IMG/VR virus record: IMGVR_UViG_3300035698_032643
Location: 1 to 38,415 of that record
Strand: one strand, 5' to 3'
Source: a virus
Length of the DNA stretch: 38,415 nt
The notes below the pieces were generated by a model. That model saw only the letters and a list, made by a program, of their open reading frames with translations, did no database searches and had not been told where the DNA came from. A program made the translations under genes and the position numbers. Position 1 is the stretch's first letter. Each line of letters begins with the position of its first letter. This document shows positions 1-38,415 of this stretch, one piece after another.

Positions 1-127
1 AGTCAGATCTTAATGCAACACAATTAAAAGAAGATAATGGAAAACTTACAATAATTGTTTCATGGTTAAGAAGTTTATTTTATACTAAAACAGAAGTTGA
101 TACAAGGATTGTAGATAACATAACTGA
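1..127. repeat. Terminal direct repeat, left copy (circular-genome overlap)
   Basis: These 127 bases are identical to the last 127 bases of the window (38289-38415). The reading frame of the fibre gene passes through the repeat without a break when the two ends are joined. A repeat of exactly 127 bases is what assemblers using a k-mer of 127 leave on a circular contig. It is therefore most likely an assembly overlap from a circular or circularly permuted genome, not a biological terminal repeat. Confidence 0.95.
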
Positions 128-2705
128 GTCAGAAGCGTATACAATGACTTTGATTAATGAGAATTTTACTGTTGCTGTTAATACTGCAGAGGCTTATACT
201 AATCTTACAAATATTTCTAATACAGATTATACTAATTGGCTTAATACCACTCAACAACTTTATATTGATGCCAAAGATGTTGCTTTTAATCTTTCAATGA
301 AATCTTATGTTGACTATCTAAATCAAAGCATGAATGATTGGGTTAGTTCAGTTTATCTTGCAGGAGTCACAATTCATACTTTAATTACAGATAATCGTAC
401 TGAGTCAGAAGCTTATATTATGAATTTAATGAAAATTAACCAAACAATTACTGATGGAAATATCACTCGTGTTGAAAACCAAGTTGATGATATGATTAAC
501 CGTTCAGGAGATATTTTCAATGCTAAAGATACGCAATATAATTTTTCATTCTTAAACGAATCTCTTCCAATTGGACTCAATAATGCAGTCTTGAAATTCA
601 GAACTAATGAATCATTGTCAACTATGGTCTTATCAGTCGGAAATGATGGAGATTCACAGATTAATATATTCTCTGCTGGAACAAATGCGACCAGAGGTGT
701 AGCAGGTTCATCAGTCGATAATGCCACAGGTATATCCGCAGTAAACGCAGATTTAAGGTTTATAGTGCAAGAAGTTAATAGAAGCTTCATATTTCAACAA
801 TGGAATGGTACAGAATTAGTAGATAGTATGATAATTCAAGAAGATGGTACTGTTTTATTAAATAGTGATTTATTTTTTGAAGATAGAAATAAAACTATTA
901 GAACTGTTCCAGTAGATGGCGGTGCAGCAATGTTATTTCAATCTGAAGAAATTTTAGAAGCAGGAGGATTCCCTTTCATTTGGGTTGCAAGAAGTTCAGA
1001 CGGTGATCAAATTGTGCCATCTTGGTTACAGAATGGAAATAATAATTCTTATAGTGGAAATATGAACTCATTTGGTACAGTACCTCAAACATGGGTAACT
1101 TTCTCTGGTATGGGAGATGAGGGAGGTATTGACTTTTTATTTAATGTTAGTAATTATTTAAACTATTGTGATTGGTTACAAACAAATTTAAGTTTAATAC
1201 CTGATGGATGTCAATATGCTGCAGATACAACTGGTAGAGGAGTTCCTTTATTATTTGGTGGAGATTTAGAAGTTCATAGAACTGCAACAATTCATGAATT
1301 ACTCAGATTATTTGATGGTATCTTAGCTACGGGTGATGCAGATTTTGTAATGGAAGGTAACCAGTTTGATGTTTTTAATGGATCAGTACATGTTTCTACT
1401 CCTGTTATTTATGAGGCAGGATTTAGTGAGGGTGATGCTCTTACAAAACTATCTGGAACTTTCCCAGGAATACTTTCTCCTTTTGCAAATCAACAATCAG
1501 ATTTTGGTGATTGGGTAACTACTTCAAGCGGTTTTTGTGAAGATAGTCCTTGTGCAGCTGCTAATGGTGGTGGTTCTGGAGTTGTTGAGATGATGGCTAA
1601 TTTTAACACTATTGATTCAGAAAATTGTACGCTTAATTTCACTTACAGTAATGATGATCTTAGAGATGCTCCTGAAGAAATAGTTGTTACAATGAATAAT
1701 GGTAATGCAAGTGGCGAAATTGAAGTTTATAGTGATGCTACTAAAGATGTAATATTACAAGATGTTTCTATTATTTTAGATAATGGTTTTGCTGATTTGT
1801 CAAGTGTAAATCTAAGTTATACTTGTTATTCATCTAAGGATAACCGTTTGTGTTATGTTGATAGTGTGAATGTTCAATGTTTTGCTACAACTACAACTTT
1901 GAGTAATCAGTCAGGATTTGATTCTAATTACTGTACCAGTGATGGAGGCCTTGATGTTAATGATCAGTGTAATACAGGTATCGTTTATGATGCTGCTACA
2001 GATACACATTTAATGAAGGGTACTTGGAATGTTACCGGAACTGTTGTTGGTGGGGTTACAGGAACAGGAACTTCTAACACTGTTTCGAAATGGACTGGTA
2101 CAACTTCTCAAGGTAACTCTAATATTTTGGATGATGGTTCGTTGGTGACTATTAATTCTGATACAACTATTGTGGGGGATCTTGTGGATTATATTAAAAA
2201 TGCTTTTAATAAGAGTAGTGAAGTGGATATTTCCCAAACTTCAGGATATCTTAGTAATTCTGCAGGATGGATTAATAGATCAAGTGATACTTATATCACA
2301 AAGAATGTTTTGATTGGAAAATCAACTGCTGAGAACTTTCCTTTTTTTGTGACAAACAGTTCAAGACCTCAGTATGTTTTTGAATCTACAAGTACAAATG
2401 ATGTATGTATTTTGTTAAGACCTAATGGTGGTTTTTCAGATCAGAAATGGATGTGTGTTGATGATGATCAAAATAATAGGATGATGTTTGGGTATGGAAG
2501 TGTTACAGGTGCACAGAGAACTTTTGATTATACTGAAGATGAAGTTAATTTTAATAGTCATGATCTTGTTGAGACTGGCAATATTAATATGACTTCTGGA
2601 AAAAAGATTTGTTTGGATGGAAATTCTTGTAATTCTCAACAATATTATAATGGGACTTGTCTTATACAAAATGTTTCTGGTACAGTGGTATCAATTTGTC
2701 CATAG
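1..2705 (+). CDS. Fibre-like, sequon-rich exported protein (C-terminal part; begins at 37595)
   Basis: The open frame enters at base 3 and stops with TAG at 2703-2705. Joined to 37595-38288 it encodes a protein of 1132 residues, so ATG 144 is internal and not the start. The chain is very rich in N-x-S/T sites (well over 30) and has repeated segments of the type TESEAYT and AEAYTNLTN, suggesting a long glycosylated stalk. Its last third holds a block (GTGTSNTVSKWTG, then NSNILDDGSLVTI) of a kind common in phage tail fibres and in surface proteins, followed by a Cys-containing end. Because the N-terminus has a signal peptide (see 37595), this is either an exported adhesin or an unusual fibre. 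Next gene starts 9 bp downstream. Function is inferred from composition and motifs only. Confidence 0.85.
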   Translation, partial: SDLNATQLKEDNGKLTIIVSWLRSLFYTKTEVDTRIVDNITESEAYTMTLINENFTVAVNTAEAYTNLTNISNTDYTNWLNTTQQLYIDAKDVAFNLSMKSYVDYLNQSMNDWVSSVYLAGVTIHTLITDNRTESEAYIMNLMKINQTITDGNITRVENQVDDMINRSGDIFNAKDTQYNFSFLNESLPIGLNNAVLKFRTNESLSTMVLSVGNDGDSQINIFSAGTNATRGVAGSSVDNATGISAVNADLRFIVQEVNRSFIFQQWNGTELVDSMIIQEDGTVLLNSDLFFEDRNKTIRTVPVDGGAAMLFQSEEILEAGGFPFIWVARSSDGDQIVPSWLQNGNNNSYSGNMNSFGTVPQTWVTFSGMGDEGGIDFLFNVSNYLNYCDWLQTNLSLIPDGCQYAADTTGRGVPLLFGGDLEVHRTATIHELLRLFDGILATGDADFVMEGNQFDVFNGSVHVSTPVIYEAGFSEGDALTKLSGTFPGILSPFANQQSDFGDWVTTSSGFCEDSPCAAANGGGSGVVEMMANFNTIDSENCTLNFTYSNDDLRDAPEEIVVTMNNGNASGEIEVYSDATKDVILQDVSIILDNGFADLSSVNLSYTCYSSKDNRLCYVDSVNVQCFATTTTLSNQSGFDSNYCTSDGGLDVNDQCNTGIVYDAATDTHLMKGTWNVTGTVVGGVTGTGTSNTVSKWTGTTSQGNSNILDDGSLVTINSDTTIVGDLVDYIKNAFNKSSEVDISQTSGYLSNSAGWINRSSDTYITKNVLIGKSTAENFPFFVTNSSRPQYVFESTSTNDVCILLRPNGGFSDQKWMCVDDDQNNRMMFGYGSVTGAQRTFDYTEDEVNFNSHDLVETGNINMTSGKKICLDGNSCNSQQYYNGTCLIQNVSGTVVSICP

Positions 2706-2713
2706 GTGAAATA

Positions 2714-5431
2714 ATGAAATGGCAACAAGTAGCAATAATTCTTGTAACCTTACTAATCAGTGGGGGTGTTGTTACTTATACAGATCTTTTTGGAGCATTA
2801 TTTCAATTATCAGGAATGGATTATAGTTTTACTGGAGATCAATCTTGCGGTACTGAATGTGAAAGTTATATTAATGTAACTTCTTCTTACTGGCGTGTTT
2901 GTTTTGAACATTCAAAAGATACTCAAAATATTTATATCCCTGGAAAAGTTGTTCTTAATAAGACAACGATTGCAGAAGCACCAAACACGGTGTTGTTTAA
3001 GAAAAGTACTCGTGGAAGAACTCTATGGGTCAATATGAATAATGTAAATAATGTTGTGACAACAGAACCAGAAGTTGATGTTGACTGGCTTGTTCCAACA
3101 GTTAAAAGATATAGTACAAATAAAGATTCTATTGGTTACTGGAGACCTCTTAAAGATGGCGATTGTTGGGAACGCGGGGAGATCAATAAAATAAAACTTA
3201 TAGGTCACAAACCAGAAGGATTAACAGTTAAATGGAGTTTTTTAATGGAAGACAAAATTGATATTGATCCAGTATGGACAGGAACAAATCTTTATAATAA
3301 CATTGTATTTTATGCACCTCTTGATGGGGTATATAAAGATTATTATGGTCTTGGATATCCTACTGTTTTAAATTCTGTTTTCAATAAATCAGTTCTTTAT
3401 GAAGGATCATATTTTAATCAAGATGGAAGTTTAGAATATACAGATACAGGACCAATGAATACTCAAGATGATGTTTCCATTAAGGCTTGGATTAATCTTG
3501 CAGAAAGGCAAGCTACTAATATGGGTATTGCAGGAAAAATATCAAGTTCACCATCATACTCTTATGGTATGTTAAAAGATTCAGGTCATGATATTAGATG
3601 TAGGTGGACAACTGGTGCAGGAAATCAGAATTGTATTGCACCTGGAACATCAGAACCAGTAGTTGGTAATTGGGAGATGTGGGTATGTGTTTTTAATGAA
3701 ACATCTAATTTAGTTATGATTTACAAGAATGGGATACAAGTAAAAAATTGTTCAACAGCGACAAGAACTATCACTGGGGGAAATTTCTTTATTGGTTCCA
3801 TGGATACATCAAACAGGTTTAATGGTACTATTGATGAAGTATATGTGTTTAATGTTTCATTGTCTAAAGAAGAAATTGGAGATTTATATTATAGAACTTT
3901 GAATGGTTCAAGTTTTGGAAAAGATTTAACTTATTATATGAATAATTCTGGGAATGATGCAAATACTGGATTGACTCCAGATGCACCATTAAAATCTCAG
4001 GGAGAAGTTAATAATCGTCGTTACGTTCAAGGATATAATATTGTATATAATCGTGGTGATGAATGGAGATTAACAACTGATGATTATTTTGATCCTCAAG
4101 ATGGAGATAACTATACTAATACAACTTATGGAGTTTATGGTACTGGACCTAAACCCGTCTTTTATGGAAGTTATGAAGCAAATGGTGCAGGAAACTGGAC
4201 TCTGACAGGAGATGCTAACATATACAAATATGTAGGTACCTTAACTACTGATGCAGGAAATATAATATTTAATAATCAACCAGGACTTAATGGTAGAAAA
4301 AACAATACTTTTGCAGGTCTTGATACGAATCTTGATTTCTGGTATAACTCAACTGGAAACAATGTGAAATTATATTATGATGTTGGTAATCCTGGAAATG
4401 TGTTTGATGATATTGAAATTGCTGTTGAGGTAGGGATATTTTTTGCACTTGATAAAAAGTATATCAAAATAAGTAATCATAGTTATAAATATAGTGGTCA
4501 ACATGGTATAAATTTTGCAGAATCAAGTCCGCATTATGTATATGATTGTAATTTCTTTTATATTGGTGGTGCTTACCAAACAGGAGATACAAGGTATGGT
4601 AATTGTTATCAGAGTCTTAGAACTGTTGATAGAGTTCATGTAAAAGGAAATAATGCTTCTTGGTGTTATGATGCAGGATTTAGTCCTCAAAGTCCAAGTG
4701 CTCCAGGAGACCATAATATTACAAATGTGTTATATGAATATAATATTGCAGATCATTGTATTTATGGAATTGAATATTTTAGTTCAAGTGCTGGAAGTAT
4801 AACTGAAAATATTACTTTTGCACATAATACTCTTGTTGATAGTGTTCAGGTTTTTGGATGGAGTCATAGATTAGGTCAAGCAATAAGGGCTTCTGCAAGT
4901 CCTTTACTTACTTCAAATTTTGTAATTAGAGATAACATATTTGATAATTCAACTAATTGGACTGTGGGTGTAGGTTATAATGCTGATTGGAATGGAGAAC
5001 CACCATTATTATTAAACAATTTTTGGAGCAGAAATCCTGTTACTACTGTGTTTTATAATTATACTAAATATTCAGATCTTACAGCATTTAGGGTAGATTA
5101 TCCAGATCAAACTATTGATAGTATTGAACAAGATATAAATTTTGTTAATAGAAACTTGTATGATTATAGGCCAGTAAATAGTAGTTCTGCTTGTGTTAAT
5201 GGGAGTGATGGAAAAACTATTGGTGCTTTACCTTGTGCAAGTTCTTCATGTACTTATCCTGGAAGTGGGGATCATACTTATTTTGGATTAGATCATTGTG
5301 TTATTCCAAGTGTTGTGGATCATTTAAAGAATAATGTTTTTGTTGTTGGTCCTGGAAGTTTAACAGGATGGAAATTTATAATGAATTATACTTATGCAAA
5401 CATAAATAATCAAGTGAAGGTGACAAGCTAA
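2714..5431 (+). CDS. Exported LamG plus beta-helix surface protein
   Basis: 905 residues from ATG 2714, chosen over upstream in-frame codons because AGGTGA lies at 2705-2710 and the new N-terminus is a clear hydrophobic export or anchor segment (residues 6-20, VAIILVTLLISGG). Residues about 195-395 form a LamG/concanavalin-like lectin domain (VFYAPLDG at the start, GTIDEVYVFN near the end). From about residue 404 the chain continues as a right-handed beta-helix of the pectate-lyase type (YYMNNSGNDANTGLTPDAP opening, then DNIF and NNF-type turns). About twenty N-x-S/T sequons are present. The stop codon shares its last A with the ATG of the next gene. Likely a carbohydrate-binding adhesin or spike; whether it is on virions or on the infected cell is unknown. 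Confidence 0.8.
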   Translation: MKWQQVAIILVTLLISGGVVTYTDLFGALFQLSGMDYSFTGDQSCGTECESYINVTSSYWRVCFEHSKDTQNIYIPGKVVLNKTTIAEAPNTVLFKKSTRGRTLWVNMNNVNNVVTTEPEVDVDWLVPTVKRYSTNKDSIGYWRPLKDGDCWERGEINKIKLIGHKPEGLTVKWSFLMEDKIDIDPVWTGTNLYNNIVFYAPLDGVYKDYYGLGYPTVLNSVFNKSVLYEGSYFNQDGSLEYTDTGPMNTQDDVSIKAWINLAERQATNMGIAGKISSSPSYSYGMLKDSGHDIRCRWTTGAGNQNCIAPGTSEPVVGNWEMWVCVFNETSNLVMIYKNGIQVKNCSTATRTITGGNFFIGSMDTSNRFNGTIDEVYVFNVSLSKEEIGDLYYRTLNGSSFGKDLTYYMNNSGNDANTGLTPDAPLKSQGEVNNRRYVQGYNIVYNRGDEWRLTTDDYFDPQDGDNYTNTTYGVYGTGPKPVFYGSYEANGAGNWTLTGDANIYKYVGTLTTDAGNIIFNNQPGLNGRKNNTFAGLDTNLDFWYNSTGNNVKLYYDVGNPGNVFDDIEIAVEVGIFFALDKKYIKISNHSYKYSGQHGINFAESSPHYVYDCNFFYIGGAYQTGDTRYGNCYQSLRTVDRVHVKGNNASWCYDAGFSPQSPSAPGDHNITNVLYEYNIADHCIYGIEYFSSSAGSITENITFAHNTLVDSVQVFGWSHRLGQAIRASASPLLTSNFVIRDNIFDNSTNWTVGVGYNADWNGEPPLLLNNFWSRNPVTTVFYNYTKYSDLTAFRVDYPDQTIDSIEQDINFVNRNLYDYRPVNSSSACVNGSDGKTIGALPCASSSCTYPGSGDHTYFGLDHCVIPSVVDHLKNNVFVVGPGSLTGWKFIMNYTYANINNQVKVTS

Positions 5432-6123
5432 TGAATCGAAGAAACTTTATTAAACTGGCTGGACTTGGAGCAATTGCTATTGCAACTCCTGGATGCGGAA
5501 GATACATAGTTGAAACAGTTAGGGATCAGTTAAGAAAAGATTACGAATTTTTGTTCAGTCTGGGTAAGCATATTGAAGTTTGTGAGATGAGAATAGGTCA
5601 AAGGTCTGCAAAGGGTTGTGGAATAGTTGTTGATGGTATGTATCGGACAATGGAACATATCGGAAGGGTCAGAGTTAATCAGATGTTTCCAATTTTTGAA
5701 AATGTAGATATCTATTTGAAGGGTGTAAAAGCTGAACTTATTGGAATGGAAAAAAGTAATGATACTGCTCTTTATGAGCTTCCTAAATATAAAACTATTC
5801 CTGGAGGAAGGGTTGCACTTCACTTTGAAGAGTTTCCTCTGGATAGAAGTGATGATTATCATCTTGGTCAGCTCGTGGGATGTGTTGGAAGTCCAGCAAT
5901 GGATGGAATAAGGGTAATGCAGGGACGAATCACTGATCTTGATGGTTGGAGCGGTAAGAAAGGTAATGTTGGTACTGACATGAATTATATTGGGGGAGAT
6001 TCAGCGGGTGCTATGGTTGGTTTAGAAGATAGAGTTCTTCTTGGACAGAATAGTTTTAACCTGGCAGACAAGCAAGGATACTTTATTAAACAGGATGAAT
6101 GGGAAAAGTTATATAGAAATTAA
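5431..6123 (+). CDS. Tat-type lipoprotein, trypsin-like serine protease
   Basis: 230 residues. The N-terminus has a twin-arginine motif (NRRNFIK, residues 2-8), a hydrophobic stretch and a lipobox-like TPGC ending in Cys22, so export by Tat and lipid anchoring are likely. The remainder fits a peptidase S1/trypsin_2 fold: GCGIVVDG (62-69), TMEHI with His76, NDTALYEL with Asp111, and GGDSAGAMVG with Ser191. The full His/Asp/Ser triad is therefore present, with GDSAG instead of GDSGG. It is translationally coupled (TAATG) to the beta-helix gene, making a three-gene exported cassette with 37595-2705 and 2714. Substrate is unknown; S-layer or fibre processing are possibilities. The family is clear, the role is inference. 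Confidence 0.82.
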   Translation: MNRRNFIKLAGLGAIAIATPGCGRYIVETVRDQLRKDYEFLFSLGKHIEVCEMRIGQRSAKGCGIVVDGMYRTMEHIGRVRVNQMFPIFENVDIYLKGVKAELIGMEKSNDTALYELPKYKTIPGGRVALHFEEFPLDRSDDYHLGQLVGCVGSPAMDGIRVMQGRITDLDGWSGKKGNVGTDMNYIGGDSAGAMVGLEDRVLLGQNSFNLADKQGYFIKQDEWEKLYRN

Positions 6124-6124
6124 T

Positions 6125-6143
6125 CGCAAATGTTATAAATAAG
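6125..6143 (+). promoter_or_regulatory. Archaeal-type promoter, late class, leaderless start
   Basis: CGCAAATGTTATAAATAAG contains a TATA box at 6133-6140 whose centre is about 28 bp before ATG 6165. That spacing predicts a transcript starting at or next to the ATG. The motif matches sites at 7117, 22328, 30228, 32695 and 33887. Confidence 0.75.
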
Positions 6144-6164
6144 AAAAATAATTAAATATATAAA

Positions 6165-7070
6165 ATGGGACTTGAGCCACAACAAGATACAAAAACTATA
6201 AGTGCTTCTAATATGACTGGAGCATCCGGATCTTTAAATCGAGTTTATACTCTTGATACTTCTGATAGTATTTCTGAACAGTTTAATCTTAAGCTTAATG
6301 GCGCAATATACCAACCTGATGTACATTTCACTAAATCAGGTGATGATGTGACATTTTTGATTGAAGTTTTTGATGGCCAACCTTTAACTATTGATTACTG
6401 GACGAGAACAGAAGGACCAAGTATTGGAGTAACTTATTGTACTGCTTCAGATGTTCAAAGAGTTATGCAGGTTAAGTTTGATTTTGCAACAGATACTTTT
6501 CCTTCTCTTGCACAGGTTAATAAATGGATCAATTGGGCTGAAGCAAAGATTGATATTGAAACTAAACATGCCTGGCGAGAAGTAACTATTGAAGAACAGT
6601 ATTATGATTTCCCGAAAAAAGAAAATTATGTTCGTCGTGAAGGATTAAGAATTAAGTTATTGCATAGGAGAATAAAAGAGTTTGATACAAGTGAAGGGGA
6701 TAAGCTTGAAGTCTGGAATGGCCAGGAATGGGAAGATTGGATCACTGCTAAGACTGAAGGAAGAGCTGATGATTTCTGGGTTGATTATAGGGATGGAGTG
6801 ATGTATTTAAGGTTTGTTTATCCTTTTTATTTTCATAGAACTAAGGCTGTTAGAATGACTTATCGTTTTGGTGAGACAATTGTTCCAGGGGATATTAGTG
6901 ATGCAGCTGCAATGCTTGTTGCAAGCAAAGTAGTTTTAAGTGACGATTATAGTCAGGTTCTTTCTGATACAGGGGATCCTTCTCAGATGAATCATGATAG
7001 TCGAGCCACTCGTTGGAAGAATGAGGCTAATGAGACTATTTTGGATCATGTAGAGATTGTTAGTGTCTAA
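6165..7070 (+). CDS. Head-tail connector-like protein
   Basis: 301 residues, starting at the first ATG downstream of the promoter. The middle part (about 86-130, TASDVQRVMQV then PSLAQVNKWINWAEAKID) looks like the small alpha-helical head-tail connector (gp6-like) fold: two helices that line the neck ring. The N-terminal 85 residues and a beta-rich insertion (about 150-235) are extra relative to short bacterial connectors. It is the first gene of the neck/tail cluster and is followed by a tail-completion-sized protein, which supports the call. No alignment was run, so the assignment rests on residue pattern and gene order. Confidence 0.55.
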   Translation: MGLEPQQDTKTISASNMTGASGSLNRVYTLDTSDSISEQFNLKLNGAIYQPDVHFTKSGDDVTFLIEVFDGQPLTIDYWTRTEGPSIGVTYCTASDVQRVMQVKFDFATDTFPSLAQVNKWINWAEAKIDIETKHAWREVTIEEQYYDFPKKENYVRREGLRIKLLHRRIKEFDTSEGDKLEVWNGQEWEDWITAKTEGRADDFWVDYRDGVMYLRFVYPFYFHRTKAVRMTYRFGETIVPGDISDAAAMLVASKVVLSDDYSQVLSDTGDPSQMNHDSRATRWKNEANETILDHVEIVSV

Positions 7071-7083
7071 TTCTTTATTAATG

Positions 7084-7111
7084 ACCAAATTGTTAAGGTT
7101 AACAAATTGGT
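7084..7111. promoter_or_regulatory. 28-bp dyad just upstream of the 7117 promoter
   Basis: ACCAAATTGTTAA (7084-7096) and TTAACAAATTGGT (7099-7111) are inverted copies with one mismatch and a 2-bp spacer. The dyad ends 5 bp before the promoter motif at 7117. No T-run follows, so an operator or activator site is more likely than a terminator, although it also lies just after the stop of the upstream gene. Confidence 0.55.
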
Positions 7112-7116
7112 ATTTG

Positions 7117-7137
7117 CCGATAATGTTATAAATAAGA
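7117..7137 (+). promoter_or_regulatory. Archaeal-type promoter, late class
   Basis: The TATA box TTATAAAT is at 7126-7133 inside the shared motif CGATAATGTTATAAATAAG. ATG 7182 is about 50 bp downstream, leaving a leader of roughly 25 nt. The sequence is identical over 23 bases to the site inside the protease gene at 33887-33909. Confidence 0.75.
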
Positions 7138-7181
7138 ATGATCTATATCTAAATTAATTAGTATGTATGTGAGAAAATAAA

Positions 7182-7616
7182 ATGGGATTTGATCCGTTAC
7201 AGTTTATATTAGATATTTTATCTAATGATTGGAATACTTCTAATACAGATGGTACTAAACCTACTTTTGGTAAAATTACAGATTATAAAAGAATTAATTA
7301 TAATGAAAGTCCTGATTGGGTTCTTGCGCATAGATCTCCAAAAAGTAAGAAACCTGCAGGTGTTGGGACTGGTTCAAAAAATCAGGTTTATGAGTTTAAT
7401 CTTGATATTAGGACTACAGGAAGAACTAATGAGGATCATTTTTATAATATGGTTGAAGAAGTTGAAAGGATCCTTGATGCTAACATAGTGCAGGATAATG
7501 CAAATGTCACGATTATTAATCCGGATAATGATGATACTGATCTTTCAGATAAGAGTCATTATTTCTGGAGGAGTTTATTAACTGTTAAACTTGAAAAATA
7601 TGCAAAAACGAGATAA
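7182..7616 (+). CDS. Tail completion/terminator-like protein
   Basis: 144 residues. Size, the N-terminal helix (PLQFILDILSNDW), the central region (YEFNLDIRTTGRTNEDHFYNM) and the strand near the end (YFWRSLLTVKLEKY) resemble tail-terminator or neck proteins that cap the tail tube. Position supports this: it lies between the connector and the tail tube. I do not recognise a specific family and no search was possible. The 87-aa frame at 7225-7488 on the same strand is a shadow of this gene. Confidence 0.45.
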   Translation: MGFDPLQFILDILSNDWNTSNTDGTKPTFGKITDYKRINYNESPDWVLAHRSPKSKKPAGVGTGSKNQVYEFNLDIRTTGRTNEDHFYNMVEEVERILDANIVQDNANVTIINPDNDDTDLSDKSHYFWRSLLTVKLEKYAKTR

Positions 7617-7627
7617 GGGTGTAAATC

Positions 7628-8017
7628 ATGGAAGATGAATTAATATATATTAAAAGCAAACAACAAGGAGTAAGTCTTAAACATAATGGTGTTCCAAATT
7701 TTCAGATAGAAATCGGATCTGATCCGGTTGCAGTGATTCGTCATGTTGCAGAATTTTTGGTTCTTGATAAGCCAAATATGATTAGTGCTTGTGATGAGAA
7801 AGGAAAGGATATCAAGATTGATTTTAAGATCATGAACAAAGAAGAGTTCTTTGCAGAAAAACAGAAGGTTCTTGATAAACTTAATTTTGAGAAGAAAGTT
7901 GCGGCTGAACCTAAACTGTCTGAGGAAAGTAAGGCAAGAGTTAAAGATTTTGCTGAAGATCTGGCAGATGATGGAAAAAGGAACAGATCAAATAAGAAGA
8001 AAAAGGAGAGTGAATAA
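7628..8017 (+). CDS. Hypothetical tail-cluster protein with charged tail
   Basis: 129 residues; ATG 7628 follows the previous stop by 11 bp with an AAGGGTG ribosome site. The first about 70 residues look globular (QGVSLKHNGVPNFQIEIG). The last third is Lys/Glu/Asp-rich and probably disordered, ending in a run of lysines. It sits directly before the tail tube gene, so a minor neck or tail assembly role is possible. No family recognised. Confidence 0.6.
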   Translation: MEDELIYIKSKQQGVSLKHNGVPNFQIEIGSDPVAVIRHVAEFLVLDKPNMISACDEKGKDIKIDFKIMNKEEFFAEKQKVLDKLNFEKKVAAEPKLSEESKARVKDFAEDLADDGKRNRSNKKKKESE

Positions 8018-8019
8018 AA

Positions 8020-8964
8020 ATGACTTATCCAGGAATGGTTAAAACTGTCCTTATAGGGCAAGAAAGCGCATGGGGAACAGCAGTTACAGCAGATAAAGAT
8101 GTTGGTCTTGTTCAAGAAATAAGCGATAATTTCACAAGAGAAATAAAAGAGACAGGTGCAGCAGGAAGTATTCAGACTCAAAAGGTAACATCAGGAATGT
8201 TTGATCCTGGATCTTCTATTACTGTAGACTTTCAGCATGGCAGATTACTTGAGTATGCTTTGGGAGCAGTTGCTCATCTTGAGACAACAGGAGATTGGAC
8301 ACATACTTTCACAGTAAGTAACACACCCCCAAGTTTCACACTTGAATCAGGAAACAATCTTACTACAGATACAGTCTTGACTGGTGCAGGATTCCTTGCA
8401 GAAACAACAGAGTTAAGTATTGCGCTTAATGAAAATCTAAAGATTAAGATTGATGTTAAAGGAAAAACAACAACTTCAAGTGCATCAGCAGGAGCAGCAG
8501 TTATTTCAGCACTTACAGTATTTCCGCATGCTCTTTGCTCAGTATCAATTGGGGGATCTCCAGAGACAGAAGTTCAGAATTTCAGTATAAAGATTAATTC
8601 AATTGTTGACAGAAGTGGTGGAGTTGGAAGTAATCTTTATCAGCAAGGACATGTTGTTGAGATGAAATTTGAGTTTAGTGGAACTCTTGGTTTTGCTGAT
8701 AAGGATTTACAAGAGCTTTATCTTGGAGGAAGTACACCAAGCGCAACAAGTGATCCATCAGGTATTGCGGTTGTTCTTGCAGCAGATAATGGAACTGCTC
8801 TCGGAAGCGGAGAAAGAAGTATGGATTTTGCTTTACAAAGTTGTATTATGAGTACTTTTGATGAGGTTGCAACTCTTGGAGGACTTACATTTGTTGATAT
8901 TGTAGGAGCAGGAATATTCAATACTTGCACAAGTGTTGATAATATTGCAAGTGCTGCATGGTAA
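8020..8964 (+). CDS. Major tail tube protein
   Basis: 314 residues, starting 2 bp after the previous stop with AAAGGAG upstream. The chain is almost entirely beta-prone and poor in Cys. It opens VLIGQESAWGTAV, a beginning typical of siphovirus tail tube proteins. It contains strands separated by Gly/Thr/Ser turns (ELSIALNENLKIKIDVKG; HVVEMKFEFSG), as expected for a tube subunit that stacks as hexameric rings. The next genes are tail assembly chaperones and the tape measure, the standard order. Assigned by fold pattern and synteny. Confidence 0.72.
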   Translation: MTYPGMVKTVLIGQESAWGTAVTADKDVGLVQEISDNFTREIKETGAAGSIQTQKVTSGMFDPGSSITVDFQHGRLLEYALGAVAHLETTGDWTHTFTVSNTPPSFTLESGNNLTTDTVLTGAGFLAETTELSIALNENLKIKIDVKGKTTTSSASAGAAVISALTVFPHALCSVSIGGSPETEVQNFSIKINSIVDRSGGVGSNLYQQGHVVEMKFEFSGTLGFADKDLQELYLGGSTPSATSDPSGIAVVLAADNGTALGSGERSMDFALQSCIMSTFDEVATLGGLTFVDIVGAGIFNTCTSVDNIASAAW

Positions 8965-8998
8965 TAACAAAAAAATAAGACATTGGAGGATGAGCTTA

Positions 8999-9304
8999 AT
9001 GAAAATAAAAATATTAAAAGAAGAAAAAGAAGTTGAGATTGATGCAAAGAATCCTAAAGGCAGAGATGTAAAGAAAGGATTTAAACTTTTCACATCAATA
9101 TCAAAAGATGGGGAAGAAAATCTTGATAAGCTTAATGATTACATGGATTTTTTGGATGAATTAACTGCACAGTATTGTGGTATGAATGTTGAAAAACTTG
9201 ATGATTTAGATACTGATGAGAAACAAAAGCTTGTTGCTTTTTATCAGGAAAAGATTCAAGGAAAGATGGATTTTTTGAGGTCCTCGTTGAAGTTGGAAAA
9301 TTAA
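8999..9304 (+). CDS. Tail assembly chaperone, short form (gpG-like)
   Basis: 101 residues from ATG 8999, with TTGGAGGA at 8983-8990. The upstream in-frame start at 8933 overlaps the tail tube gene and has no ribosome site. The product is acidic and helical (KLNDYMDFLDELTAQYCG; DEKQKLVAFYQEKI), as usual for the G chaperone that coats the tape measure before tail assembly. The slippery heptamer TTTTTTG (9271-9277) lies in the zero frame as T TTT TTG, eight codons before the stop. A fraction of ribosomes should shift to give the G-T fusion described in the next entry. Confidence 0.72.
   Translation: MKIKILKEEKEVEIDAKNPKGRDVKKGFKLFTSISKDGEENLDKLNDYMDFLDELTAQYCGMNVEKLDDLDTDEKQKLVAFYQEKIQGKMDFLRSSLKLEN
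9271..9277 (+). promoter_or_regulatory. -1 ribosomal frameshift slippery site TTTTTTG
   Basis: In the chaperone frame the codons read GAT TTT TTG, so the heptamer is T TTT TTG, a canonical X-XXY-YYZ slip site. After a -1 slip the frame is open from 9277 to the TAA at 9520. The same -1 frame is already open upstream from 9220, giving an 85-nt overlap. Confidence 0.72.
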
Positions 9305-9522
9305 GAGCTTCAGACCATACAGGTATTATTGAGCTTATGATTCAACGAGGTAAACCCTGGGAACATTTCCGAGAAGATATTATTGAAGCGACTCAGTATA
9401 TGTGTTTTGCTGAAGCGTTCAATTGGGATGATAAAAAGGTTGATGCATTGGATCCTGATAAAAGACTTATGTATCTGGCTTTAATGAAAGGATCAGAACT
9501 TGGAAGCAAGGAAGATAAATGA
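9277..9522 (+). CDS. T extension of tail assembly chaperone (expressed by -1 frameshift)
   Basis: This frame extends the chaperone after slippage at 9271-9277. The predicted fusion (8999-9522) is 174 residues: 93 from the zero frame and 81 from this one. The extension includes DHTGIIELMIQRGKPW and YMCFAEAFNWDD, and ends with SKEDK. ATG 9337 could give a 61-residue free protein, but it has no convincing ribosome site. The pair occupies the lambda G/GT position between tail tube and tape measure. In lambda the T part recruits the tail tube protein to the chaperoned tape measure. Confidence 0.68.
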   Translation, partial: EVLVEVGKLRASDHTGIIELMIQRGKPWEHFREDIIEATQYMCFAEAFNWDDKKVDALDPDKRLMYLALMKGSELGSKEDK

Positions 9523-9528
9523 TAAAAA

Positions 9529-10608
9529 ATGGCTGAACTAAAACTTAAAATTTTTGGAGACTTGGATAAGCTTAGAGCTGATCTTAAGAAGTTGATGAAA
9601 GAGAAGTTTAATATAGGTGTAGAATCAAAAGGTGGTGTTGCAGGAGGAGCAGGTGGTGGAGGTAAAGGAAAAGAACAGAAAAAACAATCTGGTTTCTTGG
9701 GTGGTATTCTTAAAGCTTTACTTCCTTTGGCTTTGCTTTCAAGTATTAAACCAATAGCTGATCTGTTGCAAATAATTTCTGGATTTATAGGATTGTTCTT
9801 TTTGTTATTTCTTAAGTGGAGCAAGATTTTAATTGAAAAAATTAAAGAGATATGGCCCAAGATTGTTGAATGGATTAAGAATCTTCCAGGAAAGATTTGG
9901 GAGTTTTTAAAGAATCTGGCTCCTAAGATTTGGGACTTCTTGAAGCTTGGTTTTGATTGGGTTGTCAAAAAACTTATTGCTTTAAAAAATAAATTAGTCG
10001 AGAAATTCTTGGAACTTAAAGATAGATTTATTGAGAAGATAGTTCAGTTTAAAGAAAGTCTTATAGAAAAAGTTCTTACTTTATGGCAATCAATAGTTGA
10101 TTTGAAGGATAGACTGGTTGCAAAGTTTAATGAGTTAAAGGATAAGTTTGTTGAAAAGATAGTTTCTTTGAGAAATAAGTTTGTTGAGAAAATTAAAGAT
10201 CTTAGAGATAAGTTTGTTGAAAAATTAAAGTTATTGAAGGATAAGTTTGTTGAAAAATTTGATTTATTGAAAACAAAACTTATTGAGATTAGGGATAAAA
10301 TATTTGCGCTTCCTGAAAGGATATGGGAAAAGATTAAGGGTTTAGGTAGTATTATTGCAAGTGCTATTTCAGGATTGATTCCAGATATTTTTAGAAATGG
10401 AAAAGAGGATACTGTTGATGATGCTATTATTAAACCTAATGGCCAGATTATAAGAACTAATCCTAATGATACAATTATTGCAACACAAAACCCGAGTGGT
10501 GTTGGTGGTGGAATGACTGTTAATATGTATGGTGTGACCAGTGAGAGAATGATCCAGGAAGTAGAAAGAAGGTTGGCAACAAAAGTTAATAGCTTTGGGA
10601 GGTTTTGA
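9529..10608 (+). CDS. Tape measure protein, short, with 11-residue repeats
   Basis: 359 residues. After an N-terminal coil and a Gly-rich linker (about 35-46) there is a hydrophobic region (64-98). Residues about 152-255 are a run of 11-residue (hendecad) repeats of the form LKDKFVEKIVS, nine copies, suggesting a long continuous helix. The C-terminus (NPNDTIIATQNPSGVGGG, then TVNMYGVTSERMIQEVERR) has the usual tape-measure ending. At about 1.5 angstroms per residue the whole protein predicts a tail of at most about 54 nm, short for a siphovirus. The chaperone genes immediately upstream support the call. Confidence 0.85.
   Translation: MAELKLKIFGDLDKLRADLKKLMKEKFNIGVESKGGVAGGAGGGGKGKEQKKQSGFLGGILKALLPLALLSSIKPIADLLQIISGFIGLFFLLFLKWSKILIEKIKEIWPKIVEWIKNLPGKIWEFLKNLAPKIWDFLKLGFDWVVKKLIALKNKLVEKFLELKDRFIEKIVQFKESLIEKVLTLWQSIVDLKDRLVAKFNELKDKFVEKIVSLRNKFVEKIKDLRDKFVEKLKLLKDKFVEKFDLLKTKLIEIRDKIFALPERIWEKIKGLGSIIASAISGLIPDIFRNGKEDTVDDAIIKPNGQIIRTNPNDTIIATQNPSGVGGGMTVNMYGVTSERMIQEVERRLATKVNSFGRF
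9982..10293 (+). repeat. 33-bp coding repeats in the tape measure gene
   Basis: About nine tandem 33-bp units encode 11-residue hendecads built on L-K-D-K-F-V-E-K. The copies at about 10132-10260 are the most alike at DNA level (repeated AAGTTTGTTGA), suggesting recent duplication. Unit number would set tail length. Confidence 0.7.
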
Positions 10609-10610
10609 AA

Positions 10611-11069
10611 TTGGCTGCACTCACAGTATTAGTAATTCAAAACAATGATAATAATAAAATATTTAGTTTTAGAGGAGTTGAGTTTACTCCAAGAAAAAGA
10701 CAGAACACAATTAGTATTCCAATTGTAAATGCTTCTGCAGCAAACAATGTTTTGTTTAGGTTCTTTGGACAAGAGGAATCAGTAACATTTTCTTTTGCAT
10801 TATTTAATGATGGAGTTGATGTTAGTAATGGAACAGAAGCAGGAGGAATTACAACTATTGCTGAACAAATACAATATTTAAAAGATACTATTTTTACAGA
10901 AAACTTTGATGTTGACTGGGATTTATGGGATACGCTTGATCTTGTTTATCCTGATACTGCACCTATATCTGGAGTTATTGAGGATCTTGCTTTACCTATA
11001 AGGGAAGGATCTGTTCAGGTTGTTGTTGGAAATATGGCATTTAAGAGAGGAAGAATCGGAGCATTATAA
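10611..11069 (+). CDS. Tail protein, distal-tail-like position
   Basis: 152 residues if translation starts at TTG 10611. GGGAGG ends at 10602, giving 8 nt of spacing, while the other TTG at 10605 is too close. The product is beta-rich (FSFRGVEFTPRKRQNTISIP) and ends AFKRGRIGAL. It lies between tape measure and hub, where the distal tail protein or a hub adaptor is encoded. Its stop overlaps the next ATG (TAATG). Family not recognised; role from position. Confidence 0.55.
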   Translation: MAALTVLVIQNNDNNKIFSFRGVEFTPRKRQNTISIPIVNASAANNVLFRFFGQEESVTFSFALFNDGVDVSNGTEAGGITTIAEQIQYLKDTIFTENFDVDWDLWDTLDLVYPDTAPISGVIEDLALPIREGSVQVVVGNMAFKRGRIGAL

Positions 11070-13069
11070 TGGCAACAGTAAATGAGAGTATAACAATATT
11101 TAAGGGAGCAACCAAGCTTAATTATTCAGGACTTATAATGGTTGAGACTAATGATAATATTGTTAATCAAGCAGATTTTGATATGGAAGCAGATGCAAAT
11201 GTTACTACAGGATCAGTTATTGATTTTAAAAAAAGTGATGAGAGTACAACTATTTTCTCTGCAAAAGTTAAGGAGATAAAAGAGTTATTTATGTGGGGGG
11301 TTAATGCTAAAACTAATGGGTATGAATTGTTAAATACTCGTGTTGAGCAAGTGTATACAAATGTGAGTCCAGAGTTTATTGTTCAGGACGTGATTGATAA
11401 TTATACAGTTAATTTGACTTATGATAGTACTTATGCATCAGGGATTGTTCTTGATAAATATATTGCTCAAGCTTACGGAATTGATGTCATTCTTGATATG
11501 ATGACAATGATTAATGCAAGACTCAGAATTGATTACTTGGATAATGCAACATTTGAAGAGAAAGGTGGAGTAAATAATGGTAGGACTTTCACAAATGGAA
11601 CTGATATTGACTTGACTAATTGGGATACAGATGAAGATGCGATGTGCAATCATGTCAGAGTTATTGGAGGTTTTGAAAATATTGAAACTTCTCAGACAGT
11701 AACAGGAGTAGGGACAACTTTCACTTTGAGTCATAAGCCTGCAGGAACATTTATTGCTTTTACTAATGATGGAGGAACAGAGATCAGTCCTGAAGATTAT
11801 ACTGTAAATGCTGATGAGTCACAAGTTGTTTTTACAAATTCTCAAACAAATCCTTTTTTTGAATATAGTTATAATCGTCCTGTGGTTGTTGAGTACCAAG
11901 ATGATGATAGTATAAATTCGTCTGCAGGAGAAATATTTAGGGAGATATCTGCTCCTTGGCTGAATACCAGAACGGTTGCTCTTCAGTATGCAAGAAGTTA
12001 TGTTGATGAAAGAAAGAATCCTTTAGAAACTGTCATGGGTACAGAACCAGGGCTTAATTTTGATATACTTCCAAATGAAATAATTGTTGTTGATGATCCG
12101 GTACGTGGAAAAACTGCTCAAGAAATGGTTGTAACAGTTATTAGGAGAAGGCCTGCTGAAGGAGTTACTGAGTATGAGATGGGTCCACGTTTATCTGTTT
12201 ATTATGATTGGGCTGCAGAAGTTCAGGACAGGATTAAAAAGATTGAAAGAAGAATTACAAATGAAGATGATATAAGTTTTGCAAGATTCTTTGCACATCT
12301 TATGAACACAGAACTTACTCTTACGCTTACTCAGCAATATGCAAGCCCAAATAATAGTGCTTTAACAGATCATATAACTCTTGGAATAGTTAGGGCTGAT
12401 AGGAATACTGAGCCAGATTGTGCAAGAAATAGTAATACTGGAACCTGGAGCGGAACAGGAATAGGTGGAAGTCAGTATGTGAGTGATGGAGCAAGACTTC
12501 ATGCAGGAAACTTTAATGGAAGTGATAGGAAAATAACTGTTTCTGATGATTCAAGTATTGATCTTACAAGCGATTTCACTATTGGTTTCTGGGTTAGAGT
12601 CACACCTTTGCCTGGAGCAGAGAAATATTTGCTTAATAAATGGGATGGAATTGATGGATATGCTTGCAGAATAACAGCCAGTAATACCGTTGAATTGTTA
12701 TATAGTGCCTTGGGTGTTCCTAATACTATTGCAACAACATCTGCTCTTACAAACAACGTATGGCATCATATTGCCTTTGTTAAGTCAGGAACAGATCTTA
12801 TTGCTTATTTTGATGGAGTTAGTGATAATACTGATACCGGCGCAGCATCAGCAGGATTTAATAGTAATGATCTTGTAATAGGAAATTATAGTACAAACTG
12901 GTTTGATGGAGACTTGGATGAGTTAAGGATATATGATGATGTGGTTAGTGCAGCAAACATTTTAGATATCAAAAATAAGGAACAATATTTGGCAGATCTT
13001 GTTTGTTATCTTGCAATGGATGATCCAGTAACAGATGATAATTGGGGTTCGAAGGTGAATATAACATGA
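11069..13069 (+). CDS. Tail tip/baseplate hub protein with C-terminal LamG lectin domain
   Basis: 666 residues. Residues 1 to about 380 resemble tail-tip hub proteins of the gp27/late-control type: ITIFKGATKLNYSGLI, repeated beta barrels and a segment PNEIIVVDDPVRGKTAQE. A short coiled coil follows (EVQDRIKKIERRITNEDD). Residues about 455-635 are a LamG/concanavalin-like domain (FTIGFWVRV, NNVWHHIAFVKSGTDLIAYFDG, DGDLDELRIYDD). The lectin domain at the tip suggests binding to a host surface glycan. The gene overlaps its neighbours by 1 and 4 bp, so the tail genes are translationally coupled. Confidence 0.72.
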   Translation: MATVNESITIFKGATKLNYSGLIMVETNDNIVNQADFDMEADANVTTGSVIDFKKSDESTTIFSAKVKEIKELFMWGVNAKTNGYELLNTRVEQVYTNVSPEFIVQDVIDNYTVNLTYDSTYASGIVLDKYIAQAYGIDVILDMMTMINARLRIDYLDNATFEEKGGVNNGRTFTNGTDIDLTNWDTDEDAMCNHVRVIGGFENIETSQTVTGVGTTFTLSHKPAGTFIAFTNDGGTEISPEDYTVNADESQVVFTNSQTNPFFEYSYNRPVVVEYQDDDSINSSAGEIFREISAPWLNTRTVALQYARSYVDERKNPLETVMGTEPGLNFDILPNEIIVVDDPVRGKTAQEMVVTVIRRRPAEGVTEYEMGPRLSVYYDWAAEVQDRIKKIERRITNEDDISFARFFAHLMNTELTLTLTQQYASPNNSALTDHITLGIVRADRNTEPDCARNSNTGTWSGTGIGGSQYVSDGARLHAGNFNGSDRKITVSDDSSIDLTSDFTIGFWVRVTPLPGAEKYLLNKWDGIDGYACRITASNTVELLYSALGVPNTIATTSALTNNVWHHIAFVKSGTDLIAYFDGVSDNTDTGAASAGFNSNDLVIGNYSTNWFDGDLDELRIYDDVVSAANILDIKNKEQYLADLVCYLAMDDPVTDDNWGSKVNIT

Positions 13070-13911
13070 CGTTAATGAGTACACTTTTTACAAAGCTTAA
13101 GGCAGACTTGAAAGTAGATATGGAAGCAATATTTCTTTATGGTGCTGCAGGAATAGGAACTACTACTCCAACTATTTCAGATACTCAGCTTGATAGTGAA
13201 GTGTTTAGGGGTGCGATTGATGATGTTGATCAGAGTCAGGCAGATAGTATTACTGTAAGTTTACAGATTGAGCCATCTGAAGGTAATGGTTTTAGTATGG
13301 GAGAAGGAGGAGTTTTTCTTGAAGGAAGATATCCTGTTGATAATTGTGATACTTCGGACTGGAGTGATAGTGCAGATATGACAACGAGTTTGAATAATAC
13401 AACTTTTTATGAAGGAACTGGATCTCTTGATATTACTAAAGATGATACTAATACTGATACTGCAAGCACATCAAAAACGACAACATCCCAAGATTTCACA
13501 AGTAAACAATTCACTATCTTTATTTATATTAAAGATGCAGCAGCACTTGCAAAGCTTACTGCAACTGATGCTCTTACTATTCGTTTTGGAAGTGGGGCTG
13601 GAGATTATTATCAGTGGACTAAAGATGCAGCAGATCTTGCAGTAGGATGGAATGTTGTAACAAATCTTAATTCAGGTAATGCTGATAGCACAACTGGAAC
13701 TCCTGTATTAGCTGCAATGGATTATACTTATGTTGCTCTAAAAGCAACTGCAGCAGGAATAACTTGGAGTGCAGGAGATTTTATAATGGATGATATAAGG
13801 CTTGTTGGTGGAACAATGTATATAAGAAATACTTTGATCCCAATAAATAAGACAGATGATATCAGGTTATATTATGATTTTAATGTAGCAATGGATATCA
13901 CGGAGGGATAA
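13066..13911 (+). CDS. Tail fibre/tip protein with carbohydrate-binding-like insert
   Basis: 281 residues from ATG 13066 (ATGA overlap with the hub gene; GAAGGTGA upstream). The N-terminal about 85 residues and the last about 35 (LIPINKTDDIRLYYDFNVAM) look like one phage tip domain. Between them, residues about 90-255 look like a carbohydrate-binding-module jelly roll (DTSDWSDSADMTTSL, then FYEGTGSLDI and GDFIMDDIRLVGGT). That pattern is common in glycan-binding modules. It may act with the LamG domain of the hub in receptor contact. Inference from motif pattern and position. Confidence 0.6.
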   Translation: MTLMSTLFTKLKADLKVDMEAIFLYGAAGIGTTTPTISDTQLDSEVFRGAIDDVDQSQADSITVSLQIEPSEGNGFSMGEGGVFLEGRYPVDNCDTSDWSDSADMTTSLNNTTFYEGTGSLDITKDDTNTDTASTSKTTTSQDFTSKQFTIFIYIKDAAALAKLTATDALTIRFGSGAGDYYQWTKDAADLAVGWNVVTNLNSGNADSTTGTPVLAAMDYTYVALKATAAGITWSAGDFIMDDIRLVGGTMYIRNTLIPINKTDDIRLYYDFNVAMDITEG

Positions 13912-13912
13912 A

Positions 13913-14614
13913 ATGACGGTAAGAGTAGTACAGGGTGGAGCAGTATTTGATACAAATAGTACTCTTCCTTTTGGAGATTTTAATGATACTTATAGAGCTT
14001 TAGATGCGCCAGTTGGTGCAACAATATTTTGGAATAAGACACCAAGTTGGGGAACATTAAGTACAGGAACAGCAGATACAGATACAGCAAATAAACTTGA
14101 AGATTCTGGTGCAACATTTGAGAGTGATGGTATACTTCCAGGAATGATTATTCAAAATACTACAGATGGAACTTTTGGAATTGTTGATACTGTTGATGGT
14201 GAGGATACAATAACAATCAAAGCAGATACTCAGGCCGGAAGTAGTGCAACAGATGTGTTTCCTGATGGTAATGAGAATTATGAAATTTATGGCATATATG
14301 AATTAGGAGATGCATGGTATGAATATGGAAATATTACATTCAGTGATGCAAACAGTCCTTTGAATGGAAAAACGATTCCTGATTATAATGGGGAGAATAG
14401 GTTTATCAAAACTGATGTTACAAGCAGCACAGAAAGTGCAGGAGTACCTCATACTCACTCTGGAACAACAGGAAACAGTGGAGCAAATGTTGGTGGTGGA
14501 GTAACTCATGGTGTAGGAACAGGACAGCATACTCACCCATTTACAAGTGGAAACGGAAGCGTGATTGGTGAACCAAAGAATGTAACTTTGGTATTGATAA
14601 TGAAGATAAAATGA
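13913..14614 (+). CDS. Tail collar/fibre tip protein with HxH motifs
   Basis: 233 residues. The C-terminus is the recognisable part: PHTHSGTTGNSG (about 178), GQHTHPF (about 204) and EPKNVTLVLIMKIK at the very end. This is the pattern of phage tail-collar and fibre-tip proteins, in which HxH pairs coordinate metal ions along a trimer axis and the chain ends in a short strand before the stop. The N-terminal half is beta-rich with many Thr/Asp/Gly. It ends the receptor-binding part of the tail cluster. Stop overlaps the next ATG by 4 bp. Confidence 0.7.
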   Translation: MTVRVVQGGAVFDTNSTLPFGDFNDTYRALDAPVGATIFWNKTPSWGTLSTGTADTDTANKLEDSGATFESDGILPGMIIQNTTDGTFGIVDTVDGEDTITIKADTQAGSSATDVFPDGNENYEIYGIYELGDAWYEYGNITFSDANSPLNGKTIPDYNGENRFIKTDVTSSTESAGVPHTHSGTTGNSGANVGGGVTHGVGTGQHTHPFTSGNGSVIGEPKNVTLVLIMKIK

Positions 14615-14892
14615 GCGGAGATAAAAATTATACAAAGATACTGGAAGCTTTAGAAGTAATTCATAATAGGTTTCCTGATATGAGATTCGGACAAGTACTG
14701 CAGACAGCACTGGACAACAGCAAGAAAAGAAACAATGTTGACTTTCATGATATTTCGAGTAAAGAATTTTTAAAGATCCTTGATGGTTTTAAGGTAATTA
14801 ATGAAGAAGCAAGAAAGAGATCTTTAAAGGTTAAACAAAAGCTTATTGAAAAAAGAAAACTAAGGGTTACTGGAAGCAGATTAATGAAGTGA
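14611..14892 (+). CDS. Small phage protein with FPDMRFGQVLQ motif
   Basis: 93 residues, helical and basic towards the C-terminus. The segment IHNRFPDMRFGQVLQTALD resembles a small family seen in phages and archaea in which a helix is followed by RFGQ; its function is not established to my knowledge. It starts within the stop of the collar gene and precedes two membrane proteins. Confidence 0.6.
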   Translation: MSGDKNYTKILEALEVIHNRFPDMRFGQVLQTALDNSKKRNNVDFHDISSKEFLKILDGFKVINEEARKRSLKVKQKLIEKRKLRVTGSRLMK

Positions 14893-14902
14893 GGTTATGT
14901 TT

Positions 14903-15184
14903 ATGGCAGCGAAAAAGATAAGTTTGATTGATAGCAGGGAAACTCGAGATGCAATATTTGATATTAAGAGTATGGTTTCAGATTTGGCTGTAAAGTTTGA
15001 GAATTTAAAAGTGAAGACTGAAAGTCATGAGGGAAAATTGGATAAGCAGGAGAATAAGATTTTGAATATCATGATTAAGCAGGGTGCGCAGACGACTTGG
15101 GATAAGATTAAGAGTGGGGTTATTTATGTTCAGAGTTGTGCTTGTGGTGCGATGTTTACTTATATACTTATGAAATTAATATGA
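14903..15184 (+). CDS. Coiled coil plus C-terminal membrane segment, haemolysin XhlA-like, holin candidate
   Basis: 93 residues from ATG 14903; GAGG at 14891-14894 gives good spacing, whereas ATG 14897 is too close. Residues about 10-60 form a coiled coil (SMVSDLAVKFENLKVKTES), and the last about 20 residues (SCACGAMFTYILMKLI) are one membrane segment. This layout matches XhlA-type accessory holins. It is paired with the small membrane protein at 15206. Function is inferred from layout and position at the end of the late operon. Confidence 0.55.
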   Translation: MAAKKISLIDSRETRDAIFDIKSMVSDLAVKFENLKVKTESHEGKLDKQENKILNIMIKQGAQTTWDKIKSGVIYVQSCACGAMFTYILMKLI

Positions 15185-15205
15185 TATAAAATGGAGGTTA
15201 TCATA

Positions 15206-15421
15206 ATGGATCAAAGCGAAAGAGGAAAGTTAAATATTGAGGATTTGAAGAAGTTAGGTAAGAGTGCAGGTATTGCTTTTGGTGGTGCGGCACTTGTTAT
15301 TGCAGGAGAGATTGTTCTTCCAGGACTAAAGGATATTATTGATGTTAGTTATTTGGATGCAGTATTTTTGGCAGCTTCTTCTTGGTGTGTTAATTTCGGA
15401 ATGAAATTATGGAAAAAATAG
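15206..15421 (+). CDS. Small membrane protein, holin candidate
   Basis: 71 residues from ATG 15206 with a strong GGAGGT at 15193-15198; ATG 15191 is the ribosome site itself. Two hydrophobic stretches (SAGIAFGGAALVIAGEIVLPG and LDAVFLAASSWCVNFGM) are separated by a short polar turn, with a lysine-rich C-terminus. This is the size and topology of a class II holin. It is the last gene before a T-rich intergenic region, as expected for the end of the late transcript. Confidence 0.55.
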   Translation: MDQSERGKLNIEDLKKLGKSAGIAFGGAALVIAGEIVLPGLKDIIDVSYLDAVFLAASSWCVNFGMKLWKK

Positions 15422-15423
15422 AT

Positions 15424-15450
15424 CCTTTTTTTCTTTATTTTTTATATTTT
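15424..15450 (+). terminator. Oligo-T terminator after the tail/holin genes
   Basis: Runs of T (7, 3 and 6 T) occur directly after the stop at 15421. Archaeal RNA polymerase stops at such U-rich stretches without a hairpin. Confidence 0.55.
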
Positions 15451-15460
15451 CGATTTCTGA

Positions 15461-15516
15461 AAAGATTTATATATCAGTTATCCTTTAGAAAAAAGTGATT
15501 AGAGGATAATTATCCT
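15461..15516 (+). promoter_or_regulatory. Promoter with overlapping AGGATA operator palindrome
   Basis: A TATA box (TTTATATAT, 15466-15474) is followed at once by TTATCCT (15478-15484) and then by the perfect palindrome AGGATAATTATCCT (15503-15516), near the expected start point. The same half-site recurs as an inverted pair at 16001-16023 on the other side of the RHH gene. This is the arrangement of an autorepressed promoter. Confidence 0.6.
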
Positions 15517-15742
15517 TAATTATTTTTTAATTAATTTGAAAAAAGAAAAGAAAAAGAACCAAAAACACAACCGCAAATGATGTTAAGATTCTTTCTCTAT
15601 ATAAAACCTTTGATTTAAGCTATTTTGAAGTATAATAAAATATAATTTTTATATAATTTTTAAGCTGAAAAGAAAGGTTTTGTTGACTATTTTCAATTGA
15701 ATTAATTAAAAATTAATTAACAAAATATTGGAGATGATATGA

Positions 15743-15994
15743 ATGGCAAGACCAAAAAGTTATAAAAAAGTAAAAACAATAAATTTTGATATAGATGTTC
15801 TGGAAGCATTAGAAACAAAATGCAGGAAAGCAAAGATTTCTGTTAGCCAATTTATGAATATATTGGCAAGATCTGTTGTGATTTCTGATTTCGAATTTTT
15901 CAGGGCTAAGGCAAAGATGCATGCTGCAAAGTTAGCTGAGTATCAATTACTTATGGATTCCGCACCAGATAAGCCACAGGAAATTATATGCTAA
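15743..15994 (+). CDS. Ribbon-helix-helix transcriptional regulator
   Basis: 83 residues, start ATG 15743 preceded by ATATTGGAGATGA (15725-15737). Residues about 8-45 fit a ribbon-helix-helix fold: a strand (KVKTINFDID), helix (VLEALETKCRKAK), turn and helix (SVSQFMNILARSVVI). Such proteins bind DNA as dimers, inserting the strand pair in the major groove at short inverted repeats. AGGATA inverted repeats flank the gene (15503-15516 and 16001-16023), so autoregulation and repression of the operon at 16107 are likely. The remaining C-terminal helix may mediate oligomerisation. Confidence 0.75.
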   Translation: MARPKSYKKVKTINFDIDVLEALETKCRKAKISVSQFMNILARSVVISDFEFFRAKAKMHAAKLAEYQLLMDSAPDKPQEIIC

Positions 15995-16000
15995 AATAGG

Positions 16001-16023
16001 TAGGATATTCTTATTTTATCCTA
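16001..16023. promoter_or_regulatory. Operator-like inverted repeat TAGGATA / TATCCTA
   Basis: TAGGATA (16001-16007) and TATCCTA (16017-16023) are perfect inverted copies with a 9-bp spacer. They share the AGGATA half-site with 15503-15516 and lie just after the RHH gene and 25 bp before the next TATA box. Confidence 0.6.
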
Positions 16024-16040
16024 ACATATAGCTAAATAAT

Positions 16041-16059
16041 AGAAACATTTATATATAAG
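16041..16059 (+). promoter_or_regulatory. Archaeal-type promoter, early class
   Basis: TAGAAACATTTATATA here is identical over 16 bases to the promoter upstream of 22750. The TATA box is at 16048-16056. It should drive the operon of small genes starting at 16107, giving a leader of about 25 nt that includes the ribosome site AGGGAGGG. Confidence 0.7.
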
Positions 16060-16106
16060 TATGTATATAGTATATTTATTACCTGGAAACAGGGAGGGCA
16101 AACACA

Positions 16107-16190
16107 ATGAAATCAAACAAAACTAAACTAAAAGGATATGAAGATCTAACACAAGAACAGCAAGACTTATTATTTAATGGAGTATGGTAG
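16107..16190 (+). CDS. 27-aa small protein
   Basis: ATG 16107 has a good ribosome site (AGGGAGGG at 16091-16098) and follows the 16041 promoter. The product is short, with a basic start and an acidic, Gln-rich second half (EDLTQEQQDLLFNGVW). Its stop overlaps the next gene. No family recognised; it may also serve to couple translation. Confidence 0.5.
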   Translation: MKSNKTKLKGYEDLTQEQQDLLFNGVW

Positions 16191-16318
16191 AAATGTCTGA
16201 AACACAACCATGTCCTTGGTGTGGTGAATCAACTTCTGAAGGATCATTTAGGGATTGCGGAGAAGATTGTCCTTGCCTTGTTTGTAATATATGTGATTGG
16301 TGGGGATCCACCAGTTAG
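16184..16318 (+). CDS. 44-aa Cys-rich zinc-binding protein
   Basis: Overlaps the previous stop by 7 bp. Seven cysteines in pairs (CPWCG, then CGEDCPCLVCNIC) and a WW near the end indicate a zinc-binding mini-protein. No HTH is visible. Role unknown; many viruses of archaea carry such small zinc proteins as regulators. Confidence 0.55.
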   Translation: MVEMSETQPCPWCGESTSEGSFRDCGEDCPCLVCNICDWWGSTS

Positions 16319-16330
16319 GAGATGATACAA

Positions 16331-16414
16331 ATGGATTCAGTAGATTGGCAAATATTGATCAAAGGAATTTTGATTATAATTATAATTATTTTAATAATTA
16401 AGATGGTGGTATGA
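16331..16414 (+). CDS. 27-aa single-pass membrane peptide
   Basis: ATG 16331 follows TAGGAGATGA (16316-16325). The product is a short soluble start (MDSVDWQ) and one Ile/Leu-only membrane helix (LIIIIIILIIK). Its stop directly abuts the next ATG at 16415. Plausible but only supported by the ribosome site, tight packing and clean hydrophobic profile. Confidence 0.45.
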   Translation: MDSVDWQILIKGILIIIIIILIIKMVV

Positions 16415-16621
16415 ATGGATGAAACTGATGCTGGAAAAATTGTTACATTTATGCAGCAAAAAATAAAGAAGTTGAGTAAAAAAAAGATTTTAGAATTAAT
16501 ATTATTAAATCAGATATTGTTTAAATTTAATGTAGGTGGTAACTTAGATTATCCAGGGGCATTTGAATATTTGATTGCATTAACGGAGGTTAAAAATGGT
16601 AGAAAAGAAAACAATGCTTGA
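16415..16621 (+). CDS. 68-aa hypothetical early protein
   Basis: Starts immediately after the previous stop. The product is largely helical (GKIVTFMQQKIKKLSKKKIL then ELILLNQILFKF). It overlaps the following HTH gene by 26 bp in another frame. No family recognised. Confidence 0.55.
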   Translation: MDETDAGKIVTFMQQKIKKLSKKKILELILLNQILFKFNVGGNLDYPGAFEYLIALTEVKNGRKENNA

Positions 16622-16796
16622 AGCTTTTTTGGATCCAAAGAACTGGATACCAAATTGTACTGAAATAGGAAAACAAATAGGTAAACATCCAAGCACAACA
16701 TCAGCTTGGTATAATCGAAACAAAGACAAGTTTGAGCTTACAATAAGGGACAGGCCAGATAGTGAAGTTTTAGAAATACATCTGAAAAGGAGATGA
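16596..16796 (+). CDS. Small helix-turn-helix protein
   Basis: 66 residues with ACGGAGG directly upstream of ATG 16596. Residues about 18-45 (NCTEIGKQIGKHPSTTSAWY) fit a helix-turn-helix in which the second helix would read DNA; the rest is short and charged. Likely an early regulator. It overlaps the gene before by 26 bp. Confidence 0.55.
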   Translation: MVEKKTMLEAFLDPKNWIPNCTEIGKQIGKHPSTTSAWYNRNKDKFELTIRDRPDSEVLEIHLKRR

Positions 16797-16801
16797 TTCA
16801 A

Positions 16802-17059
16802 ATGGAAAAAAGAATTAGTCAATTAGAAGAAGATTATGATAATGTTATAAAAATAACAACAATAAATCTACAATGCACAAACACAAACCAAATTGCAATC
16901 AAACAGTTAGGAATTGATATCGAAAATGTGAAAGCAATGATTGGGGGATTATCTACTCGTTTTAATGAAGTTGAATCTAAGGTTGTTAATGATCTGGATG
17001 TGAAAGAAGTAGAAAAGATAGTTGCAGACAAAATAAAAGAAATTAGTAAGAAGGAGTGA
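16802..17059 (+). CDS. 85-aa coiled-coil protein
   Basis: ATG 16802 is 9 nt after GGAGA (16789-16793), which favours it over ATG 16793. The protein is one long coil (KRISQLEEDYDNVIKI; ENVKAMIGGLSTRFNEVE; KEVEKIVADKIKEISKKE). Likely a structural or oligomerisation partner of other small early proteins. No family recognised. Confidence 0.55.
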   Translation: MEKRISQLEEDYDNVIKITTINLQCTNTNQIAIKQLGIDIENVKAMIGGLSTRFNEVESKVVNDLDVKEVEKIVADKIKEISKKE

Positions 17060-17064
17060 TGAAA

Positions 17065-17250
17065 ATGGGAAAACTTAAAGAAAACTTAATTAAAGATTTT
17101 GAAAAAAGATTGGTTATATTAGAGAAAGATACTAAATTAACAAAAGAAACTTTAGATAAAATAAAAAAAGTAGAAAAAGATTCTGAAGCAGTTAAAATTG
17201 CATTAAAAATGGCAATAGAATGTATAAAAAAAAGTGAAAGAGAAGATTAA
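17065..17250 (+). CDS. 61-aa coiled-coil protein
   Basis: Start ATG 17065 is 8 nt after GGAG (17053-17056); ATG 17059 and GTG 17056 are possible. Highly charged, Lys/Glu-rich helix (KDFEKRLVILEKDTKLTKE). It resembles the preceding coil in style, perhaps as a partner. No family recognised. Confidence 0.5.
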   Translation: MGKLKENLIKDFEKRLVILEKDTKLTKETLDKIKKVEKDSEAVKIALKMAIECIKKSERED

Positions 17251-17251
17251 G

Positions 17252-17422
17252 ATGGGAGTATTTCATACAGTAGCAATGAAAATTCAAGGTCAAGTAAAAC
17301 CTGTAGAATTAGGAGAAGTAGCAGAAAAAGAAATTGAATTAATATGTGCAAAATATGGTTTAGAAGTTATTGAAAATAATTCTGGATGTTGCGCATCAGG
17401 ATATATGGAAGGAGTTGATTGA
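17252..17422 (+). CDS. 56-aa hypothetical protein with CC motif
   Basis: ATG 17252 starts one base after the previous stop. Short alpha/beta protein: a strand (FHTVAMKIQGQVKPVE), a helix (EVAEKEIELICAKYG), a strand, then SGCCASGYMEG at the end. The two adjacent cysteines could bind metal or form a disulphide. No family recognised. Confidence 0.5.
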   Translation: MGVFHTVAMKIQGQVKPVELGEVAEKEIELICAKYGLEVIENNSGCCASGYMEGVD

Positions 17423-17423
17423 A

Positions 17424-18053
17424 ATGGAAATGCAAGAGATTATTGATGAATTACAAAACATTCCTAAAGAACTTAATCTTTATGAGAATAAGATTTTGGC
17501 AAAACAAAGAAAGATATTTTCTCAAAAAGAAAAGCTTAATGAGATACAACAAGAGATTTATAGGAATATCTGTAATGAAACAGAGGGTGGTGGTTTGAAG
17601 TTTCCTAATGAGATGTCTATTAAGTTAGAGGTTGATAGGAGACTGAAAGCTGATAGTGAGATCAAGAATATTAAGGCAAGGATATATACTGATGTTTCAA
17701 AAGAAGTTGGTGATGATGAAAAACCTTTGTTTAAAGGGGTTAAGGTTATTGATACTGAAGTATTGAATCGGATCCAGAAAGATAGTGAGTATGTTGGGAT
17801 TAAGGGAGATGTTACTAAATCTGTTAGAGAAGAAATGGGTGAACTTAAACCAAGGTATCCAACTAAAGATGCTAAAGATTTTGAGTTGAATAATAGATTG
17901 AAGGATCATGCTGAGTATCCTGTGATTAATATTGAGGTTGAGGATAGTCAAGCTGATATTGAAGAGTTGAGGATAAAGGTTTCTGATCTTCAGGTAAGGA
18001 TGAAGTGTTATCGTATGATAATAGACTTGCTTAAAATTAAGTTGGAGGACTGA
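17424..18053 (+). CDS. Coiled-coil protein with internal repeats, next to annealing protein
   Basis: 209 residues from ATG 17424, with GGAG upstream (17410-17413). After an N-terminal coil (about 1-50) there are two and a half copies of a roughly 40-residue unit: LEVDRRLKADSEIKNIKA, then TEVLNRIQKDSEYVGIKG, then FELNNRLKDHAEYPVINI. A C-terminal coil follows. It lies 3 bp upstream of the recombinase gene, so a recombination or single-strand DNA accessory role is plausible. Family not recognised. Confidence 0.6.
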   Translation: MEMQEIIDELQNIPKELNLYENKILAKQRKIFSQKEKLNEIQQEIYRNICNETEGGGLKFPNEMSIKLEVDRRLKADSEIKNIKARIYTDVSKEVGDDEKPLFKGVKVIDTEVLNRIQKDSEYVGIKGDVTKSVREEMGELKPRYPTKDAKDFELNNRLKDHAEYPVINIEVEDSQADIEELRIKVSDLQVRMKCYRMIIDLLKIKLED

Positions 18054-18056
18054 AAA

Positions 18057-18698
18057 ATGCCAGAAGCAAAGAATTATTTTAAAGAATTATCAGAGATTAA
18101 GTGTGAAACTCAAAAAAAGAATAATCAGAATTATATTAGTTGGGCTGAAGCATGGGCTAAAGTTAAAGAAAACTATCAAAAATCAACGTATGTTGTTGCA
18201 GAGAATTCTGAAGGATTCCCATATTTTGAATCAGAAGCAGGAGCAATGGTTAAGGTTGGAGTGAAGATAAATGCTATTAATCATGAGGTTTGGCTTCCTG
18301 TGATGGACTACAATAATCAGGCAATGAAGAAAGAAGAATATAAAGTTCAGATGGGACAAAAAGAATTGACTGTAAAAGCTTATACTACTTTTGATATTAA
18401 TAAAGCAATTCAGAGGGCTTTCACTAAAGCAATTGCAATGCATGGACTTGGCCTTTATGTTTACAAAGGGGAAGATCTTCCAAGTGAAGGATCTAAGAAA
18501 GTGTTGAACAAAGAGAACACATATTCTAAGGATGATATTGAAGAAGAATCTGTTGAAGATGTTGATCCTTTAGTTTGTGCAGAGTGTAATGCTGCAATTA
18601 AGGAGAATGTATCTGAATATAGTATCAAGATGTATGGTAAGCCTTTATGTTTTACATGCCAGGAAGTGGAGAAGAAGAAAAATGAAGGCAGCAATTAG
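18057..18698 (+). CDS. DUF1071/Sak3-type single-strand annealing protein with C-terminal zinc ribbon
   Basis: 213 residues. The core shows the DUF1071 pattern: YISWAEAWAKVKENY (about 23), VWLPVMDYNNQAM (about 81), FDINKAIQRAFTKAIAMHG (about 109) and GLGLYVYKGEDLP (about 128). These phage recombinases pair complementary single strands during replication and repair of ends. Residues about 173-205 add a CxxC...CxxC zinc ribbon (CAECN and CFTCQ) not typical of the short bacterial forms. GGAG lies just before the ATG. I see no exonuclease partner next to it. Confidence 0.78.
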   Translation: MPEAKNYFKELSEIKCETQKKNNQNYISWAEAWAKVKENYQKSTYVVAENSEGFPYFESEAGAMVKVGVKINAINHEVWLPVMDYNNQAMKKEEYKVQMGQKELTVKAYTTFDINKAIQRAFTKAIAMHGLGLYVYKGEDLPSEGSKKVLNKENTYSKDDIEEESVEDVDPLVCAECNAAIKENVSEYSIKMYGKPLCFTCQEVEKKKNEGSN

Positions 18699-18888
18699 GG
18701 AACAGGAAAAAGAACTTAGGCAGATGGAGGCGTTCTTTATGGACCAGATTTATGAGGTATTTGGTATTGAGATTGGTACTAAGAAGAGATTTTTGAAAGG
18801 GTTGAAGTTACAGAAAACTATTTTGGAAGCTGAGATTAACAGGCTGGATTCACAAATAGAATATTTGGAGAAGGAAAATGGTAAATAA
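18682..18888 (+). CDS. 68-aa coiled-coil protein
   Basis: ATG 18682 lies inside the end of the annealing-protein gene (17-bp overlap) after GGAGAAGAAG. The protein is helical throughout (REQEKELRQMEAFFMDQIY; LEAEINRLDSQIEYLEKE). No family recognised; possibly works with the recombinase. Confidence 0.5.
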   Translation: MKAAIREQEKELRQMEAFFMDQIYEVFGIEIGTKKRFLKGLKLQKTILEAEINRLDSQIEYLEKENGK

Positions 18889-19120
18889 AAAAGATAAAGG
18901 ATCAGTGGAAATTCCAGGAATACCTAAATATATAAATCATGTAAAGGTAGTGCCTGGAAACTGGGTTGCAAAACTTTTGTGGAGATTTATAAAGATAAAT
19001 CTTGTTAATGAAAAAATAGAGAATCCAATTTTTAAGGCAATTAATCAGGAAACAAATATGTTTAATTTTTTACCCAAACATAATTGGAAGCCAAGTGCTG
19101 ATATTAATGAGATAAAATGA
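18878..19120 (+). CDS. 80-aa hypothetical protein
   Basis: Starts within the end of the previous gene, preceded by GGAGAAGG. Has a conserved-looking centre (PKYINHVKVVPGNWVAKLLW) and a polar C-terminus. Its stop overlaps the next ATG by 4 bp. No family recognised. Confidence 0.55.
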   Translation: MVNKKDKGSVEIPGIPKYINHVKVVPGNWVAKLLWRFIKINLVNEKIENPIFKAINQETNMFNFLPKHNWKPSADINEIK

Positions 19121-19410
19121 ATAGACCTGAGACTTGTTATTGGGATCCTGAAGAGAATAAGTTACAAGGTAATACTGGTTCAAAAGTTAGGCAATTCCTC
19201 CGTGAAGGTTTGATTAAGCCAGGGGTGGTTGGGGAGTTTTTTGTTCATCCTGCAAAGGGAAGGCATTTGGTTCATAAGGTTAACTTGAATGAGGGGACGT
19301 GTACTTGTCAGTATTATAAGATTAAGCATGAGAATTGTAGTCATATTTTGGCTTGTAAGTTGTTTATGTATCAGGTTGTTAGAGGGGAAAGGAGGATTGA
19401 TAAAAAGTGA
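19117..19410 (+). CDS. SWIM zinc-finger protein
   Basis: 97 residues. Residues about 60-80 contain CTCQYYKIKHENCSH, the CxCx(n)CxH signature of the SWIM zinc finger, which binds nucleic acid or protein partners. The preceding strands (VVGEFFVHPAKGRHLVHKV) are also usual for this fold. Stand-alone SWIM proteins occur in archaea and their viruses with uncertain role. ATGA overlap with the previous gene and GTGA overlap with the next. Confidence 0.75.
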   Translation: MNRPETCYWDPEENKLQGNTGSKVRQFLREGLIKPGVVGEFFVHPAKGRHLVHKVNLNEGTCTCQYYKIKHENCSHILACKLFMYQVVRGERRIDKK

Positions 19411-19661
19411 GCTTTAAAGAGGATATAGATCATCTTGAGAAATATGCATTAGATAATTTTAAAGATGATGATTTTGAAAATGTTAATGCTGTTGTTTGGA
19501 ATTTAAGAAAAAATGGTTTGGATAAGCAGAAAGTCAAAGAGACATTTGATTCTTGGATTAATCATCTGGAGAAACATATAGGTACTGGGGAGATAGAAGG
19601 CTGTGAAGGAAATCTTTGTTATCTTAATTTAATAAAAAAAGAGCTTGGTTTTGAGGATTGA
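19407..19661 (+). CDS. 84-aa acidic hypothetical protein (GTG start)
   Basis: GTG 19407 follows AAAGGAGGA (19388-19396) and overlaps the previous stop. Acidic helical product (HLEKYALDNFKDDDFENVN; FDSWINHLEKHIG) with CEGNLC near the end. No family recognised. Confidence 0.55.
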   Translation: MSFKEDIDHLEKYALDNFKDDDFENVNAVVWNLRKNGLDKQKVKETFDSWINHLEKHIGTGEIEGCEGNLCYLNLIKKELGFED

Positions 19662-19666
19662 TATTT

Positions 19667-19981
19667 ATGAAAAAACAACTATCTGAAAAAGTTATAAGAA
19701 AGATTGAATCTTATGCAAAGGAATATGTTAGAGGATTAATTACTAAGTATAAAATATCAAAAGAAGTTGGTGTAAGTGTTTATTCTGTTGATAAATATAT
19801 GGGTAGGTATCTTAGGATAAGCAAGATTAAGTTTAGGCCTGTAAAAACTAATGGTATTTTTAGAGAAGAAGTTTTGTCTAAGGATACTTTTCAGTGTAGG
19901 CTTTGTAGGAAGATAAGGCATAATGATATGAAGAGCAAAAAAAGGAAAGGCTATTGCAGATTATGTATGGCAGGAGAATAA
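19667..19981 (+). CDS. HTH plus zinc-ribbon protein
   Basis: 104 residues from ATG 19667. Residues about 25-50 (LITKYKISKEVGVSVYSVD) look like a helix-turn-helix. Residues about 77-101 hold two Cys pairs (CRLCRK and CRLCMAGE) forming a zinc ribbon with a basic linker. A small DNA-binding regulator is likely. A-rich spacer follows before the ParB-like gene. Confidence 0.55.
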   Translation: MKKQLSEKVIRKIESYAKEYVRGLITKYKISKEVGVSVYSVDKYMGRYLRISKIKFRPVKTNGIFREEVLSKDTFQCRLCRKIRHNDMKSKKRKGYCRLCMAGE

Positions 19982-20008
19982 AAAAAAAGATATTGGAGAT
20001 GAATAATA

Positions 20009-21580
20009 ATGGAAACAATAAAAATTGAAGAACTAAAAGTTTTAGACAACATCAGAAAAGATATGGGGGATATGAAAGAGCTTGAAGAAAGCATAAAAGA
20101 GCATGGTATCCTAACCCCATTAATAGCAACAGAAGATAAAACTCTTGTGGCAGGGCATAGAAGACTTCAGGCTGCAAAAAATGCGGGAATTAAAGAAGTG
20201 CCAGTTGTTTTTTTTAAGAAGAAAAATAATAAGCAGTGGAGATCTGAAGTACAAATTTTGGAGAATGTGCATAGAAAAGATTTGGATGCTGTTGAGGAAG
20301 GAAAAGCTTTCCAGGATTATATTAAACAAAATGATTCTGATGTGAAAAATCTTTCTTATAAGATTAAGAAAACAACTCAATATATTCAGAGAAGAATAGA
20401 AATTAATAAGGCTGCACCGGAAGTAAAAACAGCATTAAAGAATAGTGAGATTGAGATAGGGCATGCTATTCTTTTAGGTCAGATGAAAAAGGATCAACAA
20501 AAGATAAGTATTGAATCAATAAAAGAGTTTGACTTGACTGTTCAAAACTTTTCTGATCAGATAAGATGGATGAAAAAGATTGATTTTGGAAATCTGAAGT
20601 TCAGGCCTTCTAAAGAAATTAATGGACAGACTACAATATTTGATAGTATAGGCCAGGAATTAGATCCATTATCGGAAGTTGATTCTTATGGTGATCTGGA
20701 CTTAAAATCAAATAATATTTTTAAGAAAGAAATATCTGATTATGTTGAAAGTCAAAGGAAGATGTTAAGAGATAAAGGAATAAATGTTTTTGCGAGCGAA
20801 GGAGATCTTATTAATAAACATCCAGAAGCTGAAGAAGTTAATAATTGGGATGGAGGATATACTAAGATTGTGAAAGGACTTCCTAAAAGTAAGAATTTTG
20901 CAATTGTTGTAGACTTTGGAAATTATGATATAGAAAAACAAATTTATAGATTAAAGAAAAAGGATGCAGCTAAAGACTTAAGTGCTAAAGATTTAAAGAA
21001 AGCAGCTAAATCAGGAAAGGTTTCAAAAAAGGAAATGGAAGAAGCAGAAGAAACTCTTGAGTTGTCCAGGAAGCAGAAACTTCAGAGTAGGGTTGAATTT
21101 TATAAAAGGAAATTGTTTAAGTCTCAGCTTGAAGAGTTTGCTCCTGAAGATGGAAAGCTTGCAAAGGTCCTGGCTGTTTCTGCTTTGATGCATAATGTTG
21201 AAAACATATTTTATGCTGATGGGTATAATGAATTAAGTGATTTCATAGAATATTCAAAAAAGGGAGAGATAGGATTCTTAAACACTCTAAAAGAAGATGT
21301 CCTGGATTCATGGATAAAAAAGTTAGGGACAAGCAGGTATAATTCATTAGATAATGCAGAACTATTCACTGCTTTAAAACTATCAGGTTTTGAATTAAAA
21401 AAGCATTGGACAATTGATGAAGATTATCTCGAACTTCATACCAAGGCACAGCTTGAAGAATTAATAAAAGAGTTTAAACTGGTATGTATAACAGAAGGAA
21501 AGAAAGGAGATATTATTGCAGAGATTCTCAAATGTAAACTTAACGGAAAAGTTCCAAAGATAATGTTGAAAAATGAATGA
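20009..21580 (+). CDS. ParB-domain protein with long C-terminal extension
   Basis: 523 residues. Residues 1 to about 110 are a ParB/Srx N-terminal domain: EESIKEHGILTPLIA, then the GHRR motif (TLVAGHRRLQAA, about 45-56) and LENVHRKDLDAVEEGKAF, followed by an HTH-like region to about 165. In ParB the GHRR region binds CTP and DNA. The C-terminal 300 residues are helical and charged and not recognised; the last about 50 (AQLEELIKEFKLVCITEGKK) may be a SAP-like DNA-binding end. No ParA ATPase is seen. Start has ATATTGGAGATGA at 19990-20002. Could act in DNA modification, replication or transcription. Confidence 0.7.
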   Translation: METIKIEELKVLDNIRKDMGDMKELEESIKEHGILTPLIATEDKTLVAGHRRLQAAKNAGIKEVPVVFFKKKNNKQWRSEVQILENVHRKDLDAVEEGKAFQDYIKQNDSDVKNLSYKIKKTTQYIQRRIEINKAAPEVKTALKNSEIEIGHAILLGQMKKDQQKISIESIKEFDLTVQNFSDQIRWMKKIDFGNLKFRPSKEINGQTTIFDSIGQELDPLSEVDSYGDLDLKSNNIFKKEISDYVESQRKMLRDKGINVFASEGDLINKHPEAEEVNNWDGGYTKIVKGLPKSKNFAIVVDFGNYDIEKQIYRLKKKDAAKDLSAKDLKKAAKSGKVSKKEMEEAEETLELSRKQKLQSRVEFYKRKLFKSQLEEFAPEDGKLAKVLAVSALMHNVENIFYADGYNELSDFIEYSKKGEIGFLNTLKEDVLDSWIKKLGTSRYNSLDNAELFTALKLSGFELKKHWTIDEDYLELHTKAQLEELIKEFKLVCITEGKKGDIIAEILKCKLNGKVPKIMLKNE

Positions 21581-21665
21581 AGTATTTATTTATCAGCAAG
21601 CAATGGAGAAATGGGGGCCTAAATTACAGGCCACTGTTTTCATTGAGAAAAATGGTGGAATATGA
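21573..21665 (+). CDS. 30-aa ORF, possible remnant of a MazG-like protein
   Basis: A short frame from ATG 21573 overlaps the ParB stop and ends on the start of the nuclease-like gene. Its sequence (QQAMEKWGPKLQATVFIEK) faintly resembles the first helix of MazG-type pyrophosphohydrolases. Another frame (21577-21675, 32 aa) is equally possible. Weakly supported; it may be non-coding. Confidence 0.25.
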   Translation: MNEVFIYQQAMEKWGPKLQATVFIEKNGGI

Positions 21666-22075
21666 TGGTAAGTAAGAATTTTGTGAAGATGAGGGCTGAA
21701 CAGACAAGGAGAAGATATAAGATTCCTGGATGCAGTGACCACCATCATAGGCCAATTAATGCAATTTATGTGAGTAGATCTAATACTGTAAAGCATGAGT
21801 TATCTAAGTGTTTAGGGGCTTATATGCTTAATCGTTGGGGAGATATTGTTTTTACTGATGAAGTATTGGCTGCGCTTAGTTTATTGGATAGCGCAAGTAT
21901 GAGGGCTATGGAATCTTTTGATGCTACTGTTAGATCTGATTTCATTACTGAAGCAGTCCCTAAGGATCAGAACTGGAGAAGGATTGATTTGGTTAAGCTT
22001 GATACGGATCAGCATATAGAATTTGAAACAAATCCTAAGATTAAGAAAGAAGGATCTGTAACATATTATATATGA
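21662..22075 (+). CDS. Putative PD-(D/E)XK-type nuclease
   Basis: 137 residues (ATG 21662 or 21665). A helix with Glu (KHELSKCLGAYML), then TEAVPKDQNWRRIDLVKLD and QHIEFETNPK, give the E...D...ExE/T arrangement of restriction-like nucleases. The usual ExK lysine is not obvious, so the active site may be altered. The N-terminal segment is basic with HHH. Position between ParB and Cys-rich genes fits a replication or recombination role. Moderate support only. Confidence 0.45.
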   Translation: MMVSKNFVKMRAEQTRRRYKIPGCSDHHHRPINAIYVSRSNTVKHELSKCLGAYMLNRWGDIVFTDEVLAALSLLDSASMRAMESFDATVRSDFITEAVPKDQNWRRIDLVKLDTDQHIEFETNPKIKKEGSVTYYI

Positions 22076-22085
22076 GGTAAATAAA

Positions 22086-22313
22086 TTGAATGAAATAAAG
22101 AATAAAATTAAAAAATTACAAAAGATTATATCAGAACTTGAAGTGATGATATTAGATATGGCTGGATTTAATGTAATCAAGGAACCATTTTTTTCAGTTG
22201 TTGGAACATGGAATTGTGATAAATCTCCTTGTGGTTTATGTTGTTACCATCATTATGTTGATCCAGTTCATGATGAGTGTGTTTTTTGTGGAAATCCAGA
22301 AGAGAGAAAATAA
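22086..22313 (+). CDS. 75-aa coiled-coil plus Cys-rich zinc protein (TTG start)
   Basis: TTG 22086 is 7 nt after GAGGT (22074-22078); no in-frame ATG is available nearby. Residues 1-25 form a coil and residues about 43-70 contain CDKSPCGLCCYHHYVD and CVFCG, a likely double zinc site. Family not recognised. Confidence 0.5.
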   Translation: MNEIKNKIKKLQKIISELEVMILDMAGFNVIKEPFFSVVGTWNCDKSPCGLCCYHHYVDPVHDECVFCGNPEERK

Positions 22314-22327
22314 TATTGTAAGAAAAT

Positions 22328-22344
22328 CGCAAATGTTATATAGG
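22328..22344 (+). promoter_or_regulatory. Archaeal-type promoter (CGCAAATGTTATATAGG)
   Basis: TATA at 22336-22342. It shares CGCAAATGTTATA with the 6125 promoter. The expected start is near 22365, giving a very short leader before ATG 22382. Confidence 0.65.
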
Positions 22345-22381
22345 AGAAACATCATTAATAGAAAATGGGTGTATTTGAACA

Positions 22382-22624
22382 ATGTCAATTGATGAAGATG
22401 TCTCAACTTTCTGTTGTGGCGATGGATTTGTATGTGAAGAAGATCTTAAATGGGACTCCAGGAAAGAATATATTGAAAAATTTCAGCACACCTATAATCC
22501 AGCACATTTATACTGCCGCTTAAAAGAATGCGGTCTTGATGATGAGAATGTTAAAGCACTTTGTAAGGTTTATGATTATGAAGTTTACCAGGTGATTATT
22601 GCTAATTTTAGAGAAAGGGTATGA
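22382..22624 (+). CDS. 80-aa Cys-containing hypothetical protein
   Basis: ATG 22382 is the first good start after the 22328 promoter; a competing ATG at 22365 in another frame gives a less protein-like product. Sequence includes TFCCGDGFVCEEDLKW and LYCRLKECGLDDENVKALC, so a metal site is possible. Its stop lies inside the stem of the terminator at 22617. Family not recognised. Confidence 0.5.
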   Translation: MSIDEDVSTFCCGDGFVCEEDLKWDSRKEYIEKFQHTYNPAHLYCRLKECGLDDENVKALCKVYDYEVYQVIIANFRERV

Positions 22625-22708
22625 TCAAGTTTGTTTGGATATTTGTTGAGTTTGCCCTCAATTTATTCTAAATAAGGTTTGGTCATACCCCTCTTTGCTT
22701 ATTTTTTT
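22617..22708 (+). terminator. Compound stem-loop terminator
   Basis: GGGTATGATCAA (22617-22628) pairs over 12 bases (one T-G) with TTGGTCATACCC (22679-22690). Inside is a second hairpin, TTGAG (22646-22650) with CTCAA (22657-22661). A run of seven T follows at 22702-22708. The outer stem begins within the last codons of the 22382 gene. Confidence 0.65.
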
Positions 22709-22724
22709 AGAAACATTTATATAG
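22709..22724 (+). promoter_or_regulatory. Archaeal-type promoter, early class, leaderless start
   Basis: AGAAACATTTATATAG, with TATA at 22716-22724 and ATG 22750 about 30 bp downstream. Shares 16 bases with the 16041 promoter. Confidence 0.7.
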
Positions 22725-22749
22725 TTGTTATATTGGTTATATTTGTTAT

Positions 22750-22944
22750 ATGGGCAGACAAAACGAATATACAACTGTAAGAATCAAAACAAAAGATAGG
22801 GATAGGATTGCTTCTAAAGGAAAAAAGTCAGAAAGTTTTGATGAAATAATAGAGCGAATACTTGATTATAATGATAAATGCATCAAACAAAAAACAAGGG
22901 AAGAAAGTATTTCAAAAGATGGCGATGGTGTTGGATCAACTTAA
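22750..22944 (+). CDS. Small RHH/antitoxin-like regulator
   Basis: 64 residues. The N-terminal half (YTTVRIKTKDRDRIASKG then SFDEIIERILDY) resembles archaeal VapB-like ribbon-helix-helix antitoxins: a strand, a helix and a second helix. No toxin-like gene is adjacent, so a stand-alone regulator is more likely. It has its own promoter and probably a leaderless transcript. Confidence 0.6.
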   Translation: MGRQNEYTTVRIKTKDRDRIASKGKKSESFDEIIERILDYNDKCIKQKTREESISKDGDGVGST

Positions 22945-23054
22945 GTGCGAAATGTAAAAATCCTTTTGTAGCAAAAAGCAAAAGGTCATTGAGGGTTTGT
23001 CCGGCGTGTGATAAGTTATTAAAGTCTATCGGTTTAACGATATGGAGGTACAAA

Positions 23055-23615
23055 ATGGAAGGAAAAAAAGAAGAAAACAAACTTTATGAAGAGAAATTTG
23101 AGTGGCTTAATTCAAAAGAGTGTAAGGTTACTCATGAAGTGAAGGAGCCAATAAAAAATAAGCATGGAAAGACTGTTGGTTTTAATACTAATGAAACGTC
23201 TTTTGTTGGCAGTTATGAAGAGATGGAAGAAGCTTTGCATAATCGTGAGTTTAGTAGGGATAAAGTTCTTAAGCAGCACCAACTTGAGGAAGCCAGATTG
23301 GAGAAGTTAGGTAAGAAGCCAATGAAAACACCTGAGATGGTAAGGCTTGAAAAGAATTTGGTGGCTCTTGGAACTATTAAGAATCTTTCTCAGGCTGAAG
23401 ATAAATTGAAGCATTGGAAAGTACAGTTGGATCAGGAGAATTCTTTTTTGGAAGCAAGGAAGAAAACTTTAGCTGCATGTCCTGCAGATGGAGAAGAACC
23501 TAAAGAAGAAGAACATCCAAAAAATCCGGATGGATCTAAAGGTGGAAATAGGCCAACAACCGATGAGGAAAAGGCAGAGGCAGAAGCTAACAATGAACTT
23601 AATACAGGCAATTAA
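23055..23615 (+). CDS. 186-aa charged hypothetical protein
   Basis: ATG 23055 follows GGAGGT (23044-23049). The N-terminal part (WLNSKECKVTHEVKEPIKN) may be globular, the middle is a coiled coil (LKQHQLEEARLEKLGKKP) and the C-terminal 40 residues are acidic and disordered. The same frame is open upstream to 22878 and encodes a zinc-knuckle-like stretch (CKNPF and CPAC); a longer start cannot be excluded. Family not recognised; scaffold-like composition. Confidence 0.55.
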   Translation: MEGKKEENKLYEEKFEWLNSKECKVTHEVKEPIKNKHGKTVGFNTNETSFVGSYEEMEEALHNREFSRDKVLKQHQLEEARLEKLGKKPMKTPEMVRLEKNLVALGTIKNLSQAEDKLKHWKVQLDQENSFLEARKKTLAACPADGEEPKEEEHPKNPDGSKGGNRPTTDEEKAEAEANNELNTGN

Positions 23616-24045
23616 GTCTTTTTTTGTTAAAGTCCAGGATATTATAATGCAAGATATGCTTTCTTATCCTGGTTTTTTAATTAAAGAACGTCTTGATGAT
23701 ATTGCGATAAAAGGAAGTTATGTTGAGATCTTGGATCAGAGTTATCTTATTCCAGATCTGGATACACTTAAAGCAATTGTTAAGACAATGCCTATCAGGT
23801 TACAGAAGTACACTAAAGAAACTCATGATTGTGATGATTTTGCCAGGGAGTTCTGGGCTTTAGCAACAAAAATGTTTCCAGGAGTAAGTATTGGTTATGG
23901 TCATTTTGTGACTCCTGCAGGTAAGCATGCGGCGAATATTGCGTTTTATCATTTTGATGGGATGTTACGTTTCACGCATATTGAACCGCAAAGTGGAAAG
24001 ATTACTGAGTTCAGTGATTGGAAAGCTTACATGATGATTATATAA
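23593..24045 (+). CDS. Cys-His hydrolase-like protein (transglutaminase/peptidase type), lysin candidate
   Basis: 150 residues from ATG 23593, which overlaps the previous gene by 23 bp; the upstream in-frame ATG 23488 lies deep inside that gene. The motif THDCDDFAREFWAL puts Cys80 at a helix start, followed by GKHAANIAFY with His112 and HIEPQSGKI with Glu131. This order of Cys, His and an acidic residue is seen in transglutaminase-like and NlpC-like folds, including small phage proteins with a DCDDFA motif. It could cut host envelope material or proteins. No signal peptide. Confidence 0.5.
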   Translation: MNLIQAIKSFFVKVQDIIMQDMLSYPGFLIKERLDDIAIKGSYVEILDQSYLIPDLDTLKAIVKTMPIRLQKYTKETHDCDDFAREFWALATKMFPGVSIGYGHFVTPAGKHAANIAFYHFDGMLRFTHIEPQSGKITEFSDWKAYMMII

Positions 24046-24048
24046 AAA

Positions 24049-24195
24049 ATGGTAGATATAAAATCAATAAATAGGTGGGCTAAGTGGCTTATTGACAGGA
24101 TTGAGTGTGTGACTTCAATACAACAGATGGAGATCACACCAACAAAAACACACTTAATATTTGTGATAGAAGATGGAAAAAGAAAAAAAGATTGA
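24049..24195 (+). CDS. 48-aa hypothetical protein
   Basis: ATG 24049 is 3 bp after the previous stop and the frame overlaps the next gene by 23 bp. Sequence NRWAKWLIDRIECV then ITPTKTHLIFVIEDGK is compatible with a helix and a strand pair. No family recognised; supported by tight packing only. Confidence 0.4.
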   Translation: MVDIKSINRWAKWLIDRIECVTSIQQMEITPTKTHLIFVIEDGKRKKD

Positions 24196-24778
24196 AATAA
24201 AAGAAGTAAGTTTGGATAAGTTACAAGAGGATTCAACAAATCCAAATCGTATGACAACAGAAAAGTTTGAATCATTAAAAAAAGGAATACAAAAATATGG
24301 GTTCTTAGTTCCAGTTATTACAAATAAAGATTACTTGATTGCAGATGGTCATCATAGGTTTAGGGCAGCAAGAGATCTTGGATATGAAAAGATTCCAGTT
24401 GTTGCTTTGGATGTTTCAAATGTTGATAGAATAATGCTTAGGCAAGTAATGAACAAGCTTCGAGGAGAGCATAATTTAATGAAAGATATTGATGATTTCG
24501 AAAAAATAATGAGTGACAAAGGAGACTTGAAAGAGTTTGCAGATCTTATGGGACAACAACAAGATTTCTTTAGGGATGTGATCAAACTTAAAGATGAAGA
24601 AATGGAGCATTACATTGTTGTAAGGGATTATAATAAAGAGATCAATAGTCCGCAACAAGTTAAGCAGCTTAAACTTAAACTTACAGAAGATCAGAAAATT
24701 ACAATAAAACAGAAGTTTCAAACACAAGAAAACCTTTTAGGGATAACAGATTACTTTATAGTTTTGGAGGAAGAATGA
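24173..24778 (+). CDS. ParB-like nuclease-domain protein
   Basis: 201 residues. The ParB/Srx domain occupies about 1-110: EVSLDKLQEDSTNPNRMT, then LKKGIQKYGFLVPVI and the motif IADGHHRFRAARDLG (GHHR in place of GHRR). The C-terminal half is helical and ends with a strand. It overlaps the methyltransferase ATG by 4 bp. ParB-domain proteins often travel with phage DNA methyltransferases, so the two probably act together on DNA. Confidence 0.75.
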   Translation: MEKEKKIEIKEVSLDKLQEDSTNPNRMTTEKFESLKKGIQKYGFLVPVITNKDYLIADGHHRFRAARDLGYEKIPVVALDVSNVDRIMLRQVMNKLRGEHNLMKDIDDFEKIMSDKGDLKEFADLMGQQQDFFRDVIKLKDEEMEHYIVVRDYNKEINSPQQVKQLKLKLTEDQKITIKQKFQTQENLLGITDYFIVLEEE

Positions 24779-25686
24779 AATTTGTAGATCTTTTTAGTGG
24801 GGCAGGAGGATTAAGTCTTGGTTTTAAAAAAGAAGGATTTAAAAGCCAGGGATTTGTAGAATTTTGGCAGCCAGCAATTGAAACAATGCTTAACAATGAT
24901 CCTGAAGAAAAACTTATTCTTAAAGATATCACCGAAGTAACTAAAAAACATTTCACCTCAAACACTGATGTGGTGGTCGGAGGGCCACCATGTCAAGGTT
25001 TTAGTATGGCTGGGAAAAGAGAAGTTGGGGATAACAGAAATAGTTTGTTTGAATATTATTTTAAGGTTGTTGATTATACGCAACCAAAGTTTTGTCTTAT
25101 GGAAAATGTGCGAGGGATCCTTTCAATGAAAGATGTTGATGGAAAACTAATCATAAACAAAATAATTTCTGCATTTAAAGATAAGGGTTATAGGACAGAT
25201 ATTAAATTGTTGAATAGTTTTAATTATTGTGTTCCTCAGAAAAGGCAAAGAATTATTATTATAGCAAACAAAGAAGGAATTAAGTTTGATTTTCCTGAAC
25301 CAAGATCAAAAATGTTTCTAAAAGAAGTTTTAACACTTCCTTATGAAGAACTGCCAGAGATACAGCATATTTATACTAAGAAAAAAATGCTTATGAAGAA
25401 AGGATTTTATATGAAACCAGGACAGAAGATTAGTAGTTTTGGAAGTGCAGGAATTAAGTTAAGATGGAGTCATGCACCAACGATTACTAAGACTGGGAGG
25501 TATATTCATCCAGGGTTTAATAGGTTGATAAGTGTTCGTGAAGCTGCAAGGATCCAGACGTTTCCGGATGATTATATGTTTTCTGGAAATATTGATCAGA
25601 AGTATGGTCAGATTGGGAATGCTGTTCCTGTTAATATGGCGAGAGCACTTGCAGGACAAATAAAAAAGAATATTGGAGATGATTAA
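24775..25686 (+). CDS. C5-cytosine DNA methyltransferase (orphan)
   Basis: 303 residues with the full motif set: I DLFSGAGGLSLGF (5-17), IV GGPPCQGFS with catalytic Cys at about residue 74, VI ENVRG (about 114-118), VIII QKRQRIIIIA (about 155), IX region REAARIQTFPDDY (about 263) and X GQIGNAVP (about 282). It transfers a methyl group from S-adenosylmethionine to carbon 5 of cytosine. The target-recognition region between VIII and IX is short. No restriction endonuclease is adjacent, so protection against host restriction or gene regulation is likely. Its last codons carry the ribosome site of the next gene. Confidence 0.93.
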   Translation: MKFVDLFSGAGGLSLGFKKEGFKSQGFVEFWQPAIETMLNNDPEEKLILKDITEVTKKHFTSNTDVVVGGPPCQGFSMAGKREVGDNRNSLFEYYFKVVDYTQPKFCLMENVRGILSMKDVDGKLIINKIISAFKDKGYRTDIKLLNSFNYCVPQKRQRIIIIANKEGIKFDFPEPRSKMFLKEVLTLPYEELPEIQHIYTKKKMLMKKGFYMKPGQKISSFGSAGIKLRWSHAPTITKTGRYIHPGFNRLISVREAARIQTFPDDYMFSGNIDQKYGQIGNAVPVNMARALAGQIKKNIGDD

Positions 25687-25688
25687 AA

Positions 25689-25859
25689 ATGATTGATCAT
25701 AGTGAAAAAATAGATGTTGCAGAAGCGATGGAGAAGTATGGGGGGAGTTTTGTTAAGAAGCTTTCTTCTCTTGTATATTGTGCTGATCCAGTAAATCTTG
25801 CAAAGATTAAGAATGCTTGGCCTGAGTATTGGGATCAGTATTTACAATTGAGTAAATAA
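25689..25859 (+). CDS. 56-aa phage protein (AMEKYGGSFVK type)
   Basis: ATG 25689, with ATATTGGAGATGA at 25670-25682 inside the methyltransferase tail. Sequence VAEAMEKYGGSFVKKLSSL then DPVNLAKIKNAWPEYWDQY matches a widespread small phage protein pattern in which an alpha-helical unit ends in FPEYWxxY. Its function is unknown to me. Confidence 0.65.
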   Translation: MIDHSEKIDVAEAMEKYGGSFVKKLSSLVYCADPVNLAKIKNAWPEYWDQYLQLSK

Positions 25860-25878
25860 AACATTGGAGATGGTGTAA

Positions 25879-26280
25879 ATGAAGATAATTGAAAAAATTA
25901 AGAGATTTTTTACAAGGCAGACTATTGCAGATGTAGAAATTAAGATTAAGAAAAGACCGGATGATTGTGGGGATTGTGATGAAAAAGATACTTGCAAGCT
26001 TTACAGTGGTGAAGTTGATTATGATATTTATCCTGTTGGGATGTCTGTTCCTATTTCTAAAACTGGAAGAGTTCCTAAGGGATGGGTTGTCATGCATGGT
26101 CAGAGATATAGGAATTTAAGAAGCAGCTATAATAATAATATCTTACCAAATGATCCAAACAGGATGATGCGAGTATGGGATAAAGAAGAGGAGGATACTT
26201 TCAAATTGACTAAGAAGGGTAAGAAAGCAGCGAATCAATCCAAAAAAAGGAAAAATAATAAAGAAAGTGGTAGAAAATGA
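25879..26280 (+). CDS. 133-aa hypothetical protein with CxxC pairs
   Basis: ATG 25879 has ATTGGAGATGG upstream. Basic N-terminus (EKIKRFFTRQ), then CGDCDEKDTC, a possible metal site, and a globular centre (GWVVMHGQRYRNLRSSYNNN). The last 25 residues are Lys/Asn-rich and disordered. Family not recognised. ATGA overlap with the next gene. Confidence 0.55.
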   Translation: MKIIEKIKRFFTRQTIADVEIKIKKRPDDCGDCDEKDTCKLYSGEVDYDIYPVGMSVPISKTGRVPKGWVVMHGQRYRNLRSSYNNNILPNDPNRMMRVWDKEEEDTFKLTKKGKKAANQSKKRKNNKESGRK

Positions 26281-26528
26281 ATAAGGATATAAAAAAGTTA
26301 AAAAGGAACGGTTGGAATCTTGAGAGGGAGACTACCAGGAGTTTTTATGTTTATAGGAATAAGAGTTTTAGGAATAATTTTAGTTGGGCGAGTTTTGTTT
26401 TGCTTAGTTTGTTTTTCAACATTTTTGGCTTGGTTGGTTACATTATTTGTTATTTTCGTAAACCTCATGTTGAAAACAGAATTGTTCCTAAGAGTTTTCC
26501 TGAAGAGGACTGGGACCTAAACGTATGA
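26277..26528 (+). CDS. 83-aa membrane protein
   Basis: Basic N-terminus (KKLKRNGWNLERET) followed by one or two membrane segments (SWASFVLLSLFFNIFGLV, GYIICYF) and a polar C-terminus with FPEEDW. Overlaps neighbours by 4 bp at both ends. Role unknown; superinfection control or membrane anchoring are possibilities. Confidence 0.55.
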   Translation: MNKDIKKLKRNGWNLERETTRSFYVYRNKSFRNNFSWASFVLLSLFFNIFGLVGYIICYFRKPHVENRIVPKSFPEEDWDLNV

Positions 26529-26671
26529 AAATGATAGAATGCGAGAATTGTGGGGCAAGATTTGAGGATTTCAGTAATGATTTTGAATGTACTGATTCAG
26601 GAGAAGAGATTTGTCCTTCGTGCCAAAAATGTACATTAATACATAATTTTCCAGAGGGAGTTTCACCATGA
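26525..26671 (+). CDS. 48-aa zinc-ribbon protein
   Basis: Starts in the stop of the previous gene (ATGA) and ends in the start of the YopX gene. Two Cys pairs (CENCG and CPSCQKC) separated by an acidic stretch form a zinc ribbon. Probably a regulator or adaptor; no family assigned. Confidence 0.6.
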   Translation: MKMIECENCGARFEDFSNDFECTDSGEEICPSCQKCTLIHNFPEGVSP

Positions 26672-27132
26672 GAGAGATAAAATTCAGAGCATGGGATGGG
26701 AAACAAATGATTGAAGAACTTGATTGTCCAGTGTTAAAACCAATTGGTTTGCTTAATGAGAATCATAAATTAGTTTTTGGTCATGATGGGCATGATGATT
26801 ATGTTTATGAAGGAGATGTTGAAGATTTTAAATTGATGCAGTTCACTGGCCTAAAAGATAAAGAAGGAAAAGAAATATATGAAGGAGACAAAATAATATT
26901 TCCTAACATAAAAAAAAATTCATCAGCGATAATAAGTTTTGGAAAACATACAGATATAGCTGAAGCAGGATGCACCACACATTCAAATTATGGTTTTTAT
27001 TTACAATTTGATGATGGCTCAACTGTAGGACTATTAAATGAAGAATCCTTTTTGGATTGGAAGAATATTGAAGTTATTGGAAACATTTATCAAGATCCAG
27101 AACTAATCAAAAAAGACTTACCAAAAGATTAA
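26668..27132 (+). CDS. YopX family protein
   Basis: 154 residues with the hallmark start MREIKFRAWDGKQM and the family segments LMQFTGLKDKEGKEIYEGD (about 71-89) and VIGNIYQDPELI near the end. YopX proteins are common in phages of many hosts; their biochemical function is not known. Overlaps the upstream zinc-ribbon gene by 4 bp. Confidence 0.85.
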   Translation: MREIKFRAWDGKQMIEELDCPVLKPIGLLNENHKLVFGHDGHDDYVYEGDVEDFKLMQFTGLKDKEGKEIYEGDKIIFPNIKKNSSAIISFGKHTDIAEAGCTTHSNYGFYLQFDDGSTVGLLNEESFLDWKNIEVIGNIYQDPELIKKDLPKD

Positions 27133-27134
27133 CG

Positions 27135-27635
27135 ATGCCTAAAGAATCAAAATTTAAGGAAAAAGAATGGGAGTATCCAAAGAATAATACTTTCTGGCCT
27201 ACTCAGCAAAGGAGGAGGAAGCTTAAGGATTTGTCTGAGGAGATTGGTTTGTATAATGTTAATTTGACTCAGTTGGCTATGCAGATGGGTATTTCTCGGA
27301 CCATGATTTATAATGATATTAAGGCTTTGTATAAGCAGGGTTTGGATAAGGATGTTTTGGCTCAGGCTAAGGTTAATATTGATAGTGCGCATAAGAAGGT
27401 TATGAAGGAGATGCAGAAGCTTGTTTTTGATAGTAAGGAGAAGGTTTCTGTTTCTAACCGGATTCGTGCTGCTAATACTCTTCTTTCTGCTAATGAGAAG
27501 CATACTGATTTTTTGGAAAAGTTTGGTGAGAAGGCTAAGGTTGCTGAGCGTGTTGAGAGTAAGACTGTTGTGATGTGGGATGATGGTGAAGAAGAGGAAG
27601 ATGGTGAGGAAAAAGAGGGAGATGATCAACAATGA
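27135..27635 (+). CDS. terS: Small terminase subunit-like HTH protein
   Basis: 166 residues. Residues about 28-65 (RKLKDLSEEIGL then LTQLAMQMGISRTMIYNDI) fit a helix-turn-helix for recognising the packaging site. Residues about 85-140 are helical and could form the oligomer ring, and the C-terminus is strongly acidic (DDGEEEEDGEEKEGDD). This three-part layout and a position 1.3 kb before the large terminase match a small terminase. The AT-poor codon style (many AAG, GTT) differs a little from neighbours. Confidence 0.6.
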   Translation: MPKESKFKEKEWEYPKNNTFWPTQQRRRKLKDLSEEIGLYNVNLTQLAMQMGISRTMIYNDIKALYKQGLDKDVLAQAKVNIDSAHKKVMKEMQKLVFDSKEKVSVSNRIRAANTLLSANEKHTDFLEKFGEKAKVAERVESKTVVMWDDGEEEEDGEEKEGDDQQ

Positions 27636-27889
27636 TTAAGAAATTTAGAAAGAAACCTGTTGTTATTGAAGCAATAAAATATGATGGAACTATGGAATCT
27701 TTTAGTGAGATTCAAGAATGGTGTGATACAATTGAAGTAACTGCTTATAGAGATAAAAAGTTAAGAATACCTACACTTGAAGGTTTTCATGATGCGAGTA
27801 TTGGTGATTGGATAATCAAAGGAGTTAAAGAAGAGTTTTATCCTTGTAAGCCAGATATATTTGATATGACTTATGAAGAAGTAAAATGA
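27632..27889 (+). CDS. 85-aa phage protein (KKPVVIEA / GDWIIKG type)
   Basis: ATGA overlap with the terminase-like gene. KFRKKPVVIEAIKYDGTM at the start and ASIGDWIIKGVKEEFYPCK near the end match a small protein seen in many tailed phages. Its function is not known. Likely a single beta domain. Confidence 0.7.
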   Translation: MIKKFRKKPVVIEAIKYDGTMESFSEIQEWCDTIEVTAYRDKKLRIPTLEGFHDASIGDWIIKGVKEEFYPCKPDIFDMTYEEVK

Positions 27890-28038
27890 AACAAAAAAGA
27901 TTTGAAAAAGTATTTGGAACAGATAAGTGGAGATGCTTAAAGTGTGGAAAATTAGTAAAAGAGATGGGTTGGTCAGGTCATTTAAGAAAACATAAAGAAA
28001 AGGTTCATCAAGTAAATAAGCATATTGACACTTACTAA
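27886..28038 (+). CDS. 50-aa C2H2 zinc-finger protein
   Basis: Starts in the stop of the previous gene. Residues about 15-37 (WRCLKCGKLVKEMGWSGHLR then KH) give C-x2-C-x11-H-x4-H, close to a classical C2H2 finger. Such stand-alone fingers occur as regulators in archaeal viruses. Confidence 0.6.
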   Translation: MKQKRFEKVFGTDKWRCLKCGKLVKEMGWSGHLRKHKEKVHQVNKHIDTY

Positions 28039-28045
28039 AATAAAT

Positions 28046-28141
28046 ATGAAATGTAAATATTGTTGGGAAGAAATGAGAGAAGGGGGTTTTAAAAAATGTA
28101 ATAGAAGCCCTGTTGGTTTTTGTATTCCAGAAGGTTTTTAA
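28046..28141 (+). CDS. 31-aa Cys-containing peptide
   Basis: Short frame (MKCKYCWEEMREGGFKKC) with CxxC and two further cysteines, compatible with a zinc knuckle. Its stop directly abuts the next ATG. Supported by packing and Cys pattern only. Confidence 0.4.
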   Translation: MKCKYCWEEMREGGFKKCNRSPVGFCIPEGF

Positions 28142-28267
28142 ATGAGGGCTAACGATATTGATCATGTAGTGATTGATGTCTGGAGTAAGTCCGGAGAACA
28201 CAAAAGAATAGATACAAAGAATTATAGTGAGGCTTGCAGGTGGTTAAGGCTTGCAAGTTTTGAATGA
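28142..28267 (+). CDS. 41-aa hypothetical protein
   Basis: Starts directly after the previous stop and ends at TGA 28265-28267. Product DHVVIDVWSKSGEHKRID then NYSEACRWLRLASF looks like a strand pair followed by a helix. The last gene before the structured RNA region. Confidence 0.4.
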   Translation: MRANDIDHVVIDVWSKSGEHKRIDTKNYSEACRWLRLASFE

Positions 28268-28409
28268 AATATTATGTTCACCAAGCTGAAAATGGGTGTT
28301 GAAACTGATTGGTTTTTCATAGGGCCAATCGCCTCTTTTCCCCTGGCATTATACACATTCGGGTGTTACGAAGGATCAGCGTCTTAACGCTTTTTTGCCA
28401 GGGTTTTTT
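28268..28409 (+). ncRNA. Structured leader: hairpin plus three-way junction ending in T-run
   Basis: No open frame. GATTGG (28307-28312) pairs with CCAATC (28325-28330). CCCTGGCA (28341-28348) pairs perfectly with TGCCAGGG (28396-28403) and encloses two small hairpins, ACAC/GTGT (28353-28356, 28363-28366) and AGCGT/ACGCT (28378-28382, 28387-28391), making a three-way junction. Six T follow (28404-28409). It could be a terminator for the upstream operon or the first domain of the RNA at 28431. Confidence 0.55.
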
Positions 28410-28413
28410 ATAA
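28404..28413 (+). promoter_or_regulatory. Possible TATA box for the structured RNA
   Basis: TTTTTTATAA lies about 25 bp before 28431, where the long RNA would start. Weak by itself and overlaps the T-run of the preceding element. Confidence 0.3.
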
Positions 28414-28430
28414 TCTTGAAAAAACAGATA

Positions 28431-28752
28431 TCACATGGGGTTGATAACCATGAGTGTCGGGTGAGAATCCCTACGTCATATTCATGGGGATGGAAGTATG
28501 GATCATGGAAATCCATGGATTATATGTAAACCGGAAGACATAACTTGAGTATGTCTCAAAGCAATTTTGTGAAAATCAAAACAGTAACTTGCTGCTGCAG
28601 GGAACATAAGTGTAATCTGATGAAGATCTTTGCAGGTTCGAAATTGGCATTAAAAGCGTAGAGCATTGTGGCATGGCACAACAGTTAGGGGTTGCAAACC
28701 CTCACCATGTAATCGATATCGTAAAAGCCATCGAAAATCCTGCCCATCCCAT
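28431..28752 (+). ncRNA. Large structured non-coding RNA upstream of terL (class not recognised)
   Basis: About 320 bases without an open frame and with base composition less AT-rich than its surroundings. GGGATGG (28487-28493) pairs with CCATCCC (28744-28750), closing a 264-nt domain. Inside are hairpins CATGG/CCATG (28504-28508, 28513-28517), AGACATA/TATGTCT (28536-28542, 28550-28556), CTTGC/GCAGG (28588-28592, 28597-28601), GGGTT/AACCC (28689-28693, 28697-28701) and TCGAT/ATCGA (28713-28717, 28730-28734). CATGG (28672-28676) can pair with CCATG (28705-28709). Before the domain, CATGG/CCATG at 28434-28452 competes with CCATGA/TCATGG (28448-28453, 28482-28487), so two folds are possible. It does not match tRNA, RNase P, SRP or intron cores that I know. 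A packaging or regulatory RNA is a possibility given the next genes. Confidence 0.6.
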
Positions 28753-28769
28753 TATAATTAAAGAAGAGA

Positions 28770-28937
28770 ATGAAAAAATACAGATGCTTTAGATGTAAGA
28801 AAATATTTGTCACAAATAGGATATATTCAGCTAATTCCAATAGAAGAATTTGTGGTGATTGTATAAAACCAAGAGATAATAAAAATCATAAATATATTCA
28901 TCATTATAAGAAAGTAATGAATTTGATCAGTGACTAA
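28770..28937 (+). CDS. 55-aa zinc-ribbon protein
   Basis: ATG 28770 is preceded by AAGAAGAGA. Cys pairs at residues 6/9 (CFRC) and 28/31 (CGDC) make a zinc ribbon with a basic C-terminus (NHKYIHHYKKVMN). It ends 6 bp before terL. It could be a packaging accessory or regulator; it lies between the structured RNA and terL and may bind one of them (inference). Confidence 0.55.
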   Translation: MKKYRCFRCKKIFVTNRIYSANSNRRICGDCIKPRDNKNHKYIHHYKKVMNLISD

Positions 28938-28943
28938 ACAAAG

Positions 28944-30221
28944 ATGGCGATACTCAAAATACCTTACAAACCACACAAAGGACAAAAGAAATTCCATCAA
29001 AGTAAAGCTAAATTCAGAGGATTATTAACAGGAGTAGCATACGGAAAAACCGCAGCAGGAGCAAACGAAATACTCAAGATGGCCGTGAAGTACCCTAAAA
29101 GTAAATTCTTAGTAATGGCCCCAAACAGCAAGATCCTTAATCATGCAACACTTCCTGAAATATATAAATGGGGAAGAAAACTAATTGTTTCTGAAACAAA
29201 ATCTAAAAACACTATTCACATTCTTGGAGGAGGAACAATTATTTATCTTACTGCAGATAACATGCGGCACGTTGACAGACTTAGAGGAATGACAATTGGA
29301 GGTTTCTGGCTTGATGAAGCAAGCTTATTTCTCAGAATGGTTTGGGCAGTTATTCTTGCAAGACTAAGATGTAATCATGGACCTCTTAAGGGAGTTATCA
29401 CAACTACTCCTAAAGGATTTAATTGGCTGTACTGGTATTTTGTTAAAGGAACTAATCCAGTTAATAAAAAGAAATTACGTAATGCGGATAGTTATTGGTG
29501 GATAGGTGGGACAACGCATGATAACCCTTATACTCCTGAAGAATTTAAGCAGACTTTGATGGATGATTATACAGGAATATTTAAGAGACAAGAGATTTAT
29601 GGTGAGTTCACAGGATTTGAAGGCCAGGTATATCCGCAGTTCAAACATAATACTCATATCTTGGAAAAGTATCCTGAACCTGGAAGGATTAGGGATGTTA
29701 TTGCAGGAGTTGATTGGGGGTTCACTAATCCGATGGCAGGTTTGATTATAGGGTTTGATAATGATGGGCGTTCTTATGTGCTTGAAGAGTTTTATAGGAC
29801 TGGCCAGAAAGTAAGTAATTTGATTGATTGGTTGCATGAACAAAAAGAAAAGTATCCACTTCTTAGAAGAGTTTATGCAGATCCTGCAGAGCCGCAGTTC
29901 ATTATGGAAGTTAATGAAGCAAGGTATGAGTGTATTGCTGCAGATAATAGTGTCCTCCCTGGGATCAATAAAGTTTATGATTATGTTGAGATTGCAGGTG
30001 ATGGACTTCCAAGGTTGTTTGTTATGAAACATTGCCAGGGAACTATTGATGAGTTCAGTACTTATCATTTTCCGGAAAGTAAGGATGGTGTTCCTAAGCA
30101 AGATAAGCCTTTGAAAGTTGATGATCACTGCATGGATGCGTTAAGATATGCTCTTAAATCTCATGCTTATGGCAAAAAGTCTCACACAATTCTTAGTGAT
30201 AAGGATGGTTCAATATTATAG
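28944..30221 (+). CDS. terL: Terminase large subunit
   Basis: 425 residues. ATPase: Walker A GVAYGKT (30-36), Walker B FWLDE (121-125), coupling motif TTTPKG (153-158). Nuclease (RNase H fold): Asp257 in AGVDWGFTNP, Asp313 in VYADPAEPQF and Asp394/Asp398 in VDDHCMDALRYAL. The enzyme pumps DNA into the prohead and cuts it. Length is typical of compact headful-type terminases. The stop is followed by a late-class promoter for the portal gene, so terL is read from upstream. Confidence 0.93.
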   Translation: MAILKIPYKPHKGQKKFHQSKAKFRGLLTGVAYGKTAAGANEILKMAVKYPKSKFLVMAPNSKILNHATLPEIYKWGRKLIVSETKSKNTIHILGGGTIIYLTADNMRHVDRLRGMTIGGFWLDEASLFLRMVWAVILARLRCNHGPLKGVITTTPKGFNWLYWYFVKGTNPVNKKKLRNADSYWWIGGTTHDNPYTPEEFKQTLMDDYTGIFKRQEIYGEFTGFEGQVYPQFKHNTHILEKYPEPGRIRDVIAGVDWGFTNPMAGLIIGFDNDGRSYVLEEFYRTGQKVSNLIDWLHEQKEKYPLLRRVYADPAEPQFIMEVNEARYECIAADNSVLPGINKVYDYVEIAGDGLPRLFVMKHCQGTIDEFSTYHFPESKDGVPKQDKPLKVDDHCMDALRYALKSHAYGKKSHTILSDKDGSIL

Positions 30222-30227
30222 AAATAT

Positions 30228-30246
30228 CCGATAATGTTATAAATGA
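30228..30246 (+). promoter_or_regulatory. Archaeal-type promoter, late class
   Basis: CCGATAATGTTATAAATGA with TATA at 30237-30244 and ATG 30275 about 34 bp from its centre, so the transcript has a very short leader or none. Drives the portal gene. Confidence 0.75.
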
Positions 30247-30274
30247 CAATCATTATTAAATTAGATTAGACACG

Positions 30275-32611
30275 ATGGGGATCTTCAAAACTTTTAAAAC
30301 AAGGATGGGTAAGCTTAATCCTTATGCTAATATAGCGACGTTATCTAAACAATTACAACTTAACCAGGTGGCTATGGATGGTTTACTTCGTCCTGGAAGC
30401 GGAGGAAACAGAGGTTATGAAGGTAGTACTTTTGTTGTTCCAAGATATCCTCTTCCTTTAGAAACATTGTATGATGTTGCTTATAATTCTGATACTTTGT
30501 CTACAATTCATTTTGCGCTTAAGCTTGAATGTTTCAGGAATGGTTTTGAACTTTTGGAAGCTGATTCAACTGATAGTGATACCATGACTTCTGAAGATGA
30601 TGTTAAGACAAATAATGAGTATATGAATGGTGTTCTTGAAAGGCTTGATAATGTTAATGAGAACGGACAGAGTAATCTTGATGTTCATGAAGAGCTTGAA
30701 GATGACTGGAATATTATGGATGATATTTTTAAGTTTTACTTATTTGATTACAAATTTAATTCTGCAGGAGAAATTAGTGATTATGATCTAAGAGAAATGA
30801 TGCGGATGGATCCTAAATATATGGGTCTTGTCATGAATTACCAGGACAGGCCAGGCTATGATGATAAAAGTAATATCCTTACTGTTTGTCCAGATCATAG
30901 GAACGCGCTTTTAACAAATACTGAACTATGCCCTCAGTGTAACAAAATGACTTATAAAGCTTATTACAGGCATTTGTACCGTGGAGATGCTCTGTACTAT
31001 TTCAAGCATGAAGTTTATCATAAGAGCAGGTACAGGAAAAGTAAAAGATTAGGTTTCAGTCCGATAATTACTGTTTGGCAAAAGAATGCAACTCTTTGGA
31101 AACAGGATAAATATATTCTTGAAATGTATACTAAGGAAAGGCCACCAAAAAGTGCTTTATTCTTTAAGACTTCTAATGTTGAAAGTTTAAAAGCTGCATG
31201 GGAAGAAGCTAAAGTTAATGCTAACGCAAACCCTCATCACCCTGTTGTCATGGCAATACAGAGTAGCGGTATTAAAGGTGAGCAAGGTAAGTTTGTTGAG
31301 TTTGTAGATTTCATGAGAAGCCTTGATGATTTGCAATTCACTGAACAAAGAGAAGAGTATAGGAGAACAATTGGCGCAGTCTATGGAGTTCTCCCAATTT
31401 GGCAAGCAGACACGTCAACCAGTGGCGGCCTAAATAATGAAGGTATGCAGATCACAGTTACTAATCGTAGGATCCAGGCTAACCAGTCAGGGCATGATGA
31501 TATTTTTAAGAATGATCTTAAAGCAATGAAAGTTGAAGGATTAGTTTTAAAACTTAAACCTTCTGAAGAACAGGATGAAATGGCTAAGCTTGACAGACAA
31601 CAGAAAAGTCTTGAGATTGGTGAGAAGGCTGCAGAGCTTGGTCTTGAAGTTGTTTATGTTGAAGATACTGATGAGGTTAAGATCCATCCAGGAACTATTG
31701 AAGCACGTTCTCCAATATCTGGCTTCCCGGGTATTCCACAAAATTCTAACTCTTTTGATTCACCCCCAACAAACGAAGGAGATGTTGATAATTCTGGAAC
31801 ACCCGAGGAGCCTTCTTTTAATAAAGCTGATAAACAAAAAAAAAAGCCAAATTTAGGAAATAGGGCTAATTTCACTACCTTTTCTAAGACTCTTGAAGAA
31901 AATGTTGATATATTCTTAAAGAAATTTAAGCGTAAACCTTCAAGTTTTGAGATGTCTAAAATGATTAAAGAGATTGACAAAAATCTTTATGACAGTCTGA
32001 AGAGTTCTGTTGGTTTAAGTTTTGATAAAGTTTATAAGGATCAGATGGATTTTGTTGGTAAAGATCTTGGAGTGAATATTGTTTTTGGTCAGGTTGATGT
32101 TAATGCTTTGGAAGCTTTGAAGAACCAGGATGTTTTAAGTAAGGCTTTTAAGGATTTGTCTAATGATGTTGTTTCTAAATTGAATCTTATTTTGAATGAG
32201 AGTTATGCTAATCCTGCAGAGTTGACTGTTGCGAAGATTACTGAAAAGATTAAGGATGTTGCTGATGTTACAGATTATCGTGCAGAGAATATTGCAAGGA
32301 CTGAACTTGGTAAAGTTGCAAGTGCTGCTCGAAGGAATAGTTATAAGAAAGAAGATTCTGAGAATGAGTTTAATTATTTATGGATTGGACCAAATGATCA
32401 TAGAACTACTTCGACAAGTAAAAGAATTAAGAAGCGTGTTGGTAAGGGAGTTAAGTGGCAGAAATTAATTAATATTATTGAGGAGGAGTCTATTAAAGAT
32501 TTTCCTAAGTGGGTAGTTGATAAGAATTTTCCAGTTAGTCATTATCAGTCGAGACATATATTCCTTAGAACTCAAGGTTCTTTAAAAGATAATATATTTT
32601 TTAAAACTTAA
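30275..32611 (+). CDS. Portal protein fused to MuF-like minor head protein
   Basis: 778 residues. Residues 1 to about 470 are portal-like (LPLETLYDVAYNSDTLSTI; FVDFMRSLDDLQFTEQREE; RRTIGAVYGVLPIW; ITVTNRRIQANQ). Inside it, around residues 208-230, is a Cys/His cluster (CPDHRN and CPQCNKM), a probable zinc-stabilised loop. A linker (about 490-535) rich in Pro/Ser/Lys leads to a MuF-type domain with DYRAENIARTELGKVASAA and LWIGPNDHRTTS. Portal and MuF are often neighbouring genes; fusion ties the DNA-entry ring to the internal minor head protein. Followed by a hairpin terminator. Confidence 0.82.
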   Translation: MGIFKTFKTRMGKLNPYANIATLSKQLQLNQVAMDGLLRPGSGGNRGYEGSTFVVPRYPLPLETLYDVAYNSDTLSTIHFALKLECFRNGFELLEADSTDSDTMTSEDDVKTNNEYMNGVLERLDNVNENGQSNLDVHEELEDDWNIMDDIFKFYLFDYKFNSAGEISDYDLREMMRMDPKYMGLVMNYQDRPGYDDKSNILTVCPDHRNALLTNTELCPQCNKMTYKAYYRHLYRGDALYYFKHEVYHKSRYRKSKRLGFSPIITVWQKNATLWKQDKYILEMYTKERPPKSALFFKTSNVESLKAAWEEAKVNANANPHHPVVMAIQSSGIKGEQGKFVEFVDFMRSLDDLQFTEQREEYRRTIGAVYGVLPIWQADTSTSGGLNNEGMQITVTNRRIQANQSGHDDIFKNDLKAMKVEGLVLKLKPSEEQDEMAKLDRQQKSLEIGEKAAELGLEVVYVEDTDEVKIHPGTIEARSPISGFPGIPQNSNSFDSPPTNEGDVDNSGTPEEPSFNKADKQKKKPNLGNRANFTTFSKTLEENVDIFLKKFKRKPSSFEMSKMIKEIDKNLYDSLKSSVGLSFDKVYKDQMDFVGKDLGVNIVFGQVDVNALEALKNQDVLSKAFKDLSNDVVSKLNLILNESYANPAELTVAKITEKIKDVADVTDYRAENIARTELGKVASAARRNSYKKEDSENEFNYLWIGPNDHRTTSTSKRIKKRVGKGVKWQKLINIIEEESIKDFPKWVVDKNFPVSHYQSRHIFLRTQGSLKDNIFFKT

Positions 32612-32649
32612 GTATGGATTATTGTTTTCCATTTTAGATCACCTATTTA

Positions 32650-32694
32650 GGACTTAGTGGGTTTATTCTTTTTCCTGCTAAGTTCTTTTTTTTT
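32650..32694 (+). terminator. Hairpin plus T9 terminator after portal-MuF
   Basis: GGACTTAG (32650-32657) pairs with CTAAGTTC (32678-32685), one G-T included, and nine T follow (32686-32694). It separates the portal transcript from the next promoter, which begins one base later. Confidence 0.7.
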
Positions 32695-32711
32695 CGATAA
32701 TGTTATAAACG
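32695..32711 (+). promoter_or_regulatory. Archaeal-type promoter, late class, leaderless start
   Basis: CGATAATGTTATAAACG with TATA at 32703-32710; ATG 32734 is about 28 bp from its centre. Confidence 0.75.
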
Positions 32712-32733
32712 AATTCTATTATAATAAAATATT

Positions 32734-33147
32734 ATGGCAACAGCAGAACAACAATTATTAAGCGCAGTTGATAAATTCATGGATGATATTGCAGATAGAA
32801 TTTTTGAACTTAGCCAATTAACTCTTATTGATGAAAACAAAACTGATAGTTCAACAATGTTTAAAACCGCAAATGTTGTAAGAAAACCTTTTGAGAAAAC
32901 AATTGTTTATCCTGCACCTTATTCTGATGTTATCGAGTTTGGAAGAAATCCAGGAAGTCCAGTTTATAGTAAATGGTTACATAAATGGGTTGAAAGAAAG
33001 CTTGGAATTACTGATCCTAAAAGGATTAAGAGTGTGAGTTTTGCAATTGCAAAGAGTATACAAGAAAGAGGATTGCAAGCAACTAATTTTTTGACTAATG
33101 CTGCTTTTAAAGCAAGGAGTGAAATGGAGAGTGGAATAAATGAATGA
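32734..33147 (+). CDS. HK97 gp10-like head-tail joining protein
   Basis: 137 residues. IVYPAPYSDVIEFGRNPGSP (about 57-76) followed by IAKSIQERGLQATNFLTNAA (about 103-122) fits the HK97 gp10-like family: the short beta hairpin with Y-x-x-x-I-E-F-G, then an amphipathic helix. These proteins sit at the neck between head and tail. Here the gene lies before the protease and capsid genes, apart from the other neck genes at 6165-7616. It overlaps the protease gene by 8 bp. Confidence 0.75.
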   Translation: MATAEQQLLSAVDKFMDDIADRIFELSQLTLIDENKTDSSTMFKTANVVRKPFEKTIVYPAPYSDVIEFGRNPGSPVYSKWLHKWVERKLGITDPKRIKSVSFAIAKSIQERGLQATNFLTNAAFKARSEMESGINE

Positions 33148-34495
33148 TGTAATGTTTGTTAAAAAATCTGAAGGTAATGCAGCATATTCTTTTAATGAGG
33201 TTTTGGATGCTTTCCAGAGTATGGATGATATGGAGATGCTTCGTGAAGTTGTTGAGAATGCTGAAGATAGAGTTTATGTTAGTTGGGCGAGTGTTGATGT
33301 TCGTGATCATGATGGTGAGAAAGTTCAGATAACAGATATAATTAATGATCAAGATACTTTGCTTAAAAGGAATGGTCCTATTTCTGATACTCATACTAAT
33401 GCTATTGTTGGCCAGACGCATGCATATAAAGTTCTTGAACATCCTGAAGCTAAGAAGATGGGTGTTTTGCATTTGAACAGGATCTTTGATGATAATAAAC
33501 AGGATGATCTTGTATGGAGCGAAACCCAATCTGGAAAAAGAAAAGGATCCAGTGTGGGAGGTTTTAATCTAAAGTTTAAATTTGAGAAGGATCCTGATAC
33601 TGGTCTTATGACAAGGATCAGAGATGATTTTCACCAGTATGAGACTGCTAATGTTAAGGATCCTGCAAATCCTTTGGCACTTAATGAGTTTGTAAGTTTG
33701 GTTGCTAAGAGCAAAAATCCGATTAAGAAAATGCTTTCTAAATCAGAAATGGAGACTGTCGACGACATAATGGGCTATGTGGCAGGTAAGATAGCTAAAT
33801 TAAAGGAAACTTTTGATAAAGGTTATGAAAAGCCAAAAAAAGAAGTTGGCAAAGAAGAAACAAAAAAGGCAAATTCGGACAAAAACGCCGATAATGTTAT
33901 AAATAAGAAAACTAATGATTTAGATAATGTTGAAAAATCTAAATTTATGAGGGATAAAAAAATGGCTGAAGAAGTTAAAAAAACAAATGATGAACAGATT
34001 GCTTCTATTACTAAATCTGTGGGTGACTTAACAGATGTTGTTAAATCACTTGCTGAGAAAGTACAAAAGCAAGATGCAATAGTTGCAAAACAAGAAGATG
34101 AAAAACCTAAGGAAGAACCTAAAGAGGAACCTAAGGTAGAAAAACCTGAAGAGAAAAAGGTTGAAGAGACAAAGAAAGAAGAAGCAAAATCAGATATTCC
34201 TGGAGAAGCAGATGCTAAACAACCTGAACCTCCTTTAGCAGAAAACAGTAATCAAGAATCAGTTTTCAAGGAAATGGTTTCAAAACAGAATACGATTATT
34301 GAAGGATTACAAAAGGATATGGCATCAGTTAAGAAATCAGCTGAAACCAGACCAGGATTCCAAGAGACAGCGAAAGTCACAAAAGCAAGAAAAGAAAATG
34401 AAACTCTTGCAGTAGATATCGCAAAAGGAACTGTTAAGAAATCCTTCAGACACTGTCATGATGTAAGCCGAGATATGGGCTTACTAATCGAGTAG
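33140..34495 (+). CDS. Prohead protease fused to scaffold domain
   Basis: 451 residues. Residues about 40-215 form a U35/HK97-type prohead protease: YVSWASVDVRDHDGEKV, His85 in ISDTHTNAIVG and Ser137/138 in GSSVGGF. After a Lys-rich linker (about 230-265), residues about 275-451 form a scaffold: coiled coil (EEVKKTNDEQIASITKSVGD), a repetitive Glu/Lys/Pro stretch, and a second helix ending RHCHDVSRDMGLLIE. The protease matures the procapsid and removes the scaffold. A promoter and ribosome site inside the gene indicate separate expression of the scaffold half. Confidence 0.85.
   Translation: MNDVMFVKKSEGNAAYSFNEVLDAFQSMDDMEMLREVVENAEDRVYVSWASVDVRDHDGEKVQITDIINDQDTLLKRNGPISDTHTNAIVGQTHAYKVLEHPEAKKMGVLHLNRIFDDNKQDDLVWSETQSGKRKGSSVGGFNLKFKFEKDPDTGLMTRIRDDFHQYETANVKDPANPLALNEFVSLVAKSKNPIKKMLSKSEMETVDDIMGYVAGKIAKLKETFDKGYEKPKKEVGKEETKKANSDKNADNVINKKTNDLDNVEKSKFMRDKKMAEEVKKTNDEQIASITKSVGDLTDVVKSLAEKVQKQDAIVAKQEDEKPKEEPKEEPKVEKPEEKKVEETKKEEAKSDIPGEADAKQPEPPLAENSNQESVFKEMVSKQNTIIEGLQKDMASVKKSAETRPGFQETAKVTKARKENETLAVDIAKGTVKKSFRHCHDVSRDMGLLIE
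33887..33909 (+). promoter_or_regulatory. Intragenic late-class promoter inside the protease gene
   Basis: The motif CGATAATGTTATAAATAAG lies here inside a coding region and the site is identical over 23 bases to the intergenic promoter at 7115-7137. TATA is at 33897-33904; the expected start is near 33928, upstream of ATG 33947 and ATG 33962. Confidence 0.7.
33962..34495 (+). CDS. Nested scaffold protein (in-frame internal start)
   Basis: 177 residues, identical to the C-terminal part of the protease gene product. ATG 33962 has its own ribosome site GAGGGA (33949-33954, 7 nt spacing) and lies about 60 bp downstream of the intragenic TATA box. ATG 33947 is an alternative. This arrangement gives excess free scaffold relative to protease, as for lambda C/Nu3, where the smaller protein starts inside the larger gene. 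In lambda the control is translational; here a promoter also seems to be used. Confidence 0.65.
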   Translation: MAEEVKKTNDEQIASITKSVGDLTDVVKSLAEKVQKQDAIVAKQEDEKPKEEPKEEPKVEKPEEKKVEETKKEEAKSDIPGEADAKQPEPPLAENSNQESVFKEMVSKQNTIIEGLQKDMASVKKSAETRPGFQETAKVTKARKENETLAVDIAKGTVKKSFRHCHDVSRDMGLLIE

Positions 34496-34509
34496 GAGGA
34501 GAGAAAAAA

Positions 34510-35637
34510 ATGGTAGACTTTAACAATATGGACAATCTTTTACAACATTATTATGGTGGGTTTGGTGTAAAAAAAGATGCACCAGTTCTTACTACAACAA
34601 CAGGCGTTTATAACCCAGTGTTTGGAGCTTTCGCATTTAATCAGATAAATATGGAAGCAAATGCATTTGCGTTATTGCCTAAATATCCATGGCCGCATTC
34701 AGGATTTAGAGCTATCACAGCAGATCCTTCAAGTTCAGATTATGGAGCAGTAGCAGAAAACGGAAATATTCCTGCAACTATTAAGCCAACATTTGCAGAA
34801 ATTACAGTGACCACAAAGCAAGTAGTTCATTCTTTTGATGTTTCATACATCCAAGAGGGTAAAGTGAATAAGTCAGCTGATGATGCAATTGGAGATATGG
34901 AATTCTTAAGAGGTTACTTTGCAACATTCCACGGAAAGGATATTAACCGTCAGATTTTGATTGATGGAGATACTCTTGCAACAAACAAATTTGAAAGTAT
35001 TGATAGGGTAACCGCATCAAGTGCTTATGCAACAGCAGTTGGATGGACAGCAGGAGATGAAGATATCTATGGAATCGACAGAAGTGGAGCAGCATGGGCA
35101 GATGCTTATGTAAACCATAATTCTGGAGTTGACAGATTCTTAACTGATGAGATCATCAGGACAAGTTTTTCAAATCTTGAAACAAATGGTGCTGCAACTA
35201 ATTTAATGTTGACAGGAAATGACACTAAATGGAAGATCTTTGGTATTTACGAAAACCAAGTAAGATATCAAGGAGTTCTCCAAAAGAATGTTGGTTTTAC
35301 TATTGGTATTAACGGTGTTGAAACTGATGGTGGAATGGGAGCAGGTGTTCGAGTAGCAACTGTTTACGGTACACCTTTGTTCAGCACTCAGAGTGCAGCG
35401 CAAGATACAATTTCAAGAATTTATATGCTTGACACAACTGAAGAAGCAGGAAGTGGACGGCCAAGACTTGGAATCTCACTTATGTATCCGACACTTTACT
35501 TTGAAAGCGGAATGAGTGCAGCAAATCCTAATCCGTTTGCGATTGGAAGATTTGGAACTGAAGGAGTTTATTATACAGCAGGAGAATTGGTGTGTACTTT
35601 TTTAGCAGCACAAGGATCTATAAGAGATCTTAAGTAG
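34510..35637 (+). CDS. Major capsid protein (HK97 fold)
   Basis: 375 residues with a strong ribosome site (AGGAGGAG at 34495-34502). Typical order for an HK97-fold capsid: N-terminal arm, then FALLPKYPWPHSGFRAIT, a long strand pair (ITVTTKQVVHSFDVSYI), spine-helix region (GYFATFHGKDINRQILIDG) and P-domain, and a late strand region (YGTPLFSTQSA). It directly follows protease-scaffold, as in most tailed viruses. No long N-terminal delta domain is seen, consistent with the separate scaffold. Confidence 0.85.
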   Translation: MVDFNNMDNLLQHYYGGFGVKKDAPVLTTTTGVYNPVFGAFAFNQINMEANAFALLPKYPWPHSGFRAITADPSSSDYGAVAENGNIPATIKPTFAEITVTTKQVVHSFDVSYIQEGKVNKSADDAIGDMEFLRGYFATFHGKDINRQILIDGDTLATNKFESIDRVTASSAYATAVGWTAGDEDIYGIDRSGAAWADAYVNHNSGVDRFLTDEIIRTSFSNLETNGAATNLMLTGNDTKWKIFGIYENQVRYQGVLQKNVGFTIGINGVETDGGMGAGVRVATVYGTPLFSTQSAAQDTISRIYMLDTTEEAGSGRPRLGISLMYPTLYFESGMSAANPNPFAIGRFGTEGVYYTAGELVCTFLAAQGSIRDLK

Positions 35638-35649
35638 GAGGAGATCAGA

Positions 35650-36570
35650 ATGGGAGGACAAGGATTAACAGGACCAAACCCTGCAGCACCACCTTATAAT
35701 GCTGGCCCTTATTTTTGGGATCAACAAGTTACATTTTCGCAGGGTGTATCAGGAGTAAATACTAACAAAGATGTATGGTATGTTGATAGTGCAGGTTCTT
35801 CAGGTGAAGGAAGATCTTGGGATGATGCATTTGATACAATTGCAGCAGCACTTACTGCAGCAGGCGATGGAGATTATATCTTTATTGCACCAGGAGATTA
35901 TGAGATTAGTGCGGCATTAGCAGTTACTAATGATAATCTCACAATAGTAGGACCAAACAAAAGTTGCAATGATTACAGAGCGCTTATTTATTCTGATGGT
36001 GCAATGGATCTTATGACTGTTGATGCTAACCAAGTTAGCATTATAGGATTAGGATTTAGTGCAGCAGGAGGAAACGGAAACGGTATTGCTATTGCAGGAA
36101 CAACAGCATCTTATAAGTTATATGTTGCAAATTGCAGATTTGATGGATGGGGTAATGATGGATATGGGATCTTATGTGATGATACCCAAGATCAGCCAGA
36201 TCTTGTTGTTGAAGATTGTTTGTTTAGAAGCTGGGCAACTGGTAGTATATACCACAATGCAACAAGAGCAGTTTATCGAAGAAATATTATTCAGGTTGAT
36301 GCAGCAGCTATTGGGATAAATTGTATTCCTACAGCTGGAAATAGGCCAGATTCATGGATTTATGACAACCTAATATTGGGAAGCAATTCTACAGATATAG
36401 GAATACAGATTGCAGCTACAGAACCAACAGATGGAACACTTGCAGTATTTAATAATACAATAGCAAATTGTAATTTGAATATTACACAGGACAAATCTGA
36501 TGCAGGAGTTGTCAACAACGGTACTTACGGAGATGGAGCAACATTCTTCCAAGTAGATCCTAACGCATAA
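35650..36570 (+). CDS. Beta-helix protein next to capsid (decoration/head-fibre candidate)
   Basis: 306 residues with a strong TAGGAGGAG upstream. After a Pro/Gly-rich start (GLTGPNPAAPPYNAGPYFW), the chain opens a pectate-lyase-like right-handed beta-helix: VWYVDSAGSSGEGRSWDDAF, IFIAPGDYEISAA, LTIVGPNKS, VANCRFDGWGN, VVEDCLFRSW, RRNIIQVDA, YDNLILGS and FNNTIANC, one coil each. Catalytic residues are not recognisable. Its place directly after the capsid gene, without a signal peptide, suggests a head decoration or head fibre. The beta-helix at 2714 is exported, this one is not. Confidence 0.7.
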   Translation: MGGQGLTGPNPAAPPYNAGPYFWDQQVTFSQGVSGVNTNKDVWYVDSAGSSGEGRSWDDAFDTIAAALTAAGDGDYIFIAPGDYEISAALAVTNDNLTIVGPNKSCNDYRALIYSDGAMDLMTVDANQVSIIGLGFSAAGGNGNGIAIAGTTASYKLYVANCRFDGWGNDGYGILCDDTQDQPDLVVEDCLFRSWATGSIYHNATRAVYRRNIIQVDAAAIGINCIPTAGNRPDSWIYDNLILGSNSTDIGIQIAATEPTDGTLAVFNNTIANCNLNITQDKSDAGVVNNGTYGDGATFFQVDPNA

Positions 36571-36584
36571 ACAGGTGGATGAAG

Positions 36585-36704
36585 ATGAAAACTAAAAAAT
36601 CTATTCATGAAAGAGATGCTGAACGTATGGCAGAGTTAGCAAAAACAGAGCATGCTAATAAAGGCAAGTCTGGGAAAAAGAAAGCTAAGAAATCTGAAAA
36701 ATAA
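36585..36704 (+). CDS. 39-aa basic protein
   Basis: ATG 36585 follows AGGTGGATGAAG. The N-terminal half is helical (IHERDAERMAELAKTEHA) and the C-terminal half almost all Lys/Gly/Ser. It may bind DNA inside the head or be a small assembly factor. No family recognised. Confidence 0.5.
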   Translation: MKTKKSIHERDAERMAELAKTEHANKGKSGKKKAKKSEK

Positions 36705-36735
36705 TTTTTTTATTTTTTTTAAATAATTTTTTAAT
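36705..36735 (+). terminator. Oligo-T terminator after the capsid genes
   Basis: Three T-runs (36705-36711, 36713-36720 and 36728-36732) follow the stop of the basic protein gene with no hairpin. Fits archaeal U-rich termination; partial read-through is likely because no strong promoter follows. Confidence 0.5.
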
Positions 36736-36761
36736 ATAAGATATTGGAGATGAGAACTAAA

Positions 36762-37418
36762 ATGGGTAAATTCGTATGTATAACACAAACATTGCAGACA
36801 AATCAGTACATTGGACCTTCTGGGACAAAATATATGAGTATTAGAGGAAAACCTTTTGAGGTAACTAATAAGATAGATCTTAAATGGATCACTACAAAAA
36901 CAAGAGTTAATCGTTTCAAGAAATGGAATATTTTTATGAAAGAAAAACAAGAATCTGATGTTGATGTAGTTCTTTATGATAAGATGAAAAAGATTGGTCT
37001 TGATGATAAGGATGCAGAGATTGTTCGAGATATTTATATGCAGGAAAAGAATGTTATTGATGCTGTTGAGCATAATTATAAATTGGACATTTCTATTTCA
37101 GAACCGGGTAGGCTTAAGATTAAGGCTTGGGTTAGTGAAGAGACAGATCCTCCTAAGCAACCAGATAAACCTGAACCAGAAACTGATGAAGAAAAGAATA
37201 AAAGGCTTCTTGAAGAAAATAAAGTTTTGAAAGAAGAAGGAATGTTATCTGATGAACCTTTTGAAGAAACTCTTCCAGGGCATCAGGAAAATAATAAAGA
37301 AATATCTAATCAAGAAGTAAAGGTTGTAGGAAATCAGACAATACATAATACAGATCTTACTGGGGATAAGTATGTTCCAACTGAACCAGATAAAGATTTT
37401 ATTGATTCAAAAAAATAA
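36762..37418 (+). CDS. 218-aa hypothetical virion-cluster protein
   Basis: ATG 36762, with ATATTGGAGATGA at 36741-36753. The first about 60 residues are beta-like (FVCITQTLQTNQYIGPSG; FEVTNKIDLKWITT), the middle is helical (KIGLDDKDAEIVRDIYMQ), and the last about 85 residues are acidic, Pro/Lys-rich and disordered. Position between capsid and fibre-like genes suggests a head or neck accessory protein. Family not recognised. Confidence 0.55.
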   Translation: MGKFVCITQTLQTNQYIGPSGTKYMSIRGKPFEVTNKIDLKWITTKTRVNRFKKWNIFMKEKQESDVDVVLYDKMKKIGLDDKDAEIVRDIYMQEKNVIDAVEHNYKLDISISEPGRLKIKAWVSEETDPPKQPDKPEPETDEEKNKRLLEENKVLKEEGMLSDEPFEETLPGHQENNKEISNQEVKVVGNQTIHNTDLTGDKYVPTEPDKDFIDSKK

Positions 37419-37435
37419 GCAGGAGTTGAAAATTA

Positions 37436-37582
37436 ATGACAGCAGGAGATATAGAAGTTTTAGGACCTTTTGAACTTTCAGAAATTGATGCAGGACTAAC
37501 AGGAAGTGTAGTTGTTGCAGATCTTATTGTTCCTTTAAGGCATGGAAGACAATGGGCTTTTGTCGTAGTTAAGGCAGCATAA
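37436..37582 (+). CDS. 48-aa small beta protein
   Basis: ATG 37436 after AGGAGTTGA. Product GDIEVLGPFELSEIDAGL then VVVADLIVPLRHGRQWAFV looks like a compact beta unit. It may be a capsid stabiliser. No family recognised. Confidence 0.5.
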   Translation: MTAGDIEVLGPFELSEIDAGLTGSVVVADLIVPLRHGRQWAFVVVKAA

Positions 37583-37594
37583 AAACAGGTTAAG

Positions 37595-38415
37595 ATGAAG
37601 TTAACAAAAATATTTTTTTTAATTTTATGTACAATTTTATTCTCACAAATAGTTAGTGCTGTTTATCCTTTTATTCCTACAGGAGATATTGATGGTGTAG
37701 GAATTCGTGGAATAAGAAATATGACTACAATTAATTCTTCTGAAGGTTTTTATGATGATGGAGTTTTATTGACTCCAGGAAACTTGTCTTGGAACCAAGC
37801 TGTTGCAGATTCTTTATATATTGCCTTAATTGAAGAAGGAAATATTAATGGAAATAGTTCAGTTTATTGGTATACTGTGAAAGGTCCGATTAATAATTTT
37901 AAGAGCAGATGGTTCTTTCGTGATGGAAATTATCTTGATTATGATGAATCAAGACTTAATGATACAATTGATTTAAGAGCTTCAGGAAACACTTCTTTTA
38001 ATCAATCAACTACAAACAAACTTTATGCAACACATGATGCAGTTAGAAATAATTTTACAGAAGCAGAAGCTTATACTAATCTTACAAATGAGACTAACAC
38101 AAATTACACTAATGCATTGAATAAAACTACTGCAGACAGAATTTCTTCTATAACTCCCACGAATTTAACTGAAGAAGATGTGGATGTATTTAACAATAAT
38201 TTGGGTTACAAAAAAGAAGCTTATAACACTTCCACTCAGATTGATGGTGTTGTTGAAGGTCTTGGTTTCAGAAAGAATGCTTACAATGAGTCAGATCTTA
38301 ATGCAACACAATTAAAAGAAGATAATGGAAAACTTACAATAATTGTTTCATGGTTAAGAAGTTTATTTTATACTAAAACAGAAGTTGATACAAGGATTGT
38401 AGATAACATAACTGA
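37595..38415 (+). CDS. Fibre-like, sequon-rich exported protein (N-terminal part; continues at base 1)
   Basis: Start of the gene that ends at 2705. ATG 37595 is preceded by AGGTTAAG. The first 22 residues are a classic signal peptide: KLTK, a hydrophobic core (IFFLILCTILFSQIV) and cleavage site SA before VYPF. The following 250 residues already hold about sixteen N-x-S/T sites (NETNTNYTNALNKTT is an example) and repeats such as EAEAYTNLTN and RKNAYNESDLNA. Frames match across the join (694 nt here plus 2705 nt), giving 1132 residues. The role is adhesion or receptor binding by inference. Confidence 0.85.
   Translation, partial: MKLTKIFFLILCTILFSQIVSAVYPFIPTGDIDGVGIRGIRNMTTINSSEGFYDDGVLLTPGNLSWNQAVADSLYIALIEEGNINGNSSVYWYTVKGPINNFKSRWFFRDGNYLDYDESRLNDTIDLRASGNTSFNQSTTNKLYATHDAVRNNFTEAEAYTNLTNETNTNYTNALNKTTADRISSITPTNLTEEDVDVFNNNLGYKKEAYNTSTQIDGVVEGLGFRKNAYNESDLNATQLKEDNGKLTIIVSWLRSLFYTKTEVDTRIVDNIT
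38289..38415. repeat. Terminal direct repeat, right copy
   Basis: Exact copy of bases 1-127; see the left copy. It should be removed once to obtain the genome of about 38,288 bp. Confidence 0.95.

Follow-up and report, generated by a model that had tools for sequence, protein, structure and literature searches.

A late-promoter copy inside the protease-scaffold gene of archaeal tailed viruses, predicted to give a separate scaffold transcript

Tailed viruses need their scaffold protein in large excess over the prohead protease. In the C/Nu3 pair of phage lambda the scaffold is produced from an internal in-frame start, without a separate promoter, and we know of no promoter inside the protease gene of either lambda C/Nu3 or Mu I/Z. 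Mu-like phages also make their scaffold from an internal in-frame start with a ribosome site in the protease gene (PMC4378225). In herpes simplex virus 1, UL26.5 has a promoter with a TATA box that lies inside the UL26 protease gene (PMC2949831), a location also given in titles cited by PMC4498786, and in Marek's disease virus a promoter inside the protease gene shows a start peak 24 bp after its TATA motif (PMC10284419). Among archaeal tailed viruses, a short conserved repeat carries the late promoters of halovirus HF2, with the TATA at about -26 (PMC8707807), and in the Haloferax tailed virus HFTV1 an RNA-seq start site lies inside the gp56 coding sequence (PMC12542753); in the passages found, no internal promoter is reported for the scaffold/protease gene gp17. 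We found no earlier report, in the open-access literature, of an internal promoter in the protease-scaffold gene of a prokaryotic virus.

The DNA analysed here (the window) is a viral record of 38,415 nucleotides, AT-rich and with short AT-rich repeats in common supply. An exact 127-bp direct repeat at both ends (1-127 = 38289-38415) makes it probable that this is a complete genome of ~38.3 kb, either circular or terminally redundant. Its non-structural region encodes, at 20009-21580 and 24173-25686, a ParB-domain protein, a second protein that resembles ParB by sequence and a C5 cytosine methyltransferase. A preliminary description of this DNA proposed that a promoter within the prohead protease gene drives a nested scaffold protein; the features concerned are as follows.

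33140..34495, plus strand: prohead protease-scaffold open-reading frame, 451 aa, with protease domain, disordered linker and coiled scaffold
33887..33909, plus strand: predicted intragenic late promoter, a 23-bp copy of 7116-7138
33921..33930, plus strand: predicted transcription start, inferred from archaeal promoter geometry, ~24-30 nt past the start of the TATA core
33949..33954, plus strand: Shine-Dalgarno-like GAGGGA of the internal start (GAGGGA also precedes the internal ATG of L022, from G011)
33962..34495, plus strand: nested in-frame scaffold open-reading frame, 177 aa, stop codon in common with the protease frame
34510..35637, plus strand: major capsid protein (PHROG 24667), 14 bp past the scaffold stop
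6125..6144, plus strand: predicted intergenic late promoter preceding the 6165 gene, a less exact copy
7116..7138, plus strand: predicted intergenic late promoter preceding the 7182 gene, with all 23 bp as in the intragenic copy
30227..30249, plus strand: predicted intergenic late promoter preceding the portal gene, the third match at <=3 mismatches
32695..32714, plus strand: predicted intergenic late promoter preceding the 137-aa head gene, a less exact copy

The label protease-scaffold, assigned from the sequence without database searches, is upheld by the family matches of the relatives, by invariant residues and by the modelled fold. The window protein by itself matched no Pfam or PHROGs family, and it had no match amongst phage records, so relatives were needed for the family assignment. 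Aligned relatives match PF04586 Peptidase_S78 (7.8e-8), PF14550 and the PHROG head maturation proteases, and H85, S138 and E168 do not vary across 20 sequences; from general knowledge of the S78 family we take these residues to be catalytic. The AF2 model comprises a folded domain at ~12-194 (pLDDT mostly above 90 over ~12-192), a low-confidence disordered linker (~195-204 and 230-260) and then a long helix (261-318). Searched against a viral structure library, the protease domain matched prohead proteases at 1e-8 and below, whilst VIA-align 2 against the PDB placed it near T4 gp21 (Z 11.0) and the proteases of VZV (9.9), PRV (pUL26N, 8.9) and HCMV (8.3), herpesvirus assemblins spanning Z 7 to 10 overall and the next unrelated rows ~5. 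Foldseek searches of the PDB with the full-length model and with the domain gave nothing below 1e-3, and matches in a PDB sequence-profile search were confined to the coiled, charged part. As modelled, the protease domain is of the T4 gp21/herpesvirus assemblin fold.

The 23-base string GCCGATAATGTTATAAATAAGAA is present both at 33887-33909, within the protease-scaffold frame, and at 7116-7138, between genes; the exact identity first described is therefore real, although the intergenic copy had been placed one base too low (7115-7137). Its TATA-like core TTATAAATA occupies 33897-33905, with the virus-specific upstream element CCGATAATG. Allowing up to three mismatches, GCCGATAATGTTATAAATAAGAA matched the window at three positions (33887, 7116 and 30227), against none in 100 dinucleotide shuffles. 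A weight matrix was trained on the four other good sites of the window (6125, 7118, 30229 and 32695), all of them intergenic and shortly before structural genes, with 33889 left out. It scored the internal site (33889) at 22.7 bits, equal to 7118, and in 300 third-order-Markov genomes no site reached this value, the best scoring 16.4. The internal site is not a product of chance, as the preliminary description had argued from the identity alone. Synonymous shuffling with the peptide kept gave only p = 0.055 for the window taken alone. With regard to the other copies, the 6165 gene has a weak head-tail adaptor match, and the 32695 promoter is, by its position, also upstream of the full-length protease-scaffold gene. 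A weaker copy, CGCAAATGTTATATAGGAGA, lies at 22328-22347 before a short open-reading frame at 22382, outside the structural region. Replication-origin or packaging repeats were considered as an identity for the copies, and were excluded by their promoter-like distance from structural genes and their restriction to a single strand.

The in-frame internal ATG (33962-33964, Met275) follows the internal TATA element after 66 bp and, like GAGGGA, was found at the place originally given, 177 codons from the common stop. A second ATG at 33947 (182 aa) is without a ribosome site, and GAGGGA is itself weaker than the AGGTGAT of most relatives. The claim that this ATG sits exactly at the border of linker and coil is only roughly correct, Met275 falling ~14 residues inside the predicted helix. 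The major capsid gene has its own ribosome site, GGAGGAG, and between the scaffold stop and this gene there is no promoter of the internal-site family; it is probably on the same internal transcript as the scaffold. The intergenic copies typically stand ~32 bp ahead of their ATG, consistent with mRNAs that are nearly leaderless; the predicted internal transcript, unlike these, would have a leader long enough for its ribosome site.

Capsid-based searches recovered 25 other viral contigs, at 40-68% identity in the capsid protein, and in addition a contig that agrees with L015 in length and hit position and is binned in a Pacearchaeota genome; the named relatives, the haloviruses HCTV-1, HVTV-1 and HCTV-5, share 33% capsid identity. 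Within this set, window included, protease genes share only ~26-44% identity over their full length, and the linker cannot be aligned. In a comparison of 19 related viral contigs, 13-14 others have a site of their own at the same place, 45-66 bp before an internal ATG, bringing the contigs with a late-promoter copy before the internal start to 14-15. Loss of the motif in relatives had been named beforehand as an outcome that would refute the proposal; when the comparison was run, it favoured the proposal: a TATA-like element followed by an in-frame ATG in the protease gene was found by position only in 12 distinct contigs (the window and 11 relatives), and three more (G012, G014 and G021) yielded weaker sites at the same place on comparison with their own promoters. 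G007 and G020 did not pass the automatic test and agree only in core and position. No internal site can be recognised in at least four relatives with a fused gene (G011, G013, G015 and G017), and inspection by eye alone gave no obvious TATA site before the internal ATG in HCTV-1, HVTV-1 and vir519 (a Methanofastidiosa virus), which have long protease-scaffold genes and are more distant by capsid. G011 (L053, near 12210, 12695 and 9796) presents an alternative arrangement, with AAGCGTTATAAAC promoters elsewhere, directly before the protease gene, a 138-aa gene and a portal-sized 746-aa gene. In G021 (L032, 5870-6890) the major capsid gene apparently occupies two frames, reflecting a frameshift or a sequencing error.

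The internal ATG and its Shine-Dalgarno sequence, mostly strong and often AGGTGAT, are kept in most relatives at 155-202 codons before the stop, even in those with as little as 40% capsid identity, and are present even where no promoter can be recognised (G011, G013, G015 and L034). The TATA element precedes the internal ATG by 56 +/- 6 bp (15 contigs) and the major capsid ATG by 595 +/- 43 bp (range 523-659, 12 contigs). Two relatives, G018 and G022, encode protease and scaffold as separate genes with the scaffold open-reading frame alone before the capsid gene, and it likewise stands alone there in G019, which is cut off upstream, thus the scaffold part can be a unit of its own. The separate genes of G018 lie at 9838-12723 of L061; in L040 (G022, reverse strand) a homing endonuclease-like open-reading frame lies between the two.

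The internal sites copy the intergenic promoter of their own virus, not that of the window. When 12 contigs were searched in full with their own internal 24-mer, the best or near-best matches were usually 29-39 bp before portal, terminase and head genes, the head gene being the one of 130-137 aa. Internal and own intergenic sites agree over 20/20 bases in G003 (internal site GCAAAAGTCATATAAATAAG), G025 and G006, and over 23/24 in G005. The reverse search, with the intergenic promoters of eight viruses, gave a single in-gene match each at >=18/24, located in the protease gene in 8/8, and none at that threshold inside any other gene; promoter sites stood 26-39 bp before most structural-gene start codons of these viruses, which fits short leaders. 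These late sites fit the archaeal TATA/BRE promoter pattern, in that a TATA-like element, ~26 bp before the inferred transcription start, is reused before several genes, whilst the elements upstream of it vary by virus (CCGATAATG, GAAACTG, AAAAGTC, GACAATC, GCAAATG, GCAAGCG and GATGGCG). Permuting own against other viruses' promoters gave p = 2e-5 over 24 nt and, when restricted to the 11 nt that precede the TATA, p = 1e-4. Only sites picked without reference to promoters entered this test, the three found by likeness to their own promoters being left out, and it is less exposed to kinship, though viruses that are related may have promoter types in common. When codon order was shuffled in the protease gene, p = 0.001, the floor, was reached in the window, G001, G003, G005, G006 and G025 (Fisher over 14 contigs, p = 4e-14), and synonymous shuffles with the peptide kept gave single values from 0.0025 to 1 (Fisher p = 1e-7), weak for any one virus since most of the motif is dictated by the peptide. 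Both Fisher values ignore kinship; since the contigs share ancestry they overstate independence and are only indicative. Covariation with active promoters is not explained by shared inheritance alone. Across the late promoters of one virus the element upstream of the TATA changes in concert (in relatives such as L003, L016, L006 and L036), and this virus-specific behaviour suggests a virus-specific, perhaps virus-encoded, late initiation factor.

We consider it likely that the internal site is a functional archaeal-type late promoter giving a shorter mRNA for extra scaffold and, very probably, major capsid protein. The long mRNA from the 32695 promoter would encode first the head protein of 137 aa, then the complete protease-scaffold fusion and what lies beyond it. 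Transcription from the internal promoter would begin ~25 bp past the TATA box and give a shorter mRNA with a leader of ~30-40 nt, on which ATG 33962 would be the first start codon with a ribosome site, yielding the 177-aa scaffold without protease, and the major capsid protein would be the next product. In this way scaffold and shell protein, of which many copies are required, would be made in excess of the protease, of which a few suffice. The resemblance between upstream and internal promoters gives no ground for claiming that one is stronger than the other. Promoter activity, start site, shorter protein and stoichiometric purpose are all inferred, in the absence of transcript or protein data, whereas the sequence identity, its excess over chance, the conserved position together with the internal ATG, and the covariation with own promoters were observed directly. 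The original suggestion that a separate archaeal promoter raises the scaffold:protease ratio gains support from the conserved, covarying site, with activity and short protein still inferred, but names only part of the likely job, because the major capsid gene begins 14 bp past the scaffold stop and must likewise be served by this promoter.

It is conceivable, if unlikely, that the promoter serves the major capsid protein, with the scaffold incidental or made only from the long mRNA. The adjacent capsid gene, with its strong ribosome site and a spacer lacking a family promoter, would suit such a role, as would a capsid start within 523-659 bp of the internal TATA in 12/12 measured contigs and the promoters directly before the protease and 138-aa genes of G011, which has no internal site. 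A promoter for the capsid alone could, however, sit anywhere upstream, the spacer before the capsid ATG included, whereas the spacing is tight to the internal ATG (sd 6 bp) and loose to the capsid ATG (sd 43 bp), and the scaffold ATG is the first on the transcript with a ribosome site. Scaffold and capsid cannot be fully separated as the selective reason; the narrow spread of distances to the scaffold ATG tips the balance towards the scaffold.

It is very doubtful that, in the style of lambda C/Nu3 and Mu I/Z, only the internal translation start matters and the promoter-like sequence is an inherited, unused remnant. Internal ATG and Shine-Dalgarno sequence are indeed wider spread than the promoter (G011, G013, G015 and L034), and Mu-like phages do have internal starts in their protease genes (PMC4378225), but an unused remnant would neither change in step with the active promoters of its virus nor keep 20/20 or 23/24 identity to them. 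More improbable still is that the similarity stems from a conserved V/D-I-N-K peptide, for instance a protease cleavage site, which looks TATA-like in an AT-rich genome. The translated site does read (V/D/H/L)-I-(N/K)-(K/I/E) in many relatives and the window match was regenerated in 5% of synonymous shuffles; yet in most viruses the TATA-like sequence is stop-free in one frame only, so that a V-I-N-K-like peptide follows from the DNA motif, and the peptide differs where the promoter differs (YLNN in G009, GSPQHKK in G012). The combined synonymous-shuffle value speaks against the peptide as well, and rare codons, GTT (2/30 Val) and ATA (3/17 Ile), are found at the site in G010 (48% GC). Chance, a recombination copy or an assembly artefact could be entertained only for the AT-richness of the genome and its common short repeats, and is scarcely credible given the empty simulated genomes and the recurrence of the same region in another record, L001; independent relatives that repeat the arrangement with different sequences already refute it.

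The preferred reading, a functional internal promoter for extra scaffold, finds its closest known arrangement in herpesvirus UL26/UL26.5. Both have one open-reading frame with the protease N-terminal and the scaffold C-terminal (in the window from the AF2 model and the protease homologues of relatives), and a shorter in-frame open-reading frame for the scaffold alone with a common stop, and the modelled window protease domain resembles assemblins. The internal promoter known from the herpesviruses has a predicted counterpart in the window, for which the comparative sequence evidence is very strong and the activity inferred. They differ in that the archaeal scaffold start has a Shine-Dalgarno sequence, that the archaeal internal transcript probably runs into the capsid gene whereas UL26 and UL26.5 mRNAs are 3'-coterminal, and that the archaeal promoter belongs to a set of late-promoter copies repeated within the genome and specific to the virus. 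With lambda and Mu the window shares the in-frame internal start with a ribosome site in the protease gene, but the archaeal viruses have in addition a late-promoter copy 45-66 bp before that start, its activity inferred. A separate internal promoter is thus a different solution, as had been proposed, from the translation-only start of lambda and Mu, but it is not unprecedented, herpesvirus UL26.5 already having one. HF2 is likewise an archaeal tailed virus that reuses a short promoter repeat, but its repeats are intergenic whereas the window has one copy inside coding sequence. HFTV1 is also an archaeal tailed virus with a promoter inside coding sequence, but there gp56 has a supposed genome-replication role and no shorter product was proposed.

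Archaeal tailed viruses and herpesviruses both rely on TATA-box transcription, and a separate scaffold promoter in an assemblin-fold protease gene could be an old trait common to the two by descent, replaced by translation-only nesting in bacterial phages, though we regard this as a long shot. Independent origin of the archaeal and herpesvirus arrangements is as likely or likelier, because several related archaeal viruses are without the internal promoter although the fold is shared. Fused-gene bacterial phages use internal translation and herpesviruses an internal promoter, and the promoter solution in archaeal viruses whose protease shares this fold would connect the two; conserved and covarying, it would provide a comparative system for the question of ancestral versus convergent origin. 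The internal scaffold start would also mean that annotation of these archaeal virus genomes misses a structural gene, and the approach offers a sequence-only route to recognising late promoters in uncultivated archaeal viruses.
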